NCBI RefSeq assembly: GCF_000518245.1
Contig: NZ_JADF01000008.1
Span: 276,043 to 340,042 of the forward strand
DNA length: 64,000 bases
Direction: 5' to 3'
Source: Brachyspira alvinipulli ATCC 51933
Lineage (GTDB): Bacteria; Spirochaetota; Brachyspiria; Brachyspirales; Brachyspiraceae
Positions 1-64,000 of this stretch are shown here, one piece after another. Position 1 is the stretch's first letter; every line of letters starts with the position of its first letter. Below the pieces are notes generated by a model. The model did not search any database. It had not been told where the DNA came from and saw only the letters and a list, made by a program, of their open reading frames with translations. Both the position numbers and the translations under genes were made by a program.

Positions 1-24
1 ATTCAGAAACTATAAATTATATAT

Positions 25-1452
25 TTATTTTTCTTTACTATCTCTTTCTTTCTTAAAGTCCTGATAACCTTTAGATAAAACAGCAACTGTACCACTTAAA
101 GCCAATACACCTATAATGTTAGGAATAACCATCATAGCGTTAAAACAGTCAGATAAAGACCATACTAAATCAACTTTTAAAGTAGAACCAATAAATATAA
201 ATATTATAGCAAGAATAGAATAAACTCTTACAGCTTTTTCACCAAATAAATATCTAATGTTCTGTTCACCGAAGAAATACCAAGCAATGATTGTAGAAAA
301 TGCAAAGAAGAATAAAGATATAGCTACAAACATAACACCTATGCTTCCAAATTTAGTTTTGAAAGATTCCTGTGCTAAACCTATACCTTTAAGTGTTTCA
401 GGAATAGTAGCTTGAGTTACATTACTATTATATACTTGATCTAAAACTCCAGAAGTAAGCATTACTAAAGCAGTTAAAGTTACTACTAGGAATACAGCAA
501 ATACACCCATTATAGCAACAGCACCTTGTTCACATGGATGTTCAACGTCAGCTAAAGCGTGAGCGTGAGGAGTAGAACCCATACCAGCTTCGTTAGAGAA
601 TAAACCTCTTGCGATACCTAAACGTACAGCATTCATTACAGCAATACCTATAGTACCGCCTACTACAGCCTGAGGATCAAAAGCACCTACAAATATCATT
701 CTGAAAGCCTCAGGTATTTTACCTATATTAAGAATTAAGAAAGCAAGAGCACCTAATATGTATAATACACCCATTATAGGAACTATTTTTTCTGTAGTCT
801 TAGCTATTCTTCCTATACCTCCTAAGAATATGAATCCTGCAAGTACAGCAACTACTATACCGATTATCACTTTATTAACACCAAAAGCGTTATTGAAAGC
901 AACACCTATAGAGTTTGACTGAACCATATTACCCATAAATCCTAAAGCAAGAATTATCAATATAGAAAATAATCCTGCTAAAAATTTACCAAAACTATTT
1001 TTAAATGCCTGTCTTATATAATATGAAGGACCACCTATCCATTTACCTTCTTTAGTTTTTTCTCTAAAATGAATAGCTAAACTAGCTTCAGCAAATATAG
1101 TAGCCATACCCAAAAATGAAGATACCCATAGCCAGAATACCGCACCAGGACCGCCTGCTAATAAAGCAGTAGCTGTACCTGTTAAGTTACCTGTACCAAC
1201 CTGACCAGCTATAGAAGTAGCTAATGATTGGAAAGAACTGATTTTTCCTTCTTCTGTACCTGATTTTTTTGATGTTTTTGTGAAACTGCGTTTAGCACTA
1301 TAAACAAACTCTCTTACTTGAACAAATTTTAATCTAAAAGTAAGAAATAGACCTGTACCTACTAATAATATAATTAGTAAAGGATCCCATAAAAACCCGG
1401 CAACCTTATTAACTATTACTAATAATTGATCATTAAATTGTTCAAATGTCAT
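25..1452 (-). CDS. Sodium:alanine/glycine symporter, AGCS family
   Basis: A 475-residue polytopic inner-membrane protein of about ten or more hydrophobic segments. It matches the AGCS (alanine or glycine:cation symporter) family, which imports small neutral amino acids with Na+. Family hallmarks seen are the GQVGTGNLTGTATAL stretch near residue 85 and the GLFSNEAGMGSTPHAHA stretch near residue 285. Full length for the family. The ATG is preceded by AGAGG. It lies downstream of grdD on the same strand but behind a strong terminator and its own roughly 200-base leader, so it is probably transcribed separately. Feeding glycine or alanine to the neighbouring glycine reductase is an inference from position; the substrate cannot be read from sequence alone. 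Confidence 0.93.
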   Translation of the reverse strand: MTFEQFNDQLLVIVNKVAGFLWDPLLIILLVGTGLFLTFRLKFVQVREFVYSAKRSFTKTSKKSGTEEGKISSFQSLATSIAGQVGTGNLTGTATALLAGGPGAVFWLWVSSFLGMATIFAEASLAIHFREKTKEGKWIGGPSYYIRQAFKNSFGKFLAGLFSILIILALGFMGNMVQSNSIGVAFNNAFGVNKVIIGIVVAVLAGFIFLGGIGRIAKTTEKIVPIMGVLYILGALAFLILNIGKIPEAFRMIFVGAFDPQAVVGGTIGIAVMNAVRLGIARGLFSNEAGMGSTPHAHALADVEHPCEQGAVAIMGVFAVFLVVTLTALVMLTSGVLDQVYNSNVTQATIPETLKGIGLAQESFKTKFGSIGVMFVAISLFFFAFSTIIAWYFFGEQNIRYLFGEKAVRVYSILAIIFIFIGSTLKVDLVWSLSDCFNAMMVIPNIIGVLALSGTVAVLSKGYQDFKKERDSKEK

Positions 1453-1543
1453 AACTTTTACCTCTTAATTCTTAGATTTTTTAATAAACAAAACTTCATT
1501 GAATGTCTAAAATAGACAAAAAAATGAATAGCCCAAACTTAAA

Positions 1544-1596
1544 CCAATAACTAATTTCTAATAAAAATCAGAAATACCAATGAATAGTTATATTGG
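1544..1596 (-). promoter_or_regulatory. Leader stem-loop upstream of the AGCS symporter gene
   Basis: On the minus strand the outer arms (1585-1596 and 1544-1553) pair as CCAA/TTGG and TAACTA/TAGTTA around a two-base bulge. They enclose an inner 8-pair hairpin (ATTTCTGA/TTAGAAAT, about 1554-1575). An alternative hairpin can form within the 5' arm (CCAAT/ATTGG), so the two folds exclude each other. A further 6-pair hairpin (TGTCTA/TAGACA) lies at 1504-1518. It matches no riboswitch class I know. The mutually exclusive folds suggest attenuation, but this is inference. Confidence 0.35.
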
Positions 1597-1623
1597 ATAA
1601 GCTGCATGATAAAGTACAAGCAT
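1588..1623 (-). CDS. Possible 11-codon leader peptide before the symporter gene
   Basis: A short reading frame MLVLYHAAYPI with a good ribosome binding site (AGGAG, six bases before ATG). Its stop codon lies inside the 5' arm of the downstream stem-loop. A ribosome finishing this peptide would cover that arm and could switch the fold, as in classical attenuators. There is no run of a single amino acid to suggest which tRNA would be sensed. Such short frames also occur by chance. Confidence 0.3.
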   Translation of the reverse strand: MLVLYHAAYPI

Positions 1624-1660
1624 AATAAACTCCTATAATTTTAATATTTTTTAATGAAAA

Positions 1661-1710
1661 TAAAAAAAATGGAAACACTAGATATTATTTTTAATAACTA
1701 ATGTTCCCAT
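1661..1710 (-). terminator. Intrinsic terminator of the grd operon (after grdD)
   Basis: A long inverted repeat (ATGGGAACATTAG... paired with ...CTAGTGTTTCCAT, about 18 pairs, AT-rich tip), followed on the minus strand by eight T residues. It lies 67 bases past the grdD stop and separates grd from the symporter leader. Confidence 0.85.
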
Positions 1711-1776
1711 AATTTGCAAAACTAGTAAAAGAGATTACTATAATTGTAATTAGTCTTTATGATGGATAATCTTAAA

Positions 1777-2952
1777 CTAAGATATAAATCCGCCTTTTTT
1801 CAAAATAGATTCTGCATTTTCTTTATTCTTTTCACTCACTAATATGATAGGCCCAGTACAACCCATACCAGACTCAGCATATATACCATTTTCCATAACT
1901 AATTCTACAGCTGCATCTAAATCCATAACTTCTACACCAGGTATTTGAGCAGTTACAACTTCTTTTGCTACTGTAGGTTTAGCCTTCTCTCCACTGCCAG
2001 CAGCAGCGGCTTTAGGTTTTAAACTATCTAATATAGCATCAAAACCATATTTTTTCACTTCTTGTTCCTCTTTATTCATAACGTCTATTAAGTTACCACT
2101 AATACATTGATATGCATATTCAATAGCACCAGCAATAACATTAGAACCAGAAGCTCTAGAAATAATGAATATAGGAGTCTTAAATCCAAAACCTATTCCA
2201 GGACCATAACCATAACCTATAGCTTCATAGCTTCCGCCACTATTAAATGAAGAGAACATTTTTATAAGAATGTTTCCAGTAAGAGAATCACAAACTACAA
2301 CATCAACAGCACCAGTAATAAGGTCATTACCTCTTAATACTGCTCCTCCGTCAGCACGGTTAGAAGCACCAAATTTGATGTTATAGCCGTTAGATGCTAA
2401 TTCTTTTAAAGCTCTTTCTACAGTTCTAGCAGAATCTATATTTAATATACCAACAGTTGGTTCTTTAATACCGCATGCTTTAGCAGTAATAATACCATAT
2501 ATTGCATTTTTAAACATAGCCTGATCTCTTACAGTAGCTGAAGTACCTGTAGTTGTAGCAATAAAAGCCTCTTTACCATTAGCCTGAGAAATAACTCTTC
2601 CAACAGTAGATACTCCTATAGGGAAAGGATAATGCATAGTAACACAAGCATCTAATTCCCCTTTAGCAAGCATTTCTTCCATTATCTTATGAGCTTTTTC
2701 ATCACAATCAGTTTCTATTGTTTGTAAACCAGTAGAATTTTTCTCACCGATTAAAACAACCTCAACATTTTTGTTTCTGCTCATAGCTATAACGCCGCCA
2801 AGAGATACTGCCTCTGCACCATGCTCAGAACCTCTGTTTGTAATACCAACTCTTACTTTTTTACCAAACTGGCCAGTTTCTAAAGCATTAGCTAATGAGA
2901 GAAAAGTCTCTCCTATCATAGATTTTATAGCTGAATTAGAAGCATCACTCAT
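1777..2952 (-). CDS. grdD: Glycine reductase complex component C, subunit alpha (GrdD)
   Basis: A 391-residue PlsX/phosphotransacetylase-like subunit. With GrdC it takes the Se-carboxymethyl group from GrdA and releases it as acetyl phosphate in the cytoplasm, so glycine reduction yields ATP through acetate kinase. The C-terminal motif ESGMGCTGPIILVSEKN carries Cys365, matching the family's catalytic thiol (Cys359 in the Eubacterium acidaminophilum protein). A lysine- and alanine-rich linker near residues 315-330 precedes this C-terminal segment. The gene is full length, follows grdC by 11 bases with a G-rich ribosome binding site in the grdC stop region, and is the last gene of the operon. 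Confidence 0.95.
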   Translation of the reverse strand: MSDASNSAIKSMIGETFLSLANALETGQFGKKVRVGITNRGSEHGAEAVSLGGVIAMSRNKNVEVVLIGEKNSTGLQTIETDCDEKAHKIMEEMLAKGELDACVTMHYPFPIGVSTVGRVISQANGKEAFIATTTGTSATVRDQAMFKNAIYGIITAKACGIKEPTVGILNIDSARTVERALKELASNGYNIKFGASNRADGGAVLRGNDLITGAVDVVVCDSLTGNILIKMFSSFNSGGSYEAIGYGYGPGIGFGFKTPIFIISRASGSNVIAGAIEYAYQCISGNLIDVMNKEEQEVKKYGFDAILDSLKPKAAAAGSGEKAKPTVAKEVVTAQIPGVEVMDLDAAVELVMENGIYAESGMGCTGPIILVSEKNKENAESILKKGGFIS

Positions 2953-2963
2953 CTAATACCCCC

Positions 2964-4550
2964 TTACTCACCTAACATAGATTTAGCGAAATCTCTCATA
3001 GCATTAGCAATAAGTTTGTTAACTTCTTCTTTTGAAACGCCTTCGCTTGAACTCTTATCTCCGCTATTTTTTTCTATAATAACTGATATACCATCAAAAA
3101 GGTTAGTCATTCTTCCCAAGAATAATGAACCTTTACCTACTAACATTATACGATTTATTTTACCAGACATAATATCATCTATAGCAAAACCTAAATAAGG
3201 TACTCCAGATGGAATATGACCTTGAGTAGGAGCCCAACCAGACATACCATGTTTTTCAACAAATTCAGCTAATTGACTTCTATCTATATCACCTTTTTTA
3301 ACACCTATAGCAGCTATCATTTTGTAGTTAGCTTCTGGAACATCACCAGCACCAGCAGGTTTAGTTACATCAGGATTTTGCATTTCTACTGTATATTTAT
3401 CTATATCAGTAACTTTTAAATTAGCTTTTTCTAAAGGATTAACAATTAATGAAGTCATAACAGCCTGAGGAGCAGAACCTGTAGCAACAGTGTGAGTACC
3501 AAGTGCATCAGTTCTTATAACAGGATGTTCTCCGTCATTTTCACTAATTAATACAGCAAAAGCACCTAAAATATCTTCAATAATAGGAAGTTTTTTACCT
3601 ACATGGCTTTTACCATTCATACCTAATTTTGCAGTAGCACCTCCTGCAACTATTACAACGTTTTTATAAGATCCAGCTTTTACTAATGAAGCAGCTGTTA
3701 CCAAAGCATGTGAAGGAGCAGCACAGAATCCTCTAACATCAAATCCTGTAGCATTAGGTATTCCAGCTATTTCTGCAATACTTTTAGCGAAGTTACCGCC
3801 GCCTCTTTGGTTCATATCACCGCAAGCCTCTTCAGAACATTCTATAACTAGATCTACACATTTAGGATCTACATTTTTCTTTCTAATGAGTTCTTTTAAT
3901 GCCATAACACCAGAAGCTTTAACTGCTAAATTTTCAAACATAACATGTGCACTTAAATTGATATCAACATCATGTGCTCTTTTTATACATCCAATAACTT
4001 TATCATTAAAATATAAAGGTTCAGCATGTTCTTCTTTAATTAATTTTTCGATATCAGCTATTTTAGTTTCACATTTAACATTTTCTAAATCTTTTTTTAA
4101 TTCATCTTCACTTTTAAATTTAGATTCTCTTGCAACGTAATTGTCTTTCATTTTCTTTTCAAATTCAGCTTCTAAATATACTAATTCAAAAACGTCGCAT
4201 ATTTTCATCATAAATATAAATTCATCTTCTGGGAAAATTTCACCAAATTTACCGTTTCTGTCACCTTTGCAAGGAACACCTATCCAACTTCCGCCAGCTT
4301 TTTTTACCTCTTCAGAGCATTGAGAAGCTAATTTTTTTAATTCCTCAGGATGCATATTACCTATATAAGTTTGGTTAGGAGCATAATTTACAACATCTTC
4401 AAAAGGTCTTAAGTAGTTTTTTATCTCCTTTAAATATTCAGAATTAGGATTAACTTCCTTTTCAACTGTTTGTGTAGTACCATTGTGTATAACCATATCA
4501 GGTGCATGCACTATGGCATAAGCAGCAGCTTTTAATACAGCATAACTCAT
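2964..4550 (-). CDS. grdC: Glycine reductase complex component C, subunit beta (GrdC)
   Basis: A 528-residue FabH/thiolase-fold subunit of component C, the acetyl-phosphate-forming part of glycine reductase. Condensing-enzyme-like features seen are a Cys in DVRGFCAAPSHAL (about residue 276) and glycine-rich motifs such as VVIVAGGATAKLGMNGKSHV. Length is slightly above the usual 515 or so, from a C-terminal extension rich in Ser, Lys and Glu. Start ATG with GGAGATG upstream. It sits between grdB and grdD as in clostridial grd operons; a 137-base spacer with a hairpin precedes it. Confidence 0.95.
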   Translation of the reverse strand: MSYAVLKAAAYAIVHAPDMVIHNGTTQTVEKEVNPNSEYLKEIKNYLRPFEDVVNYAPNQTYIGNMHPEELKKLASQCSEEVKKAGGSWIGVPCKGDRNGKFGEIFPEDEFIFMMKICDVFELVYLEAEFEKKMKDNYVARESKFKSEDELKKDLENVKCETKIADIEKLIKEEHAEPLYFNDKVIGCIKRAHDVDINLSAHVMFENLAVKASGVMALKELIRKKNVDPKCVDLVIECSEEACGDMNQRGGGNFAKSIAEIAGIPNATGFDVRGFCAAPSHALVTAASLVKAGSYKNVVIVAGGATAKLGMNGKSHVGKKLPIIEDILGAFAVLISENDGEHPVIRTDALGTHTVATGSAPQAVMTSLIVNPLEKANLKVTDIDKYTVEMQNPDVTKPAGAGDVPEANYKMIAAIGVKKGDIDRSQLAEFVEKHGMSGWAPTQGHIPSGVPYLGFAIDDIMSGKINRIMLVGKGSLFLGRMTNLFDGISVIIEKNSGDKSSSEGVSKEEVNKLIANAMRDFAKSMLGE

Positions 4551-4585
4551 TTTTACATCTCCATTTTTTATTTTTTTATAAAAAT

Positions 4586-4627
4586 AAGGGGATATACAAG
4601 TATAATTAAATATTTGTACTCCCCCTT
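4586..4627 (-). terminator. Intercistronic hairpin between grdB and grdC
   Basis: Two nested stems, AAGGGG/CCCCTT and TACAA/TTGTA, with an AT-rich loop, followed on the minus strand by ATTTTTATAAAAAAAT. It lies 60 bases past the grdB stop and inside the operon. It could be a partial terminator or an RNA-stability element setting different levels of grdB and grdC message; the sequence does not decide. Confidence 0.5.
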
Positions 4628-4687
4628 AATTTTTACAAATATTTATATATTATTATATATAAATATTTTTATTTTTCAATATAATTA

Positions 4688-5986
4688 TTATTTTTCAAAT
4701 ACTGTTTGTGAATCTACAGGAGTTGTTAAAGCTTTTAATGCTCTCTCAACTAATTCACGTCTAAGTTTTTTCTCATCCTCTTTAGACATATTTGGATTAC
4801 CTAATGGGTGAGGTATTGCAACTGCTGGAACTATTCTGTTAGCACCAACTGTTAAAGATATAGGAACAATAGTACAAATATGAACTACAGGTATTCCAGT
4901 AGCTTCTATTGCTTTAACCATCGTTGCACCGCAACGAGTACAAGTTCCTCAGGTTGATGTTAATATAACAGCCTGAACACCATCTTTAACTAAAGTTTGA
5001 GCAAATTCAGTAGCAAATGCTTTAGAATTTTTAACTGATGTACCGTTACCAACTGTAGTATAGTAATAAGGATAAAGTTCTCCTATCTTACCTTCTTTTT
5101 GTATTTCTTTCAATACATCAACTGGTAATACTCTGTTAGGATCTTGGTTAGCATAAGTTGGGTCATAACCACCATGTGCTGTCTCAGCCATATCATTTAT
5201 AGAATATCTTCCGAATTTAGAAGCAGAAGAAGATTCAATATGGTCTGGGTTACCAGCTGGTACTATACCACCACTTGTAACTAATGCTATTTTAGCTTTG
5301 CTTAAATCTTTAATAGCTTCACCAGGAGTTACTCTGTCAAAGTCTGGCATTGGATATTCTGTAGTAAATGCTTCGCCTTTAAGTTTGCTAACAAGCATAT
5401 CAACAGCTCTTTCAGCACCAACTTTATCTCTAAATAATGGAACACGTACGCCTCTAGGCATATAACCTTCAGCTTCTGGAGCACCAATTTCTTCTTTTTT
5501 AAGAAGTTTAGAAGCTAATTTAGCTATAACTGGTAAAGCGTCTCTCATACCAGCAGCAGAATCTTTAGTAGAAACGATATAAACATCTTTCTTAAACATA
5601 TCTGCACCTGGGTTTTCAATGTACATACCAGTAACAGCTGGGATTTTTAATTCATCTTGAACCATTTTAGCAACTGTACCGCAAGCTGTACCATAACGTC
5701 CAGCATTGAAAGCAGGACCTGCTATAACCAAATTTGGACTATAGCTTTTAATCATATCTAAAACTTCTTTTTTAGCTTTTTCCAAATTTTCATTGAAGTA
5801 AGAGTCACCGCAGATAACTGTAGCAACTACTTCAGCATCAATACCTAATTTCTTTAATTCGCCTTGTAATCCAGCACCTGGACCTACAACTCCATCTCTT
5901 TTTTCTGGAGCTATATCAGCTTTCTCTTCTCCACCAATATTAGCGAAGAACTGATTTATATAATGAACTATTTTATATTGTGGCAT
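4688..5986 (-). CDS. grdB: Glycine reductase component B, selenoprotein subunit GrdB (Sec346)
   Basis: A 432-residue selenoprotein, read through an in-frame UGA at 4949-4951 (residue 346). The two halves of 345 and 77 residues are in the same frame. Around the UGA the protein reads VILTST-U-GTCTRCGATMVKA, the conserved Sec site of GrdB. Together with pyruvoyl-carrying GrdE it forms the substrate-specific component B, where the Sec residue attacks the substrate carbon bound as a Schiff base on GrdE and passes it to GrdA. Start ATG has AGGAGG seven bases upstream. Order grdE-grdA-grdB matches clostridial operons. A stop-aware annotation that ends at the UGA would truncate the active site. Transcript hairpins flank it on both sides. 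Confidence 0.97.
4922..4951 (-). promoter_or_regulatory. SECIS element and recoded UGA of grdB
   Basis: On the minus strand the UGA (4951-4949) is followed by 14 bases and then TTGCGGTGCAA (4934-4924). This sits in the perfect hairpin CGTTGC-GGT-GCAACG (six pairs, three-base loop). Bacterial SECIS elements lie just 3' of the UGA in the coding region and bind SelB, so the placement fits. A second copy of the same core at the same distance is found at 8163-8190. Confidence 0.85.
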
Positions 5987-6011
5987 TTAAGCCTCCTAAT
6001 TTTTTAATTTA

Positions 6012-6034
6012 GGCAACCCCAAATCGAGGCTGCC
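6012..6034 (-). promoter_or_regulatory. GC-rich hairpin in the grdA-grdB spacer
   Basis: Nine contiguous pairs (GGCAGCCTC with GGGGTTGCC, two G-U pairs) around a five-base loop, unusually GC-rich for this genome. On the transcript it lies 25 bases before the grdB start and just upstream of its ribosome binding site. No T tract follows on the minus strand, so it is not a standard terminator. An RNA-stability or translation-control role for grdB is possible. Confidence 0.5.
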
Positions 6035-6044
6035 GGATTTTTTA

Positions 6045-6061
6045 AAAACCAAACTGGTTTT
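6045..6061 (-). terminator. Weak hairpin after grdA
   Basis: AAAACCA-GTT-TGGTTTT, a 7-pair hairpin with a short T run on the minus strand. It lies about 70 bases past the grdA stop and 10 bases upstream of the GC-rich hairpin. It may be a leaky terminator setting the high GrdA to GrdB ratio, which is inference. Confidence 0.35.
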
Positions 6062-6130
6062 AACTACAATGGATTTTATTTTTTAGAGAATTTATTTTTT
6101 ATCAAATTTTAAAAGTTTATATAGTTTGTA

Positions 6131-6607
6131 TTACTTATATTTGCAGTTTTCATCACGCATTTTTTTGATTTCTGCGATGATTTCATCTACATTTAATGTC
6201 ATTTCAGCCATACCAACCTGTTCATCATAAACACCAGCATCAACTGCTTCTTTGAATTCAGGTTCTACAGCGTGATAAGCAGCTAAGCCTAATGCAACTC
6301 CAGACAAAGCTCCAGCATAAGTAGGGTCTCCTATCATTACTGTTTCAGCTGCTAAGCCAGTAGCTTCTGCTTCTGCTGCTCCAAATAATACTACTATATT
6401 TTCTCCTCCAAATTTTTCAACAAATTCTTTAATTCTCTTTTGGTTCTCTAAATCCATCGCTCCTGCGGCTGTTCAAACAAAACACTCCGTAGCAGCAAAC
6501 AAAACTTCTGCGTCTTTTACTGTTTCAACGCATGCTTTGATAGCTTCTCCAGGAATGCCGTCTCTATCGCCAATGATAATTACTTTTTTACCATTTAAAA
6601 TACTCAT
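6131..6607 (-). CDS. grdA: Glycine reductase selenoprotein A (GrdA, Sec45)
   Basis: A 158-residue selenoprotein, the small carrier that holds the carboxymethyl group as a selenoether between component B and component C. A naive ORF starts only after the UGA at 6473-6475. Reading upstream in frame gives [17 protein letters not shown]..., then [15 protein letters not shown], the conserved GrdA active site, so Sec is residue 45. Start ATG follows AGGAGG by six bases. Full length for the family. It lies between grdE and grdB. Reduction of its mixed Se-S bond is expected to come from the thioredoxin system (trxB upstream). Confidence 0.97.
6458..6475 (-). promoter_or_regulatory. Recoded UGA and candidate SECIS of grdA
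   Basis: UGA at 6475-6473 on the minus strand is followed seven bases later by the small hairpin CGC-AGGA-GCG (6467-6458). It is weaker than the grdB hairpin and does not share its sequence. The recoding itself is secure from protein conservation; the exact SECIS fold is not. Confidence 0.55.
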
Positions 6608-6663
6608 GGCTTTCCTCCTAAAATTTTGTTTATATTTTAAAAATTCAGTATAACAAAACTAAA

Positions 6664-7950
6664 TTATAGTCCTGTAGCACTAAATTTGTTAAAACCTAAT
6701 TCGTTTGTAGCACCAGTAATAACTTGTATTTCTGCTTCAATAGAACCATCTGGTTTTAATGATCCGTCAAATCCGCCAGCAATTTTATCTGTGTAATCTA
6801 ACATACCTATTATTTTATCCATTTTTGGTAAATTAATGATAACGTTAGCATTACCGCCTGATACAACAGCATTAGCAGATACATCAGCATCAGCTAAAGA
6901 TTGTGAAGAACCATCTCTACCTGCATACTCATCTGTTACAAGACAAGTTTTGATACCTAAAGCTTCAATTTTCTTACAGTTCATTATCAAGTCTGTATCT
7001 GGGTTACCGAATCCTTCTTCAGATACTATTACACCATCTAAACCAAAGTATTTAGCTAATTTAGATGACCAGTCTGAAGAACGCATTTTATCTGCTAAGA
7101 ATACGTTTTCATTTGTAATTATTACACCCATAAAGTTATAGTCTTTACCATGTCTTTCATATAAAGCTTTAATTATAGGGTTATTTAAGTGGTGATAAGT
7201 TGTGTTTTTATCACAAGCTGATACACAGTTACCACTTACTATAGCACCATCCATAACTTCTGTTGGATAAACAAATGTTGGAACTATTTTTTTAGCATCA
7301 ACACCATAAACATAAGTATCATGTAACAAACCTTGAGTCTGAAGCATATATACATAACCTACTTTTGGTAAGTTAGGATACATTGCTGCTTGTTCAAATA
7401 TAGGTTTAGTTTCATAAGTATAAGTTTTTTCAGGTTTTAAGTCTTTAGCTAATTTACCTAAATAATCAGCTACTCTTAAACCAGCACCTCTTACTGCTGC
7501 TTCATAATCATGTCTTTCTATAGGCTCAACAGGCTCTATAACTAAACATAAATTATTAAGCTTTGAGAATGGAGTATAATCAGCACCAGGACCTGTCATA
7601 TCGATGATACCTTCTTGGAATCCAACGATTTTACCGCAAGTAACAACAGCTGCACCTTTTAATACATTAGTTTTACCTTCGCCAACTGTATCTACTTTTG
7701 CGATCATTCCTGGAAATATTCCGCCTCTGCCTTCAACTTTTACTCTTGGTTCAATTACGTCTTTTACAGGTGTAATACGTACTGATTCACCAGGACGAGC
7801 TACTTCAACTTTTACGCTTTTCAACTTATCGTCTTCAAGCACTATTTTTGTAACCTCTTCCTCATTTACGTAAAGCACGCCATTCTCGACTTTTGAAATT
7901 TTGTCAAGCTTTATATCTTTAATATAAATCTCGCCTACTTCTAACTTCAT
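6664..7950 (-). CDS. grdE: Glycine reductase component B, proprotein GrdE
   Basis: A 428-residue proprotein that cleaves itself into two chains. The site is VSGNCVSACDK, with cleavage between Asn241 and Cys242. Cys242 becomes the pyruvoyl group that binds the glycine amine as a Schiff base. The cysteine number is the same as in characterised clostridial GrdE. Its partner is GrdB. Start ATG follows AAGGAGAC by a short spacer. It opens the second part of the operon, after a terminator that separates it from trxB and the small Sec ORF, so it may have its own promoter. Confidence 0.96.
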   Translation of the reverse strand: MKLEVGEIYIKDIKLDKISKVENGVLYVNEEEVTKIVLEDDKLKSVKVEVARPGESVRITPVKDVIEPRVKVEGRGGIFPGMIAKVDTVGEGKTNVLKGAAVVTCGKIVGFQEGIIDMTGPGADYTPFSKLNNLCLVIEPVEPIERHDYEAAVRGAGLRVADYLGKLAKDLKPEKTYTYETKPIFEQAAMYPNLPKVGYVYMLQTQGLLHDTYVYGVDAKKIVPTFVYPTEVMDGAIVSGNCVSACDKNTTYHHLNNPIIKALYERHGKDYNFMGVIITNENVFLADKMRSSDWSSKLAKYFGLDGVIVSEEGFGNPDTDLIMNCKKIEALGIKTCLVTDEYAGRDGSSQSLADADVSANAVVSGGNANVIINLPKMDKIIGMLDYTDKIAGGFDGSLKPDGSIEAEIQVITGATNELGFNKFSATGL

Positions 7951-7973
7951 ATAGTCTCCTTTTTTTAAAGTTT

Positions 7974-8002
7974 TTTATAAATAATATATTAATTATAAAC
8001 AA
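7974..8002 (-). promoter_or_regulatory. Possible promoter of grdE
   Basis: TTGTTT, 17 bases, TATAAA on the minus strand, between the terminator T tract and the grdE ribosome binding site. The -35 box is poor. The main argument is that grdEABCD needs a start after the strong terminator unless the terminator is regulated. Confidence 0.3.
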
Positions 8003-8003
8003 A

Positions 8004-8049
8004 CAAAAAAAGAGTGACAAATATATTATGCAATATATTTATCACTCTT
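8004..8049 (-). terminator. Strong intrinsic terminator or attenuator between trxB and grdE
   Basis: AAGAGTGA/TCACTCTT and AAATATATT/AATATATTT stems (17 pairs, one mismatch, loop of four), then seven T residues on the minus strand. It overlaps the last eight codons of the small UGA-containing ORF, so a ribosome reaching that stop codon would physically disrupt the hairpin. This is the arrangement expected of a translation-controlled attenuator, which is inference. Confidence 0.8.
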
Positions 8050-8205
8050 ATTTACCACAACTAACCCAGAAGAAAGTAAAGATTTAACTGTTAAACAATT
8101 TAATATATGCATATTATAAAACCCTATTTTATTAAATATATTATTAACAAAAAGATTACTAATTGCACCGCAATATAAATTGTTTACTCAAATATTAAAT
8201 CTCAT
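8026..8205 (-). CDS. Candidate small selenoprotein, HMA-like (Sec6), between trxB and grdE
   Basis: A 59-residue frame with a UGA as codon 6 (8188-8190): MRFNI-U-VNNLYCGAISN and so on, ending in LVVVNKSDKYIA. ATG is preceded by AAGGAAG at seven bases. Two things argue for Sec decoding. The UGA is followed after exactly 14 bases by TTGCGGTGCAA, identical in sequence and spacing to grdB. It also lies in the operon slot used by trxA in clostridial grd loci. The start aligns with heavy-metal-associated domains (V-x-x-M/L-x-C-x-x-C), but the second Cys is Ile15, and the C terminus is shorter than a full HMA domain and overlaps a terminator. A decayed gene is the main alternative. Function is unknown. 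Confidence 0.5.
8163..8190 (-). promoter_or_regulatory. SECIS-like element identical in core to that of grdB
   Basis: UGA (8190-8188), 14 bases, then TTGCGGTGCAA (8173-8163), within the stem ATTGC-GGT-GCAAT. The 11-base core, loop and spacing are the same as grdB. The flanking bases differ, so this is not a simple copied grdB segment. Confidence 0.6.
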
Positions 8206-8273
8206 CACTTTTCTTCCTTAAATATTTATTTTAAATATAACATTATTTTTAAATAATGCAACTTTTTTATTTT

Positions 8274-9233
8274 TTAATCAGCAAATTTTTCTTCAATATA
8301 TTTATTAGCAGAGATAGCTGCTATAGCACCATCAGCTGTAGCTGTAATAACTTGTCTCAACATTTTTGGTCTTAAATCTCCGCAAGCAAATACACCTTCA
8401 ACATTTGTTTTCATTTCTTCATCTGTAATAATATATCCATCTTGCATGTTTACTTTACCTTCAAACAATTTTGTCAAAGGAACATAACCTACAAAAATGA
8501 ATACACCAAATGTTCCATCATTTTCATCTGCTTTATATTCATATTGTTCGCCTGTTTCATTATTTAAGAATATAGCAGATTCAACTATACCATCACCTTT
8601 AACTTCTAAAAGCTCTGTTCTAAATTTAATTTCTACTTTAGGATTAGATTTAGCTTTCTCTTCTATAGAGTTAGCACAACGTACATAATCTTTTCTTACT
8701 ATCAATGTTACTTTTCTAGCAAATTTAGATAAATACATTGCTTCTTCAACTGCAGTATCACCACCGCCTACACAGAACACTTCTAAGCCTTCAAAGAAGT
8801 TAGCATCACATGTAGCACAATAAGAAATACCTTTACCAGTATATTCTACCTCACCTTTACATCCTAATTTTCTAGGCTGAGCACCTGTTGCTATTATAAC
8901 AACTTTAGACTCATAAGTAGCACCGTCAGCAAGTTTTACTTCTTTTATCTTGCCATCTAATTTAACATCTACTACTTCTTTATGTTCTATTTCGGCACCA
9001 AATTTTTTAGCCTGTTCTATCATTTTATTTATAAGGTTTTTAGGATGCTGCCCTTCTTCTGTTCCTTCAAAGAAACCAGGATAGTTAGCTATCTCATCAG
9101 TTATACTAATTTGTCCGCCGAAACTGCCTTTTTCAAAAAGAACAGTTTTTAATCTAGCTCTAGCAGAATATATGGCAGCAGCTAAACCTGAAGGACCACC
9201 GCCTATTATAATACAGTCATATAAATTACCCAT
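8274..9233 (-). CDS. trxB: Thioredoxin reductase
   Basis: A 319-residue FAD/NADPH flavoprotein that reduces thioredoxin. The FAD-binding GGGPSG is at residues 11-16, the redox-active CATC at 139-142, the NADPH-binding GGGDTA at 156-161, and a C-terminal FAD motif GVFACGDLR lies near residue 281. Full length for the family. In glycine-reducing bacteria it regenerates the reductant that resets GrdA after each cycle. It lies 25 bases after grdX on the same strand. No trxA follows it here; the next frame is the small UGA-containing ORF, so the thioredoxin partner must be encoded elsewhere. Confidence 0.96.
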   Translation of the reverse strand: MGNLYDCIIIGGGPSGLAAAIYSARARLKTVLFEKGSFGGQISITDEIANYPGFFEGTEEGQHPKNLINKMIEQAKKFGAEIEHKEVVDVKLDGKIKEVKLADGATYESKVVIIATGAQPRKLGCKGEVEYTGKGISYCATCDANFFEGLEVFCVGGGDTAVEEAMYLSKFARKVTLIVRKDYVRCANSIEEKAKSNPKVEIKFRTELLEVKGDGIVESAIFLNNETGEQYEYKADENDGTFGVFIFVGYVPLTKLFEGKVNMQDGYIITDEEMKTNVEGVFACGDLRPKMLRQVITATADGAIAAISANKYIEEKFAD

Positions 9234-9258
9234 AAAATCTCCCTTCTATTATTCAATT

Positions 9259-9648
9259 TTATAATAAACTTTCTATAGCTCCAACTACAAGTTTAAAATC
9301 TATTAACTTAAAGTCTTCATCTATAGTTTCCGTTAATTTCCTTCTAGGCTTATCTAAAAAGTTTTTTGTTAAAGCTATAGAACTCTCTATCATTTCTAAA
9401 GATTCTATATCAACAACATCATTATTATAAGCAAGAACTATACTTTTATATGGAGTTTCATAAGGCTTTATACTGCTTACTATAGGATGAGTCAAAAGCT
9501 TATAACACAAATGAACATGATCCCTAGCCTTATAAAGTATATCCATAAAATCCGAATCAGAAAAATACATTATCTCTACATTCTTACTATTTACTTCTTC
9601 AGCAATTTTTGGATTGTTAGTTATTAATATAGTTTTTTTACTGCTCAT
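9259..9648 (-). CDS. grdX: GrdX family protein
   Basis: A 129-residue protein that opens the glycine reductase locus. It carries the family signature KLLTHPIVSSIKPYETPYKS (about residues 50-69) and an N-terminal ILITNNP motif. GrdX has no assigned reaction; it is found almost only beside grd genes. The start ATG lacks a clear Shine-Dalgarno sequence, and a promoter lies only a few bases upstream, so the message may be almost leaderless. Next in-frame Met is residue 27, inside the conserved region, so the upstream start is preferred. Confidence 0.88.
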   Translation of the reverse strand: MSSKKTILITNNPKIAEEVNSKNVEIMYFSDSDFMDILYKARDHVHLCYKLLTHPIVSSIKPYETPYKSIVLAYNNDVVDIESLEMIESSIALTKNFLDKPRRKLTETIDEDFKLIDFKLVVGAIESLL

Positions 9649-9687
9649 ATTATATGTACATGTTATATTATTTTAAATATTTGTCAA
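9647..9687 (-). promoter_or_regulatory. Promoter and palindrome at the head of the grd locus
   Basis: TTGACA (9687-9682), 16 bases, TAACAT (9665-9660) on the minus strand. An imperfect 22-base palindrome centred on ATGTACAT (9654-9661) spans 9647-9668. It covers the -10 box, the start point and the first bases of the grdX start codon, which is a good place for a repressor. No known regulator site is matched. Confidence 0.5.
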
Positions 9688-10005
9688 GTTATTATTACAA
9701 CAATATTCTACTTTATTAAAAAAATATTTATATAAAATAAATAATTACTATTTATAATATTTCACTCTAAAACTATTTAATTTAAAATAAAATCAATATT
9801 ATGTATAATAAGTGTATTATTTTTAGAAACATTATTTATATATATAATATTTTATTTCACAGAAATATGTATATACCATTATATTTTTTTATATTTCTAA
9901 AATAATAATATATAATTACATAAAATCATAATTTCATTCATATAAAAACATATTTTTAAACTTTATACATTTTAAGCATTTTATAATAATTAAAAATATA
10001 TACAA
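9688..10005. other. AT-rich intergenic region, nothing recognised
   Basis: About 90 percent A+T with many short homopolymers. I see no coding frame of note, no tRNA, no convincing hairpin with T tract and no repeat. It separates the grd locus from the amidotransferase gene, both on the minus strand. Confidence 0.6.
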
Positions 10006-10740
10006 TTATAAATTACTGCTTGATACAAATACAAGTCTTTTAAAAATATTTAATGCAAAATCATGATGCGCATGCATCATTTCAGGATGAAACTGCACAC
10101 CAAGCACAAAATTACCATTTTCCATATATTCTATACTTTCAATTATATCATCTTCAGAATAGCCTGTAGCTTTTAAATTAGTTCCTAAATCTTTTATAGC
10201 TAAATGATGATATGAATTTACTCTTATTTTCTCTCCTAATATATCTCTTATTACACTGCCTTCCTTAGTTATAAAAGTATGAGTTGTCTCATAAGGTTTA
10301 GCACTTTGATTATGTTTTATATAACAATTCTCTATAAGTGACAAATCCTGATATAAAGTACCTCCAAAATATACATTTAAAATTTGTAGCCCCCTACATA
10401 TTCCAAGTATAGGTTTTTTCATCTCCAAAGCAAATTTTATAATCTTTAACTCATACTCATCTCTTCTAGGGAAAATTCTTTCTAATTTATAATGAATTTC
10501 TTCATTCCAATAGAAAGGATCAATATCATATCCTCCTGACAGTATAACACCATCTACACGAGATACTTGAACCTTTATATCCTCTTCATCATCTACAATC
10601 GGCATAATATATGGAATTCCTCCAGCTCTTGTTACAGAAAGCACATAATCATCATTAACATAAGCTCTTTCATAACCGCAAAACTCATCATCGCTTTTAA
10701 TACTTAATAAACTTCCGCTTATTCCTATTATAGGTTTCAT
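10006..10740 (-). CDS. Class I glutamine amidotransferase-like hydrolase (PuuD / peptidase C26 family)
   Basis: A 244-residue stand-alone GATase domain. The nucleophile is Cys115 in PILGICRGLQI and the other triad residues are His218 and Glu220 in VQFHPE. The family splits gamma-glutamyl amides, such as gamma-glutamyl-GABA in putrescine breakdown or folate polyglutamates. The rest of a putrescine pathway is not in the window, so the substrate is open. Start ATG with a GGAG ribosome binding site. It follows the TPR gene by 21 bases and may be co-transcribed with it. Confidence 0.9.
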   Translation of the reverse strand: MKPIIGISGSLLSIKSDDEFCGYERAYVNDDYVLSVTRAGGIPYIMPIVDDEEDIKVQVSRVDGVILSGGYDIDPFYWNEEIHYKLERIFPRRDEYELKIIKFALEMKKPILGICRGLQILNVYFGGTLYQDLSLIENCYIKHNQSAKPYETTHTFITKEGSVIRDILGEKIRVNSYHHLAIKDLGTNLKATGYSEDDIIESIEYMENGNFVLGVQFHPEMMHAHHDFALNIFKRLVFVSSSNL

Positions 10741-10761
10741 ATAAACTCCAACTTTTTTATA

Positions 10762-11835
10762 TTATTTTTTAATGAAAATTGATTTAATTTTAGATAAAGT
10801 TTTTAACATCTTTACTTTTTTATTATTATGAACCTTATCAAAATAATATAAAGCATCTTTATAAAATGATTGTTTATAGTAAGCAAACCCAATATTAAAA
10901 TAGACATCCTCATTTGCATTTCCTAACTCTATAGATTTTAGTAAATCTTCTGCTGCCTCTTTATACAATTTTAATTTTAACTTTGCTTCTCCTCTTTTCT
11001 GATAAGAAAAAGAACATTTTGGATCTAATTCTATGCTTTTATTAAGATCTTTTATAGCCTCTTCATAAAATTCTAATTTAATTTTTGATACAGCTCTATT
11101 ATAATAGGCTTTAGGATAGTAGGGAGACAATTTCAATGCTTTATTAAAATATTCTAAAGACTCTTCATACATTCCTAAATCCTGCTTAACTATCCCTATA
11201 TTATTATAAGCATATACATAATTATTATCCATTTTTATAGCTTTATTGAAATATTCAAGAGCCTCATCATATATTTTTAGATTATACTTTGATAACCCTA
11301 TATTATAATAAGCTTTAAAATAGTTTTTATCCAATTCCAATGCTTTATTAAAATATTCTATAGCCTCTTCATACATACCCAAATCATTTTTTATCAATCC
11401 TATATTATTATATGTATGAGCATTCGGCGATATTTCTATGGTTTTATTATAATATCTAATAGCTTCTTCATAATTACCCAAATTATAATTGGAAAGCCCT
11501 ATATTATTATAAGCCTGAATACAATTAGAATCTATTTCTATAGCTTTATTATAGTATTTTATAGCCTCTTTATACTCTCCAAGATTGTGTTTAACCAATC
11601 CTATATTATTATAAGCATGAACATAATTAGGATCCATACTTATAACCATTTCAAAATCTTTTATTGCATCTTCATACATTCCTATACTACTTTTAGATAA
11701 TCCTCTATTGTTATAAAGCTCAATAATATCTCCATAATAAAAAATTAACTTATCAAAATATTCTATGGCTTTATTATAATCTTGTTTATTAAATGCCTCA
11801 TCAGCTAATTTTAATAAATACTCAAGATTATTCAT
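10762..11835 (-). CDS. Tetratricopeptide repeat protein
   Basis: A 357-residue protein made almost wholly of TPR units of 34 residues, about nine or ten in a row, with the recurring phrases YNNIGL, EEAIKYYNKAIE and AYNNIG. No signal peptide and no other domain are visible, so it is probably a cytoplasmic protein-protein adaptor. Repeats 2 to 7 are very alike in DNA, which makes this gene prone to recombination and repeat-number change. It sits just upstream of the amidotransferase gene. No specific partner can be named. Confidence 0.9.
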   Translation of the reverse strand: MNNLEYLLKLADEAFNKQDYNKAIEYFDKLIFYYGDIIELYNNRGLSKSSIGMYEDAIKDFEMVISMDPNYVHAYNNIGLVKHNLGEYKEAIKYYNKAIEIDSNCIQAYNNIGLSNYNLGNYEEAIRYYNKTIEISPNAHTYNNIGLIKNDLGMYEEAIEYFNKALELDKNYFKAYYNIGLSKYNLKIYDEALEYFNKAIKMDNNYVYAYNNIGIVKQDLGMYEESLEYFNKALKLSPYYPKAYYNRAVSKIKLEFYEEAIKDLNKSIELDPKCSFSYQKRGEAKLKLKLYKEAAEDLLKSIELGNANEDVYFNIGFAYYKQSFYKDALYYFDKVHNNKKVKMLKTLSKIKSIFIKK

Positions 11836-11981
11836 AAATAAACTCCTAAAACAAATAATACAGAATATATATACCTACAATTTCAGCTTATTTATAAAAA
11901 TAAATAAAAAAGATTTACATATAAAATGAGTAAAAATATTTATCTATCGTAAAATTATATAGCAGCTTTTATATTTTTCAA

Positions 11982-12485
11982 CTATTTTATCCTATTATAC
12001 TCTATAATGTTCACATTTATATCATTATATGTGAAGTTACTTAATTGATTGGAATTAAATAATTTTTTATCAATATCTGGGAAAAATCTATCACAGTTAT
12101 AATCTTTATTTATATGAGTAAGATATACTTTATCAGCATAATCTAAAGCCTTTCTGTATATAGATTCTCCCCCTATTATAAATATTTGATTATTCTTATC
12201 CAATAATAATTTAGAAATAGTATTCTCAAAAGATTTTTCATAAATTAAATTATCATACTGTTTTATAAGTTCTTCATTAAAACTAGATGATATAATAATA
12301 TTTTTTCTTTTAGGAAGAGGTTTGCATCCCAAAGATTCAAAAGTCACACGTCCCATAACAACAGGATATCCCATAGTTGTGTTTCTGAAAAACTGCATAT
12401 CTTCTTTAATATGTCCCCAAGGCATAATGCCATTCAATCCTATTCCATTTTTAGAATCAACTGCCGCAATTAGTGATACTATCAA
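11982..12485 (-). CDS. folA: Dihydrofolate reductase
   Basis: A 167-residue DHFR that reduces dihydrofolate to tetrahydrofolate with NADPH. Seen are the N-terminal IAAVDSKNGIGLNGIMPWG active-site loop (the family's acidic residue replaced by the local HIKED segment), PVVMGRVTFESLG near residue 41 and IFIIGGESIYRKAL near residue 107. Full length. Its start overlaps the thyA stop by four bases, a coupled thyA-folA pair: ThyA oxidises methylene-tetrahydrofolate to dihydrofolate and FolA recycles it. Confidence 0.95.
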   Translation of the reverse strand: MIVSLIAAVDSKNGIGLNGIMPWGHIKEDMQFFRNTTMGYPVVMGRVTFESLGCKPLPKRKNIIISSSFNEELIKQYDNLIYEKSFENTISKLLLDKNNQIFIIGGESIYRKALDYADKVYLTHINKDYNCDRFFPDIDKKLFNSNQLSNFTYNDINVNIIEYNRIK

Positions 12486-13282
12486 ACTGCAACCTCCGCT
12501 TTTATAGTAGGATGATATTTATAACCCTCTAATCTAAAATCTTCATAAATATGACTGAATATATTAGGACGTTCCTCTATAAATAATTCTGTTGTCTGTT
12601 CATAAGGTTCTCTTGAAAGCTGAGTATTAACTTGTTCTATATGATTATTATAAATATGAGCATCCCCAAAAGTCATTATCAACTCTGAAGCATAAAGTCC
12701 GCTATGCATAGCTAAAAGTCTTGTAAGTATAGCATAAGAACTTATATTAAAAGGCACACCTAAAAATAAATCCGCAGAACGCTGGTATAAATGTGTAATT
12801 ATTCCACCTTTACTATTAACTGAAAACTGACACATCATATGGCATGGAGGTAAATGCATTTTATCAATCTCCCCTACATTCCAAGCATTCAAAATATTCC
12901 TTCTGCTTGTAGGATTATTTCTTAATGTGTTTACTATATTGGATATTTGATCTATTTTATTGCCTTCTTTAGTTTCCCAAGCTCTCCATTGTTTGCCGTA
13001 TACCGGTCCAAGTTCACCCATATCATCAGCCCATTCATCCCATATATGAACATTATTTTCTAATAAGAATTTAATATTTGTTGATCCTTGCAAAAACCAT
13101 AATAATTCTATAATAACACCTTTCATAAAAACTCTTTTAGTTGTTATAATAGGTATTTTATTTCCTTCAAATTTAAATCTTAACTGAGGTCCGAATATTC
13201 TTCTTGTTCCTACCCCTGTTCTATCTAAAGTTTCCTCGCCTTCTTCCAATACTTTTTTCAATAATTCTAAATAGTTTTTCAT
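12482..13282 (-). CDS. thyA: Thymidylate synthase
   Basis: A 266-residue enzyme making dTMP from dUMP with methylene-tetrahydrofolate. The nucleophile is Cys147 in HLPPCHMMCQF. RRNILNAWN at about 128-136 and the folate/dUMP segment RSADLFLGVPFNISSYA are present, and the C terminus ends in AEVAV. The length is that of the standard bacterial ThyA. It is the first gene of the thyA-folA pair. Confidence 0.97.
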   Translation of the reverse strand: MKNYLELLKKVLEEGEETLDRTGVGTRRIFGPQLRFKFEGNKIPIITTKRVFMKGVIIELLWFLQGSTNIKFLLENNVHIWDEWADDMGELGPVYGKQWRAWETKEGNKIDQISNIVNTLRNNPTSRRNILNAWNVGEIDKMHLPPCHMMCQFSVNSKGGIITHLYQRSADLFLGVPFNISSYAILTRLLAMHSGLYASELIMTFGDAHIYNNHIEQVNTQLSREPYEQTTELFIEERPNIFSHIYEDFRLEGYKYHPTIKAEVAV

Positions 13283-13468
13283 AGATTTTATACCTCAATA
13301 TTGGTTAATTAATAAAGAAACATTATATATGTTTAAAATATTTTATCAATAGAAACATTCTCTCTAAATTAAAATAAAAATTAACTGACATACTATAATT
13401 ATAATAATATACTCTTTAAAAAAAGAAAAAAGAAATATGATTTTTAGAATATTTACTATTATTTAAAA

Positions 13469-13855
13469 TCATCCAATATTCAAATTAAAATTTATGAAAC
13501 TAATACTTATCATTTGACTAACATTAATATAATCTTCACTTTCTTTTAATTCTGAAACTATATTCTTTGCTATGCAATAAAATATTCTTTTAATAAAGTT
13601 ATCATTTCCTACTAACTCTATCTCAATAATGATTTTTTTACCGTCTTTAGTCTTTGCTTTCACACCCAGAATTGATTCTTTTAAATTTTAATTTTCTGCT
13701 AAATTATAAGGGTTAATAATTTCTAAATTGCTTACAGACTCAAAACCTGCATTATTTAAAACAGCATTAACAATATTTTCTAATATATCCTCATTGCCTT
13801 CTGTACCGATTAGATAGCGTACAAATAAGTCATTGAGTCTATTAATTTCTTTCAT
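13469..13855 (-). pseudogene. Remnant of Rpn-family PD-(D/E)XK nuclease / putative transposase
   Basis: Reading from ATG at 13855 gives MKEINRLNDLFVRYLIGTEG and onward to NPYNLAEN, then a TAA at 13688-13690 (codon 56). The same frame then continues as NLKESILGVKAKTKDGKKII to a second stop at 13469. The core KTKDGKKIIIEIELVG is the D...ExE nuclease motif of the Rpn / PF12784 group, which occurs in many copies in related genomes. The protein would normally be about 300 residues, so both an internal stop and loss of the C-terminal two thirds are seen. An inert relic is the simplest reading. Confidence 0.75.
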
Positions 13856-13924
13856 AATTCAATTATACTAAAAACATTATAATTTGTCAAAGTCTATAAT
13901 TTTTAATGTATATAATTAAAATTA

Positions 13925-15177
13925 TTAATTTTGTTTTATATTGCTGTTTGATACAATTCTTATTATTTCAAGTGTCGTTTCCAAACTCTTATGAAATGAA
14001 GGTATAGGCAAAAACTCATATATAGAATGGAAATTATGAGCCCCTGTAAAATAATTAGGAGTTAAAAGACCTTTTACTGATAAAGCAGAACCATCCGTAC
14101 CACCTCTCATAGATATAGTTTTCGGTTCTATATTAATATTTCTCATAGCCTCGTATATAACATCTATGGCAAATCTCTCATCTTTAATAGAATCTGCAAT
14201 ATTTCCGTAAACATCTTCAATAGTTAATTCTATCTTTGCTCTAGGCTCCAATTTTTTGTACTTCTCAACAACTTCTACTATTTTATGCTTTTTCTCTTCA
14301 TAAAGTTTTTTATTATGATCTCTTATATTTAGTTTTAAATATGCATTTCTTTGATTTCCTCCAATACCCTGAACCCATATATAGCCTTCTTTTTTCTCAG
14401 TATTTTCCGGAGTTTCTTTTCTGTCAAATTCATTAGCCATATCTTTGCTATTAGTATAGGATTTACTAATACTCCCTTGGCACTCATAGGATGAGCTGTT
14501 ACCCCTTCTATATCTATGGATGCACTTCCTGCATTAAATGTCTCATACACAATTTCACCTATTTCGCATGAATCTATTGTATAGGCAAAATCTGGTTTAA
14601 ATACAGTCAAATCTAATGCTTTAGAACCAAGCAGTCCTATTTCTTCATCCGGTACAAAAGCTATGTATATATTTCCATGCTCAATATTATTATCTATTAT
14701 ATATTTTAAAGTTGACATAATAGTAGCTATTGCAGCCTTATTATCTGCACCTAATACACTTGTTCCGTCAGAAAATATAATATCATTGTTCATATAATTA
14801 TTAATTTCAGGATGATCTGATACTTTAAATATTATATTTTTTTCTTTATTCAAACATAAATCTTCACCTTTAAATTTAAGTATTTGTGGATGAACATCTC
14901 CTGTAAGTCCTATATCTACAGTGTCAAGATGTGATACAAAGCCGATAGAATATGTATTATCTTTATTTTTAGGAAGGAGTGCTGTAACTATCGCATTTTC
15001 ATTTACAATTACATCCTTTAATCCAAAAGATTTTAAATCTTCAGCAAGAACTTTAGCAAGATTCATTTGCCCTTCAGAACTTGGAAGCGTTTTTGCTCCT
15101 GCTATACTTTGGCTTGGTATTGAAACATATTTAAAAAAACTATCTATTTGAAATTTCTTGATATCATCGTTTAACAT
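13925..15177 (-). pseudogene. pepT: Peptidase T, split by a one-base frameshift
   Basis: Two overlapping frames together make a full M20 tripeptidase of about 417 residues. The first (from ATG 15177, AGAGG six bases upstream) holds the metal sites FVSHLDTVD, GADNKAAIA and FVPDEEIGLLGS. The second holds FDRKETPENTE, MRGGTDGSAL and GAHNFHSIYEFLP. The break is at 14444-14446: GCAAAG where GCAAAAG would restore NPILIAKDMANEFDRK. The enzyme removes the N-terminal residue from tripeptides and needs zinc ligands from both halves, so the shifted product would be inactive. All motifs are intact, so the lesion is recent, or a sequencing error. Confidence 0.88.
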
Positions 15178-15314
15178 ACTAACCTCTTTCACAATACAAT
15201 TAGAATATACAGATAAATGTATAATATATAATAATAAAAAATAATCATCAATAGAAAATTTTTATTTTATGATTTTTATTACGATATTATAATAAATACA
15301 TTTTGAGGTATAAT

Positions 15315-15686
15315 ATGTATAAACTATATCTAATTATAATATTACTTTTTACTATAACTTCATGCCAAGAAAACAAAAATATAAGTGTAGAAAAACCTAC
15401 TGTAGATACAAGATTTGTAGGTACATGGGTATTTAAAAATGATAATAATGTATATGAACGATATACTTTCTTCAATAATAATAAAATAGAATACAGTAAT
15501 AATTATAATTACAATAACTCAGAAAGTAATAAAATATTAACCTACGAATGGAAAAAAGAAGGTCAAAACTATTATTATAGACTATGGAATAATAAATTAG
15601 ACAGTTGGTCAGCTTTCCCAATAAAATATATTAATACAAATATGATAAAAATATATTCAGATTTCTTTAAAAAATCATATATTTAA
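15315..15686 (+). CDS. Small lipoprotein, unknown function
   Basis: A 123-residue protein with a typical lipoprotein signal (MYKLYLIIILLFTITSC; Cys17 is the predicted lipidated residue). The start is ATG at 15315, with GAGG six bases upstream; an upstream in-frame TTG is less likely. After the lipobox comes TRFVGTWVFKNDNN, reminiscent of lipocalin-like or copper-resistance beta-sandwich lipoproteins that begin with a GTW motif, and an Asn/Tyr-rich middle. I do not recognise a named family. Monocistronic in appearance. Confidence 0.7.
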   Translation: MYKLYLIIILLFTITSCQENKNISVEKPTVDTRFVGTWVFKNDNNVYERYTFFNNNKIEYSNNYNYNNSESNKILTYEWKKEGQNYYYRLWNNKLDSWSAFPIKYINTNMIKIYSDFFKKSYI

Positions 15687-15726
15687 TATATAATATTAAA
15701 TATTTTTTATTTGGATTTATTAAAAA

Positions 15727-16005
15727 GTGGATTTATTAGTTCTTATATTTTTTATAATAATCATTATTATATTTATATTAATGTTTGGAATATTATTCTT
15801 TGTTTCAGGAATTAGTAAAGTTGTAGATTTAATATCAATGGTAGTATTTAGAAATCATGAGGATTGTCCGTTTTGTAATTGCAGAAATTCTATGAGAATT
15901 ATAAAAACATCAACAGGATATAAAAAAGTATGTAACAAATGTAAATTTTCCGTAGAAATAGAAGATAATAAAAATAAAATAGATAAAGATGATAAAAAAG
16001 AATAA
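15727..16005 (+). CDS. Membrane-anchored zinc-ribbon protein
   Basis: A 92-residue frame with a hydrophobic N-terminal segment (residues 3-35) and then two Cys pairs, CPFCNC and CNKC, spaced as a zinc ribbon, with a charged Lys/Asp tail. The start is uncertain: GTG at 15727 has no clear ribosome binding site, and ATG at 15781 would shorten the membrane segment. GGATTTATTA occurs twice in direct repeat at 15713-15722 and 15729-15738, around the proposed start. Function unknown; such ribbons often sit at membranes as small adaptors. Confidence 0.6.
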   Translation: MDLLVLIFFIIIIIIFILMFGILFFVSGISKVVDLISMVVFRNHEDCPFCNCRNSMRIIKTSTGYKKVCNKCKFSVEIEDNKNKIDKDDKKE

Positions 16006-16011
16006 TATATT

Positions 16012-16092
16012 TGCGAGAGGAGGGAGTCGAACCCTCATGCCTAGGGCGCTAGATCCTAAGTCTAGTGCGTCTGCCAATTTCGCCACCCTCGC
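16012..16092 (-). tRNA. tRNA-Leu (anticodon UAG)
   Basis: A class II tRNA on the minus strand. The acceptor stem GCGAGGG pairs with CTCTCGC, with discriminator A. The anticodon loop CTTAGGA gives anticodon TAG. A long variable arm (CGCCCTAGGCATGAGGG region) and T-loop GTTCGACTC follow. CCA is not encoded. It lies between two plus-strand genes. Confidence 0.95.
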
Positions 16093-16104
16093 TTTTGTCT
16101 ATAT

Positions 16105-16133
16105 ATTATACATTATATAAATTTTTTTTGCAA
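16105..16133 (-). promoter_or_regulatory. Promoter of tRNA-Leu
   Basis: TTGCAA, 17 bases, TATAAT on the minus strand, with the -10 box 12 bases before the tRNA 5' end. The strongest -10 match seen in the window. Confidence 0.7.
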
Positions 16134-16143
16134 GAAGTGTTTT

Positions 16144-17874
16144 ATGACTAAAATCCAAAAAGTTAAAAAATTTTTCAATAAATTAAAAGTATTCTTTACA
16201 GAAGACATATATAACCTAGATCAAAACTCATTCAAACCTGTACAAAGATTCCTTATAGATACATACAGGATTATAGTATTTGCTGTAACTGACTTTTTTA
16301 AAGATGACTGTACCATAAGAGCAGCATCTTTAACATATCTTGTAACATTGTCTTTTATACCCGCATTAATAGTAGGTCTTTTCATATTGAGAATATTTAA
16401 TATATACCAGAATATATTTGTAGTTATATTTGAATGGATGGAAAAAAATGCTCCATTTTATGAACCAATGGTTAGGCAGATACTTAATATAGCGGATAAT
16501 ACAGATTTAGCCAGCTTTGGAATTATAGGAGTAATATCAACTATAATAAGTACAGCATTAATATTGCATAATATACAAAATTGTTTAATTAAAATATGGC
16601 GTGTAAAAATAAAAACTTCTATACCAAGAGTAGCAGCAAATTATATAGCATTACTCTTTTTAATACCTATATTAATAGGTATATCTTTTACTTTAATAAC
16701 ATATACATCTATAAGCTTGCATAATCTCCCTACCCTAATACGCATATTATTATCATGGGTAACACCTATAATAGCAATGTCTATATTAATTTTATTTTCT
16801 TATGTATTGGTGCCTCAAACAAAAGTAAATTGGTCTAATGCAGCTATATCATCTATTTTAGTAGCTGTAACAATAATTTCTTTGTTCAGTGTATATTTTA
16901 AGCTCAATATAAATGTAAAAAATTATAAACAGATATTTGATAGTGATAAATATAAAATAGAATATATTGTAAAAGAAATAAGCAGTTATAATAGTGATGC
17001 AGAAATGGAAAGCATGGAAAACAATATAGAAACTAATGAATCTTTAACTAATGAAAATATAATTAACAATACTATGAATAAAGAAATAAATCTAAAAAAT
17101 GTATCTAATATTAAATTAGAAAGAATAAATTATATTATAAAAGAAAATATAGGTACTGGTTTAGGAGCAGCAACATATAAAAAAGAAGCTGTTTCAACTA
17201 ATATTCTTAATTTTACCAATTTCTCACCAAATATAGAAGAGCAATTATTAAAATATAGTTTCAAGATAAATGATGTAGTAGTAATAAGTAGTGAAAATAA
17301 TATGCTCACTAGTATAGCACCTGCCGAATTATCATCAGCAAGTTCATTTGCTCAAATACCTGTATTACTATTGTTATTATATATAGTATGGATAATTATA
17401 CTATTTGGTGCCGAACTTACATATTCAATACAATACTTCAGATCTTATGGTGTAGATAAAAACAGTATAAAATTATCTTTTGCAGAAAAAGAAGTTATAG
17501 CATTGGAATTTATGCATATAATAACTTATAGATTTATAAACAGAAAAAAAGCAATAACCATGTACGAATTAGCCAAAGAATTAAAAACTGCCCCTACTAT
17601 AATAAACGAAATATCAGAACCATTAGAAAAATCTATGTATGTTATAAAAGTAGTTAATGGCTCAAACATATCATATTCATTAGGATGTCAGCCGGAATCA
17701 ATAACTATAGGAGATATTATACATGCATTAAAAATGGACGGCGGATTTAGGAATAAAAATTTAAATTCAAATGATAAATATAAAAACATAATATATCAAA
17801 ATAAAGCTATATCAAATAAAGATTATAACACGAATTTATTGAATTTGGTACATTATAAGTATAATAAGAACTAA
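16144..17874 (+). CDS. YihY/BrkB-family membrane protein with long insertion
   Basis: A 576-residue inner-membrane protein. Residues about 40-250 carry the YihY/BrkB pattern: DDCTIRAASLTYLVTLSFIPAL and several membrane helices. Family members are usually 280-430 residues. Here a hydrophilic insert of about 130 residues rich in Asn and Glu (about 262-390) separates the last helix pair (near 395-425). A C-terminal cytoplasmic part (about 440-540, AITMYELAKELKTAPTIINEI) looks like a winged helix. The family was once called RNase BN, but that activity belongs to another gene; its real role is unknown. ATG start with a weak AAGAAG site. Confidence 0.82.
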   Translation: MTKIQKVKKFFNKLKVFFTEDIYNLDQNSFKPVQRFLIDTYRIIVFAVTDFFKDDCTIRAASLTYLVTLSFIPALIVGLFILRIFNIYQNIFVVIFEWMEKNAPFYEPMVRQILNIADNTDLASFGIIGVISTIISTALILHNIQNCLIKIWRVKIKTSIPRVAANYIALLFLIPILIGISFTLITYTSISLHNLPTLIRILLSWVTPIIAMSILILFSYVLVPQTKVNWSNAAISSILVAVTIISLFSVYFKLNINVKNYKQIFDSDKYKIEYIVKEISSYNSDAEMESMENNIETNESLTNENIINNTMNKEINLKNVSNIKLERINYIIKENIGTGLGAATYKKEAVSTNILNFTNFSPNIEEQLLKYSFKINDVVVISSENNMLTSIAPAELSSASSFAQIPVLLLLLYIVWIIILFGAELTYSIQYFRSYGVDKNSIKLSFAEKEVIALEFMHIITYRFINRKKAITMYELAKELKTAPTIINEISEPLEKSMYVIKVVNGSNISYSLGCQPESITIGDIIHALKMDGGFRNKNLNSNDKYKNIIYQNKAISNKDYNTNLLNLVHYKYNKN

Positions 17875-17877
17875 TAT

Positions 17878-17905
17878 TTGACTTATTCTATATATAATAT
17901 ATAAT
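17878..17905 (+). promoter_or_regulatory. Promoter of the chemoreceptor gene
   Basis: TTGACT, 16 bases, TATAAT, 30 bases before the ATG at 17935. A clear housekeeping-type promoter with a short spacer. Confidence 0.6.
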
Positions 17906-17934
17906 TATTATATAATTTCTACATTGAGGTCACC

Positions 17935-19764
17935 ATGAAAGCCATATTTAAACATATGAACAATCTAATATTTAAATTTTTATTCCCATTTTCAGCATTT
18001 TTGTTAGTAGTATATATAGGATTGATTGTAATATATGAACCTGTATATAAAAAAGTATTTATTAATGAAAAAATAAATTTAATTAATAATATTAAAACAG
18101 ATATATATAATTGGCTTTTATATTTTGATTCTAAAATAGAAATTATAAGATCATACAATACCAGTCCAATATCAAAAGAAGATATGTTAAACGCTTTTGG
18201 TGAAATATTAAAAGATAAAGGTATGGTAGATTTATATTTTGCCAATGATATACCATATAAAGATGGAGGCTCTTTTATTAACCTTTTGGAAGCTAGTCTT
18301 CCTCCAGATTACGACCAAACTACCAGAGAATGGTATCAGGGTGCTTTAAAAACAACTAATTTTTATATTTGTGCTCCTTATATTGCAGCTACTACAGGTG
18401 AAGTTGTGGTTACTTTTGCTAAAGCAGTTTATACAAATAATGCTTTAAAAGGTATTATTGGAATGGATATATCATTAAAAAATTTGGATGTTATAGCAGA
18501 TAAATATTCTTCAAAATATGATGTAACAATGAATGTAATTACAGATAAAGGGGTATATCTAAACCATAAAGACCCTCAATATTTACTAAGTAAAAAAAAT
18601 ACTTTAGTTTCTAATCCTTTATTTTCAAAACATATGAATGACTTATTGAATAATAATCTTTTTTATAATTTGGGTAAAAAAGATTGGATAATGAGTACGC
18701 ATATACCGTATGTTACTTGGATATGTACTGTTTCAGGAAATACTTCTCAATTAAATAAATCTATAATGTCATTTAGATTAATGTCATTAGTTGTTATTTT
18801 ACTTTTAATTTTATTAGAAACTGTACTTGTAATTCTAATAGCTAAGCCTATTTCAAACAGTTTAAATATAGTATCAGATAATATTAGTCAAATGTCTAAT
18901 GGAAATTTCCACATTCAATTTAATGAAAAATATACCAATAAAAAAGATGAAATGGGAAAAGTAGTAAATTCAATAAATAGAATGCAAGTTAATATATCAG
19001 AAGTAATATTTAATATAAAATCAGAAATTAATGTTATTAATAATGATGCTATTACAATATCAAATGGAAGTTCAAACTTATCTGACAGAACTGCATCTCA
19101 GGCAGCTTCATTGGAAGAATTGGCAAGTTCTATAGAAGCATTGTCAGCATCATTAAGAGAAACTTCAATAAATGTATCAAATGCCAAAGATGTTAGTTCA
19201 AAAGCAGCAGATGCTACTAAAAGCAGTGTAGAAGCATCAAGCAAAACATTAAAAGATATGCAGGAAATATCAGAATCTAGTAAAAAAATATCTGAAATAA
19301 CAAAAATGATACAATCTATAGCATTTCAAACTAATATACTTGCTCTAAATGCCGCTGTTGAGGCTGCACGTGCAGGAGAACAAGGAAGAGGATTTGCTGT
19401 TGTTGCATCAGAAATAAGATCATTAGCTCAAACGGTAAATGATGCTGCAAGCGAAATAACAAATATAACATCTGACACTATAGAAAAAATTAATAAAGGT
19501 AATGAGGCGGTTGAACTATCAGCAAAATTATTAGGAGATATAGAGACATTTGTTGTTGAGGTATCTGAAGAATTAGCAAATATAACAAATGCGATAAGAC
19601 AGGAAGATGAAAATATTTCTCAAATAAAAATTGCTGTTGATCAATTAAATGATATTACTCAGGAAAATTCTTTCATGGCACAAGAAAGTGCTGATTTAAG
19701 TAAAAATGTGTCTGAGAAAACTGAAAATATGGTGAAAAATTTAGATTATTTCTCTTTAGGTTAA
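17935..19764 (+). CDS. Methyl-accepting chemotaxis protein
   Basis: A 609-residue transmembrane chemoreceptor. Membrane segments are near residues 13-33 and 280-303. Between them is a dCache-type sensor ([12 protein letters not shown] is the typical ligand-pocket motif), then HAMP (about 303-360) and a signalling domain whose tip reads [20 protein letters not shown], the CheA/CheW contact. It would signal through CheW (one copy at 61201-61680) to steer the periplasmic flagella. The Cache motif suggests an amino acid or similar small ligand, which is inference. ATG with a GAGG site; own promoter just upstream. Confidence 0.95.
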
Positions 19765-19776
19765 TAAAGAAAATAC

Positions 19777-19806
19777 TTGACAGATTTGCATTTAAATATA
19801 TATATT
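19777..19806 (+). promoter_or_regulatory. Probable promoter of the fmdB-type gene
   Basis: TTGACA, 18 bases, TATATT, 36 bases before the ATG at 19842. The -35 is perfect and the -10 weaker. Confidence 0.45.
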
Positions 19807-19841
19807 AATAAAATAAATTTGTTTTAAAAAAAGGAAATATT

Positions 19842-20075
19842 ATGCCAACTTATGAATATAAATGTGAAAAGTGCGGTAATGAATTTGAGGAATTTCAATC
19901 AATGTCAGCAGAGGCTAAAGCAAATTGTCCAGAATGCGGTGCAGAAGCTAAAAGAATGATATCTCTTAATAGCGGAATCATATTCAAAGGCAAAGGCTTT
20001 TATGTAAATGATTATAAAGGAAAAAACAGTGCCTCTTCAAATGGAGATAATACAACTCCTACTAAAAGCTGCTGA
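19842..20075 (+). CDS. FmdB-family zinc-ribbon protein
   Basis: A 77-residue protein starting MPTYEYKCEKCGNEFEEFQS with a second Cys pair CPEC, the small zinc ribbon of the FmdB/CxxC_CxxC_SSSS family. The Gly/Ser/Thr tail ends in KSC. Some members are regulators of formamidase genes, but most are uncharacterised. Probably cytoplasmic. rlmN starts 46 bases later and may be co-transcribed. Confidence 0.9.
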   Translation: MPTYEYKCEKCGNEFEEFQSMSAEAKANCPECGAEAKRMISLNSGIIFKGKGFYVNDYKGKNSASSNGDNTTPTKSC

Positions 20076-20121
20076 GGAGTTTAATTTAACTTATAGGTTA
20101 TAAGTTATTAAAGTAAAAATT

Positions 20122-21150
20122 ATGCCTAAAAAAATATCAATAATGAATATCTCAGAAGATGAATTATCTAAATTCTGTGAGGATAATGGTTTTCCAAAAT
20201 TTCATGCATCTCAAATACTTGATTGGATATATAAAAAGTATGCTGTAAGTTTTGAAGAGATGAGTAATATTCCTAAAAATTTAAGAGCTATACTTAATGA
20301 TAATTGTTTCATACATAATTCTAAAATAGAAAACATATCAGAAGATGAGTATGGAACACAAAAATTATTAATATCATTATACGACAAAAAAAAGATTGAA
20401 TCTGTTATTTTAAATAAAAATGATAGAGTAACTTTTTGTTTATCATCACAAGTAGGATGCGGATATGGATGTGCTTTCTGTGCCACAGGAAGTATGGGAC
20501 TGTCTAGAAATTTGACTGCTGATGAAATATTAGCAGAATTTTTATTAATGAGAGCTGTCACTAAAAAAGTAAATTCTATAGTTTTTATGGGTATGGGAGA
20601 ACCTCTTGCAAATACTAAAAATTTATTTAAAGCTATAGAAACTATAAATTCATTTAAAGGGTTTAATTTAGGAATAAGACATATTACAATATCAACATCA
20701 GGAGAGGTAGTTGGTATAAAGCAGCTTATAGAAAAAGATTTAGACTGCAGGCTAGCTGTATCATTGCATTCATTAAAGAATGAAGTTAGAGATAAAATAA
20801 TGCCTATAAATAAAAGATATCCTATAGAAAATCTTATGGCTATTCTAAAAAGATACAGTAAAAATGGAAAAAGAATGATAACTTTTGAATGGGTATTAAT
20901 AAAAGATATCAATGATTCTGTAAATGACGCTTATAGAATTGTAAATTTAAAAAAAGAATTTCCATTTAAAGTTAATGTAATACCTATGAATCCGGTAGAA
21001 CATGCCCCTGAGTTGAAAAGGCCAAATAAAGATATTATACTAAGATTCAAATCTATATTAAAAGATAATGGAGTTGAAGTAGTGGAAAGATTCAAACAAG
21101 GTCAAGAAATTCTTGCCGGATGCGGACAATTAGCAATAAAAAATATGTAA
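20122..21150 (+). CDS. rlmN: 23S rRNA (A2503-C2)/tRNA (A37-C2) methyltransferase RlmN
   Basis: A 342-residue radical SAM enzyme that methylates C2 of A2503 in 23S rRNA and A37 of some tRNAs. The CX3CX2C iron-sulfur motif is at Cys113, Cys117 and Cys120 (VGCGYGCAFCATG). The catalytic C-terminal Cys is in ILAGCGQLA (about residue 335). FMGMGEPLAN and the SLHSLKNEVR motif are also present. Full length. It contains no sign of the Cfr-type resistance variant that I can distinguish here; RlmN is the default call. Confidence 0.94.
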   Translation: MPKKISIMNISEDELSKFCEDNGFPKFHASQILDWIYKKYAVSFEEMSNIPKNLRAILNDNCFIHNSKIENISEDEYGTQKLLISLYDKKKIESVILNKNDRVTFCLSSQVGCGYGCAFCATGSMGLSRNLTADEILAEFLLMRAVTKKVNSIVFMGMGEPLANTKNLFKAIETINSFKGFNLGIRHITISTSGEVVGIKQLIEKDLDCRLAVSLHSLKNEVRDKIMPINKRYPIENLMAILKRYSKNGKRMITFEWVLIKDINDSVNDAYRIVNLKKEFPFKVNVIPMNPVEHAPELKRPNKDIILRFKSILKDNGVEVVERFKQGQEILAGCGQLAIKNM

Positions 21151-21218
21151 AAAAATATAGTATTTATTTTTTGAATAACATTATATAATATTTGCTATAA
21201 ATTATAAAAGAGTATCAT

Positions 21219-23882
21219 ATGGATAAATTCAATAGTTCTTTATTTTCTAGAAAATATCAGGGATATAATTTAGAAAAAGAAATATGTTCTATTAATAACA
21301 GTATAATAGAAAATGATATATATGCTCTTGATTTTTTAAGAGAAGCAAATTTTACATATCACACAGATAAAGAATATTTTTACATCATATATAATAAATT
21401 AGAAAAAAGTAATAACTGCGGAATATATTTAATACTTACTGCTATACTATTAAAAAATAATGATGAAAAAGCAAATCTAAAAATAGCTGATAAAAAAATA
21501 GATATATTAATGCATAAAATCTATGATTCCTACTATGCAAAATATAATATAGAAGAACATATAGGAACACCTAATAGCCTTACAATAATAAATGATGATA
21601 TAATATATGAAGATGATAAAAGATATGAATTAATAAAGAAATTCAAAGTAAAAAAATCTGCCTATGGTTATTTCTGTGCTTCCAAACCATATGATCCGTA
21701 TAATTTAAATAAAAAACCAAATAGAAATAATATAGCTTTTATAAAAAAATCATTATTAACAAATTATAGAATATATTATATATTATTATTATCTGAATAT
21801 TCTAAAAAAGCAAAAAAATTATTAAATATAATAATAAAAACTAAAAGTTACAAATCATTTATATATTTAATTCTAACAAGAAAAGAAGGATTTAATTTAA
21901 CATATCAGGAAAGTTTAGACTATTTTAATTCATTGGGAATAACATTATCTGATATTATAATATCTTATATATTTTTCTATTCATATAATGATTCTATATC
22001 ATATTATGATTCTTTTGCTCTCCAAATAAAAAATAAAGAATTCAATGATTTCTTCTACTCCATAATAAAATGCAATCAGGAATATTTTGAAAACATATTT
22101 TCAAGCAAAAGTTTCGTTAATATCATCACTAAAAATAGTAAAAATTTTATACCATTTTTAAATCATCTTTACAGCAGTGATGTTAATTTTAATTCAAGTA
22201 AGGTATTATGCTCACTTTTAGATAATAAATCAAATAATATAAAAAGAACGGCCATTAAAATTATAAACCATAAAAAAAGAGAGGTTTATGAATATTTAAA
22301 AAATTTGGATAATGATTTGGCAAAAGATATAATAAAAAGATGGAAAAATAAAAAAATAATCAAATCAGGCTTCAAAGATATTAACAGCATAGTTAATTTT
22401 GTTAATAAAAATTACAATAAAAAATTTGAAAAGAATTTAATATGCATAGATGAATCTTTATTATACGGAGTACTTAGTAAGGATACAAACCAAAATATTC
22501 CAATAATAGTTATTAAATATATATATATGGAATATTCAAAATTAAAAAATCCAATAAAAATAAAAGATTTAGATAAAATAATATCATATTTTGATTTTAA
22601 TTCATTTTTAGGGGTTATAAAAAATGTGTATGAGAGATGGATATTTGAAGGAGCTAATACATCATACAAATATATAATGATACCATATCTTATATATGAA
22701 AATGAATATAATATAGATAAAATTGTATATAAAATTAGAGAATGGTGCGAATCCGGCAGAATGTCATTAGCAAATTATGCCATATCAACATTATCATCTA
22801 ATGGAAGTATATGCTCTTTAATGATAATAGATTATATATCAAATAATTTTCAATATTTCCAAATAAAAAACACTTCAAAATCGGCATTTAAATTAGCGGC
22901 TAAAAAATTAAAAATTACTGAAGATGAATTAAGTGATAAAATAATACCTAATTACAATATAGATAAAAATGGAAAAAAAATATTAAAAGATGAAAACAAT
23001 TCATTTACTATATATATTAATGATAAATTAGATATTGATAAAATTGTTGATAATAAAACTAATAAAAATATCACTAAATTTAATAAAGATATAGGTGAAA
23101 ATATAATTAATAATTTTTATATTATGAAAAATTATATAAAAATATCTTACAAATTTCAAATTTTTAGACTGCATAAAGCTTTAATGTCTGGAAAAAAGTG
23201 GACTTTTTCAAATTGGAAAAATATTTTTATAGAAAATTACATGATGAATATAGCATCAAATTTATTCATATGGTTAGTATATGATAAAAATAATAAATTA
23301 TTAAATCATCTTAAATATGATAGGGTTAAAAATATATTTTATACTTTAGACCAAACTGAATATAGATTAAATAAAAATCATAAATTATCATTGGCAAGTC
23401 CGGTAGAAATGTCAAAAGAAGATATAGAAAAATCTAAACTGCTGCTAAAAAAATTAAAAATTAAACAGCCATTCAATCAGATGCAGAATATTAATTTTAG
23501 TTTTAAAGATGGGGATATCAAAGAAAATATTATTATAAAATATAGAAATATAGAGATAAAATTAAAAACTTTTAAAAATTTAGCACGTACACTTGATATA
23601 GAATTAGATTATGATAATTCTTATATAATAGGATATAAAATTATTGAAACATCTATAGCAACCGGCATTAAAATAAATTTAATCGGTATGGATAATGCAA
23701 TAGATGATAATGATTTAATAATGTTTGGAGATATAGTATTTTATAATATAGAAAATGATGATATATTTTCCTATAAAAATATAATAGATCCTAGAAATAC
23801 GAACACAAGATATGTTACTTATATAATGAATACTATAGATAATTATCTGAAAAAGAATTCATTAAAAAAATCAAATAATTAA
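21219..23882 (+). CDS. DUF4132 domain protein
   Basis: An 887-residue protein, mostly alpha-helical and very rich in Lys, Asn and Ile. Its C-terminal part has the DUF4132 pattern: a RLNKNHKLSLASPVEMS segment followed by KLLLKKLKIKQPFNQM (around residues 720-755). DUF4132 proteins are often fused to WGR domains or HEAT-like repeats and are uncharacterised (the MolR-like group). The N-terminal 700 residues look like degenerate helical repeats with no other motif I can name. No signal peptide. It ends 12 bases before the glycosyltransferase gene. Confidence 0.75.
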   Translation: MDKFNSSLFSRKYQGYNLEKEICSINNSIIENDIYALDFLREANFTYHTDKEYFYIIYNKLEKSNNCGIYLILTAILLKNNDEKANLKIADKKIDILMHKIYDSYYAKYNIEEHIGTPNSLTIINDDIIYEDDKRYELIKKFKVKKSAYGYFCASKPYDPYNLNKKPNRNNIAFIKKSLLTNYRIYYILLLSEYSKKAKKLLNIIIKTKSYKSFIYLILTRKEGFNLTYQESLDYFNSLGITLSDIIISYIFFYSYNDSISYYDSFALQIKNKEFNDFFYSIIKCNQEYFENIFSSKSFVNIITKNSKNFIPFLNHLYSSDVNFNSSKVLCSLLDNKSNNIKRTAIKIINHKKREVYEYLKNLDNDLAKDIIKRWKNKKIIKSGFKDINSIVNFVNKNYNKKFEKNLICIDESLLYGVLSKDTNQNIPIIVIKYIYMEYSKLKNPIKIKDLDKIISYFDFNSFLGVIKNVYERWIFEGANTSYKYIMIPYLIYENEYNIDKIVYKIREWCESGRMSLANYAISTLSSNGSICSLMIIDYISNNFQYFQIKNTSKSAFKLAAKKLKITEDELSDKIIPNYNIDKNGKKILKDENNSFTIYINDKLDIDKIVDNKTNKNITKFNKDIGENIINNFYIMKNYIKISYKFQIFRLHKALMSGKKWTFSNWKNIFIENYMMNIASNLFIWLVYDKNNKLLNHLKYDRVKNIFYTLDQTEYRLNKNHKLSLASPVEMSKEDIEKSKLLLKKLKIKQPFNQMQNINFSFKDGDIKENIIIKYRNIEIKLKTFKNLARTLDIELDYDNSYIIGYKIIETSIATGIKINLIGMDNAIDDNDLIMFGDIVFYNIENDDIFSYKNIIDPRNTNTRYVTYIMNTIDNYLKKNSLKKSNN

Positions 23883-23894
23883 AAGGTTATTTAA

Positions 23895-24617
23895 ATGAAA
23901 GCTATAATTGTATTACCAACTTATAATGAAAAAGATAATATAGAAAAAATGATAAACACTATCTTGAATTTACCTGAATATATAGAACTATTGGTTGTAG
24001 ATGACAACAGTCCTGACGGTACGGCTGGTATAGTAGAAAAATATTTAGATAATAACAGAGTACATTTATTAAAAAGAGAAAAAAAAGAAGGACTTGGACC
24101 AGCTTATATTGCCGGATTTAAACATTCATTTCAATATAATCCGGATTATGTTATAGAAATGGATGCTGATTTTTCTCATGATCCAAATTTTGTAATTAAA
24201 TTTATAAATAGAATGGAGGAAGAAAAACTTGATTTAGTAATAGGTTCAAGATACTGTAATGGTATAAGTGTTGTCAATTGGCCGCTTAGAAGATTATTTT
24301 TATCCTATTATGGAAATAGATATGCTTCTTTTGTATTAGGTTCAAAAATTATGGATATTACAGGAGGTTTTAAATGCTTCAGAGTATCTGTTTTAAAGAA
24401 TATGAATTTTGACAATATACTTTCTGCAGGATATTCATTTCAAATAGAAATGAATTATTCATTTGAAAGCAATGGATATAATGTAAAAGAAGAACCCATT
24501 ATATTTTATGAACGAAGAAGCGGACAATCAAAAATGTCTAAAAACATCATAGCAGAAGCTTTATTTAGAGTTATACGTTTAAGATTTAGAAATAAAAAAA
24601 GATATTTTAATAATTAA
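23895..24617 (+). CDS. Family 2 glycosyltransferase, polyprenyl-phosphate mannose synthase type
   Basis: A 240-residue GT2 enzyme. Motifs seen are VLPTYNEKDNIEKMI, VVDDNSPDGT (nucleotide binding), MDADFSHDP (metal-binding DxD region) and a Gly-Gly-Phe segment DITGGFKCFR. Sequence order matches dolichol-/polyprenol-phosphate mannose synthases, which transfer a hexose from GDP or UDP to a lipid carrier at the inner face of the membrane. It lacks the C-terminal membrane helices of some relatives, so it would be peripheral. Short gap after the DUF4132 gene. Confidence 0.9.
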   Translation: MKAIIVLPTYNEKDNIEKMINTILNLPEYIELLVVDDNSPDGTAGIVEKYLDNNRVHLLKREKKEGLGPAYIAGFKHSFQYNPDYVIEMDADFSHDPNFVIKFINRMEEEKLDLVIGSRYCNGISVVNWPLRRLFLSYYGNRYASFVLGSKIMDITGGFKCFRVSVLKNMNFDNILSAGYSFQIEMNYSFESNGYNVKEEPIIFYERRSGQSKMSKNIIAEALFRVIRLRFRNKKRYFNN

Positions 24618-24630
24618 ATGCGGGAAAATT

Positions 24631-25617
24631 ATGAAAAATGTTATAATATATTTAGTTTTGATAATTACACTGATAGTATCATGTTCAAAAAATGAAGAAA
24701 ACAAGATTGATAATTACACTAAAATTAATGTTGGATATTTATCTGATTTTGCAGGAGCATCTGCTGTATCAGTAGCAAAAGAAAAAGGTTTTTTTGAAGA
24801 AGAAAATTTAGATGTTGAATTATTCAAATTCTTTAACGGGCCTGCAGAAATAGCATCCTTAATATCTAAAGAATTAGATTTTGCCTATATAGGACATGGG
24901 GCACATTATCATGCAATTATAGGAAAAGTGCAAGTATTATTTCCTAATGGAATAAGCAAAGCTGAAAAAATAATGGCTGGTAAATGGGCTAATATAAAAA
25001 CTATAAATGATTTAAGAAGGAAAACTGTAGCAACACATTTAGGTACTTCAGGTCAAATTATTTTAGATATAGCATTGCAAAAGGCAAATATAAATCACAA
25101 TGAAATAAACATAACAAATATAAATATTACAAATTTAGCAAATGCATTCATAAATAGAAAGGTTGATGCTGTATCAATTTGGGCACCATATACAGCAGAT
25201 ATTATCTCAAAAATGTCAAATCAATATATAATATTAGCTTCCACACAGGACTTCTCAGATGATGTTACATTTACGAGTAGTTTTATAACAACTAAAAATT
25301 ATATTAATGAATATCCTGATATAGTCAAAAGATTTTCAAAAGCTATATTAAAAGCTATGGACTATAGAAAAGATAATATAGAAGAGACAGTTCTTTTGGT
25401 TGCTGAACTTACCGGTAATAATATAGAATTGGTAAATAGCGAAATAGATACAGGAGAGTGGTTTACATCAAAAGATTTAAAAAATGCATGTGAAAATGGA
25501 ACTATATTAAAATGGTATGAAACTCAGCAGAAAGTATTTTTAAATACAGATGTTATTAAAGAATCTATAGCTATAACTAATTACTTGGAGTTAGAAATAC
25601 TAAAAAGTATATTATGA
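24631..25617 (+). CDS. ABC-type substrate-binding lipoprotein, SsuA/NMT1-like
   Basis: A 328-residue periplasmic binding lipoprotein. The signal ends in LIVSC (lipidated Cys18). The mature part has VGYLSDFAGASAVSVAKEKG, then FEEENLDVELF and VDAVSIWAPYTADI, the SsuA/THI5/NMT1 pattern. Family members bind aliphatic sulfonates, nitrate, taurine or pyrimidine precursors. No permease or ATPase gene lies near, so the ligand and transporter are unknown. A frameshifted paralogue follows immediately, which points to tandem duplication. Confidence 0.88.
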   Translation: MKNVIIYLVLIITLIVSCSKNEENKIDNYTKINVGYLSDFAGASAVSVAKEKGFFEEENLDVELFKFFNGPAEIASLISKELDFAYIGHGAHYHAIIGKVQVLFPNGISKAEKIMAGKWANIKTINDLRRKTVATHLGTSGQIILDIALQKANINHNEINITNINITNLANAFINRKVDAVSIWAPYTADIISKMSNQYIILASTQDFSDDVTFTSSFITTKNYINEYPDIVKRFSKAILKAMDYRKDNIEETVLLVAELTGNNIELVNSEIDTGEWFTSKDLKNACENGTILKWYETQQKVFLNTDVIKESIAITNYLELEILKSIL

Positions 25618-25649
25618 AATATGATATAATAAAAACTGAGGATAAAATT

Positions 25650-26623
25650 ATGAAAAAAATTATTTTTGTTTTATTTATTTTTGTTTTGATATCATGTAAT
25701 AATAATATTCAAGAAAATAAAAAAACTGAAAAATAAAAATAAGAGTCGGTTATTTATCAGAATTTGCTGGTGCTGCAACTGTTGCTGTTGCAAAAGAAAA
25801 AGGTTTCTTTGAAGAAGAAAATCTGGATGCTGAATTATTTCAATTTTTTAATGGTCATGCTGCTATTATATCAATGATTTCAAAAGAGATTGATTTTTCA
25901 TATATAGGACATGCTACTCACTTTCTAATAATAAATGGAAAAGCACAAATTTTATTTCCAGATTCTATAAGTAAAGCTGAGCAAATAATATCTGCAAATT
26001 ATATTAACAGTATATATGATTTAAAAGGAAAAACAGTAGCAACACATTTTGGAACCTTAGGAGAAGCTATGCTTTATGCCGTATTAAATAGTTCTGGTTT
26101 AGAAATAGATGATATTAAGTTATCAAATATAAATGTAACAAATCTTTCTTACTACCTCACAAATAAAAAAGTTGATGCTATATCAACATGGATACCATAC
26201 ACTATAGATATAACAAATAACTATAAAGTATTAGCATATATAACAAACTATTCCAATGTAATTTCATTAACTACCAGCTTTGTATCAACTACAGAATATA
26301 TAAATGAAAACCCAGAAATAGTAAAAAAATTTTCAAGAGCAATGTTAAAAGCTATGGATTATAGAAAGAATCATTTAGATGAAACTGCATATTTAGTTTC
26401 TAAACTTACTAGAACAAATGTAGAATTTATAAAAAAGGAAATAGATGCCTCTATATGTTTTGACTCCTCAGATATAAAGAAAGCATATGAAAACGGAGAA
26501 ATATTAAGATGGTATGAAACTCAGCAAAATGTATTTTTAAAGTCCAGTGTTATTAAAGAAAGTGTTCCAGTAACAAATTATATACAATTAAAAATACTCA
26601 AAAATGTATTAGAAAGTCTATGA
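25650..26623 (+). pseudogene. Second SsuA/NMT1-like binding lipoprotein, frameshifted near the N terminus
   Basis: From ATG 25650 (GAGG upstream) the frame gives a lipoprotein signal MKKIIFVLFIFVLISC and stops after NKKTEK. The mature domain continues in another frame as VGYLSEFAGAATVAVAKEKG to the end at 26623. One extra A in the A run at about 25729-25733 (ACTGAAAAAT) would join them into about 324 residues, closely matching the paralogue just upstream. The mature part is otherwise intact and has the same VDAISTWIPYTIDI motif. Its last six bases overlap aroA on the other strand. Confidence 0.85.
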
Positions 26624-27877
26624 AATGCGAGCTCCTATACTTCCAAATTGTTCTATAAAATTAAAAGACGATTTATTTATAGATTCAGCATCATCTATAA
26701 TAATGCTATTTTTGGCAACTATAGAAGCAACTGCTAAAGACATAGCTATTCTATGATCATTATGTGAAGTTGTTTCTCCGCCTTCCAATCTTTCAACACC
26801 CTCTATAAATATATTATCATCTGTAGCTTCTATTTTAGCCCCTATTTTATTAAAACTGTCTTTCAAATCGTTTATTCTATCACTTTCTTTATATTTCAAT
26901 CTTCCAGCATTATATAGTTTAGTAGTACCTTTTGCAGTAGATGCTAATGCAGTTATTATTGGAGCTAAATCAGGTATATTTGAAACATCTATATCTAAAG
27001 CATGCAGTCTGTTTGCTTTTTTAATCGTTATAGAATTATCATCATTATATGTAATAGAAGCTCCCATAAATTTTAATATATTAATTATTTCTTTATCTCC
27101 CTGAATAGAATATTTATTAAGACCATATAAAGTTACTTCTCCGCCCAATGCACCAGCAACAGCAAAAAATGCTGCATGAGACCAGTCAGATTCTATTTCA
27201 TAATCAATAGCAGAATATTCTTGATTTCCATAAACTTCTATAGTATTAATATTCTGTTTGCATATATCCATATTTGCAGATTTTAAAGTTTTTAATGTCA
27301 TCATAACATAAGGAGCCGACTCTAACTCACCTTCTATAATAATTTTTGAACTGTCTTCTAACAAAGGCAAAGCAAATAATAAACCGCTTACAAATTGACT
27401 GCTGATGTTTCCAGGAATATAAAAATCTGAACTTCTTAATTTACCGGATACTATAAGAGAATCTTCTTTTAAATCAAATAATAACCCCTGCTCTTTCCAT
27501 ATATTTTTATATATATCCATAGGTCTTAAAAATAATTTTTTAGAACCTGTAAATGTACAATTTATTCCAAGTGCCGAAATAATTGGTATTAATAATCTTA
27601 AACTAGTTCCAGATTCCATTACATTTATCGTAATATTATCAGGATATTTTTCTTTTGGAATTATTTTAAGCAAATCATCAATCAATTCAAAATCAGCAAA
27701 ATGTGATACAGCATTTTTAGTAACTTCAATATCAGTTCCTACATTATTAATCCAAGGCTTTATCATACTAGGCTTTTTGGCTAATGATGCAGAAATTAAA
27801 GCTCTATGTGCATCACTTTTACTTATTTGAATATAAACAGAACCAAAAATTTCAGAAGGCTTAACGGTTAGAGACAT
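26618..27877 (-). CDS. aroA: 3-phosphoshikimate 1-carboxyvinyltransferase (EPSP synthase)
   Basis: A 419-residue enzyme of the shikimate pathway that joins phosphoenolpyruvate to shikimate-3-phosphate. Seen are the N-terminal SKSDAHRALISASLA, the VMESGTSLRLLIPI substrate loop (family GNAGT region, here ESGTSLR), RLKYKESDRI near residue 332 and DHRIAMSLAV near residue 380. Full length. Start ATG follows a GGAG-like site. It lies 18 bases after ftsY on the same strand; no other aro gene is in the window. Confidence 0.94.
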   Translation of the reverse strand: MSLTVKPSEIFGSVYIQISKSDAHRALISASLAKKPSMIKPWINNVGTDIEVTKNAVSHFADFELIDDLLKIIPKEKYPDNITINVMESGTSLRLLIPIISALGINCTFTGSKKLFLRPMDIYKNIWKEQGLLFDLKEDSLIVSGKLRSSDFYIPGNISSQFVSGLLFALPLLEDSSKIIIEGELESAPYVMMTLKTLKSANMDICKQNINTIEVYGNQEYSAIDYEIESDWSHAAFFAVAGALGGEVTLYGLNKYSIQGDKEIINILKFMGASITYNDDNSITIKKANRLHALDIDVSNIPDLAPIITALASTAKGTTKLYNAGRLKYKESDRINDLKDSFNKIGAKIEATDDNIFIEGVERLEGGETTSHNDHRIAMSLAVASIVAKNSIIIDDAESINKSSFNFIEQFGSIGARIS

Positions 27878-27895
27878 AATGAAACTCCGAAATAA

Positions 27896-28852
27896 TTATT
27901 GTAATATAGAATCTACAAAACTTACGGCATCAAATTCTCTAAAATCATCAACCTTTTCACCAAAACCTCCATAAAAAATAGGCAATGATAAATAATGTGC
28001 TACACTTATAGCTACTCCGCCCTTAGCAGAACTATCCATTTTTGAAACTATTGCTCCCTGTATATCCAAAGCACTTGTAAATACTTTAGCCTGCTCTATA
28101 CCATTATGACCAACATTAGCATCTAATACCAATATAGGAACAAAATTGAATTCTGAAAATCTTTCTGTTGCTATCTTTTTCATTTTTTCAAGCTGTCTAA
28201 CCAAATTCTCTTGATTGTGAAATCTTCCAGCAGTATCAACTATAACAATATCAGCATTTACAGATTTTGCTTTATCCAAAGCTGAAAATAATACACTTGC
28301 TGGATCTCCTGCCTGCTGACCTTTAACTATGGTAACATTAAGTCTATTAGCCCATTCTTCTAATTGCTCTATTGCTGCTGCTCTAAATGTATCTGCTGCT
28401 GCTAATATAACCTTATGATCATTCTTTAGTATATTCGCAAGTTTAGCTATAGAGGTAGTCTTACCTACTCCATTTACTCCAACTACAAATAAAATATTCT
28501 TTTCTTTTAATTCTATTTTTTTAGAAATAAATTTTGATATTAGAATTTCTCTTAAATGTTTTTTAGCTTCTTCCGGTTCTTTTATATTTTCTTTCTCTAC
28601 AACTTCTCTTAATTTTGAAATAATATCTTTTGTGGTTTCTACACCAGCATCGGCTGTTATTAATGTATTCTCTAAACTTGCAAAAAACTCATCATTAATT
28701 GCAGAAGTATTAAAAAGAGATGATAATGAAAATTTACTCTTAGAACTTGTTAATGATACTTTTGGCTTTTTAGTTCTTTTCATTAAAACCAAAATTACAA
28801 TCACAGCTACTATAACTACACATACTGCTATTATTATATTTGTATATTGCAT
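27896..28852 (-). CDS. ftsY: Signal recognition particle receptor FtsY
   Basis: A 318-residue SRP GTPase that receives ribosome-SRP complexes at the inner membrane. An N-terminal membrane segment (about residues 4-24) replaces the acidic A domain of E. coli FtsY, a direct anchor. The N domain is followed by the G domain: GVNGVGKTTSIAKLA (P-loop), DTFRAAAIEQL, DTAGRFHNQENL and SKMDSSAKGG. The C-terminal motif is VDDFREFDAVSFVDSIL. Upstream of aroA in an apparent two-gene unit. Confidence 0.95.
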   Translation of the reverse strand: MQYTNIIIAVCVVIVAVIVILVLMKRTKKPKVSLTSSKSKFSLSSLFNTSAINDEFFASLENTLITADAGVETTKDIISKLREVVEKENIKEPEEAKKHLREILISKFISKKIELKEKNILFVVGVNGVGKTTSIAKLANILKNDHKVILAAADTFRAAAIEQLEEWANRLNVTIVKGQQAGDPASVLFSALDKAKSVNADIVIVDTAGRFHNQENLVRQLEKMKKIATERFSEFNFVPILVLDANVGHNGIEQAKVFTSALDIQGAIVSKMDSSAKGGVAISVAHYLSLPIFYGGFGEKVDDFREFDAVSFVDSILQ

Positions 28853-28933
28853 TCTTATTTATTCTCCATTATTATTTTTAAAGGTTTCAAATATTATATA
28901 AGCTATTAATATTTTTTCAAGTTATAAATTCAA

Positions 28934-28974
28934 TAAAAAAAGCATTGATAATACCATAATATTATCAATGCTTT
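28934..28974 (-). terminator. Intrinsic terminator after the rubrerythrin gene
   Basis: AAAGCATTGATAAT pairs with ATTATCAATGCTTT (14 pairs, eight-base loop), then seven T residues on the minus strand, 28 bases past the stop at 29003. Confidence 0.85.
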
Positions 28975-29002
28975 GCCTCTATAATATAAAATTAGTTTTT
29001 TA

Positions 29003-29610
29003 TTATTTAAAAGCCTGAAAAGAACTAGCTGTAGCATTACAAAGAGGACATTTACCAGGAGCTGATCCTGCTTCTACATATCCACAAATAGGACATACAT
29101 AATATCCTTCTGGTAAAACAGAATTAGAATTTAAAGCCTTAATAGTTTTATTATATAAAGCAGCATGAGTTTTTTCAACTGCAGCAATTCTGTTCATCAA
29201 ATCAGCAACATTTTTATTGTTTTCTGAAGCAGCTACTTTACTAAATGCAGGATACATTTTTGTGTATTCATAAGTTTCACCAGCTACTCCTGTTTTCAAA
29301 TTCTCTATATCTGTACCTGATTTTACAGCATTAATTTGAGCTGTCAAAGCTTTAGTAGATAATTTAGAAGACATAGCAATATCATTTAAAAGCTTAGCAT
29401 GTATACCTTCAGCAGCAGAAGCGACTCTAAACATAGCAGCTACACTTTTATTTTGTGATTTTTTAGCAAATTCAGCATACATAGCTGATGCATTTCTTTC
29501 ACCATTGTATGACTGCATTATACCATCTATTGTAGATTTTGCTGTTTGACCATAAATTAAAGCGGTAAAAACAAATGAAAATGAAATTAATAAAGTAATT
29601 TTTTTAACAT
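29003..29610 (-). pseudogene. Exported rubrerythrin, start region out of frame by one base
   Basis: The protein has a diiron ferritin-like domain (EFAKKSQ..., AAEGIHAKLL, AVEKTHAALYNK) and a C-terminal rubredoxin-like site CPICGY...CPLC, so a rubrerythrin of about 202 residues that removes peroxide. It carries an export signal (KKITLLISFSFVFTALIYG), so it would work in the periplasm. The only start with a ribosome site is ATG 29610 (AAGGAAAACGCT). It is out of frame unless the run of seven A residues (29599-29605, minus strand) has eight. No in-frame start codon exists near the signal; an intact frame reaching 29812 is an extension into the leader. Confidence 0.8.
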
Positions 29611-29623
29611 AGCGTTTTCCTTG

Positions 29624-29663
29624 AAAAAATATAGTGTTGTATGCAGAGGCAGCATACACTATA
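29624..29663 (-). promoter_or_regulatory. Terminator-like hairpin in the rubrerythrin leader
   Basis: TATAGTG/CACTATA and TATGC/GCATA stems with a three-base bulge, then six T residues on the minus strand, placed directly before the AAGGA ribosome site. It looks like an attenuator. Two TATATAATATG-like sequences just upstream could serve as -10 boxes. It may instead end the message of the ankyrin gene, 240 bases upstream. Confidence 0.5.
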
Positions 29664-29899
29664 TATAACATATTATATATAGTAAAGTAAAATATTATAT
29701 AAGATAATTTCACAAAAATATAAAAAATATAATTATAATAAACTAAATAAAACCATATTAAACAACAAATTAAACAAAAAAATAAATATTTAATATATAT
29801 ATAATAATTCACTATTTCAACTTATTTAGCCGAATAGACACATACTCGAAAAAAGAAGCGGCAATTTTATAACTTTATAACAAGCCTATGGATTATATT

Positions 29900-30942
29900 T
29901 TAAATACAACAATTATCCACACCGAATTTTACTGCATCATTATCATTATACTTATAATAAATATCTACTTTATTATTCTCTAATACATTTTCTGAAGAAA
30001 TTCTATCTAAATAAAACATATTATTATCAAGTTTAAAAGTATAATACTTATTTACCAAACTATAATGATCCATATACTCTATAGTTATATATTTTCCTTT
30101 ATGCACTGCATATGTAAAACTATAATGCATAAAAGGAAAAAAAATTCCTCCTATAAAAACAGCATTATTATCATTAATTTCCCAAAAACTTATATATTGA
30201 TCTGTAATACTCTCTCCCCACCTTCCATAAGGAGAACCATTATCTACAGCAATGGAACTTAAATAATAATTTTTACCGTCTATTTCTATAATGGAATTTA
30301 TTTTATTATTAACTCCGTCATATTCATAAAGCTTAAATTTATCATAGTCAAATTCATTTTCCGGACCTAAATTCTCTTTTTCTATATAAGCAGGCAAAAT
30401 TTCATTTGCTTTTGTAAGAAGAGTATCTGTTATTTTATTAATCAAATTATTCTTATCATTGCCTTTTATACTCATTTTATTTAAAGCATCATTCATATTC
30501 TTCTCAAAAAAATTCTGCTCATAAGAATTTTTTAATAATGAATAATATAAATCTCTATGTTCCTGATTATCTTTATCAAACCATTCTTTCATATTATTTA
30601 AAGCATTAGTGTCATTAAGATTTACCCCATTTTCTACTAAAATATTAGCAGCACTTAAATTAGCATCTTTACAAAAAACAGCTAATATGCTTTCTCCATC
30701 TACACCTACAGCATTAATATCAGCACCTGATTTTACAAGACCTGAAACTATGTCAGAATATCCCATTTCAGCAGATTTGTAAAAGCCTCATAGAATTTTT
30801 TATCTTTTACAAATTTTTCTATTTCAGCTATACCATCATCGCCTTCATGATTTTTTAAAGCTAATTTTAAATCTTTATTGGAACCGCATGAAATAAAAAA
30901 TAATAAAGATAAACAAATAAAGCATTTAAGTATGGTTTTCAT
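29900..30942 (-). pseudogene. Ankyrin-repeat lipoprotein, frameshifted
   Basis: From ATG 30942 the protein has a lipobox (LLFFISC, Cys19), LKLALKN and KFYEAF, then leaves frame. The ankyrin part continues in another frame from MGYSDIVSGLVKSGADINAV. One extra T in the run at 30781-30784 (minus GCTTTTAC) gives EAFYKSAEMGYSDIV, which lines up residue for residue with RALYLAASSGYADIV in the next gene. The joined protein is about 346 residues: two or three ankyrin units and a C-terminal domain of unknown type. It is a tandem paralogue of the gene at 30962-31945. Confidence 0.83.
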
Positions 30943-30961
30943 TTTAATTTCCTTTAATAAA

Positions 30962-31945
30962 TTAGTTTACTCTAAAACTGCGGTAATTATCATAACTATT
31001 ATAACTGTTATTATAATTATCATTTATTGAAAATTCTATAGTGCTTTGTTTATTATTCTTACTATACTGACTAGGAAATTCTAATCTTATAGGTATTTCA
31101 ATCTTATCATTTCCTTCTATAACAAAAATAAATTCATTATTAATAGAACTCTCTTGAACATCAACGTCATCATAAAGCTCTATTTGTAGTTCATATACAA
31201 CACTATCACCTTCAGTATATTTATCAACTAATGCACCTGAAGAAAGTTCCATATTATATTCATTATATTCTACTTTTGGGACATACAATTTTATATTAAG
31301 ATAATTATCAAGCACATATTCATCTTTGTTAGTCACCCTTGTATTTAAATACATAAGAACTTTTCTATTAATACCAAATCTTCTATTATCTTCTGAAGCA
31401 TAAAATTTATATCCGGAATAACTGCTTTCGCTTACAGAATATCCGGGCTGATAATATTTAAATGTTGTTGTAAAATCTAAATCAGATTTTGATATATCCA
31501 ATACAATCTCTTTACCTTTCACATTTGTAGCTGAATTTAAATAATTAAGCAGCTGTCTTTTCGAATAAGAATCAGTAATACTATCTAAAATACCATATCC
31601 ATTATTGTCTTTTGCAGAAACATCTGCCCCATTTTCTATTAAAATTTTAGCAGCATCTATGTCATTATTTCTGCAAAATAAAATCAAAGGTGTAGCTCCG
31701 TCTAAACTTTTTTCTTCTATATCGGCACCAAACTTTACAAGTCCATCGACTATATCAGCATATCCGCTTGAAGCTGCCAAATATAATGCCCTTCCCAATT
31801 CTTTTTTTTGCACCAACTCTTTTATTTCAGAAACATTATTTTTTTCACTATTATTTTTCAAAGCCAGCCTTAAATCTTCTCCTCTATTAGAACATGACAA
31901 AATAAAAAATAATAGTAAAATAATTGAATTAAATAATTTATTCAT
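30962..31945 (-). CDS. Ankyrin-repeat lipoprotein
   Basis: A 327-residue lipoprotein: signal MNKLFNSIILLLFFILSC (Cys18), a shared RLALKN segment, and ankyrin units at about residues 55-135 (ADIVDGLVKFGADIEEKS, GATPLILFCRNNDIDAAKIL, NGADVSAKDNNGYGIL). The C-terminal half is beta-rich and ends in repeated Asn/Tyr/Ser. Ankyrin units bind proteins, so a periplasmic or surface adaptor is likely, but the partner is unknown. Same-strand tandem copy of the gene at 29900-30942, with 19 bases between them. Confidence 0.85.
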   Translation of the reverse strand: MNKLFNSIILLLFFILSCSNRGEDLRLALKNNSEKNNVSEIKELVQKKELGRALYLAASSGYADIVDGLVKFGADIEEKSLDGATPLILFCRNNDIDAAKILIENGADVSAKDNNGYGILDSITDSYSKRQLLNYLNSATNVKGKEIVLDISKSDLDFTTTFKYYQPGYSVSESSYSGYKFYASEDNRRFGINRKVLMYLNTRVTNKDEYVLDNYLNIKLYVPKVEYNEYNMELSSGALVDKYTEGDSVVYELQIELYDDVDVQESSINNEFIFVIEGNDKIEIPIRLEFPSQYSKNNKQSTIEFSINDNYNNSYNSYDNYRSFRVN

Positions 31946-31966
31946 AAATAAAACCTTAAATATATT

Positions 31967-33388
31967 TTAGAAGTATCCTTTTAAAAGCTCTATTATACTT
32001 TTTAAAGAATTTTGACCATTTTGGTTTAAATTAATTCTAAGAGAGGCTTTAAAAGTACTATCATTGACTAAATTAATAACTCCGCTTACAGATTTAACAC
32101 TTCTAATTAATGCTTTTGTATTATTATCAGCACCTTTAGATAAGAAGCCTGACATACTATTAACATCTAAATGGAGAGAAATATCATTATTTTTAGCAAA
32201 TTTTGAATAAGAATTAGAATTTACATAATTTTCTAAGTCAAAATTTGATCCAGACTTCGTTATAATCGCAATAGAATCTATTATATACATATCAAAATCT
32301 CCGCTTTCCAATAAAAGCACATTATTATCAATTCTTTGCAAATATTCTCCTGAATCTTCAAGAAAATTAATAAAATCTCTTCTATTCTTTAAAGAAATAA
32401 GTCCGACAAACTCAGGCTCAGGGTATGAGTCTTTAAGCATTACAACAATATCACCGCCCATCATATCAATAAAATCATAAAAATTAACTCCATCAATAAT
32501 ATCACTTCTTAATTCATAATCTAGTTCTGTATTAGCCAATGATTTTTTTAATAATCTATTAAGCTGTTTGGAGTTAAAAGCAAAAGATAAAAAGCCTATT
32601 GTATCTGAAGTATCCAAATATTTTGCTACATCGGAATTCAAAGATTTTTTTATTCCGCCTAATGATAGGTTTGGACAATACACTTCTGCATTTATAGCAA
32701 TACTTTTATCATTAAAATCTAAAGAGGCTGCAAAAGATAAATCTTTATCAATATCATCAATATAATCTGCATTACTAGAATCAAAAGAAAGCAGAGATCT
32801 AACATTCGCCCATAAAGATATACAGCTTTGACTTCTTTCAAATGATAAAAAAGATCTATCTTTAATAGGATTACTTCTAAAAGCTATTTCACTTATTTTT
32901 TCTAATAATATATCTTCATCGTATTCACTATAAGTAAGACAAATCACATCATCAACAAAAACTGCTATTGCAGAATTATCTATTACAATAAATTCTTTAT
33001 TTCTATATTTATAAACTTCAACTTGACTCGATGCAACTAAATCATTAAATACATACTTAGCAAAATCCATATCTGAAATTGGTATAATAAATGAAAATAT
33101 TTCAGAAGAATCTTCATAAAGAATCATTCTAATATCATCATTAAAGTTTATAGATTTTATAACACCGTCTATAAAATCTCTGGTTTGATAATCTAAATCA
33201 GGAGTAAATTCTAAGAGCATATCATATATCAAATCTGATGATGTAGTAGAAAGACCATTTGCTGTACTAGCAACATTAATAGACAAAACAGCTGATGATG
33301 AATCAGGAACATAGTCTATAGTCCTAGAAAACAATACATTAATATTTAATATAAAGATAAATAATAGTATAAATTTTTTTAGACTCAT
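31967..33388 (-). CDS. Exported protein of unknown function
   Basis: A 473-residue protein with a cleavable signal (MSLKKFILLFIFILNINVLFS). The start is ATG 33388, with GGGG seven bases upstream; the frame is open 19 codons further without a better site. The mature part begins DYVPDSSSAVLSINV, has evenly spaced Asp/Ser-rich segments and two roughly similar halves, a pattern like proteins annotated DUF3352 in other bacteria, though I am not sure of that assignment. It is 21 bases upstream of the ankyrin lipoprotein gene and may be in the same unit. Confidence 0.65.
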   Translation of the reverse strand: MSLKKFILLFIFILNINVLFSRTIDYVPDSSSAVLSINVASTANGLSTTSSDLIYDMLLEFTPDLDYQTRDFIDGVIKSINFNDDIRMILYEDSSEIFSFIIPISDMDFAKYVFNDLVASSQVEVYKYRNKEFIVIDNSAIAVFVDDVICLTYSEYDEDILLEKISEIAFRSNPIKDRSFLSFERSQSCISLWANVRSLLSFDSSNADYIDDIDKDLSFAASLDFNDKSIAINAEVYCPNLSLGGIKKSLNSDVAKYLDTSDTIGFLSFAFNSKQLNRLLKKSLANTELDYELRSDIIDGVNFYDFIDMMGGDIVVMLKDSYPEPEFVGLISLKNRRDFINFLEDSGEYLQRIDNNVLLLESGDFDMYIIDSIAIITKSGSNFDLENYVNSNSYSKFAKNNDISLHLDVNSMSGFLSKGADNNTKALIRSVKSVSGVINLVNDSTFKASLRINLNQNGQNSLKSIIELLKGYF

Positions 33389-33466
33389 AACAAACCCCAT
33401 TAAATAATGTAAAAAAATTATATGACATTTAGAATAAAAAAACAACCAAAAATTATTAATTTTTAC

Positions 33467-33502
33467 AAAAAAAGCATGTATATATTATTAATATATACAT
33501 GC
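33467..33502 (-). terminator. Intrinsic terminator after the aminotransferase gene
   Basis: A near-perfect palindrome (GCATGTATATATTA with TAATATATACATGC), then seven T residues on the minus strand, 30 bases past the stop at 33533. Confidence 0.85.
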
Positions 33503-33532
33503 TCAATATATTGTATATTTTTTCAAATTTAA

Positions 33533-34720
33533 TTATTTACGCATTTGCTCAACAACTTTTGCAACTATAGACATACCTTTATCTATCATCTCAGGTGTAG
33601 AATTAGTATAATTAAGTCTTAATGTACCTAATCCTCTTTTAGCTTCATAGAAAGGATCACCCGGTATAACAGCAACGCCGGCATCAGCAGCTTTAACACA
33701 GAATTCAACCGCATCTATTCCTTTAGGTAAAGTAGCCCATATAAACATACCGCCTTCAGGACGAGTCCAATGCATGTCATCAGGTAAATGCTTATCCATA
33801 GCTTCAAGCATACAATTGCACTGCTTGCCGTATAAATCTATTATCTTTTTAATATGTGCATCATAATCATTATCTTCAAAATACTGAGCAACAACAACTT
33901 GTGCAAATGTACTTGTATGCATATCTATAAGCTGTTTATACTCTTTCATTTTAGTCCATAATTCTGGAATAGAACAAACTATCCATCCAAGTCTTAAACC
34001 AGGAGCTACTGTTTTTGAGAATGTACCCAAAAGTATAGCCTGTTCTCCTAAATATGTATATAATGATCTCTGATGCTCGCCTTTAAATCTTAATTCTCCG
34101 TAAGGGTTATCCTCTACAAAAAAAGTATCTTTACCTTTCATAGCATCTGCTATTTTTTCTCTTACAGCATTAGTATATGTTATTCCTGTAGGGTTTTGGA
34201 AATTAGGAACGGCATAGAAGAATTTATGATCATATTTATTCATAGATTCTCTAACCTGTTCAATATCTGCTCCATCTTCATTTAAATCAACTGTTTTAAT
34301 ATTAGGATTATACAAATGAAATGATTGTAAAGCAGCCAAATATGACGGGTCTTCAACCAAAACATTATCACCAGCATCCAATAAACATGAAGAAATAATA
34401 TCTAAAGCCTGCTGAGAACCATTTGTAATGAGTATGTCTTTTACTTCAACATTGACACCTTGCTTTTTGTATCTGTTAGCAATAAACTCTCTTAAAGGCA
34501 CATAACCATCAGCACTATTATATTGTAATGCATATGCTCCTTTTGTCTCTAAAACTTTATTAGCCGCAGCTTTAATTCCTTCTACAGGAAAAGATGCAGG
34601 ATTAGGTAACCCACCAGCAAATGATATTAAATCACCTTTTGCCGCTACTTCCAAAATGATCTTTACAAAATTACCCTGAAAATCTTCCTGTAATGCTCTT
34701 TTTGATAATCTTAATTTCAT
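33533..34720 (-). CDS. PLP-dependent aminotransferase, class I/II (LysN / 2-aminoadipate type)
   Basis: A 395-residue fold-type I aminotransferase. The PLP lysine is in GTFSKTVAPGLRLGW, and FAGGLPNPASFP, the NGSQQALDII phosphate-binding motif and FQNPTGITY are all present. This is the MocR-like / 2-aminoadipate aminotransferase subgroup, which takes branched-chain, aromatic or aminoadipate substrates, so the exact one is open. Start ATG 34720 has GGATAGGA just upstream; an ATG at 34732 has none. In a Stickland fermenter it could channel amino acid oxidation, which is inference. Confidence 0.9.
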   Translation of the reverse strand: MKLRLSKRALQEDFQGNFVKIILEVAAKGDLISFAGGLPNPASFPVEGIKAAANKVLETKGAYALQYNSADGYVPLREFIANRYKKQGVNVEVKDILITNGSQQALDIISSCLLDAGDNVLVEDPSYLAALQSFHLYNPNIKTVDLNEDGADIEQVRESMNKYDHKFFYAVPNFQNPTGITYTNAVREKIADAMKGKDTFFVEDNPYGELRFKGEHQRSLYTYLGEQAILLGTFSKTVAPGLRLGWIVCSIPELWTKMKEYKQLIDMHTSTFAQVVVAQYFEDNDYDAHIKKIIDLYGKQCNCMLEAMDKHLPDDMHWTRPEGGMFIWATLPKGIDAVEFCVKAADAGVAVIPGDPFYEAKRGLGTLRLNYTNSTPEMIDKGMSIVAKVVEQMRK

Positions 34721-34830
34721 AATCCTATCCATTTAAAAAATTTCTTTATATTATATACTACTATTAATAAGAATGCTATATAATTTTAGAAAAAATATAT
34801 CTTTTTTTATAAAAAACTATTTATCAATTT

Positions 34831-35700
34831 TTATTTATTATTGGATAAAGAATTTCTAAATATGGATATAGCATAAAGTACAGCAGCAAGTATTATAATT
34901 GCTAATGTAATACCTCTATTTAAATTAATTTCCTCTTTATAAACAAATATAGCTAGCAAAGTTGCAAAAAGAGGCACAAAAAACTGTAAAAAACCAAGTG
35001 TAGAAATTTGAAGTCCTTTAGCTGCTTTTGCATATAAATACAATGGTATACCGGTAGCAATTCCTGCAAACATTAAAGTAATCCATGAAGATACAGGCTG
35101 AGGTTCTGCAGGAAAATATATTTTACTTAAAATTATTGAAGGTATAAGTATAGCAGAAGTTTCCAAAAATAAACTTTCCCATCCTGAATAAATAGTCATT
35201 TTTTTGAATAATCCATATATTGAAAAAGTTAATCCTATAAAAAATGCCATAACAGGAGGTCTGCCTAATGTAATGGTTTGATAAATCATTCCAATAAACA
35301 TTAAAACTATAGCAGCATACTCCAATATAGTTTTTTTCTCTCTAAAAATTATTATTCCTATTAATATACTTAAAATAGGTGCTATATAATAAGCTAGTCC
35401 TGCTTCAAGAACATGCCCTGAATTAACAGTATAAATATATAAATACCAATTGATTCCTAAAAATATACCGGCTATTATTATTGAAACCAAAGGTTTTACA
35501 CCTCTATATAAATTAGATTTCTTATATATAATTATTATCAATGTAAATATAAAAGTAGTTATAACCCTAATACCTAAAACAAATGCTGAATCGAAATTTT
35601 GAACAGCTTTCCAATACACTGGAAGTAGCCCCCACATTATATATGCAGTTGCAGCTAGAAAAATAGATTTATTATTATTATTATTATTATTATCTGACAT
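34831..35700 (-). CDS. rarD: RarD-type EamA transporter
   Basis: A 289-residue inner-membrane protein with about ten helices and two EamA repeats, of the RarD (chloramphenicol-sensitive protein) branch: IMWGLLPVYWKAV, then WYLYIYTVNSGHVLEAGLAYYI and a C-terminal GFLQFFVPLFATLLAIFVYKE. Drug and metabolite exporters of this group have no certain substrate. Start ATG 35700 has AGGG upstream; a TTG at 35760 also opens the frame but is less likely. The first codons are an asparagine repeat from an AAT triplet run. Confidence 0.88.
   Translation of the reverse strand: MSDNNNNNNNKSIFLAATAYIMWGLLPVYWKAVQNFDSAFVLGIRVITTFIFTLIIIIYKKSNLYRGVKPLVSIIIAGIFLGINWYLYIYTVNSGHVLEAGLAYYIAPILSILIGIIIFREKKTILEYAAIVLMFIGMIYQTITLGRPPVMAFFIGLTFSIYGLFKKMTIYSGWESLFLETSAILIPSIILSKIYFPAEPQPVSSWITLMFAGIATGIPLYLYAKAAKGLQISTLGFLQFFVPLFATLLAIFVYKEEINLNRGITLAIIILAAVLYAISIFRNSLSNNK
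35671..35692. repeat. AAT trinucleotide repeat in the start of rarD
   Basis: About seven tandem TTA (AAT on the coding strand) units giving Asn4-Asn10 of RarD. In-frame length change would alter only the N-terminal Asn run. Confidence 0.9.
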
Positions 35701-35964
35701 TTTGAATAACCCTGAATAATTTTTGCCTGCAATAATAAAACCTAATAAAAATATTTTCAATATGTTAGTTTCAAATATTTTTTAAAAAATTAAATCTTAC
35801 ATTTTTTAATTCTTCTTTATGTGTTTTATTATAAATTTTTTCATATGGTTTTATAGTTGTTATTAATATTTTTTGAGAATCTTATTTATATATTTTATTT
35901 TCATTAGAATTATTATCTAATTCTTACAATCCAGATTCCTTGTATATTTAAATATTGTTCAAAA

Positions 35965-36612
35965 TTAATTTCCTCTTAATTTATTAATAGTGTCTTTTTT
36001 ATTATCACTATCAATTATAGCACTTCCAGCTACAAGAAAATTAGCACCAGCCTCTAATACTTTATCACAAGTTTTTAAATTAACTCCGCCATCAACTGCA
36101 AGAATTATATTTCTATTTCCTATTAATTTTCTAGCTTCTTTGATTTTATTTAAAGATGATTCAATAAATTTCTGTCCGCCAAATCCTGGATTAACGCTCA
36201 TTATAAGCAAATAGTCAATATCATCAATAATAGGCTCTACTACATCAACTCTAGTATGAGGATTAAGTACAATACCTGCTTTTATATTATGTGCTTTTAT
36301 CTGATAAATTAATCTATGTATATGAATATTACCTTCAAAATGAACGCTTATAATATCGCACCCTGCCTTAGCAAAATCATCAATATGCTTTTCAGGATTT
36401 ACTATCATAAGATGAGCATCAAGAGGTATTTTACTAATCTTTTTTATATCAGAAACTACTTTAGCACCAAATGTAATCTGCGGAACAAATACTCCGTCCA
36501 TTATATCCAAATGAAGATAATCGCTTCCTGAGTCTTCAAGTTCCTTTATTGTATTTTCCAAATTAGAAAATGATGCTGTTAATATTGAAGGTGCTATTAA
36601 TATTTTATTCAT
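35965..36612 (-). CDS. rpe: Ribulose-phosphate 3-epimerase
   Basis: A 215-residue TIM-barrel enzyme of the pentose phosphate pathway that interconverts ribulose- and xylulose-5-phosphate. Metal-binding residues are in LHLDIMDGVFVPQ and DAHLMI; later strands give MSVNPGFGGQ and LAVDGGVN. Full length. It follows rnc by 13 bases on the same strand and is probably co-transcribed with it. Confidence 0.95.
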   Translation of the reverse strand: MNKILIAPSILTASFSNLENTIKELEDSGSDYLHLDIMDGVFVPQITFGAKVVSDIKKISKIPLDAHLMIVNPEKHIDDFAKAGCDIISVHFEGNIHIHRLIYQIKAHNIKAGIVLNPHTRVDVVEPIIDDIDYLLIMSVNPGFGGQKFIESSLNKIKEARKLIGNRNIILAVDGGVNLKTCDKVLEAGANFLVAGSAIIDSDNKKDTINKLRGN

Positions 36613-36625
36613 ATATTTTCCTATG

Positions 36626-37363
36626 TTATTTATTTTGTTTGTTTCTTTTTATTGCATTGCTTACTGTCTCTATTTTATCTAATGCACTTTTTGCTGCTTC
36701 AGTCTCAGCCTCTTTCTTACTCCTTCCAAACCCAATAGAAAAAATATTGTTATTAACATAAACTTCTGCTTTAAACATTTCATCATGATTTTCATTATCA
36801 GATACATATTCAAAAGATTTATAAATAGGACTTATTTTATGTTTTTTCTGTATAAGTTCTTGAAATATAGTTTTATAATCTTTATCAAAGTTTTCTATAT
36901 CTAATTTTTTAAGTTTTTCTTTATAAGCCATCATAACAAATTTAGAAGCATTATCTATTCCGGAATCCAAATATATAGCTCCTACAATAGCTTCAAATAA
37001 ATCCTCAAGCATATTAGCTCTATAGCGTCCTCCGGAAACCTCTTCTCCATGACCTAAAAGCAAAAAATCACCTAATTTAAGTTCTTTTGAAAGTTCGGAT
37101 AATGACTTCTGAGATACTAAAGATGATTTTACCTTTGATAATAAACCCTCTTTACTTGTATCATATTTTTTAAATAAATAATCAGATATTATTAAAGAAA
37201 GCACAGAGTCGCCTAAAAACTCAAGTCTTTGATTATATTTCATCTTTTTTTTGGATTCATTGGCATAAGTTCTATGAGTTATGGCCTCCAAGAGATAAGC
37301 TCTATTTTTAAACTCATATTTTATAGCTTTCTGACAATTATTTAATATTTCTTCTAAATTCAT
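36626..37363 (-). CDS. rnc: Ribonuclease III
   Basis: A 245-residue double-strand RNA nuclease for rRNA and mRNA processing. The endonuclease signature RLEFLGDSVLSLIISDYLF is near residues 45-63, the second acidic site in DLFEAIVGAIYLDSG is near 116-130, and the C-terminal dsRNA-binding domain (FQELIQKKHKISPIY ... AETEAAKSALDKI) covers 160-235. Full length. First gene of an rnc-rpe pair. Confidence 0.96.
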   Translation of the reverse strand: MNLEEILNNCQKAIKYEFKNRAYLLEAITHRTYANESKKKMKYNQRLEFLGDSVLSLIISDYLFKKYDTSKEGLLSKVKSSLVSQKSLSELSKELKLGDFLLLGHGEEVSGGRYRANMLEDLFEAIVGAIYLDSGIDNASKFVMMAYKEKLKKLDIENFDKDYKTIFQELIQKKHKISPIYKSFEYVSDNENHDEMFKAEVYVNNNIFSIGFGRSKKEAETEAAKSALDKIETVSNAIKRNKQNK

Positions 37364-37392
37364 TCTGTATGCTGCCTAATAATATAGCATTT

Positions 37393-37420
37393 ATCATACT
37401 ATGAAAAAAAATACAGTCAA
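37393..37420 (-). promoter_or_regulatory. Promoter of rnc-rpe
   Basis: TTGACT, 16 bases, TATGAT on the minus strand, about 30 bases before the rnc ATG. Confidence 0.5.
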
Positions 37421-37478
37421 GAAATAAATATAATTTTTTGATATTTTTTATTATTTTAATTAAATATTAATTAATTAT

Positions 37479-38933
37479 TTAACTGCCGAATATATTTGAA
37501 TACATATTTCCAGTAATCTCTTTTACAGAACCCATTGAAGAATCATAGTACCAATTATAATCAAATAAACTCTTTCCAACATTAAACATAGGGGTACTTC
37601 CTACTATAAGAGAATAAAACCTATTTTCATTTTTCTTTTGTTCCATTACTAATTTATAATCATTGTCAGTAAATTCATTAAAAACAAAATCAGAAATAAA
37701 AATTAAATCAGATTTTTTATAATTCTCGGTATTCATAGTTTTTATAGCATGCCTTAATGCTGGTATAGGATCAGTTCCGCCATTAAAACTTAATCTTAAA
37801 AACTCTATTAAATTGTCCATAGTACTAGGGTATGTTAAATCCATAGTTTCTATTTGCGTACTAAAATTTATAAGATAACAATTTCTTTTCTGCTTCATTG
37901 CACGAGTAGCCAAATATAATGTAACAGCCTTTGAAACAGTTTCAGGAACTCCGCTCATAGATCCGCTTGTATCAACACATATTATAATAGGACCTTTCTT
38001 ATCTTCTTCTTCTACTTGAATTTCTTCTTCAATATATCTATCATAATAAGAGTCAATATATCCTTCCTTCTTAAAAGTTAAAAGTCTATTCTCAAAATAT
38101 TTTACTCCAAATAAAGTTTCAAGCACTCCTTCAGCTAAAAGCAGTTTCTCCTGAGGAAGTATATTATGTATATCCCTAGAATAAGTTATACCAACAATCT
38201 CCTCTTCTGAATTAATATCTCTTATTTTTGTGATGAATGTTTCTTTTCTTAAAATCTTTTCTGTTTTTATAGTTTCTTCAGACCTTATAAATCTACCAAG
38301 CATATCGCATAATCTTTTTATATCTGAATTTTCTTTTAATAAATTTAAAAGTCTTTTTATATATTCAATATCTCTTTTTAATAATTTTCCTATACTCAAA
38401 TCAAATAATAATCCCGTATCTTCTCCAAATATATCCTGTATATATTTCAAATTATTCAAATAATCAAAAAATTTTTCCATATCTTGAAAAAATTTTTTTC
38501 TGTATTTATCTATTTCATTTAATACCCAATTCATATATTGCTTATCAAGTTCATCTTTCCAACTATTTAAAACTGATTTTCTAATAGCTATTATCTCATT
38601 ATTATATTCATCTTTTTCTAAAGAATCTATTTTTGAATAGAAGAAGTCAGCATTATTATCGCCTGCAATTAATCTATAATTTTCAATATCATTAAAAAGA
38701 GCTTCCTTATCAGCTTCATTTTCTATAAAACTATTTTTAGCTTCTTCATAAACAGAATATGAATCTTTAAATGGATTATCATTTTTTAAATGTTTTTCTA
38801 AATTATAATTAAAATCATTTATTTTCTTAGTAATTTCTTTTTGTATGTCATTATTGCTCATAAAAATATCATACTGAGAAAATCTTTCTTTTAATATATA
38901 TTTAGTTTCTTTTAAAATATCATCAATATTCAT
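37479..38933 (-). CDS. VWA-domain protein, ViaA-like
   Basis: A 484-residue protein with an alpha-helical N-terminal half and a C-terminal von Willebrand A domain. The metal site is ICVDTSGSMSG, followed by GGTDPIPAL and FISDFVF. ViaA (YieM) of E. coli has this plan. It starts eight bases after a MoxR-type ATPase, the RavA-ViaA arrangement. In other bacteria such pairs help insert metals or mature large complexes, including respiratory ones. The target here is unknown. Cytoplasmic. Confidence 0.86.
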   Translation of the reverse strand: MNIDDILKETKYILKERFSQYDIFMSNNDIQKEITKKINDFNYNLEKHLKNDNPFKDSYSVYEEAKNSFIENEADKEALFNDIENYRLIAGDNNADFFYSKIDSLEKDEYNNEIIAIRKSVLNSWKDELDKQYMNWVLNEIDKYRKKFFQDMEKFFDYLNNLKYIQDIFGEDTGLLFDLSIGKLLKRDIEYIKRLLNLLKENSDIKRLCDMLGRFIRSEETIKTEKILRKETFITKIRDINSEEEIVGITYSRDIHNILPQEKLLLAEGVLETLFGVKYFENRLLTFKKEGYIDSYYDRYIEEEIQVEEEDKKGPIIICVDTSGSMSGVPETVSKAVTLYLATRAMKQKRNCYLINFSTQIETMDLTYPSTMDNLIEFLRLSFNGGTDPIPALRHAIKTMNTENYKKSDLIFISDFVFNEFTDNDYKLVMEQKKNENRFYSLIVGSTPMFNVGKSLFDYNWYYDSSMGSVKEITGNMYSNIFGS

Positions 38934-38941
38934 GAAAAACC

Positions 38942-40603
38942 TTAATAATTACTATTTAATTTCTCTATACAATGCTCAATATTAATTTTAAGAGATTTCA
39001 AACTAGATAAATAATCATTATTATAAATAGACTTCTGTATATATTTTTCATTTATAAAAACACTGTCACACTTTTCAATCATAGATTCCAAATCACTTTC
39101 ATAAGACTCTATTTTATTATTTAATGTATTAAGCAAATCAGAGCAAACATACATATAACTATTTCTTTTATTGTATTCTATAGGTTTTATATCCCCTTTT
39201 CTAAACTTAAAAGGAATAGATACATTTAATGATAATACTACATCTCCATTTTGATCAACAAAACGGTTGTAATAACTATTAGTTTTTATATTAATAGTAT
39301 TTGAATCTATCAATGAACAAAATACACTATCGGCTACAATATAATCACTAGAATTTTTCAAATTACTGTAATTATTATATCTTGGGCTTCTGCTGCTTGC
39401 ATTATTAAAAGCATCATTCTCATATACATTTATTAAAGGACTAAATTGCGTATTATTATTAATTTTATCAATTTCAATATAAAATTTTACACTACTCATA
39501 CTATTATTTCCATACGTATTTTTATATTCATAAAATACATCTATACCAAAATACTTTTTACCATTTATATTAATTTCATTTTCATATTCATCTCTGTCAC
39601 TTATAGAATCTTTATCTATATTTGTTTTAATTTCTTCTGCTTCATCATATATTTTATCATAATCAAATTCATCAATATTATCATTCAAAAAACGCATTAT
39701 AGATTTTTTCACTATGCTATTAACAGCTTTAATATTTTCCTCCAATGTCCATATACAATTAGAAATTAAAAAACAGTCAAAAGGTAGTATTTCTTTTCTA
39801 TCTGAAAAATATGCAGAAGCCTTTAATATATAAACAATATTCTTCCACCTTCTATCAGAAATATAAATAGGTTCATTATTGCCGTTATTATATTCATCTA
39901 TTTCATTTTTTATTGAAATTATAATATTGATAATATTAGAAGGAACTTCCACTTCTTCTATATTACTTTTTAAACTTTCCAAATATTCAGCTGATATTTT
40001 ATCTTCTTCATTTAAATTAGCATTAAAATCAACATCTTTATCAACTATCAATGATTTAAAATTATCTATATCTTCTGCAGGATTAACTAATAAACGCATT
40101 ATAAATCTGTCATACATTGCCTCAAGTCCTTGACCTTTAGTAGGAGTTTCATTACTTGATGCAACTAATATTTTTAAAGGAACTTTTTCTTCAACACTTC
40201 CATTTCTGTATATTTTTTCATTTATTATAGTTAATAATGTATTTAATATTGCAGGACTGCTTTTCCAAATTTCATCTAAAAATACAAAATCAGCTTTTGG
40301 CAAATAACCTTCTGTCTGTCTTTCAAATTTATCTTCTTTTAATTTTGATAAGCTTACAGGGCCGAAAACATCTTCAGGGGTTGTAAATCTGTTCATAAGC
40401 TGACCAAAATATTTTGAATCTTTAAAAGCTGAAGCTATTCTTCTTACAATTAAACTTTTAGCTGTACCTGGAGGGCCGTATAAAAATACTGATTTTCCAG
40501 CCAAAGCACATAAAAAAGTAAATGATATAATATCCTCTTTTTCATACAGTCCTTCTGAAAGTTTTTTAATAATACCGTTTATTTTTTCTTTGTTTAAATC
40601 CAT
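38942..40603 (-). CDS. MoxR-family AAA+ ATPase, RavA-like
   Basis: A 553-residue ATPase: Walker A GPPGTAKSLIVRR (about residues 40-52), Walker B FVFLDEIWKS, sensor 1 LVASSNETP, and an arginine finger region YDRFIMRLLV. After the AAA+ core (to about residue 300) comes a C-terminal domain with beta-rich, Asn-rich sequence, larger than the usual RavA tail. MoxR ATPases act as chaperones for co-factor loading with a VWA partner, which lies directly downstream. First gene of the pair. Confidence 0.9.
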   Translation of the reverse strand: MDLNKEKINGIIKKLSEGLYEKEDIISFTFLCALAGKSVFLYGPPGTAKSLIVRRIASAFKDSKYFGQLMNRFTTPEDVFGPVSLSKLKEDKFERQTEGYLPKADFVFLDEIWKSSPAILNTLLTIINEKIYRNGSVEEKVPLKILVASSNETPTKGQGLEAMYDRFIMRLLVNPAEDIDNFKSLIVDKDVDFNANLNEEDKISAEYLESLKSNIEEVEVPSNIINIIISIKNEIDEYNNGNNEPIYISDRRWKNIVYILKASAYFSDRKEILPFDCFLISNCIWTLEENIKAVNSIVKKSIMRFLNDNIDEFDYDKIYDEAEEIKTNIDKDSISDRDEYENEININGKKYFGIDVFYEYKNTYGNNSMSSVKFYIEIDKINNNTQFSPLINVYENDAFNNASSRSPRYNNYSNLKNSSDYIVADSVFCSLIDSNTINIKTNSYYNRFVDQNGDVVLSLNVSIPFKFRKGDIKPIEYNKRNSYMYVCSDLLNTLNNKIESYESDLESMIEKCDSVFINEKYIQKSIYNNDYLSSLKSLKINIEHCIEKLNSNY

Positions 40604-40840
40604 ATATAGTACCTTTAATTTGTCATATTTATAATTATAATAATAATATCATTAATGGCAATATACTATATTAATTATGCCATATAAGTTTAAATATATA
40701 CTTATATAGATATATAATAAATACAATACATTTCAAACATATTTTATTTTACAATTTTATAATTGTTTTTTTACTTTATATATATTATAATGTTTTGTAC
40801 TTATATTATATTTTTTATCAACATAATCAAAAGGAATAAA

Positions 40841-41791
40841 ATGATATCAGTAGAGAAATTGAATAAATATTATGGTGATTTTCATGCTTTAAAAGGCGTA
40901 AGTTTTGAAATAAATGCTGGAGAAATTGTAGGAATACTTGGACCTAATGGAGCCGGAAAGTCTACTACTTTAAGAATATTAACATGTTATCTTTCACCTA
41001 CAAGCGGTAATGCTATTATAGACGGTAAAAGCATATTAAACAATGAAAGAGAGGTGAAAAAGGTTATAGGATATTTGCCTGAATCAGCACCTCTTTATGA
41101 TGATATGTGCGTGTTTGATTATCTTGTTTATATGGCAGAGATTCAGGAACTTGAGAGAAGCAGATTAACAGAAAGACTTAATTATGTAGTAGAAGCATGC
41201 AGTTTAAAAGATGTTATATCAAAGTCAATCGGAGAGCTTTCAAAAGGTTATAAACAGCGTGTAGGTATTGCAGGAGCTATTATACATGATCCTAAAATAC
41301 TTATATTAGATGAACCTACTAACGGACTTGACCCTAACCAAATAGTAGAAATAAGAGAGCTTATTAAAGAACTTGGAAAAGAAAAAACTGTTCTTATATC
41401 AACTCATATATTAAGTGAAGTTGAAGCTACTTGTTCCAGAGCTATTATTATAAATCAAGGAAATGTTATAGCAGATGCTGATCCTAAACACTTGAGTTTA
41501 AATGATACAAGTAAAGAGAATAGAGTATCAACAAAAATAAAATTATCTATAAAAACTAATGATGATAATAATAAAATAATAGAAAAATTAAAAACTATAG
41601 AAAATGTTTATGATGCTAAAATTGAAGATAACGGTAATCTAAAAGATATTGTTATATTTTCCAATGATGAAGAACCTAGAGAAAAGATATATGTATTCAT
41701 AAAAAATACTGATTGGATAATATATGAAATGACAAAAGAAAAACAAAATTTAGAAGCCGTATTCCATACATTAACAAAAGGAGACAAATAA
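40841..41791 (+). CDS. ABC transporter ATP-binding protein (GldA/NatA-like)
   Basis: A 316-residue ATPase. Walker A is GPNGAGKSTT, the Q loop GYLPESAPLYDDM, the signature LSKGYKQR, Walker B ILILDEPTNGLDPNQ and the H-loop STHILSE. An extra C-terminal domain of about 90 residues follows. Start ATG 40841 has AAAGGA upstream; the frame is open upstream but only into AT-rich leader. It forms a three-gene unit with the permease and DUF4340 gene, with no spacing between it and the permease. The group includes GldA of gliding bacteria and Na+ or lantibiotic exporters. Confidence 0.92.
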   Translation: MISVEKLNKYYGDFHALKGVSFEINAGEIVGILGPNGAGKSTTLRILTCYLSPTSGNAIIDGKSILNNEREVKKVIGYLPESAPLYDDMCVFDYLVYMAEIQELERSRLTERLNYVVEACSLKDVISKSIGELSKGYKQRVGIAGAIIHDPKILILDEPTNGLDPNQIVEIRELIKELGKEKTVLISTHILSEVEATCSRAIIINQGNVIADADPKHLSLNDTSKENRVSTKIKLSIKTNDDNNKIIEKLKTIENVYDAKIEDNGNLKDIVIFSNDEEPREKIYVFIKNTDWIIYEMTKEKQNLEAVFHTLTKGDK

Positions 41792-42514
41792 GTGGAAAAC
41801 ATTTTTTCATTAAATAAATCAAATATTATATTAAAAAAAGAATTAAGACATATATTCTTTTCTCCAATAGCATATATATTTTCAGCAATATTTTTAATAG
41901 TAAGCGGAGTATATTTTTTCTCAAGATTTTTTATACTTCAGCAGAATGATATGCAGGATTTTTTCGGTATACTGCCTTTGATTCTATCACTAATAATACC
42001 TCCTATAACTATGGGATTATTATCAAGTGAGTTTTCAAGCGGTTCTTATGAGCTTATAAGCACTCAGTCAGTTTCATCATTAGAAATTATATTAGGAAAA
42101 TTCTGTTCTGCTGTGATATTTATGCTTTTTGCGCTAGTTCCAACTATACTCTACCCTATCACATTAATATTTTTGGGAAGATTAGACTTAGGACCTGTTA
42201 TTGCAGGATATATTGGAAGTGTATTTCTTATTATGGCTTTATGTGCTATAGGAATATTTGCATCATCTACTACAAAAAATCAAATAGTAGCATTAATTGT
42301 AGGGCTTGCAATTATGATATCTTTGAACATGTTTTTAAGATATTTAACTCTGCTTTTTCCTTCTATAGTTAATATTATAGAAGTTATTAGCGGAGATTAT
42401 CATTTTGCAAACATTTCAAGAGGAGTATTAGATTTAAGAGATATTGTTTATTTCTTGTCCGTTACTGTTATATTTTTATATTTAGCTAATATTATGCTGG
42501 AAAATAGAAAATAA
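41792..42514 (+). CDS. ABC transporter permease (GldF/ABC-2 type)
   Basis: A 240-residue membrane protein with six helices, ABC-2 / GldF type: KKELRHIFFSPIAYIFSAIF at the N terminus, then TMGLLSSEFSSGSYELISTQ and a last helix near the C terminus. GTG start directly on the TAA of the ATPase gene, with AGGAG nine bases upstream, so translation is probably coupled. It is expected to pair with the ATPase upstream as a homodimer exporter. Confidence 0.9.
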   Translation: MENIFSLNKSNIILKKELRHIFFSPIAYIFSAIFLIVSGVYFFSRFFILQQNDMQDFFGILPLILSLIIPPITMGLLSSEFSSGSYELISTQSVSSLEIILGKFCSAVIFMLFALVPTILYPITLIFLGRLDLGPVIAGYIGSVFLIMALCAIGIFASSTTKNQIVALIVGLAIMISLNMFLRYLTLLFPSIVNIIEVISGDYHFANISRGVLDLRDIVYFLSVTVIFLYLANIMLENRK

Positions 42515-42556
42515 TTTACGATATAAAAAATCAAAATAAAAAAATAGGATAAAAAA

Positions 42557-43585
42557 ATGAATAAGAACGTTACAAAAATTATAATTCTTCTTGTGGTATT
42601 AGCTGTAATAGGTGTTATAGCATTTTTCACCACAAAACAAAAACGTATAGAAACTGAGGCAAATAAACCAAGAACTCAGATTTTTGAACTTAATGAAACA
42701 AATGTAACAAAATATGAATTAAGATATTCAGAAGAGCCAATAATAGTAGAAAAAATAGATGAAACTTGGAAAGTAACATCTCCTTCTAATAATTATAAAA
42801 TAGACCAATTAGAGGCTTTTGCTAATGTTAAAAACTTTAATACTTTGAATATTGATATGATTATAACAAATCTTAGTGAAATTGAATCATTTGGACTTGA
42901 AAACCCAAGCAATGAATTTACAGTTTGGGAAGGAAATAAAGAATATAAAATATTTGTAGGAAATAAAACAGCTGATGAAGAAAGATATTATGTAAAATAC
43001 AATGATGAATATTTTAGTGTTGAACTCGTATATATAGAAGCACTTAAAAAAACTATTGATATGTTAAGAGATAAAATAATATTTGATAAACCTATATATA
43101 TAGATTCTGTTCTTAAAGTTGAAAGCAATATCAGAGATTATACAAATGTTATAAAGAAAGAAAACAGAACTAATTGGGTTGTTGAAGGAATAGAAGAAGA
43201 AATAAGTTTAGATAGAGCATACAGAGATTATGAAACATTATCTTTAGTTAAAGCAATTGGATTTGTTAATGATGACAATATGAAACAATATTTAGAGAGA
43301 TTATTCAAAATTCCAGATGCAAAAATTACAATCTTTATGGAAGATAACACCAAAAAAGAGTATACTTTAGTTTATGATAATAATGAAGGCAAAGTATATG
43401 TAAAACCAGAAAGCGGTATAATTTATGAAGTAGACTATTCTATATACAATGCTGCTATGCGCGGAAAAGAATATTATATAAAAACAGAAGAAGATGAAAA
43501 AGAAGCCAATAATATGGAAGATGATCCTTATATGGATACAGCAGAAGATAGTATGAGATTAGATGAGAATATACAACAGCAATAA
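42557..43585 (+). CDS. DUF4340 domain membrane-anchored protein
   Basis: A 342-residue protein with one N-terminal membrane helix (about residues 5-25) and an extracytoplasmic part: ISVELVYIEALKK-like segments and WEGNKEYKIFVGNKTADEERY, typical of DUF4340. The C terminus is very acidic. DUF4340 proteins travel with GldF/GldG-type ABC permeases in spirochaetes and others; their role is unknown. A separate GldG protein, often present in such units, is missing here. It starts 42 bases after the permease. Confidence 0.84.
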   Translation: MNKNVTKIIILLVVLAVIGVIAFFTTKQKRIETEANKPRTQIFELNETNVTKYELRYSEEPIIVEKIDETWKVTSPSNNYKIDQLEAFANVKNFNTLNIDMIITNLSEIESFGLENPSNEFTVWEGNKEYKIFVGNKTADEERYYVKYNDEYFSVELVYIEALKKTIDMLRDKIIFDKPIYIDSVLKVESNIRDYTNVIKKENRTNWVVEGIEEEISLDRAYRDYETLSLVKAIGFVNDDNMKQYLERLFKIPDAKITIFMEDNTKKEYTLVYDNNEGKVYVKPESGIIYEVDYSIYNAAMRGKEYYIKTEEDEKEANNMEDDPYMDTAEDSMRLDENIQQQ

Positions 43586-43622
43586 TTTTAATAAAAATAT
43601 TTATTAAAAAAGGAAGTAATTT

Positions 43623-44180
43623 ATGAAAAAGCAAATACCTAATTTACTAAGTATTAGCAGAATAGTTTTATCTCCGCTTGTTATATTTCTGTACTTTTAT
43701 AATTCTATGATAAGTGCAGTATTAGCATTAATATTTCTTATAATACTAGAAATAACAGACGCTTTAGATGGTGCTATGGCTAGAAAATTAAATTTGGTAA
43801 GTGATTTAGGTAAAGTTCTTGATCCATTTGCTGATACAGTATTTCATATAACAATGTTTACAATATTTTTATATGAAGGTTCTATGCCTATATGGATGTA
43901 TATAATTTCACTTTACAGAGATATGTTTTCAATGTTCATAAGGATTTTAGGTGGATTAAGAGGTTTTGCTGTTGCTGCTAAATTTAGCGGTAAATTAAAA
44001 ACAGCATCAAGAGCAGCTGCAGTAATTATAATATTTCTTATAAAAATATTGAAGCATACTGATATAGTTCTTCCTTATGATCAAATAACATATTATAGCT
44101 TGTTGATAGTAACAATAATAACAATATATTCATTTTTTGATTATATGCCTTTAATAACAGGAAAAGCAAATAAAAAATAA
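43623..44180 (+). CDS. pgsA: CDP-diacylglycerol-glycerol-3-phosphate 3-phosphatidyltransferase
   Basis: A 185-residue inner-membrane CDP-alcohol phosphatidyltransferase. The catalytic pattern D-G-x2-A-R-x8-G-x3-D-x3-D is present as DGAMARKLNLVSDLGKVLDPFAD. PgsA makes phosphatidylglycerol phosphate; the same fold includes phosphatidylserine and cardiolipin synthases, but length and N terminus (NLLSISRIVLSPLVIFL) fit PgsA. The gene lies 37 bases after the DUF4340 gene and ends the plus-strand run. Confidence 0.88.
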   Translation: MKKQIPNLLSISRIVLSPLVIFLYFYNSMISAVLALIFLIILEITDALDGAMARKLNLVSDLGKVLDPFADTVFHITMFTIFLYEGSMPIWMYIISLYRDMFSMFIRILGGLRGFAVAAKFSGKLKTASRAAAVIIIFLIKILKHTDIVLPYDQITYYSLLIVTIITIYSFFDYMPLITGKANKK

Positions 44181-44218
44181 TAATTATTATTACTAGTGAT
44201 AAAGTTTCTTAAAAAATA

Positions 44219-44252
44219 ATGGGTATTCATAAATATTTGAATACCCATTTTT
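44219..44252 (+). terminator. Intrinsic terminator after pgsA, probably two-way
   Basis: ATGGGTATTCA pairs with TGAATACCCAT (11 pairs), then five T residues on the plus strand; the minus strand also reads into a T-rich tract, so it can serve the convergent gene ending at 44286. Confidence 0.85.
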
Positions 44253-44285
44253 ATATATAATAAATATTAAATTATAGTTCTAAAA

Positions 44286-44849
44286 TTAGAACCAATACCT
44301 AAAACCAAAATCTCCATAAAATCTAAAGAATTTAGAAAATGTCCATCCGCTGCTGCTTGGATACCATCCAAAAGTCCTAAACCCATCATTACCAACTGCT
44401 AGAACACTTAAACCATGAGTAACTTGCAAAAATATTTCCCAATCTCTATCAAGTATAAATGAAAAGCCTAAAGGAAGCCTAAAATTTGCCTCTATATTCC
44501 AATAATTATTTCCAAATTCCATTACACCTTCTACACCAGGTCCAAAATACAACCAAACATGAGACTCTCCAAGCATTCCTAATCTATGTTTTAATCCCCA
44601 CCAATCTGCACTAGCACTGAGTCCAAAAAAAGCAAAGCCTGTTGATGATAGACCTATATTAAGTATTCCTCCAAACATAAATGGAACAACATCAAATTTA
44701 CCAGTTACACCTAAAGATACTTGAGTTGGAAAACCAGCTCTTATAAAAAATCCTGCACTTTCTCCATTAGGATAAAAAGAGTATAATTTATTAAAAACTG
44801 ATGTAAAGGACATCATAATAAATATATATATTATTATTTTTTTAGTCAT
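44286..44849 (-). CDS. Outer-membrane beta-barrel-like exported protein
   Basis: A 187-residue protein with an N-terminal signal and then alternating aromatic/glycine strands, ending FRFYGDFGFRYWF. A C-terminal aromatic residue is usual for outer-membrane barrels. The core SADWWGLKHRLGMLGESHVW is shared with the next gene. Start ATG 44849; a TTG upstream is unlikely. Function unknown; it could be a small porin or a lipid-binding barrel. Paralogue of 44968-45543. Confidence 0.7.
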   Translation of the reverse strand: MTKKIIIYIFIMMSFTSVFNKLYSFYPNGESAGFFIRAGFPTQVSLGVTGKFDVVPFMFGGILNIGLSSTGFAFFGLSASADWWGLKHRLGMLGESHVWLYFGPGVEGVMEFGNNYWNIEANFRLPLGFSFILDRDWEIFLQVTHGLSVLAVGNDGFRTFGWYPSSSGWTFSKFFRFYGDFGFRYWF

Positions 44850-44910
44850 CGCAATCAAGTCCAAAATATTTTATTTAAAAATATAAAAAATAATAGAAAA
44901 AAGTAAAGTA

Positions 44911-44939
44911 AAATAAAAGCCCCGTAATTAAACGGGGCT
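44911..44939 (-). terminator. GC-rich intrinsic terminator after the second barrel gene
   Basis: AGCCCCGT pairs with ACGGGGCT (eight pairs, six-base loop), then a TTTTATTTTACTT tract on the minus strand, 29 bases past the stop at 44968. Confidence 0.87.
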
Positions 44940-44967
44940 ATAATTTCTTAAATAAAATTTATTAAAT

Positions 44968-45543
44968 TTAGAACCAATATCTAAATCCAACTTGGAATGC
45001 TATGTGTAAGAAATTACCGAAATACCATCTGTCTCTGTCTCTATTTCCAAGGTATATACCAAGTATTGAAACTCCGTCTCCATCAGCATGTAAAACGTTA
45101 AGAGTAGGTGCAGGCTCTAAGAATATTTCCCATTTTTGTTTAATTAAGAAAGAAAAACCTATAGGCATTCTTAAACCGGCATTAATTGACCATATACCAT
45201 GGGAACCAAAAGCAAAATCAGCAGCAAGCCCTGGTCCTAAATAGAAATGAACATCAGACTCACCAGCCTGACCCAAAGGTATTTTTAAACCCCACCAATC
45301 CATAGTTAAACCAACACCAAAATATTGATAATGAGGATTGAATAAACCTGCTACAGCTTGAACACCAAACATCAAAGGAACACCGTCAAACTGACCTACT
45401 AATGCTAAACCTTGATTAGGATATCCAAAAAATAATGAAGCTCCTATTGCAGCACCGTCAGAATAAGCAGCTTGTGCTTTGTTAGGCATAGCAACTGCTA
45501 AAATTAATATCATAGCAGAGATAAGTGTAATCTTTTTAAACAT
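44968..45543 (-). CDS. Outer-membrane beta-barrel-like exported protein (paralogue)
   Basis: A 191-residue protein: signal MFKKITLISAMILILAVAMP ending in an AQA-A-type cleavage site, then barrel-like strands with GLTMDWWGLKIPLGQAGESD and a C terminus HIAFQVGFRYWF. Start ATG 45543 has GGAG eight bases upstream; the in-frame ATG at 45555 overlaps that ribosome site. About one third of positions match the gene at 44286. An abundant-protein-like GC-rich terminator follows. Function unknown. Confidence 0.74.
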   Translation of the reverse strand: MFKKITLISAMILILAVAMPNKAQAAYSDGAAIGASLFFGYPNQGLALVGQFDGVPLMFGVQAVAGLFNPHYQYFGVGLTMDWWGLKIPLGQAGESDVHFYLGPGLAADFAFGSHGIWSINAGLRMPIGFSFLIKQKWEIFLEPAPTLNVLHADGDGVSILGIYLGNRDRDRWYFGNFLHIAFQVGFRYWF

Positions 45544-45657
45544 AATATTCTCCATTTTTTATATATCTACACTATACAATCTATGTCTAAAAATGTCAAC
45601 AAGTAACATAACTAATTAAACATAATATCTATTAAATAATAACAAGAAAAAACAAAA

Positions 45658-46762
45658 TTATTTTTTTATTTGCTGTTTTAGATATGCAGATATAAACTCA
45701 TCTATATTTCCATCCATAACAGAATTCATGTTTCCGCTTTCATGCCCTGTTCTCAAATCTTTTACCATCTGATAAGGCTGAAATACATAACTTCTAATCT
45801 GATTACCCCAAGCTATATCCGTTTTTTCACCTGCTATTTTCTGCTTTTCTTTATCCAACTTTTCTTTTTCAAGCTGATAAAGTTTAGCTTTTAACATTTT
45901 CATAGCCATATCTTTATTATTATGCTGACTTCTTTCAGCCTGACACTGTACAACAATATTTGTAGGAATATGGGTTATTCTTATAGCAGATGATGTTTTG
46001 TTTACGTGCTGACCACCTGCTCCAGAAGCTCTGTATGTATCTATTCTTAAATCTGCAAGATTAATTTCAACTTCAATATCTTCGTCTATATCCGGCATAA
46101 CACTTACAGCTACAAACGAAGTATGCCTCTTAGCATTAGCATCAAAAGGAGATATCCTAACTAATCTATGCACACCTATCTCAGAACGCAAATAACCATA
46201 AGCATAAAGACCTTGTACATAAAAACTGATTTGCTTTATTCCTGCTTCATCACCAGGAAGTTCATCTGTAGTTTCAACTGTAAAACCATGCCTCTCACAA
46301 AAACGCACATACATTCTTGAAAGCATAGAAGCCCAGTCGCAGCTTTCTGTACCTCCAGCTCCTGCATTTAATGTAAGATATGCATTTTTGCTGTCAAATT
46401 CCCCAGAAAATAAATTTTTAGTTTCTAACTCATCAAAAACTTTTTGAAGTTCTATGCATTCCCCTTCAAGCTCTTTCTCCATTTCTGTATCGCCCGATTC
46501 TATAGCCATTTCAACAAGTTCATATATATTATTAGAGTTTTTTATTAGATTTTCAACAGGCTCTATTTTGTCAAGAAGAAGCATTCTTTCTTTCATTAAT
46601 TTTTGGGCTGCTATATTATCATTCCAAAAATCATCTTTTGCAGATATTTCATCAATCTCTTTTATTCTTTTATAAATAGCATCGGGGTCAAAGATACCCC
46701 CTTAATACTTCCGATTGTTCCTTAATATTTGCCACTGAATTTTTAATCTCAGATAATGTCAT
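45658..46762 (-). CDS. prfB: Peptide chain release factor 2, with programmed +1 frameshift
   Basis: RF2 ends translation at UGA and UAA. The gene begins at ATG 46762 (AGGAAAATTT upstream) and reads 24 codons to ...VLRGYL, where UGA (46690-46688) closes the frame. A +1 shift at CTT TGA C moves reading to DPDAIYKRI... and on to the stop at 45658, giving about 367 residues. The main frame holds AGAGGTESCDWASML, the catalytic GGQ (ASGAGGQHVNKTSSAIR) and the specificity region. Low RF2 makes the ribosome pause on UGA and shift, so RF2 sets its own level. This genome also reads UGA as Sec in grd genes. Confidence 0.96.
46687..46702 (-). promoter_or_regulatory. prfB programmed frameshift site
   Basis: AGGGGG TAT CTT TGA C on the minus strand: a Shine-Dalgarno-like sequence three bases before the slippery CTT, the in-frame UGA and a following C. 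The arrangement and bases are the same as in E. coli prfB. Confidence 0.95.
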
Positions 46763-46807
46763 AAATTTTCCTAATTTATTATTAAAAATTAATTTTTTAA
46801 TCAAAAA

Positions 46808-47989
46808 TTATTCTTCTGTAGGTAATATTCTAGTACCATTAGATGACTTAAGTATATAAACATCAGCATCTCTTCTAGTTCTTTCTTTGTAATGTGTATA
46901 TAGATTTTCTATAACATTTTCAACTTCTGTTTTTTTAAGTAATATTAAAACTCCGCCGCCGAAACCTGTACCTATCATTCTAGCACCTAAAACCCCATAC
47001 ATATTAAGAGATTCTTCAACTAAGATATCTAATTCAGCAGTAGAAACCTCATACAACTTGCTTAAACCATCATGCGTTTTTGATATTAAATTTGCCAAAT
47101 CCTTAATAGAACCTTTCTTAATAGCCTTTACAGCCTGATTTACTCTATCCTGCTCTGAAGAAACATATAAAGCACGTCTTTGCTCTTTGTTTTGCAAAGT
47201 CTCCTTAATAAAATCAGCATCTTTAGGCTTTAAATCGCATAAAGATTTTAAATTAGTTTTTTTCTCTTTTAATTTTTTTAATGCATTCTCACATTCTCTT
47301 CTTCTTGCATTGTATTCACTATCACTTGAAGTTCTTTTTTTATTACTGTTTACAACAGCCATACAATAATCGCCCATATTAAAATCAAAATATTCATATT
47401 TAAGCGAACTCATATTAAAAAAGAATAATGTATTATCTTTTCCCATAAAAATTGCCGCATGATCGCTTAAGGATGTTCTATGAGATGCATATTTTCTTTC
47501 ACCTTCATATGACAATTTTGCCATATCTAAAGGTTCAATATCCTTTATATTATTTATATCTAAAGCTGCATAAGTTAAACAAGCGCATAATGAGCTTGAA
47601 GATGCTAAAGATGTATTAAATGGCAAATCAGTATATACAAATAAATCCATACCATGTATTTTATATCCATTTTCTATAAGTACAGAATATACACCTTTAA
47701 AATAAACAGCCCATTCATCTTCTTTATTCTTTTCTAATTCATCCAAAGTAAATGATTTTTTAGCTTTAAAAGAATGAGCATATATATTAATTTTATTATC
47801 TGGTCTCTTTCTAGCTACTATATAAGTACCCCTATCTACTGCGGCAGTTATAGTATCGCCTCCTGAATAATCTATAAGCTCCCCTATAATAGTTACTCTG
47901 CCGGGTGAAAAATATAATTTTGTATCACCTTTATGACCAAAAACTTCTCTAAATCTTGCTACTATTTTTAAATGTAATCTAGGTATCAT
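46808..47989 (-). CDS. galK: Galactokinase
   Basis: A 393-residue GHMP kinase that phosphorylates galactose with ATP. The galactose-binding N-terminal region (GRVTIIGELIDYSGG; family usually GEHTDYNGG), the ATP-binding LPFNTSLASSSSLCACLT near residue 120, and the C-terminal ARMIGTGFGGGVLILL are present. Full length. The Asp to Leu/Ile changes in the first motif relative to E. coli are unusual, so a related sugar is possible. It lies upstream of prfB on the same strand, 45 bases apart. No other gal gene is in the window. Confidence 0.88.
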   Translation of the reverse strand: MIPRLHLKIVARFREVFGHKGDTKLYFSPGRVTIIGELIDYSGGDTITAAVDRGTYIVARKRPDNKINIYAHSFKAKKSFTLDELEKNKEDEWAVYFKGVYSVLIENGYKIHGMDLFVYTDLPFNTSLASSSSLCACLTYAALDINNIKDIEPLDMAKLSYEGERKYASHRTSLSDHAAIFMGKDNTLFFFNMSSLKYEYFDFNMGDYCMAVVNSNKKRTSSDSEYNARRRECENALKKLKEKKTNLKSLCDLKPKDADFIKETLQNKEQRRALYVSSEQDRVNQAVKAIKKGSIKDLANLISKTHDGLSKLYEVSTAELDILVEESLNMYGVLGARMIGTGFGGGVLILLKKTEVENVIENLYTHYKERTRRDADVYILKSSNGTRILPTEE

Positions 47990-48178
47990 AGTTAACTTCT
48001 CTCAAAATTTATCTGTTATAAATATCATAAAATGAAAAAAAATCAATAGCATAAATAAAATATTACGGTTAAATATTAATAAATCGTAATTTTTTTAAAA
48101 AATTAGATATAAAATATTGATTTTGATAATAAAGAGTAATATAATAATTCGAAGTTTCTAAGTTAGAGGACTATTTCT

Positions 48179-49447
48179 ATGGATAATAAATTATACAATA
48201 ATTATATAGATATTTTAAAAGAAGAATTAGTGCCGGCATTAGGATGTACAGAACCAATAGCAATAGCTTATGCTGGAGCAAAAATAAGAGATATTGTAGG
48301 AGAAATACCTGATTCCATAGTAGTAAAATGCAGCGGAAATATTATTAAAAACGTAAAAGGTGTAACTGTTCCTAATTCTAATGGATTAAAAGGAATTGAT
48401 ATCGCCGCTGTTTTAGGATTAGTAGGAGGAGACTCAAGCAAAAATCTTGAAGTATTATCCACTGTTAAACAAGAAGATATTGATAAAACTAAAGAACTTG
48501 TTAAAAGTGGTTTTTGTGAATGTGATTTGATAGAAGGTTCTGAAAATTTACATATTATAATAGAAGCAAAATATAAAAATACCTATTCAAGTATTGAAAT
48601 AAAAAATGCACATACAAATATAACTAAAATCATTAAAGATGGAAAAGAAATATTTACAGCTGACAATGCTAGTAATGAGAAAGAATTAGCTGACAGAGAA
48701 TCATTAAAGATAAAAGAAATACTCAATTTTGCAAATGAAGTTAATATAGAAGACATTAGAGAAATTATATTAAGACAAATAGAAATGAATACAGCAATAT
48801 CCGAAGAAGGCATAAAAAACGAATATGGTTCATCTATAGGAAGAACGCTTCTTAAATATTATGGGGATGATGTTAGAAATAAAGCTAAAGCCTATGCCTC
48901 TGCCGGTTCCGATGCCAGAATGGGCGGATGTCCTATGCCGGTAGTAACCAATTCAGGCAGTGGAAATCAAGGAATAACCGTATCAATACCTGTAATAGAA
49001 TATGCTAAATATATGAATGTATCCGAAGAAAAATTATACAGAGCATTAGTGCTATCAAATTTAATAGCTATACTTCAAAAAAAACATATAGGAAAATTAT
49101 CTGCTTTCTGCGGTGTTGTTTGTGCTGCTACAGGAGCTGCTTCTGGTATTGCTTATTTGCATGACGCTGACTATAATATAATATCCAATACTATAACAAA
49201 TGCATTATGCACAATAGGCGGTATGGTTTGTGATGGTGCTAAAGCTTCTTGTGCCTCAAAAATTTCTGAAGCTGTTGATTGCGGAATACTTGCCTATAAT
49301 TTAGCAAAAGATGGAAAAGTATTCAAATCAGGAGACGGGCTTGTAAAAGATGATATAGAAGCTACTATAGACAGCATAGGAAGAATGGCTAAAGAAGGTA
49401 TGAAGGGTACTGATATAGAAATATTAAATATAATGATAGATAAATAA
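48179..49447 (+). CDS. L-cysteine desulfidase family protein (UPF0597 / CyuA-like)
   Basis: A 422-residue protein related to the serine dehydratase alpha-chain. Family signatures are ALGCTEPIAIAYAGAKI near residue 20, and later ARMGGCPMPVVTNSGSGNQG and AFCGVVCAATGAASGIAYL, with Cys residues likely to bind an iron-sulfur cluster. Archaeal and bacterial members break cysteine to pyruvate, ammonia and sulfide. ATG with AGAGGA upstream. Monocistronic in appearance. Cysteine breakdown fits an amino-acid-fermenting organism. Confidence 0.9.
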   Translation: MDNKLYNNYIDILKEELVPALGCTEPIAIAYAGAKIRDIVGEIPDSIVVKCSGNIIKNVKGVTVPNSNGLKGIDIAAVLGLVGGDSSKNLEVLSTVKQEDIDKTKELVKSGFCECDLIEGSENLHIIIEAKYKNTYSSIEIKNAHTNITKIIKDGKEIFTADNASNEKELADRESLKIKEILNFANEVNIEDIREIILRQIEMNTAISEEGIKNEYGSSIGRTLLKYYGDDVRNKAKAYASAGSDARMGGCPMPVVTNSGSGNQGITVSIPVIEYAKYMNVSEEKLYRALVLSNLIAILQKKHIGKLSAFCGVVCAATGAASGIAYLHDADYNIISNTITNALCTIGGMVCDGAKASCASKISEAVDCGILAYNLAKDGKVFKSGDGLVKDDIEATIDSIGRMAKEGMKGTDIEILNIMIDK

Positions 49448-49614
49448 TATACAATAAACACTATTTTAATTATAAACTAAAAATATAACTCTTTCAAAAA
49501 CACAATAACAGCACTATAATATTTTATACTAGATTTATTTTAAAAAAATTGTATAATCTATTAATAATATTTTTCGATAACAGTTAAGAGTATTTTTTAT
49601 AAGGAGTATTTTTT

Positions 49615-50457
49615 ATGGCTGGTTTAAGTGACAAAGAAATTAATGCAACTTTAGCTAGAATAAGAAGTGATTATGAAAAAGGTGCTGAGAAATACGGCAG
49701 TAAAATATATAATGTTAATAGTTTTAATGACAGATACAGAGAAGCATTGCAAAACAGACAGGATATATCAAATTTCTTAATTGTTGAAATAAAAATACTA
49801 GAAGATATAAAAACAACACTTAGAGATAGAGAATTAGAACGCCAAAGAAAAAAAGCAGAAGAAGAAAAAGCTAAAGAAAATTCTTTCATGAATAAAGTTG
49901 ATAACATGATAGAAAAATTTAAAAGTGCAGTGGAAAAATACCCTTTAGAAGATATGCATCCTAAAGCTGATCAAGAAATAGAACATTTATATGGTGCTTT
50001 TAAGGAATTATACAATTGTTTTTCTGTTATTAGATTCTTTCTATGCGGACCAGCCAGTGATTATGTAGTTGAAACTGCAATAAAAGATTATGATAATCAA
50101 TTTCAAAAATTTATCATACCTGTTGGGGAAACTAAAGTACCTCAAATATTCGCTGATTATGTTTTTGCATTAAATAACGGAGAAAATTCAAGCAGAGCCG
50201 AACAATTTATACTTAAAGAATCTGGTTTCTTCCTACATGCTTTTATAGAAAAAATGACTAATATAAAATCAATAGCATTAAAAATAGCTAATGATGGGGA
50301 GATTGTACTTCCTGATTATTTGAATGTTCAGTCGCCTAGAGTTTATAAATTTTTCAAAGGCAAGAAAAAAGAAGAAATGTATGATGCAACTATTGCCTAT
50401 GCTAATGCAATGATAAATGACTTTAGACTGCAAAGCTTCAAAAAAGATGCCAATTAA
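49615..50457 (+). CDS. Conserved cytoplasmic protein of unknown function
   Basis: A 280-residue, mostly helical protein with no signal peptide. A charged coiled-coil-like stretch (about residues 60-105, KAEEEKAKENSF) follows an N-terminal helical part. I do not recognise a family. ATG with AAGGAG upstream. It overlaps the start of the next gene by 11 bases, so the two are probably translated together. Confidence 0.7.
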   Translation: MAGLSDKEINATLARIRSDYEKGAEKYGSKIYNVNSFNDRYREALQNRQDISNFLIVEIKILEDIKTTLRDRELERQRKKAEEEKAKENSFMNKVDNMIEKFKSAVEKYPLEDMHPKADQEIEHLYGAFKELYNCFSVIRFFLCGPASDYVVETAIKDYDNQFQKFIIPVGETKVPQIFADYVFALNNGENSSRAEQFILKESGFFLHAFIEKMTNIKSIALKIANDGEIVLPDYLNVQSPRVYKFFKGKKKEEMYDATIAYANAMINDFRLQSFKKDAN

Positions 50458-51322
50458 AAACATATTAATTTTAATTTTTTGTGCTTTAATAAATATTTCA
50501 TTATACCCTCAAACTAATAATGATTTTGTATACAATAAAGATAATTTAGCAAATGCATATCGTTTTTATAGAGCAAAAAATTATTCTAAAGCAGCAGAAT
50601 TATTTGAATATGAAATAGCAAACTCACCTATTCTAAAAATAGAATATTTTGAGAATTTAGCAAATGCATATATGAATTTGAAAGATTATACTAATATGCT
50701 TAGAGTATCTAGAAACGGTATAATAGTAAATAGATTCTCTCCTAAATTGTATTTTCAAAAAGGATATGCATTATATAAATTAGGAAATACAAATCAAGCA
50801 ATAGATTCTATAAGACATTCTATAAGTTTAAAGCCTAATGATGCCTATATGAATAATTTTTTAGGGCTTTTATATTTATATGTTGAAGATTATAAACAGG
50901 CAGAATCATCATTTTTAAAAGCAACAGTTTATAGTCCAAACAATATAGTATATATGGTTAATCTAGCTGCAACTTATGAAAGAGATAAAAATTACAGTTC
51001 AGCACTTGATCTATATGAATCTGCATACAAATTAGATCCTAAATACAAAGGATTGCATGATTCTATAATTAGAACAAGAACAATACTTGGAATAAATACA
51101 AATTCAACAGAAACAGTATCAACAAATCAAAATAATATAATAGACTATAATGAAGATATAGAAGCTAAACCTATAGAATTAGAAAATTACGAAAACAGTA
51201 TTATAAGTAATAACATTGTAACTAATACAACCAATACTAACACTATAAATAATGCTTCATATACAAATATTCAAGAAAGCGGCAATACAAATATGCAAAA
51301 AGATAATTCTACTAATAATTAA
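50447..51322 (+). CDS. Exported TPR protein
   Basis: A 291-residue protein with an N-terminal signal (MPIKNILILIFCALINISLYPQ) and four or five TPR units at about residues 30-205 (YRAKNYSKAAELFEYEIA, YALYKLGNTNQAIDSIRHS). The last 80 residues are Asn/Thr-rich and disordered. Start ATG 50447, inside the end of the previous gene; the longer frame from 50417 would add ten residues before the signal. No partner can be named. The next gene begins about 50 bases later. Confidence 0.78.
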   Translation: MPIKNILILIFCALINISLYPQTNNDFVYNKDNLANAYRFYRAKNYSKAAELFEYEIANSPILKIEYFENLANAYMNLKDYTNMLRVSRNGIIVNRFSPKLYFQKGYALYKLGNTNQAIDSIRHSISLKPNDAYMNNFLGLLYLYVEDYKQAESSFLKATVYSPNNIVYMVNLAATYERDKNYSSALDLYESAYKLDPKYKGLHDSIIRTRTILGINTNSTETVSTNQNNIIDYNEDIEAKPIELENYENSIISNNIVTNTTNTNTINNASYTNIQESGNTNMQKDNSTNN

Positions 51323-51371
51323 TATTGATAATATAAATATTTGTTATATTATATAGCTTAGGGATTATTAT

Positions 51372-51827
51372 ATGCATACAATAAAAAATACTTTAGAAGA
51401 ATATTCAAATAGAAAATTATATCATAATATCAATTTATCCAATTATATTAAAATATCACAAAAATGGGATGATATTATTGGTGAAGTGCTTTCAAAAATA
51501 TGTTATCCTTCATTCTTCAGAAACGGTATATTAACAATAGTTGTTAAAGATAATGTATGGGCTAATGAAATATTTATGAATAGAACAAATATATTCAAAA
51601 ATATAAAAAAAGAAACTAATATAGAAGTAGTTGAATTAAAAACAAGAATAGGTGAAGTTAATAACAATCCAAATAATAAATCAGAAGAAAATATAAAAAA
51701 TAATAAAATCATTACTAAAGAACATGAAGAATGGATTGATAATGTTATAAAAGAATCAAATATAAAAGATGAAAGAATGAAAGAAATATTTTTCAATATA
51801 CTTAAATATGAGGATTATAATGATTGA
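51372..51827 (+). CDS. DUF721 (DciA-like) protein
   Basis: A 151-residue protein with the DUF721 core: WDDIIGEVLSKICYPSFFRNGILTIVVKDNVWANEIFMNR, residues about 30-70. DciA proteins of this family help load the replicative helicase in bacteria that lack DnaC/DnaI. The C-terminal half is Lys/Asn-rich. Helicase loading here is inferred from the family. Its stop overlaps the start of the sigma-like gene by eight bases. Confidence 0.8.
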   Translation: MHTIKNTLEEYSNRKLYHNINLSNYIKISQKWDDIIGEVLSKICYPSFFRNGILTIVVKDNVWANEIFMNRTNIFKNIKKETNIEVVELKTRIGEVNNNPNNKSEENIKNNKIITKEHEEWIDNVIKESNIKDERMKEIFFNILKYEDYND

Positions 51828-52701
51828 TGATGAGTTTATAAAAAAAGCTGTGAATGAATATAAAGCAACTAGAAGCATTGAATCTTTAAAAGAAATTAAT
51901 AATCATTTATCTAATTATATATACAATTATCCAAGAAAAGTTTTTGGTACTTATCATAATGATGCATTAGAGTTTTATTCATATTATATTGAAAGAATAG
52001 GAAATATAATATTAAAATACAATGAAACAGAAGCTAAATTTATAACATGGTTTACATATACATTAAGAAGTCATTATTTAAATTTTATAGATTACAAAAA
52101 AAGAAAAAATAAATACAATAAAAAAGAAATATCAATAGATGCTCCATTATGCAATAGAGATTCATTAACATTGCATGATGTACTTTATGACACTAAATCA
52201 TATTCTATAAACGAATATACAGAAAACTATAATGAAGAAATAAACATAGAAAATATTGCATTAAAAATGTTTAACTATATAGAAAAAGAATTTAATGACA
52301 GAGATTCTTTGGCATTCTTTATGCATAATTTGGAATTATTTATAAATTTAATAGCATCTCCTATTATGAAATATTTTAATATAGGATATGAGGAAGCATA
52401 TTCCATAATAGAAAAAGCTAGATCAACTTATATAAATAAATATAATGAAATAATAAAACAGCAGGACAGAATAGCTAAAGTGAATGCTCAAATATCTGAA
52501 AATAATAGAAAAGGAATTTTTACTGTACATTTAGCGAGCAAAAAACAAAATTATATAAAAAAACTGCATTCTATAAAAATAAATGTGCCTTATGATTTTA
52601 TAGCAAAACTTTTTAATATTACAAGCAATGCAGTTACAAAAATTATAAACAAAATAAAAACTAATTTGAAAGAACATTTTAATAATTTATTGGATTTATA
52701 A
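51820..52701 (+). CDS. Divergent sigma-70-like factor
   Basis: A 293-residue protein (ATG 51820, GAGGA site). Residues about 55-100 read like sigma region 2: EFYSYYIERIGNIILKYN, then AKFITWFTYTLRSHYLNFID and a basic KKRKNKYNKK. The C-terminal IAKLFNITSNAVTKIINKIK looks like a region 4 helix-turn-helix. The middle is extended relative to extracytoplasmic-function sigmas. A specialised sigma is my best reading; no close family is recognised. The next gene, one base after the stop, may be its regulator. Confidence 0.55.
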   Translation: MIDDEFIKKAVNEYKATRSIESLKEINNHLSNYIYNYPRKVFGTYHNDALEFYSYYIERIGNIILKYNETEAKFITWFTYTLRSHYLNFIDYKKRKNKYNKKEISIDAPLCNRDSLTLHDVLYDTKSYSINEYTENYNEEINIENIALKMFNYIEKEFNDRDSLAFFMHNLELFINLIASPIMKYFNIGYEEAYSIIEKARSTYINKYNEIIKQQDRIAKVNAQISENNRKGIFTVHLASKKQNYIKKLHSIKINVPYDFIAKLFNITSNAVTKIINKIKTNLKEHFNNLLDL

Positions 52702-52702
52702 T

Positions 52703-53203
52703 ATGAACAAATATAATTACACAGAAGAAGAAATTATAAATTATGTTAATGGTATAAAAGTATCCGATGATTTTTTAAAAGAGCTTGAATCAAATACAGA
52801 TTTACAAAAAGAAGTAAGCTCTCTAAAAAATGATTTATTTCTTATGGAAAATGTAGAAGATTCTAATATGTTCAAAGAATCAAAAATAAAATCAACTATT
52901 AATATTAAAAACGGTATAATTGATTATATGCTTTATTTTACTGCATTAACTCCATTAGCTTCAAGAGGCACAGATGATAAAAATATAAAAGATATTTATG
53001 TTTATAAAAATATAGAAATATATAAAAGCAATGATGAATACTATATTAATATAAGCAATATAAAAAATTGGTGTGTAATAGAGTATAACGGAGAGAAAAT
53101 AGTTAATATATTTGGAGAAAGAGATAACTACTCTTCAAACTTAAAAAATGGAAATTATAATATTAAAGTTGATGATTATGAAGCTTCAATAAATATAGAA
53201 TGA
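52703..53203 (+). CDS. Unknown protein, possible partner of the sigma-like factor
   Basis: A 166-residue protein starting two bases after the sigma-like stop codon. The N terminus (TEEEIINYVNGIKVSDDFLKELES) is similar in layout to the first helices of anti-sigma domains, which begin with a short acidic E-x-x-x-x-Y segment; the zinc-binding HxxxCxxC of the ZAS type is absent. A moderately hydrophobic stretch (about 72-90, IIDYMLYFTALTPLA) could touch the membrane. Anti-sigma function is inferred only from position and this segment. Confidence 0.5.
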   Translation: MNKYNYTEEEIINYVNGIKVSDDFLKELESNTDLQKEVSSLKNDLFLMENVEDSNMFKESKIKSTINIKNGIIDYMLYFTALTPLASRGTDDKNIKDIYVYKNIEIYKSNDEYYINISNIKNWCVIEYNGEKIVNIFGERDNYSSNLKNGNYNIKVDDYEASINIE

Positions 53204-53240
53204 ATATAATGAATTAAACAATAAGGAAAGAATTATAACA

Positions 53241-53795
53241 ATGGATGGAATATGTAAATGGGCTAAAACAGAAATAGAAATAAAATACCATAATGAAGAA
53301 TGGTGCAGAATATGCCATGATGAAAGAAAGCTATTTGAAATGCTTATATTAGAAGGTATGCAGGCTGGCCTTAGTTGGAAATGCATACTTGATAAGAGAG
53401 AAAATATGAGAAAAGCATTTGATAATTTCGATTATAAAAAAATAGCTAAATATGATAATAAAAAAATAGAAGAACTGCTTAATGATAAAGGCATTATTAG
53501 AAATAAAAGAAAGATTAACGCTCTTATATTAAATGCTCAAAAATTTATTGAAGTTCAGAAAGAATTTGGAAGTTTTGACAAATATATATGGAGCTTTACC
53601 GATAATAAACAAATAGATAATAAATTAAAAGATAATTCCGAAATACCTGCAAAAAATGAATTATCTGATAAAATTAGCAAAGATTTAATAAAAAGAGGAT
53701 TTAAATTTGTAGGAAGTGTAATCATTTACAGTTACATGCAAGGAATAGGAATTGTAAATGATCATTCAATAAACTGCAAATTTCATGATATATAA
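53241..53795 (+). CDS. tag: DNA-3-methyladenine glycosylase I
   Basis: A 184-residue base-excision enzyme that removes 3-methyladenine. Zinc ligands expected for the TAG family are in CKWAKTEIEIKYHNEEW (Cys5, His17) and the C-terminal NDHSINC, and the substrate pocket GMQAGLSWKCILDKR is present. Full length. ATG preceded by AAGGAA. Neighbouring genes are unrelated in function. Confidence 0.93.
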   Translation: MDGICKWAKTEIEIKYHNEEWCRICHDERKLFEMLILEGMQAGLSWKCILDKRENMRKAFDNFDYKKIAKYDNKKIEELLNDKGIIRNKRKINALILNAQKFIEVQKEFGSFDKYIWSFTDNKQIDNKLKDNSEIPAKNELSDKISKDLIKRGFKFVGSVIIYSYMQGIGIVNDHSINCKFHDI

Positions 53796-53813
53796 ATAAA
53801 TGGATATTAAATT

Positions 53814-54983
53814 ATGGGAAAATATAATACTTTATCATTTCAAAAATCATCTATCATATATATAAAAAATCAATACCCTAAAGATTCTTTCTATGTAGTT
53901 ACAAAAGGAAAGGCTATTTCTTATGGTACTTTTGATTATAATATAGAATTTAATAAAGGCAATATATTAGGTTTGGTAAATGCTGTATTAAATGAGCCAT
54001 ACTTCTATAATGTTAAAGCTGTAGAAGATACAGAAGTAATGGAAATAAAAATAGAAGATATAGTTAATATAGAAAGCAAAGATTTAATGGTAAAGATCGA
54101 CAGATATTTAGATACATCATTGGAAATGTGGCTCAGTAAATATTATATGTCGCTATCAAATAATCATAATAACAGCATATTCATAAGTTCTAAAGATGAT
54201 ATATTAACAATGGCAGAAGTATATCAAAAAAATGGTTTTTATGATGCATCTTATAAATTATATAAAAAATGTATAGAGTTATTTCCAGAAAGCGAAAATG
54301 AAATTAAAAATAAATTGTCAAGTTTAACTCCTATATCAGAACCTACAGTAATGGGTCATAATACATTTAGTTACAAGAAAGGCTATTGTATATATACAGA
54401 ACTAGAGGCAAGTAACAAATTATATATTATACAATCAGGAAAAGTTGGAATATATAATATAATAAATTCACATCAAATTACCAGAGCAATTTATTCAGAA
54501 AGTAATATTATTGATGGATATAAACCTATAGGTAAATACCAAGCATTATCAACAAGCGCTATAATATTAGAGGATTCTTTAATAAAAGTATTAAAAAGAG
54601 AAGAATTATTAGATGCTATGGAACATGAACCATCTTTAAAACTTTATTACATAAAAATGGTAAGCATGAAAATAAGAAATACAGTATTAAAAACAATAGT
54701 ACTTCATACAGATGAAATAATATCAAAACTAATAATAACTTTATATTATATGTTAAAAACAGAAACTTTGCCAAAAGATACAAACTCTATAAATTTATTA
54801 TATAATGTAAATGATATAAAAACTATAATTAATATTAATGATCTAAAATTAGTAGAAAAAGAATTAAATAAAATAAGATCCGTAAAAATATCAGAAGAGC
54901 ATCATATCAATATAGTAGATATAAAAAATTTCATTATAGAATATAAAAACTGTATGAATAGAATAACAAGTCATAAAAATTAA
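53814..54983 (+). CDS. Protein with two cyclic-nucleotide-binding-like domains
   Basis: A 389-residue protein with two CNB-like modules: about 10-95 (FYVVTKGKAISYGTFDY, NKGNILGLVNAVLNEPYF) and about 180-280 (LYIIQSGKVGIYNIIN). A helical TPR-like linker (YQKNGFYDASYKLYKKCIELFP) lies between. The phosphate-binding FGE-x-A-L motif is not conserved, so cNMP may not bind. No clear DNA-binding helix-turn-helix follows. Spirochaetes encode similar double-CNB proteins of unknown role. Confidence 0.7.
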   Translation: MGKYNTLSFQKSSIIYIKNQYPKDSFYVVTKGKAISYGTFDYNIEFNKGNILGLVNAVLNEPYFYNVKAVEDTEVMEIKIEDIVNIESKDLMVKIDRYLDTSLEMWLSKYYMSLSNNHNNSIFISSKDDILTMAEVYQKNGFYDASYKLYKKCIELFPESENEIKNKLSSLTPISEPTVMGHNTFSYKKGYCIYTELEASNKLYIIQSGKVGIYNIINSHQITRAIYSESNIIDGYKPIGKYQALSTSAIILEDSLIKVLKREELLDAMEHEPSLKLYYIKMVSMKIRNTVLKTIVLHTDEIISKLIITLYYMLKTETLPKDTNSINLLYNVNDIKTIININDLKLVEKELNKIRSVKISEEHHINIVDIKNFIIEYKNCMNRITSHKN

Positions 54984-55091
54984 TAATTGCAAATTATAAT
55001 AATACTGTTAAAATAAAAAATACTTATCATATTTTACATTTGGTTGTATTTTGAGATTATATAATAAATAACATATATTTAGGAGTTTCAA

Positions 55092-56492
55092 ATGCCTACA
55101 TTAAAGACAAGCATATCAGGTATAAGAGGAATAATCGGAGATGGACTAGACATAAGAGCAATTGTAGATTATACGTCTGCATTTGCCTGTCTCTTCCCAA
55201 AGAAAGCAAAAATTTTGGTAGCAAGAGACACAAGAATAACAGGGGAATCTATATTAAATGCTGTAGCTTCAACATTAATGGCATCAGGAATAAATGTAAT
55301 AGATATAGGAATAACACCTACACCAACCGCATTATATATGGTTGAAAAATTAAAAATACATGGCGGAATAATGATATCAGCCAGTCATAACCCTATAGAA
55401 TGGAATGCTTTAAAATTAATAGGAAAAGAAGGAAGATTTTTAGATGAAAAAGCTGTTAATGAACTTATGAAGCTTTATGATAAAAAATCATCAAGATTCG
55501 TTAAAGCATTGGAAACAGGAACATATCAAAAAATAGATAATGCTATAGATGAACATATAAAAAGAATAATAAGATTTATAGACGTAGAAAAAATAAAAAA
55601 AGCTAATTTCAAAGTAGCATGTGATTATGTTAATGGAACAGGTTTATTTGCTACACCTCCTCTATTAAAAGCATTAGGTGTTAAAGAGATATCAATTAAT
55701 AAAGAACATACAGGAAAATTTGCTCATGTAGCAGAGCCTTCAGCAGCAAGCATGAAAAGTTTATCTGATTTAGTGAAAAAAAATAAAGTTAATATAGGAT
55801 TTACTCAAGACCCAGACGCTGACAGACTTGCTATAGTTCTTAATGATGGTACAATTATAAGCGAAGAATATACTTTGGCTTTATGTGCTAAATATTTATG
55901 GCTTGTAGGAAAGGGAAATGCAGCTGTTAATCTCTCTACATCAAGAATGATAGATGATTTAGCTAAAGAAAAAGGCTATTCAGTTGATAGAACAAAAATA
56001 GGAGAAATAAATGTTTCTTCTCATGTTGTAAAAAATAAACTATATTTCGGAGGTGAAGGAAACGGAGGAATAATAGTTCCTGCTGTAACTCCTGGAAGAG
56101 ATTCACTTTTAGGTATAGCTTTAATATTAGAGTTAATGGCAACAACAGGAAAGACTATAACAGAACTTGTTAATGAAATACCAAAATATGAAATAGTTAA
56201 AGAAAAAATAGAAGTTGCAAAAATAGATGAAGATAATTTCTTAAAACAGGTAAAAGCAGAATATCCTAAATCAAAAATAACAACTATTGATGGTATAAAA
56301 ATAGATTTAGAAAATGGATGGCTTCATGTACGTTCATCAAATACAGAACCTATTGTACGCATTATAGCAGAAGCTAAAAGTAAGAAAGAAGCTAAAGAGT
56401 TAATTGAATCTGCTATGAATATGATAAAAGGAGAAAAACCTGCAAAAAAAGCAGCTCCTAAAAAGGAAACAAATAAAAAAACTACCAAATAA
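55092..56492 (+). CDS. glmM: Phosphoglucosamine mutase / phosphohexomutase, GlmM-like
   Basis: A 466-residue alpha-D-phosphohexomutase. The phosphoserine is Ser98 in MISASHNPIEWN, the metal loop is DPDADRLAI, the sugar loop GGEGNGGI and the phosphate-binding loop RSSNTEPIVRIIAEA. GlmM turns glucosamine-6-phosphate to the 1-phosphate for cell-wall precursors; phosphomannomutase is the alternative. A lysine-rich tail (KPAKKAAPKKETNKK) is extra to the family. ATG with AGGAG upstream. Ends at a good terminator. Confidence 0.85.
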   Translation: MPTLKTSISGIRGIIGDGLDIRAIVDYTSAFACLFPKKAKILVARDTRITGESILNAVASTLMASGINVIDIGITPTPTALYMVEKLKIHGGIMISASHNPIEWNALKLIGKEGRFLDEKAVNELMKLYDKKSSRFVKALETGTYQKIDNAIDEHIKRIIRFIDVEKIKKANFKVACDYVNGTGLFATPPLLKALGVKEISINKEHTGKFAHVAEPSAASMKSLSDLVKKNKVNIGFTQDPDADRLAIVLNDGTIISEEYTLALCAKYLWLVGKGNAAVNLSTSRMIDDLAKEKGYSVDRTKIGEINVSSHVVKNKLYFGGEGNGGIIVPAVTPGRDSLLGIALILELMATTGKTITELVNEIPKYEIVKEKIEVAKIDEDNFLKQVKAEYPKSKITTIDGIKIDLENGWLHVRSSNTEPIVRIIAEAKSKKEAKELIESAMNMIKGEKPAKKAAPKKETNKKTTK

Positions 56493-56511
56493 TATAAAAT
56501 AATAATTGATA

Positions 56512-56548
56512 AAAGCAGAAGATAATCATATCTTCTGCTTTATTTTTT
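56512..56548 (+). terminator. Intrinsic terminator after the glmM-like gene
   Basis: AAAGCAGAAGATA pairs with TATCTTCTGCTTT (13 pairs, four-base loop), then a T tract. Confidence 0.9.
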
Positions 56549-56597
56549 ATAATAATTAAACTATTAATACATAAATACTATAGTAAAAACTAACTAC

Positions 56598-56624
56598 TTC
56601 GACTTTTAAACCAAAAAAGTCGAA
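56598..56624 (+). promoter_or_regulatory. Inverted repeat upstream of the fabG promoter
   Basis: TTCGACTTTT pairs with AAAAGTCGAA (10 pairs, seven-base loop), 24 bases before the -35 box. It could be a second terminator or a DNA operator for a fatty-acid regulator; no known operator is matched. Confidence 0.4.
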
Positions 56625-56648
56625 AATTTTAAATTAATAAAAATTACT

Positions 56649-56677
56649 TGACAAATTTATTATATTTTGTTTTAATA
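56649..56677 (+). promoter_or_regulatory. Promoter of fabG
   Basis: TTGACA, 17 bases, TTTAAT, 71 bases before the fabG ATG. The -35 box is perfect. Confidence 0.6.
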
Positions 56678-56748
56678 TAGTATATATTTAACTAATAAAA
56701 AAAAGTTTTGTTATATTATATATCTTTTATATACCAAAAAGGATAGAT

Positions 56749-57498
56749 ATGGATTTGAATCTTAAAAATAAAACAGCTATAATAACAGGATCAAGCAGAG
56801 GAATAGGTAAAAAAATAGCAGAAACTTTAGCTAGAGAAGGAGTTAATGTTGTAATAACTGCTACTAATTCTGATAAAGCATCAACTGTCGCAGGAGAAAT
56901 AAAATCTGCATACAATGTAGAAACTTTAGGTTTAGAACATGATGCTAAATCAAGCGAATCTTGTAAAAATGTAATTGCTAAAACTATAGAAAAATTCGGT
57001 TCTATTGATATTCTTGTAAATAATGCCGGCATTACGAAAGACATGCTTGTTATACAAATGGATGACAATGCTTGGAATGATGTACTATCAACAAATTTGT
57101 CAGGAGCTTTTTATACTTCAAGAGAAGCAGCTAAAAATATGCTAAGAGCTAGAAAAGGAAAAATAATTAATATATCCAGTGTTATTGGTAAAATGGGTAA
57201 TGCGGGACAAGCTAATTATGCTGCTGCTAAAGCCGGACTTATAGGTATAACAAAATCTATGGCTAAAGAATTTGCACCTAGAAATATATGTGTAAATGCT
57301 ATAGCACCTGGTTTTATTCAAACTGACATGACAGATGCTTTACCTGAAGATACAGTTAAAGGAATTATGAGTATAACCCCATTAAAGAAATTAGGAACTC
57401 CTGAAGATGTTGCTAATTTAGTGTTATTTCTCGCTTCAGATATGAGTAATTATATCACTGGAGAAGTAATAGCAGTTGATGGCGGAATGTCAATGTAA
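56749..57498 (+). CDS. fabG: 3-oxoacyl-[acyl-carrier-protein] reductase
   Basis: A 249-residue short-chain dehydrogenase of the type II fatty-acid cycle that reduces 3-oxoacyl-ACP with NADPH. The cofactor motif TGSSRGIGK is at 14-22, NNAG follows, and the catalytic Ser...YxxxK is in NISSVIG and NYAAAKAG. Full length. ATG with AAAGGA upstream. First of fabG-acpP-fabF, one enzyme, the carrier and one condensing enzyme of the same cycle. Confidence 0.95.
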   Translation: MDLNLKNKTAIITGSSRGIGKKIAETLAREGVNVVITATNSDKASTVAGEIKSAYNVETLGLEHDAKSSESCKNVIAKTIEKFGSIDILVNNAGITKDMLVIQMDDNAWNDVLSTNLSGAFYTSREAAKNMLRARKGKIINISSVIGKMGNAGQANYAAAKAGLIGITKSMAKEFAPRNICVNAIAPGFIQTDMTDALPEDTVKGIMSITPLKKLGTPEDVANLVLFLASDMSNYITGEVIAVDGGMSM

Positions 57499-57574
57499 TT
57501 AATAATTATGTATGTAAGGATGCTAAAATAGCACTTTATAATAAAAAATATTATAATTTTTAAGGAGATTAAAA

Positions 57575-57814
57575 ATGGCATTAATCGATGAAATTAAAGA
57601 TGTTGTTGCTAATCAATTAAACATCTCAGACAAAAGTAAAATCACTGATACAGCTTCTTTCGTAGATGATTTAAACGCTGATTCACTTGATTTAGTAGAA
57701 TTAATAATGGAATTAGAAAAACGCTATGACATTAAAATTCCTCAAGAAGATCAAGAAAAAATTAAAAATGTAGCTGATGCAGCTAAATATATTGAAGAGC
57801 ATAAAGGTAATTAA
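57575..57814 (+). CDS. acpP: Acyl carrier protein
   Basis: A 79-residue carrier. The phosphopantetheine serine is Ser37 in NADSLDLVELIMELE. Highly acidic as usual. ATG with AAGGAG upstream, 76 bases after fabG. A terminator-like hairpin follows before fabF. Confidence 0.96.
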   Translation: MALIDEIKDVVANQLNISDKSKITDTASFVDDLNADSLDLVELIMELEKRYDIKIPQEDQEKIKNVADAAKYIEEHKGN

Positions 57815-57834
57815 TAATTATTATATTATTATAT

Positions 57835-57876
57835 TTTCCCGTAAGAAAAATATTGTTTTTACGGGAAATTTTTTAA
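57835..57876 (+). terminator. Terminator-like hairpin between acpP and fabF
   Basis: TTTCCCGTAA pairs with TTACGGGAAA, with further AAAA/TTTT pairing inside, then six T residues. Lying inside an operon, it may be partial and keep the highly needed ACP message above fabF. Confidence 0.75.
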
Positions 57877-57904
57877 TATAATTAACTTAATAGGAGTTTT
57901 TTAT

Positions 57905-59158
57905 ATGAGTGAACGCAGAGTTGTTATTACAGGACTTGGAATAGTAAGTTCTTTAGGAAATGATGTAAAAACATTCTGGGATAATCTGCTTAATGGTGTT
58001 TCTGGAGTAAAAACTTTAAGTAAATATTTTGATCCTGAAAAAGAGCAACTTATTACCAAAATCGGTGCTGAAGCTTTACCAGTTGAAGGCGATTATTATT
58101 CTGATAAAAAAATGTTAAGAAGATTAGATCCTTTCATTAATTTTGGAGTATATGCTGCTTATCATGCTTTCAAACAGGCTGGTATAGAACCTAAAACCGG
58201 CTTTGATCCTCTCAGAGCAGGATGTGTTCTTGGTAGCGGTATTGGTGGTATAACTACTCTTTTATCTAATCATAATGTTATGCTTTCTGACGGCCCTAAT
58301 AGAGTTTCACCTTTCTTTGTTCCTATGCAAATTATCAATATGACTTCTGGAGTGATTGCAATGGAATACGGCATGAATGGCCCTAATTACAGCGTAGTTA
58401 CTGCATGTGCTTCTTCTAACCACTCTATAGGTTTAGGATTCAAACATATAAAAGATAATGAAGCTGATATTATGGTTGTAGGAGGTTCTGAAGCTACTAT
58501 TAATCCTCTTACTATTGCTGGTTTCAATAATGCAAGAGCTTTATCTACTAGAAATGATGAACCTACTAAAGCATCAAGACCTTTTGATAAAGGAAGAGAT
58601 GGTTTTGTTATAGCTGAGGGAGCCGGAGTATTAATACTTGAAGAATATGAGCATGCCAAAAAAAGAAATGCTAATATACTTGCTGAAATTTGTGGTTATG
58701 GTTTCACAGCTGATGCTAACCATATTACTGCACCTTTAGAAGACGGAGCTATGGGAGCAAGAGCTATGTCTTTAGCTATAGAGAGTGCAAAAATATCACC
58801 TGACAAAATAAATTATATAAATACTCATGGTACTTCTACACCTGTAGGAGATATCGCAGAAATTAAAGCAATTAAGAAAGCTTTAGGTGAAGATCATGCT
58901 AAAAAAATAAAAATTAATTCTACTAAATCTATGACTGGACATGCTTTAGGTGCTGCCGGCGGTATAGAGGCTGTAGCTACAGTTATGAGTATGATCAATT
59001 CAAAAGTACATCCTACTATCAATGTAGAAGAACAGGATCCTGAATGTGATTTAGATGTTGTTGCTAATGTTGCTCAAGACTATAAAATTGAATATGCTAT
59101 AAGCAATTCATTAGGTTTCGGCGGACATAATGCTTCTATAGTATTTAAAAGAGTTTAA
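57905..59158 (+). CDS. fabF: 3-oxoacyl-[acyl-carrier-protein] synthase II
   Basis: A 417-residue condensing enzyme that adds two carbons to acyl-ACP. The nucleophile Cys168 is in VVTACASSNHS, and the two histidines are in THGTSTPVGD and KSMTGHALGAAGG. Full length. ATG with AGGAG upstream. Third of the fab cluster; fabD, fabH and fabZ are not in the window. It closes at a convergent terminator. Confidence 0.96.
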   Translation: MSERRVVITGLGIVSSLGNDVKTFWDNLLNGVSGVKTLSKYFDPEKEQLITKIGAEALPVEGDYYSDKKMLRRLDPFINFGVYAAYHAFKQAGIEPKTGFDPLRAGCVLGSGIGGITTLLSNHNVMLSDGPNRVSPFFVPMQIINMTSGVIAMEYGMNGPNYSVVTACASSNHSIGLGFKHIKDNEADIMVVGGSEATINPLTIAGFNNARALSTRNDEPTKASRPFDKGRDGFVIAEGAGVLILEEYEHAKKRNANILAEICGYGFTADANHITAPLEDGAMGARAMSLAIESAKISPDKINYINTHGTSTPVGDIAEIKAIKKALGEDHAKKIKINSTKSMTGHALGAAGGIEAVATVMSMINSKVHPTINVEEQDPECDLDVVANVAQDYKIEYAISNSLGFGGHNASIVFKRV

Positions 59159-59178
59159 AAAATTATAGTTATAAAAAT

Positions 59179-59213
59179 AAAAGCTGCATTTATTAAATAA
59201 ATGCAGCTTTTTT
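59179..59213 (+). terminator. Intrinsic terminator after fabF, probably two-way
   Basis: AAAAGCTGCATTTAT pairs with ATAAATGCAGCTTTT (15 pairs, tiny loop), then T residues on both strands; it lies between convergent fabF and rnhA. Confidence 0.9.
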
Positions 59214-59287
59214 AATTAAATCTAGTTTCAATTAAAAATACAGTTTTGAAATACTATTTTATTTACTTTACATAGATAAAATAAAAA

Positions 59288-59782
59288 TCATAAAACATAT
59301 TTAGTTTTTTCATTAAAAGATGCTGTACTTCCATTTTTAACATGTTCATCCATTAAAATATTAACTATCTCATCAGCACGGTTATTTTCTTTATTATTAG
59401 AATGGCCTTTTACTTTAATAAATTCTATGTTATGTTTTTTAGAAAGTTCTATTAATTTTAACCAATACTCTTTATTTTCAACAGGCTTCTTATCACTTTT
59501 TATCCAATTATTTTTCTGCCAAGAATATATCCATTTAGTCATACCATTAACTAAGTATGCACTATCGCTGTAAAGTTTAATATTATGGGAATGTTTTAAT
59601 CTTTCAAGTGCTTTAATGGCAGCATTCATTTCCATCCTATTATTAGTGGTGCTGTCTTCACTTTCACCAATTTCCAAACGAAGATTATGCTTTTCGCTTA
59701 TAAGTATAGCAGCCCAAGCTCCAAGACCAGGATTACCTCTGCAACCGCCGTCTGTATATATTAGAATATTATCCTTTGTCAT
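59288..59782 (-). CDS. rnhA: Ribonuclease HI
   Basis: A 164-residue nuclease that cuts RNA in RNA-DNA hybrids. Catalytic acids are in IYTDGGCRGNPG, NRMEMNAAIKAL and LYSDSAYLVNGM, with the histidine loop KVKGHSNNKENNRADEI. ATG 59782 is preferred to a TTG six bases upstream. It follows nrnA by only six bases and is the last gene of the cheW-rbfA-nrnA-rnhA run. Confidence 0.94.
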   Translation of the reverse strand: MTKDNILIYTDGGCRGNPGLGAWAAILISEKHNLRLEIGESEDSTTNNRMEMNAAIKALERLKHSHNIKLYSDSAYLVNGMTKWIYSWQKNNWIKSDKKPVENKEYWLKLIELSKKHNIEFIKVKGHSNNKENNRADEIVNILMDEHVKNGSTASFNEKTKYVL

Positions 59783-59788
59783 AATCAA

Positions 59789-60811
59789 TTATGAAGCTAA
59801 TAAAGCAATTAATTTAGTATTTATTTCTTTTATCAAATTTTCTCTAGTGTAATCTTTTTTGAATACTGTAAAGCCTGACGCTTTAGGATGACCTCCGCCT
59901 CCAAAACTCTCAGCAATTTCTCTAATATCTTTATGACTTCTGCTCCTCATACTAACTCTAAAACTATCTTCATTTTCATGTATAATAAAACCAATAAGAA
60001 CATCGTCCATCTGTATAAGAGTATCTGAAGCACTTACCCCAAGTTCTTTCATATTAATTCCGCAAATGGTATCTTCCAAACATATATAGCCTATTTTATT
60101 ATCATAGTCTATTACCATTCTTTTATACATTTCCATTAAAGCAGCTACATCATCTTTAGTATATCTTTTTCTTACAACATTACCAATATTTTCCTGAATT
60201 ATTCCTACACTCATTAATTTAGAACCATAAAGAAGAGTTCTATCAGTTGTATTACTGAATATAAAACTTCCTGTATCTGTACAAATTCCAGTATAAAGCA
60301 ATGTTGCTATTGTAGAATCAAATTTTTCCAAATAATCTTTAAATATATCAACTATTATCTCGCATGTAGCTCCGGCTTTTATATCATCATAAAACATAGT
60401 AACACCTTTAATATTTCTTACCTTATGATGATCTATAAATATTACTTCATTATATTCATTTGTAATGCCAGCAACCCACCCTATTCTCTCTATATCTCCG
60501 GAATCTACTATAATTAAAACATCTTTCTTAGGCAAAGTATTTTCATTTACTTCAAAAATAACTTTATCAATATGCAAAATATTGTGTAAATCTCTTTGAA
60601 TTTTATCTGTATTAATAACTACAGCATCTTTATTGAAAATATTTTTAATAAGTAATGATAAAGCTAAACCAGAACATATACAATCACAATCAGGATTTCT
60701 ATGGCCAATAATTGCTATATTATCAGCTTTTGATATTCTCTCTAATATTTGATGTTTTTCAACTTTTGGAAATACACTGCTTTCCTGCTTTTCATTTTCT
60801 ATAACAGACAT
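59789..60811 (-). CDS. nrnA: DHH/DHHA1 phosphoesterase (NrnA-like)
   Basis: A 340-residue DHH phosphoesterase that degrades short RNA (nanoRNA) and removes the 3'-phosphate of PAP. Metal ligands are in GHRNPDCDCICSG, IVDSGD and IFIDHHKV, and the C-terminal DHHA1 motif GGGGHPKASGF binds substrate. It lies 23 bases after rbfA; rbfA-nrnA neighbourhood is common in bacteria. Full length. Confidence 0.93.
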   Translation of the reverse strand: MSVIENEKQESSVFPKVEKHQILERISKADNIAIIGHRNPDCDCICSGLALSLLIKNIFNKDAVVINTDKIQRDLHNILHIDKVIFEVNENTLPKKDVLIIVDSGDIERIGWVAGITNEYNEVIFIDHHKVRNIKGVTMFYDDIKAGATCEIIVDIFKDYLEKFDSTIATLLYTGICTDTGSFIFSNTTDRTLLYGSKLMSVGIIQENIGNVVRKRYTKDDVAALMEMYKRMVIDYDNKIGYICLEDTICGINMKELGVSASDTLIQMDDVLIGFIIHENEDSFRVSMRSRSHKDIREIAESFGGGGHPKASGFTVFKKDYTRENLIKEINTKLIALLAS

Positions 60812-60834
60812 ATATAATCAATCCTTTAAATGCT

Positions 60835-61194
60835 TCAATTATCTAAATCAGGAATATCCAAATTTTTTATATCAGTTAATACTTTGTTAGTTTCTATTAG
60901 ATTTTTATCATAATGAAATGTTAAATTAGGTACATATCTAATAGTTAGCTGCTTTTTAAGATAAGAAAATATAACACCCTTAGCACTATTAAGACCATTA
61001 AGAACTTCATTTTGTTTATCTTCATGCAGGCATACAAAATACACCTTAGCATTCTTTAAATCTTTAGAAGTATCTACTTTTGTAATAGTTACAAGATTAT
61101 TTTTAATTCTAGGATCTTCTATCTCTCTCATAATAATCATAGAGAGAGTTTGTTTAATATTTTCATTTACTCTAAGTATTCTATGTGAAGACAT
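60835..61194 (-). CDS. rbfA: Ribosome-binding factor A
   Basis: A 119-residue KH-fold protein that helps mature the 30S subunit. Typical features are the N-terminal HRILRVNENIKQTLSMII, EIEDPRI and VTITKVDTSKDLKNAKVY. Full length. It starts six bases after the cheW stop, so an unusual chemotaxis-translation pairing in one unit. Confidence 0.94.
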   Translation of the reverse strand: MSSHRILRVNENIKQTLSMIIMREIEDPRIKNNLVTITKVDTSKDLKNAKVYFVCLHEDKQNEVLNGLNSAKGVIFSYLKKQLTIRYVPNLTFHYDKNLIETNKVLTDIKNLDIPDLDN

Positions 61195-61200
61195 AAATAA

Positions 61201-61680
61201 TTATTTCACTATAGCATTATTAATAGTATTAGTTAAATCATCAAGCTCATCTTTAATGAATACTTTATCTATATCAACTAAAATTATCATTTGCTCATTT
61301 GCTTTAACTAAACCCATTATATATCTGCTGTCTATACCAACATGCATATCTATATCTTCCTGAATATTTTCACTATTAATAGTGAGTACATCAGATACAG
61401 AGTCAACAACTAAACCATATTTTTTATCCCCTATTGCTACAACAACTATTACACAATTTTCAGGATTCATAGGTTCATCAAAATGGAATCTTGCTCTTAA
61501 ATCTATAACAAGAATTATAGTACCTCTCAAATTAATAATACCTTTTAAATAATCAGGACAATTTGGAATTGGAGAAGGCTGCATAAAGTTAAGTATTTCC
61601 TGAACCTTTAAGATATCTATTCCATATAATTCATTATTTATCTTAAAAACAAGTATTTGATTTGATATAGCACTATTCAT
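61201..61680 (-). CDS. cheW: Chemotaxis coupling protein CheW
   Basis: A 159-residue CheW domain protein that links chemoreceptors to the CheA kinase. Motifs are ILVFKINNELYGIDILKVQEIL, PNCPDYLKGIINLRGTIILVIDL and VDSVSDVLTI. It would couple the receptor at 17935-19764 among others. ATG with AAGGAG upstream. Own promoter. Confidence 0.95.
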   Translation of the reverse strand: MNSAISNQILVFKINNELYGIDILKVQEILNFMQPSPIPNCPDYLKGIINLRGTIILVIDLRARFHFDEPMNPENCVIVVVAIGDKKYGLVVDSVSDVLTINSENIQEDIDMHVGIDSRYIMGLVKANEQMIILVDIDKVFIKDELDDLTNTINNAIVK

Positions 61681-61706
61681 GTTAACTCCTTAAATTATAC
61701 GAATAA

Positions 61707-61734
61707 ATTATAATATATAATAGCTATAAGTCAA
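61707..61734 (-). promoter_or_regulatory. Promoter of cheW-rbfA-nrnA-rnhA
   Basis: TTGACT, 16 bases, TATAAT on the minus strand, 26 bases before the cheW ATG. Confidence 0.6.
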
Positions 61735-61934
61735 GCAATTTATTTCTTACTTATTATATAATATTATTAAGAAAAATACAATAATAAAATTAAATATTAT
61801 TATTTATATAAAAAATATAAACTTCAAAATAATAAAAAATTCATATATTAAATATAATAATGTACTTATATATAATTCAAACAATTTATACATATTGATA
61901 TACAAACATATTCTATTAATACAAAAATATAACA
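61735..61934. other. AT-rich divergent spacer, nothing recognised
   Basis: The 319-base gap between cheW and the M42 gene holds two opposed promoters. The bases between them show no coding frame, repeat or stable hairpin that I can support. Confidence 0.6.
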
Positions 61935-61962
61935 TTGATATTTTATACAAATAATTTATTAT
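61935..61962 (+). promoter_or_regulatory. Promoter of the M42 aminopeptidase gene
   Basis: TTGATA, 16 bases, TATTAT, 37 bases before the ATG at 62000. Confidence 0.4.
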
Positions 61963-61999
61963 ATTTAAGTTATTTATTTTTTTCATTGAAGGATTGTTT

Positions 62000-63067
62000 A
62001 TGAACGACATTTTAAAATTAATGGAAGAATTAACAAATTCATTCGGACCTTCTGGTTTTGAAGATGATGTTATAGAAGTTATAAGAAAGAATACTTCATT
62101 TATTGATAATGAAAGAGATTCTATAAATAATTTATATTTAGGATTGCAAAATATAGATAAAAGCAAACCTATAGTAGCATTGGACTGTCATATAGATGAA
62201 TTAGGTTTTATGATAGAGCATATAAATCCAAACGGTACATTATCTTTTATACCTTTAGGAGGATGGCATATACCAAATATAGTATCTAATTCTGTAGTTA
62301 TAAAGTCTTCAAGCGGTGAATATGTAAAAGGAGTCATAGGCTCAAAACCTCCTCATTTTATGACTGATGAAGACAGAAGACGCATGCCTGTTATACAAGA
62401 CTTGTATATAGATGTAGGAACAAGAAGCAGAGAAGAAACAGAAAAAATATTCGGTATAAATGTAGGAGATCCTGCTGTACCTGATGTTGAATTCAGATAT
62501 GATGACAGAACAAAAAGTATATGTGCTAAAGCAATAGATAACAGAGTCGGAGCTTTGTGCGTAATTGAAACTTTAAAAGCTTTTAAAGATGAAAAGCTGG
62601 ATGTTAATTTAGTTGGAATAATGTCATCTCAAGAAGAGGTAGGTGCAAGAGGTGCTGCCGTTGCTGCTAATAAAGTAAAACCTGATTTGGTTATAGTATT
62701 TGAAGGTCCTCCTGCAGATGATACATTCTACTACGGAGACAGAGCTCATGGGGCAATAGGAAAAGGTTCTCAGCTTAGAGTAATTGACGGAGGCATGATT
62801 ACAAACCCTAGATTAAATAAACACACAATAGAAATAGCTAAAAAAAATAATCTTGCTCATCAAGTTATAGTACGTGAAAAAGGTTCTACAAATGGTGCTG
62901 TTTATCATAAAACTAACCTTGGAAGTCCTAGCGTTGTTTTAGGAATTGCAACTAGATATGCCCATAGTCATTATTGTTATGCTTCTTATGATGATATAAT
63001 TTCTTCTATAAACATAGCAAAAGAATTAATAAAAACTTTGAATAAAGAAAAAATCAAAGAATTCTAA
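62000..63067 (+). CDS. M42-family aminopeptidase
   Basis: A 355-residue metallo-aminopeptidase. Metal ligands are in VALDCHIDELGF (His), CAKAIDNRVGALCVIETL (Asp), SSQEEVGARGAAVA (Glu) and near the C terminus SHYCYASYDD. The family forms dodecameric shells that trim peptides; some are annotated as glucanase M, which is not their activity. Start ATG 62000, AAGGA seven bases upstream, rather than the TTG at 61994. Peptide use fits a fermenter of amino acids and complements the broken pepT. Confidence 0.92.
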   Translation: MNDILKLMEELTNSFGPSGFEDDVIEVIRKNTSFIDNERDSINNLYLGLQNIDKSKPIVALDCHIDELGFMIEHINPNGTLSFIPLGGWHIPNIVSNSVVIKSSSGEYVKGVIGSKPPHFMTDEDRRRMPVIQDLYIDVGTRSREETEKIFGINVGDPAVPDVEFRYDDRTKSICAKAIDNRVGALCVIETLKAFKDEKLDVNLVGIMSSQEEVGARGAAVAANKVKPDLVIVFEGPPADDTFYYGDRAHGAIGKGSQLRVIDGGMITNPRLNKHTIEIAKKNNLAHQVIVREKGSTNGAVYHKTNLGSPSVVLGIATRYAHSHYCYASYDDIISSINIAKELIKTLNKEKIKEF

Positions 63068-63082
63068 TTTTTTACAGTTAAT

Positions 63083-63116
63083 AAAAAATGGTATTATATA
63101 CTAATACCATTTTTTA
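63083..63116 (+). terminator. Intrinsic terminator after the M42 gene, probably two-way
   Basis: AAAAATGGTATTA pairs with TAATACCATTTTT, five-base loop, with T residues on both strands, between convergent genes. Confidence 0.88.
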
Positions 63117-63131
63117 TTTTATAATAATCTA

Positions 63132-64000
63132 TTAATCATTAAATGTTTTTATAATTTCAGAATACTGTCTAAATCTTAATAATCTAAATTTATAATTATA
63201 TTTTTTAAGAATATCTTCAGCTCTTTTAATAAACTCATCTTGATTGTATAAAAGCAAATCTATATATCCTCCTACCACACCTAAAGCATTACCCAATATT
63301 ATGCCTATTTCTTTACCGCTTCCTCTTTTACCCATTATACTTTCAAGCTCATCTGTAATATTGTTTCTTTCATCAAGAAGTTTTTTATTTATATCTTTAT
63401 CATCGAAATCAGTATTTTCATTATCTGAAAATACATAAACTAAATATGCAGCTCTTGCTCCCATTTTTGAAATATTAACAACCGCATCTATATTATAATT
63501 AGCATAATCACTAATAAGCTCCATATAACAAGTATTTCCAATGAATATATCTTCTCTAAAGAAACTGTCTGTAGGTTTACACTCATAAACTGTATATCTA
63601 TTTATAGGATCTGAAATAATATCCTTATTTTTATTTTTTAGAGTATCCATTATAAAATCATAAAGTTTTGTAAGCTCTATCGTGTTATCGAGTTTTTTAT
63701 CACTTCTTTCAACATCTCCTAATAAATACAGTTTTAATATATTTTCACCTACAGCATGTTCAAGCATTATATAAAAAGCATTATAAGCATAATTTTCATT
63801 TAATTGATTTAACTTTTTATTATAAAATTTCAAATTAAAGAAATTAGTATCTTCATCATATTCAGCAGATACTAAAATTTCATTAAAGCTTAAATCTTTA
63901 TTATATATTCTGAAATTAGAATTAGTTATATCTTGTTTTTTCATATAAGGAGAAAATTTCCATTTATTTTTTAATTTCTCAGGCATAGCAGCTACTATTC
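63132..64000 (-). CDS. Unknown protein, N terminus probably outside the window
   Basis: At least 284 residues; the frame is open to the window edge (IVAA before the first Met at 63986), and no ribosome site precedes that Met, so the true start is probably beyond 64000. The sequence is rich in Lys, Asn and Asp, with MGARAAYLVYVFSDN and a Gly-rich helix GKEIGIILGNALGVVGGYIDL near residues 222-243. I recognise no family. Soluble by appearance. Confidence 0.6.
   Translation of the reverse strand, partial: IVAAMPEKLKNKWKFSPYMKKQDITNSNFRIYNKDLSFNEILVSAEYDEDTNFFNLKFYNKKLNQLNENYAYNAFYIMLEHAVGENILKLYLLGDVERSDKKLDNTIELTKLYDFIMDTLKNKNKDIISDPINRYTVYECKPTDSFFREDIFIGNTCYMELISDYANYNIDAVVNISKMGARAAYLVYVFSDNENTDFDDKDINKKLLDERNNITDELESIMGKRGSGKEIGIILGNALGVVGGYIDLLLYNQDEFIKRAEDILKKYNYKFRLLRFRQYSEIIKTFND

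Follow-up and report, generated by a model that had tools for sequence, protein, structure and literature searches.

A proposed selenocysteine-gated transcription attenuator upstream of the glycine reductase operon of Brachyspira

In Brachyspira alvinipulli ATCC 51933, the glycine reductase genes grdE, grdA and grdB follow trxB on the minus strand of the stretch of DNA analysed here (64,000 nucleotides of contig NZ_JADF01000008.1, referred to below as the window), and the 323-nt spacer between trxB and grdE carries a short leader frame on the same strand (Table 1). The original prediction of a 59-codon frame in this spacer, with a good ribosome site and a UGA as its sixth codon, is borne out by the window sequence. 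The frame, for which a GTG one codon 5' of the ATG offers an alternative start, reads from 8205 to 8026 as MRFNIUVNNLYCGAISNLFVNNIFNKIGFYNMHILNCLTVKSLLSSGLVVVNKSDKYIA, with U at the UGA. Elsewhere in the window, two overlapping ORFs (14335-15192 and 13925-14440, minus strand) look like a single peptidase-T-type protein (tripeptide aminopeptidase) with a frameshift.

Table 1. Features of the leader and of the neighbouring genes (window coordinates)
Feature	Position	Strand	Remarks
trxB	8274-9233	-	upstream neighbour of the leader
Probable leader promoter	8234-8261	-	weak -35 TTGCAT (8261-8256), 16 nt, extended -10 TGTTATATT
Ribosome-binding site AAGGA of the leader	8215-8219	-	sequence
Leader reading frame	8026-8205	-	ATG 8205, 59 codons, UGA as codon 6, TAA 8028-8026 within the terminator
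P1 5' strand, UGA included	8188-8199	-	pairing analysis
UGA codon, proposed selenocysteine	8188-8190	-	kept in 12/12 leaders
SECIS core TTGCGGTGCAA (4-bp stem, GGU loop)	8163-8173	-	14 nt after the UGA; same in grdB
P1 3' strand	8083-8094	-	counterpart is TTTCTCAGGGATTAAA in most of clade B
Intrinsic terminator	8005-8049	-	hairpin 8049-8014 (-19.9 kcal/mol), U-run to 8005
Promoter-like TTGTCA-N17-TATAAT	7992-8020	-	overlaps the terminator; possible separate grdE promoter
grdE	6664-7950	-	first gene 3' of the proposed attenuator; orthologues in 13 Brachyspira genomes
grdA, in-frame UGA	6131-6607	-	
grdB, UGA 4951-4949 and SECIS_4	4688-5986	-	

The 11-mer that follows the leader UGA has only two copies in the window, the second of which is found in grdB (4934-4924), likewise 14 nt after a UGA, which confirms the earlier claim that UGA-N14-TTGCGGTGCAA has the sequence and the distance seen in grdB while the flanks differ. 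In grdB, the element is a member of the Rfam family SECIS_4 (RF01990, 62.8 bits), whereas the leader, which has the same core and spacing in different flanks, gave no SECIS_4 match at E <= 5 in a search of positions 7900-8300, and Rfam holds no family for the leader. The leader has two of the features expected of a bacterial selenoprotein, an in-frame UGA and a SECIS hairpin at a working distance from it. Across 26 Brachyspira genomes, the exact pattern UGA-N14-TTGCGKYGCAA occurs only in grdB-like sequences (assigned by sequence, with the pattern TGAGG.AC.TG.AC.CG) and in this spacer in 12 genomes, and the reversed pattern, used as a control with one mismatch allowed, gave 0-1 matches per strand. 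Exact UGA-N14-core matches are also found in other spirochaetes, some of them grdB-like.

An orthologous grdE (88-100% identity) is present in 13 of the 26 Brachyspira genomes, 12 of which carry UGA-N14-TTGCG[G/T][T/C]GCAA in the same slot. The remaining one, the 2.0-Mb genome G010, has only 35 nt in the slot and no leader, and its grdB keeps the UGA. In G007, the leader is kept though grdE appears fused to a grdC-like sequence and there is no match to the grdB pattern, which suggests that grdA and grdB were deleted here and the leader left intact. At this locus (L043, G007:C1:1234862-1236001), grdE matches up to residue 380 and runs on in a 739-aa open frame, with DNA beyond that looks grdC-like. 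The leaders fall by sequence into four groups or clades, A (G000, G002, G022), B (G017, G024, G016, G011), C (G018, G001, G007, G015) and D (G021). Outside the kept elements, spacer identity is down to 69-80%, or the sequences can no longer be aligned, and the leader of G021 has the UGA, the spacing and the SECIS core in common with the others, and almost nothing else.

The leader lies immediately 5' of a selenoenzyme operon, the products of which need selenium, in a genus equipped with both SelA (26 of 26 genomes) and tRNA-Sec (above threshold in 25 of 26). At G000:C1:238114-239578, the tRNA-Sec is found ~340 nt 5' of selA, and most of the genus has this arrangement. Several Brachyspira also have a second (67% identical) and a third (~41%) grdE-like gene (G000:C8:162124-163404, or L046, and the similar loci L044-L054), some of them with a UGA-containing grdB-like gene nearby, and no leader was found at these loci. 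The Brachyspira grd cluster has been described previously (PMC2897892), in passages that make no mention of a leader.

In other bacteria, the slot often has a different occupant, as trxA lies directly 5' of grdE in many of 80 grdE loci, and the original statement that this slot holds trxA in clostridia therefore stands. When the same 80 loci were scanned for the architecture of the leader, it was found only in the Brachyspira records; elsewhere, the scan gave glycine-riboswitch-like motifs, a single tRNA-Sec-like sequence and chance matches. At locus L133, a tRNA-Sec-like sequence lies upstream of grdE. The two spacers available from the sister genus have no leader, and one of them has TTGACA-N18-TATAAT directly before grdE. 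A covariance model (R1) run over 24 sequence sources had the copy in the window as its sole full-length match; given that it missed the diverged copy of G021, further diverged copies may exist.

Every leader start in the 12 genomes is preceded by an AGG/GGA-type ribosome site, as judged from the sequence only, and the UGA follows at codon 6 to 12. The distance from the UGA to the core is 14 in all 12 leaders, the core being TTGCGGTGCAA, TTGCGTTGCAA or TTGCGGCGCAA, and one pair of the SECIS stem shows compensatory change. Beyond the UGA, the frame is free of stops up to the terminator loop in 11 genomes, with a stop at the hairpin loop in G011, while the two remaining reading frames contain 2-11 stops. 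The frame is open in all 12 leaders, where shuffled sequences are open with P 0.003-0.042 each, and neutral divergence simulated within clades gave weak support for selection on it (P 0.08-0.6). As far as these sequences go, the weight of the open frame as evidence is in its recurrence in four diverged groups, and not in its openness within any one group.

The original prediction read this frame as a small selenoprotein, resembling a heavy-metal-associated (HMA) domain and acting in the delivery of selenium or electrons. The domain likeness was not supported, given that a Pfam search with four read-through peptides gave no match at E <= 1, and that the window peptide has no CxxC and no Cys homologue. 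The proposed role in delivery is not supported either, on similar grounds: besides this lack of a domain, replacement and silent changes after the UGA occur at about equal frequency (dN/dS about 1, range 0.40-6.3 in 15 within-clade pairs), and the peptide differs between groups, also in length, with that of G021 sharing little beyond the C-G-A encoded by the SECIS. The residues that recur near the UGA would be those dictated by the SECIS and the long-range helix described below. Of the conservation expected across Brachyspira, the UGA and the hairpin are kept (12 of the 13 genomes with grdE), whereas the peptide is not, and the pattern looks like that of a regulatory leader, not of a new selenoprotein.

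The end of the frame is overlapped by an intrinsic terminator, a feature absent from the original prediction. Just 5' of grdE, all 12 genomes have a hairpin (-11.5 to -21.1 kcal/mol) with a U-run after it; four pairs of this hairpin show compensatory changes, and CTCTTTTTT is invariant in the 11 genomes aligned. The U-run lies 118-182 nt from the UGA, and the stop codon of the leader is placed in the hairpin in six genomes and 3' of the U-run in the other six. The frame ends 75-86 nt 5' of grdE in clade A, G011, G024 and G016. The read-through frames of clades C and D stop 26-40 nt short of grdE or, as in G021, run up to the grdE start. In six other ORFs of the window that have a terminator of the usual kind, the frame closes 19-37 nt 5' of the hairpin, unlike in the leader; grdE is the exception, as a hairpin overlaps its end, although the U-run of this hairpin is not conserved. 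In a set of 72 terminators (window and Brachyspira loci, both strands), the arrangement of the leader, i.e., a ribosome site, a start, a UGA within 15 codons and a frame open into a strong terminator, was found in the leader and nowhere else. The hairpin at the end of grdE (6635-6690, minus strand) covers the stop codon before grdA and occurs in relatives too, and another strong hairpin (4580-4630, minus strand; GGGGGAGUACAAAUA...UAUCCCC) lies between grdB and grdC and is also found at L055 and L057, without a conserved U-run.

These internal hairpins bear on the possibility that the leader acts through translation or SelB binding without any termination of transcription, much as the E. coli SECIS RNA does in translational control, in which case the hairpin before grdE would protect or process the mRNA. 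The hairpins between grdE and grdA and between grdB and grdC would be in keeping with such a role, and the frame ends of clades C and D, at or near the start of grdE, would permit translational coupling. This is nevertheless quite unlikely, given that the U-run is kept in the leader hairpin and in neither of the two other operon hairpins, and that the distance to grdE in clade A, G011, G024 and G016 is too great for coupling.

Upstream of the leader, the probable promoter has its -10 hexamer at 8239-8234, whereas in the window its -35 is a poor match. The sequence TGTTATAT upstream of the leader is kept in clades A and B, and three clade B genomes have TTGACA, 16-18 nt and TATATT before the leader, which would be accounted for if the leader had been inserted between a pre-existing promoter and grdE. 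In clade C, there is no room for a promoter between trxB and the leader, so that the leader transcript must come from trxB or from further upstream. The promoter-like sequence over the terminator is good in the window, weaker in G002, represented by a different match in G021, and poor or absent elsewhere; in the window, grdE may possibly be transcribed from it independently.

Such a promoter after the hairpin is what would be expected if the frame encoded a genuine small selenoprotein with its own terminator and grdE were transcribed separately. The good ribosome site, the UGA with its SECIS, the open frame, and the hydrophobic C-terminal half of the peptide in clade C point in the same direction. 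The reading is still unlikely, as the -35 of the downstream promoter is not conserved, the frame overlaps the terminator in a way that ordinary genes do not, and its end ranges from within the hairpin to the start of grdE, in addition to the dN/dS, the Pfam result, and a G021 peptide that cannot be aligned.

The long-range helix, P1, joins codons 3-6 of the leader, around the start and the UGA, to an element further 3' that precedes the terminator. Its duplex is better than that of shuffled sequences in most genomes, G018 and G015 being the exceptions, and in G021 a comparable helix is formed by another pair of sequences. Taking the SECIS stem, P1 and the terminator together, 98.2% of the cells pair, versus 38-52% when the partner is slid, and 20 cells have changed on both sides, with a covariation score of 0.262 versus 0.164 in shuffled data; this covariation comes mostly from the terminator, and P1 contributes a single pair in which both sides have changed. 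A search for an antiterminator returned no consistent upstream partner for the 5' arm of the terminator, so that the leader is not of the trp type. This result is consistent with direct occlusion of this arm by the ribosome, attenuators of the occlusion kind having no antiterminator.

An unconstrained peptide is also what a former trxA, or some other Sec gene, would leave behind in its decay; trxA fills the slot in many grd operons elsewhere and is absent from it in Brachyspira. The relic reading was rejected as highly improbable, given that the UGA, the 14-nt spacing, the SECIS stem, the open frame, the terminator and P1 all persist while the spacer around them diverges, and that the sister genus likewise has no trxA, yet no relic is found in its two spacers.

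The leader combines a ribosome site, a UGA and a SECIS with an open frame of unconstrained sequence and an overlapping terminator, and the simplest function for such a set would be that Sec insertion decides transcription. By sequence, a leader frame with a ribosome site, a terminator before grdE, and a frame that reaches this terminator are found in 12 of the 12 genomes. We therefore propose, with a probability of roughly three in four (0.77), that the leader attenuates transcription of the glycine reductase operon in a selenocysteine-gated manner, and, with a little more caution, that the Brachyspira leaders probably form a class of attenuators in which the recoding of a stop codon is the decision, so that a test translation of one Sec codon, on a SECIS core identical to that of the enzyme encoded downstream, admits the polymerase to a selenoenzyme operon. 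From the elements and their conservation, which are observed, we infer Sec insertion, the activity of the terminator, the direction of control and the role of the helix.

In the proposed mechanism, a ribosome would start the leader behind the RNA polymerase and arrive at the UGA. When SelB-GTP-Sec-tRNA is present, it would act with the SECIS hairpin 14 nt 3' of the codon, resulting in the insertion of Sec and the continuation of translation; the ribosome would then cover the 5' arm of the terminator and block the hairpin, and the polymerase would go on to transcribe grdE, grdA, grdB, grdC and grdD. When Sec-tRNA is scarce, on the other hand, a release factor would stop translation at the UGA, the terminator would fold, and the operon would be off. 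P1 would form only once the ribosome has left the start/UGA region, and our guess is that it probably blocks late re-initiation. In E. coli, UGA is recoded at 30-40% only when selenium is sufficient, with negligible read-through without it (PMC4513850), and this dependence makes such a codon suitable as a sensor. Given the 118-182 nt between the UGA and the U-run, either a tight coupling of the ribosome and the polymerase or a polymerase pause would be needed. The points that count against the attenuator are this distance, the downstream promoter-like sequence of the window, clade C, P1 in G018 and G015, the weak support for an open frame within clades, and the genomes G010 and G007.

How cells sense their selenium status is largely an open question, and even in a well-studied archaeal case the sensing is unknown according to the authors (PMC11097638). 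If the proposal is true, the leader would sense the Sec-decoding pathway as a whole (selenium supply, SelA, SelD, tRNA-Sec and SelB), directly and at the RNA level, and would provide one genus with a complete, small and testable answer to this question. It would also mean that stop-codon recoding can be a metabolic sensor, and would explain the silence of a selenoenzyme operon under selenium shortage. The leader could become a selenium-responsive reporter, and it serves as a warning that selenoprotein searches can take regulatory leaders for new selenoproteins.

Among known systems, the nearest in logic is the pyrBI-type attenuation, which is coupled to UTP. Ribosome-mediated leader-peptide attenuators are also known from trp, his and ivb (PMC5373646). 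All of these have in common with the Brachyspira leader a short translated leader and a terminator before the structural genes, with the position of the ribosome deciding the outcome. They differ in the signal, which in Brachyspira would be the recoding of a single stop codon as Sec, where the others rely on sense codons that stall the ribosome or on UTP, and in the switch, as no antiterminator was found and it is read-through, rather than stalling, that would turn the operon on.

The prfB gene regulates itself through a frameshift at a UGA inside the gene, by which it senses RF2, and is not known to involve a terminator. A near-start in-frame UGA that senses the decoding machinery is common to prfB and the Brachyspira leader, whereas the frameshift is particular to prfB. 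The SECIS control of E. coli is reportedly translational, exerted through SelB, and without a UGA leader frame and a terminator. Both it and the Brachyspira leader place a SECIS-type hairpin upstream of genes, to which Brachyspira adds the UGA frame and the terminator. In the passage of PMC8124441 that cites it, the work on E. coli (Thanbichler and Bock 2002) is referred to for the SECIS RNA in translational control. Upstream of the grd operons of other bacteria, glycine-riboswitch-like motifs are found together with terminator-like hairpins (L069, L089, L095, L107 and L124). They would resemble the leader in exerting control at the RNA level with such a hairpin, but, identified by motif only, would sense glycine; they lie further upstream and have no SECIS frame.

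Finally, no Sec-dependent attenuator was found in the literature searched, most subscription papers being outside its scope, and neither "leader" nor "attenuat" occurs in a 2026 review of prokaryotic selenoproteomes (PMC13188914). The Sec-gated leader, as proposed here, would be a variation on leader-peptide attenuation, and a variation that is itself new.
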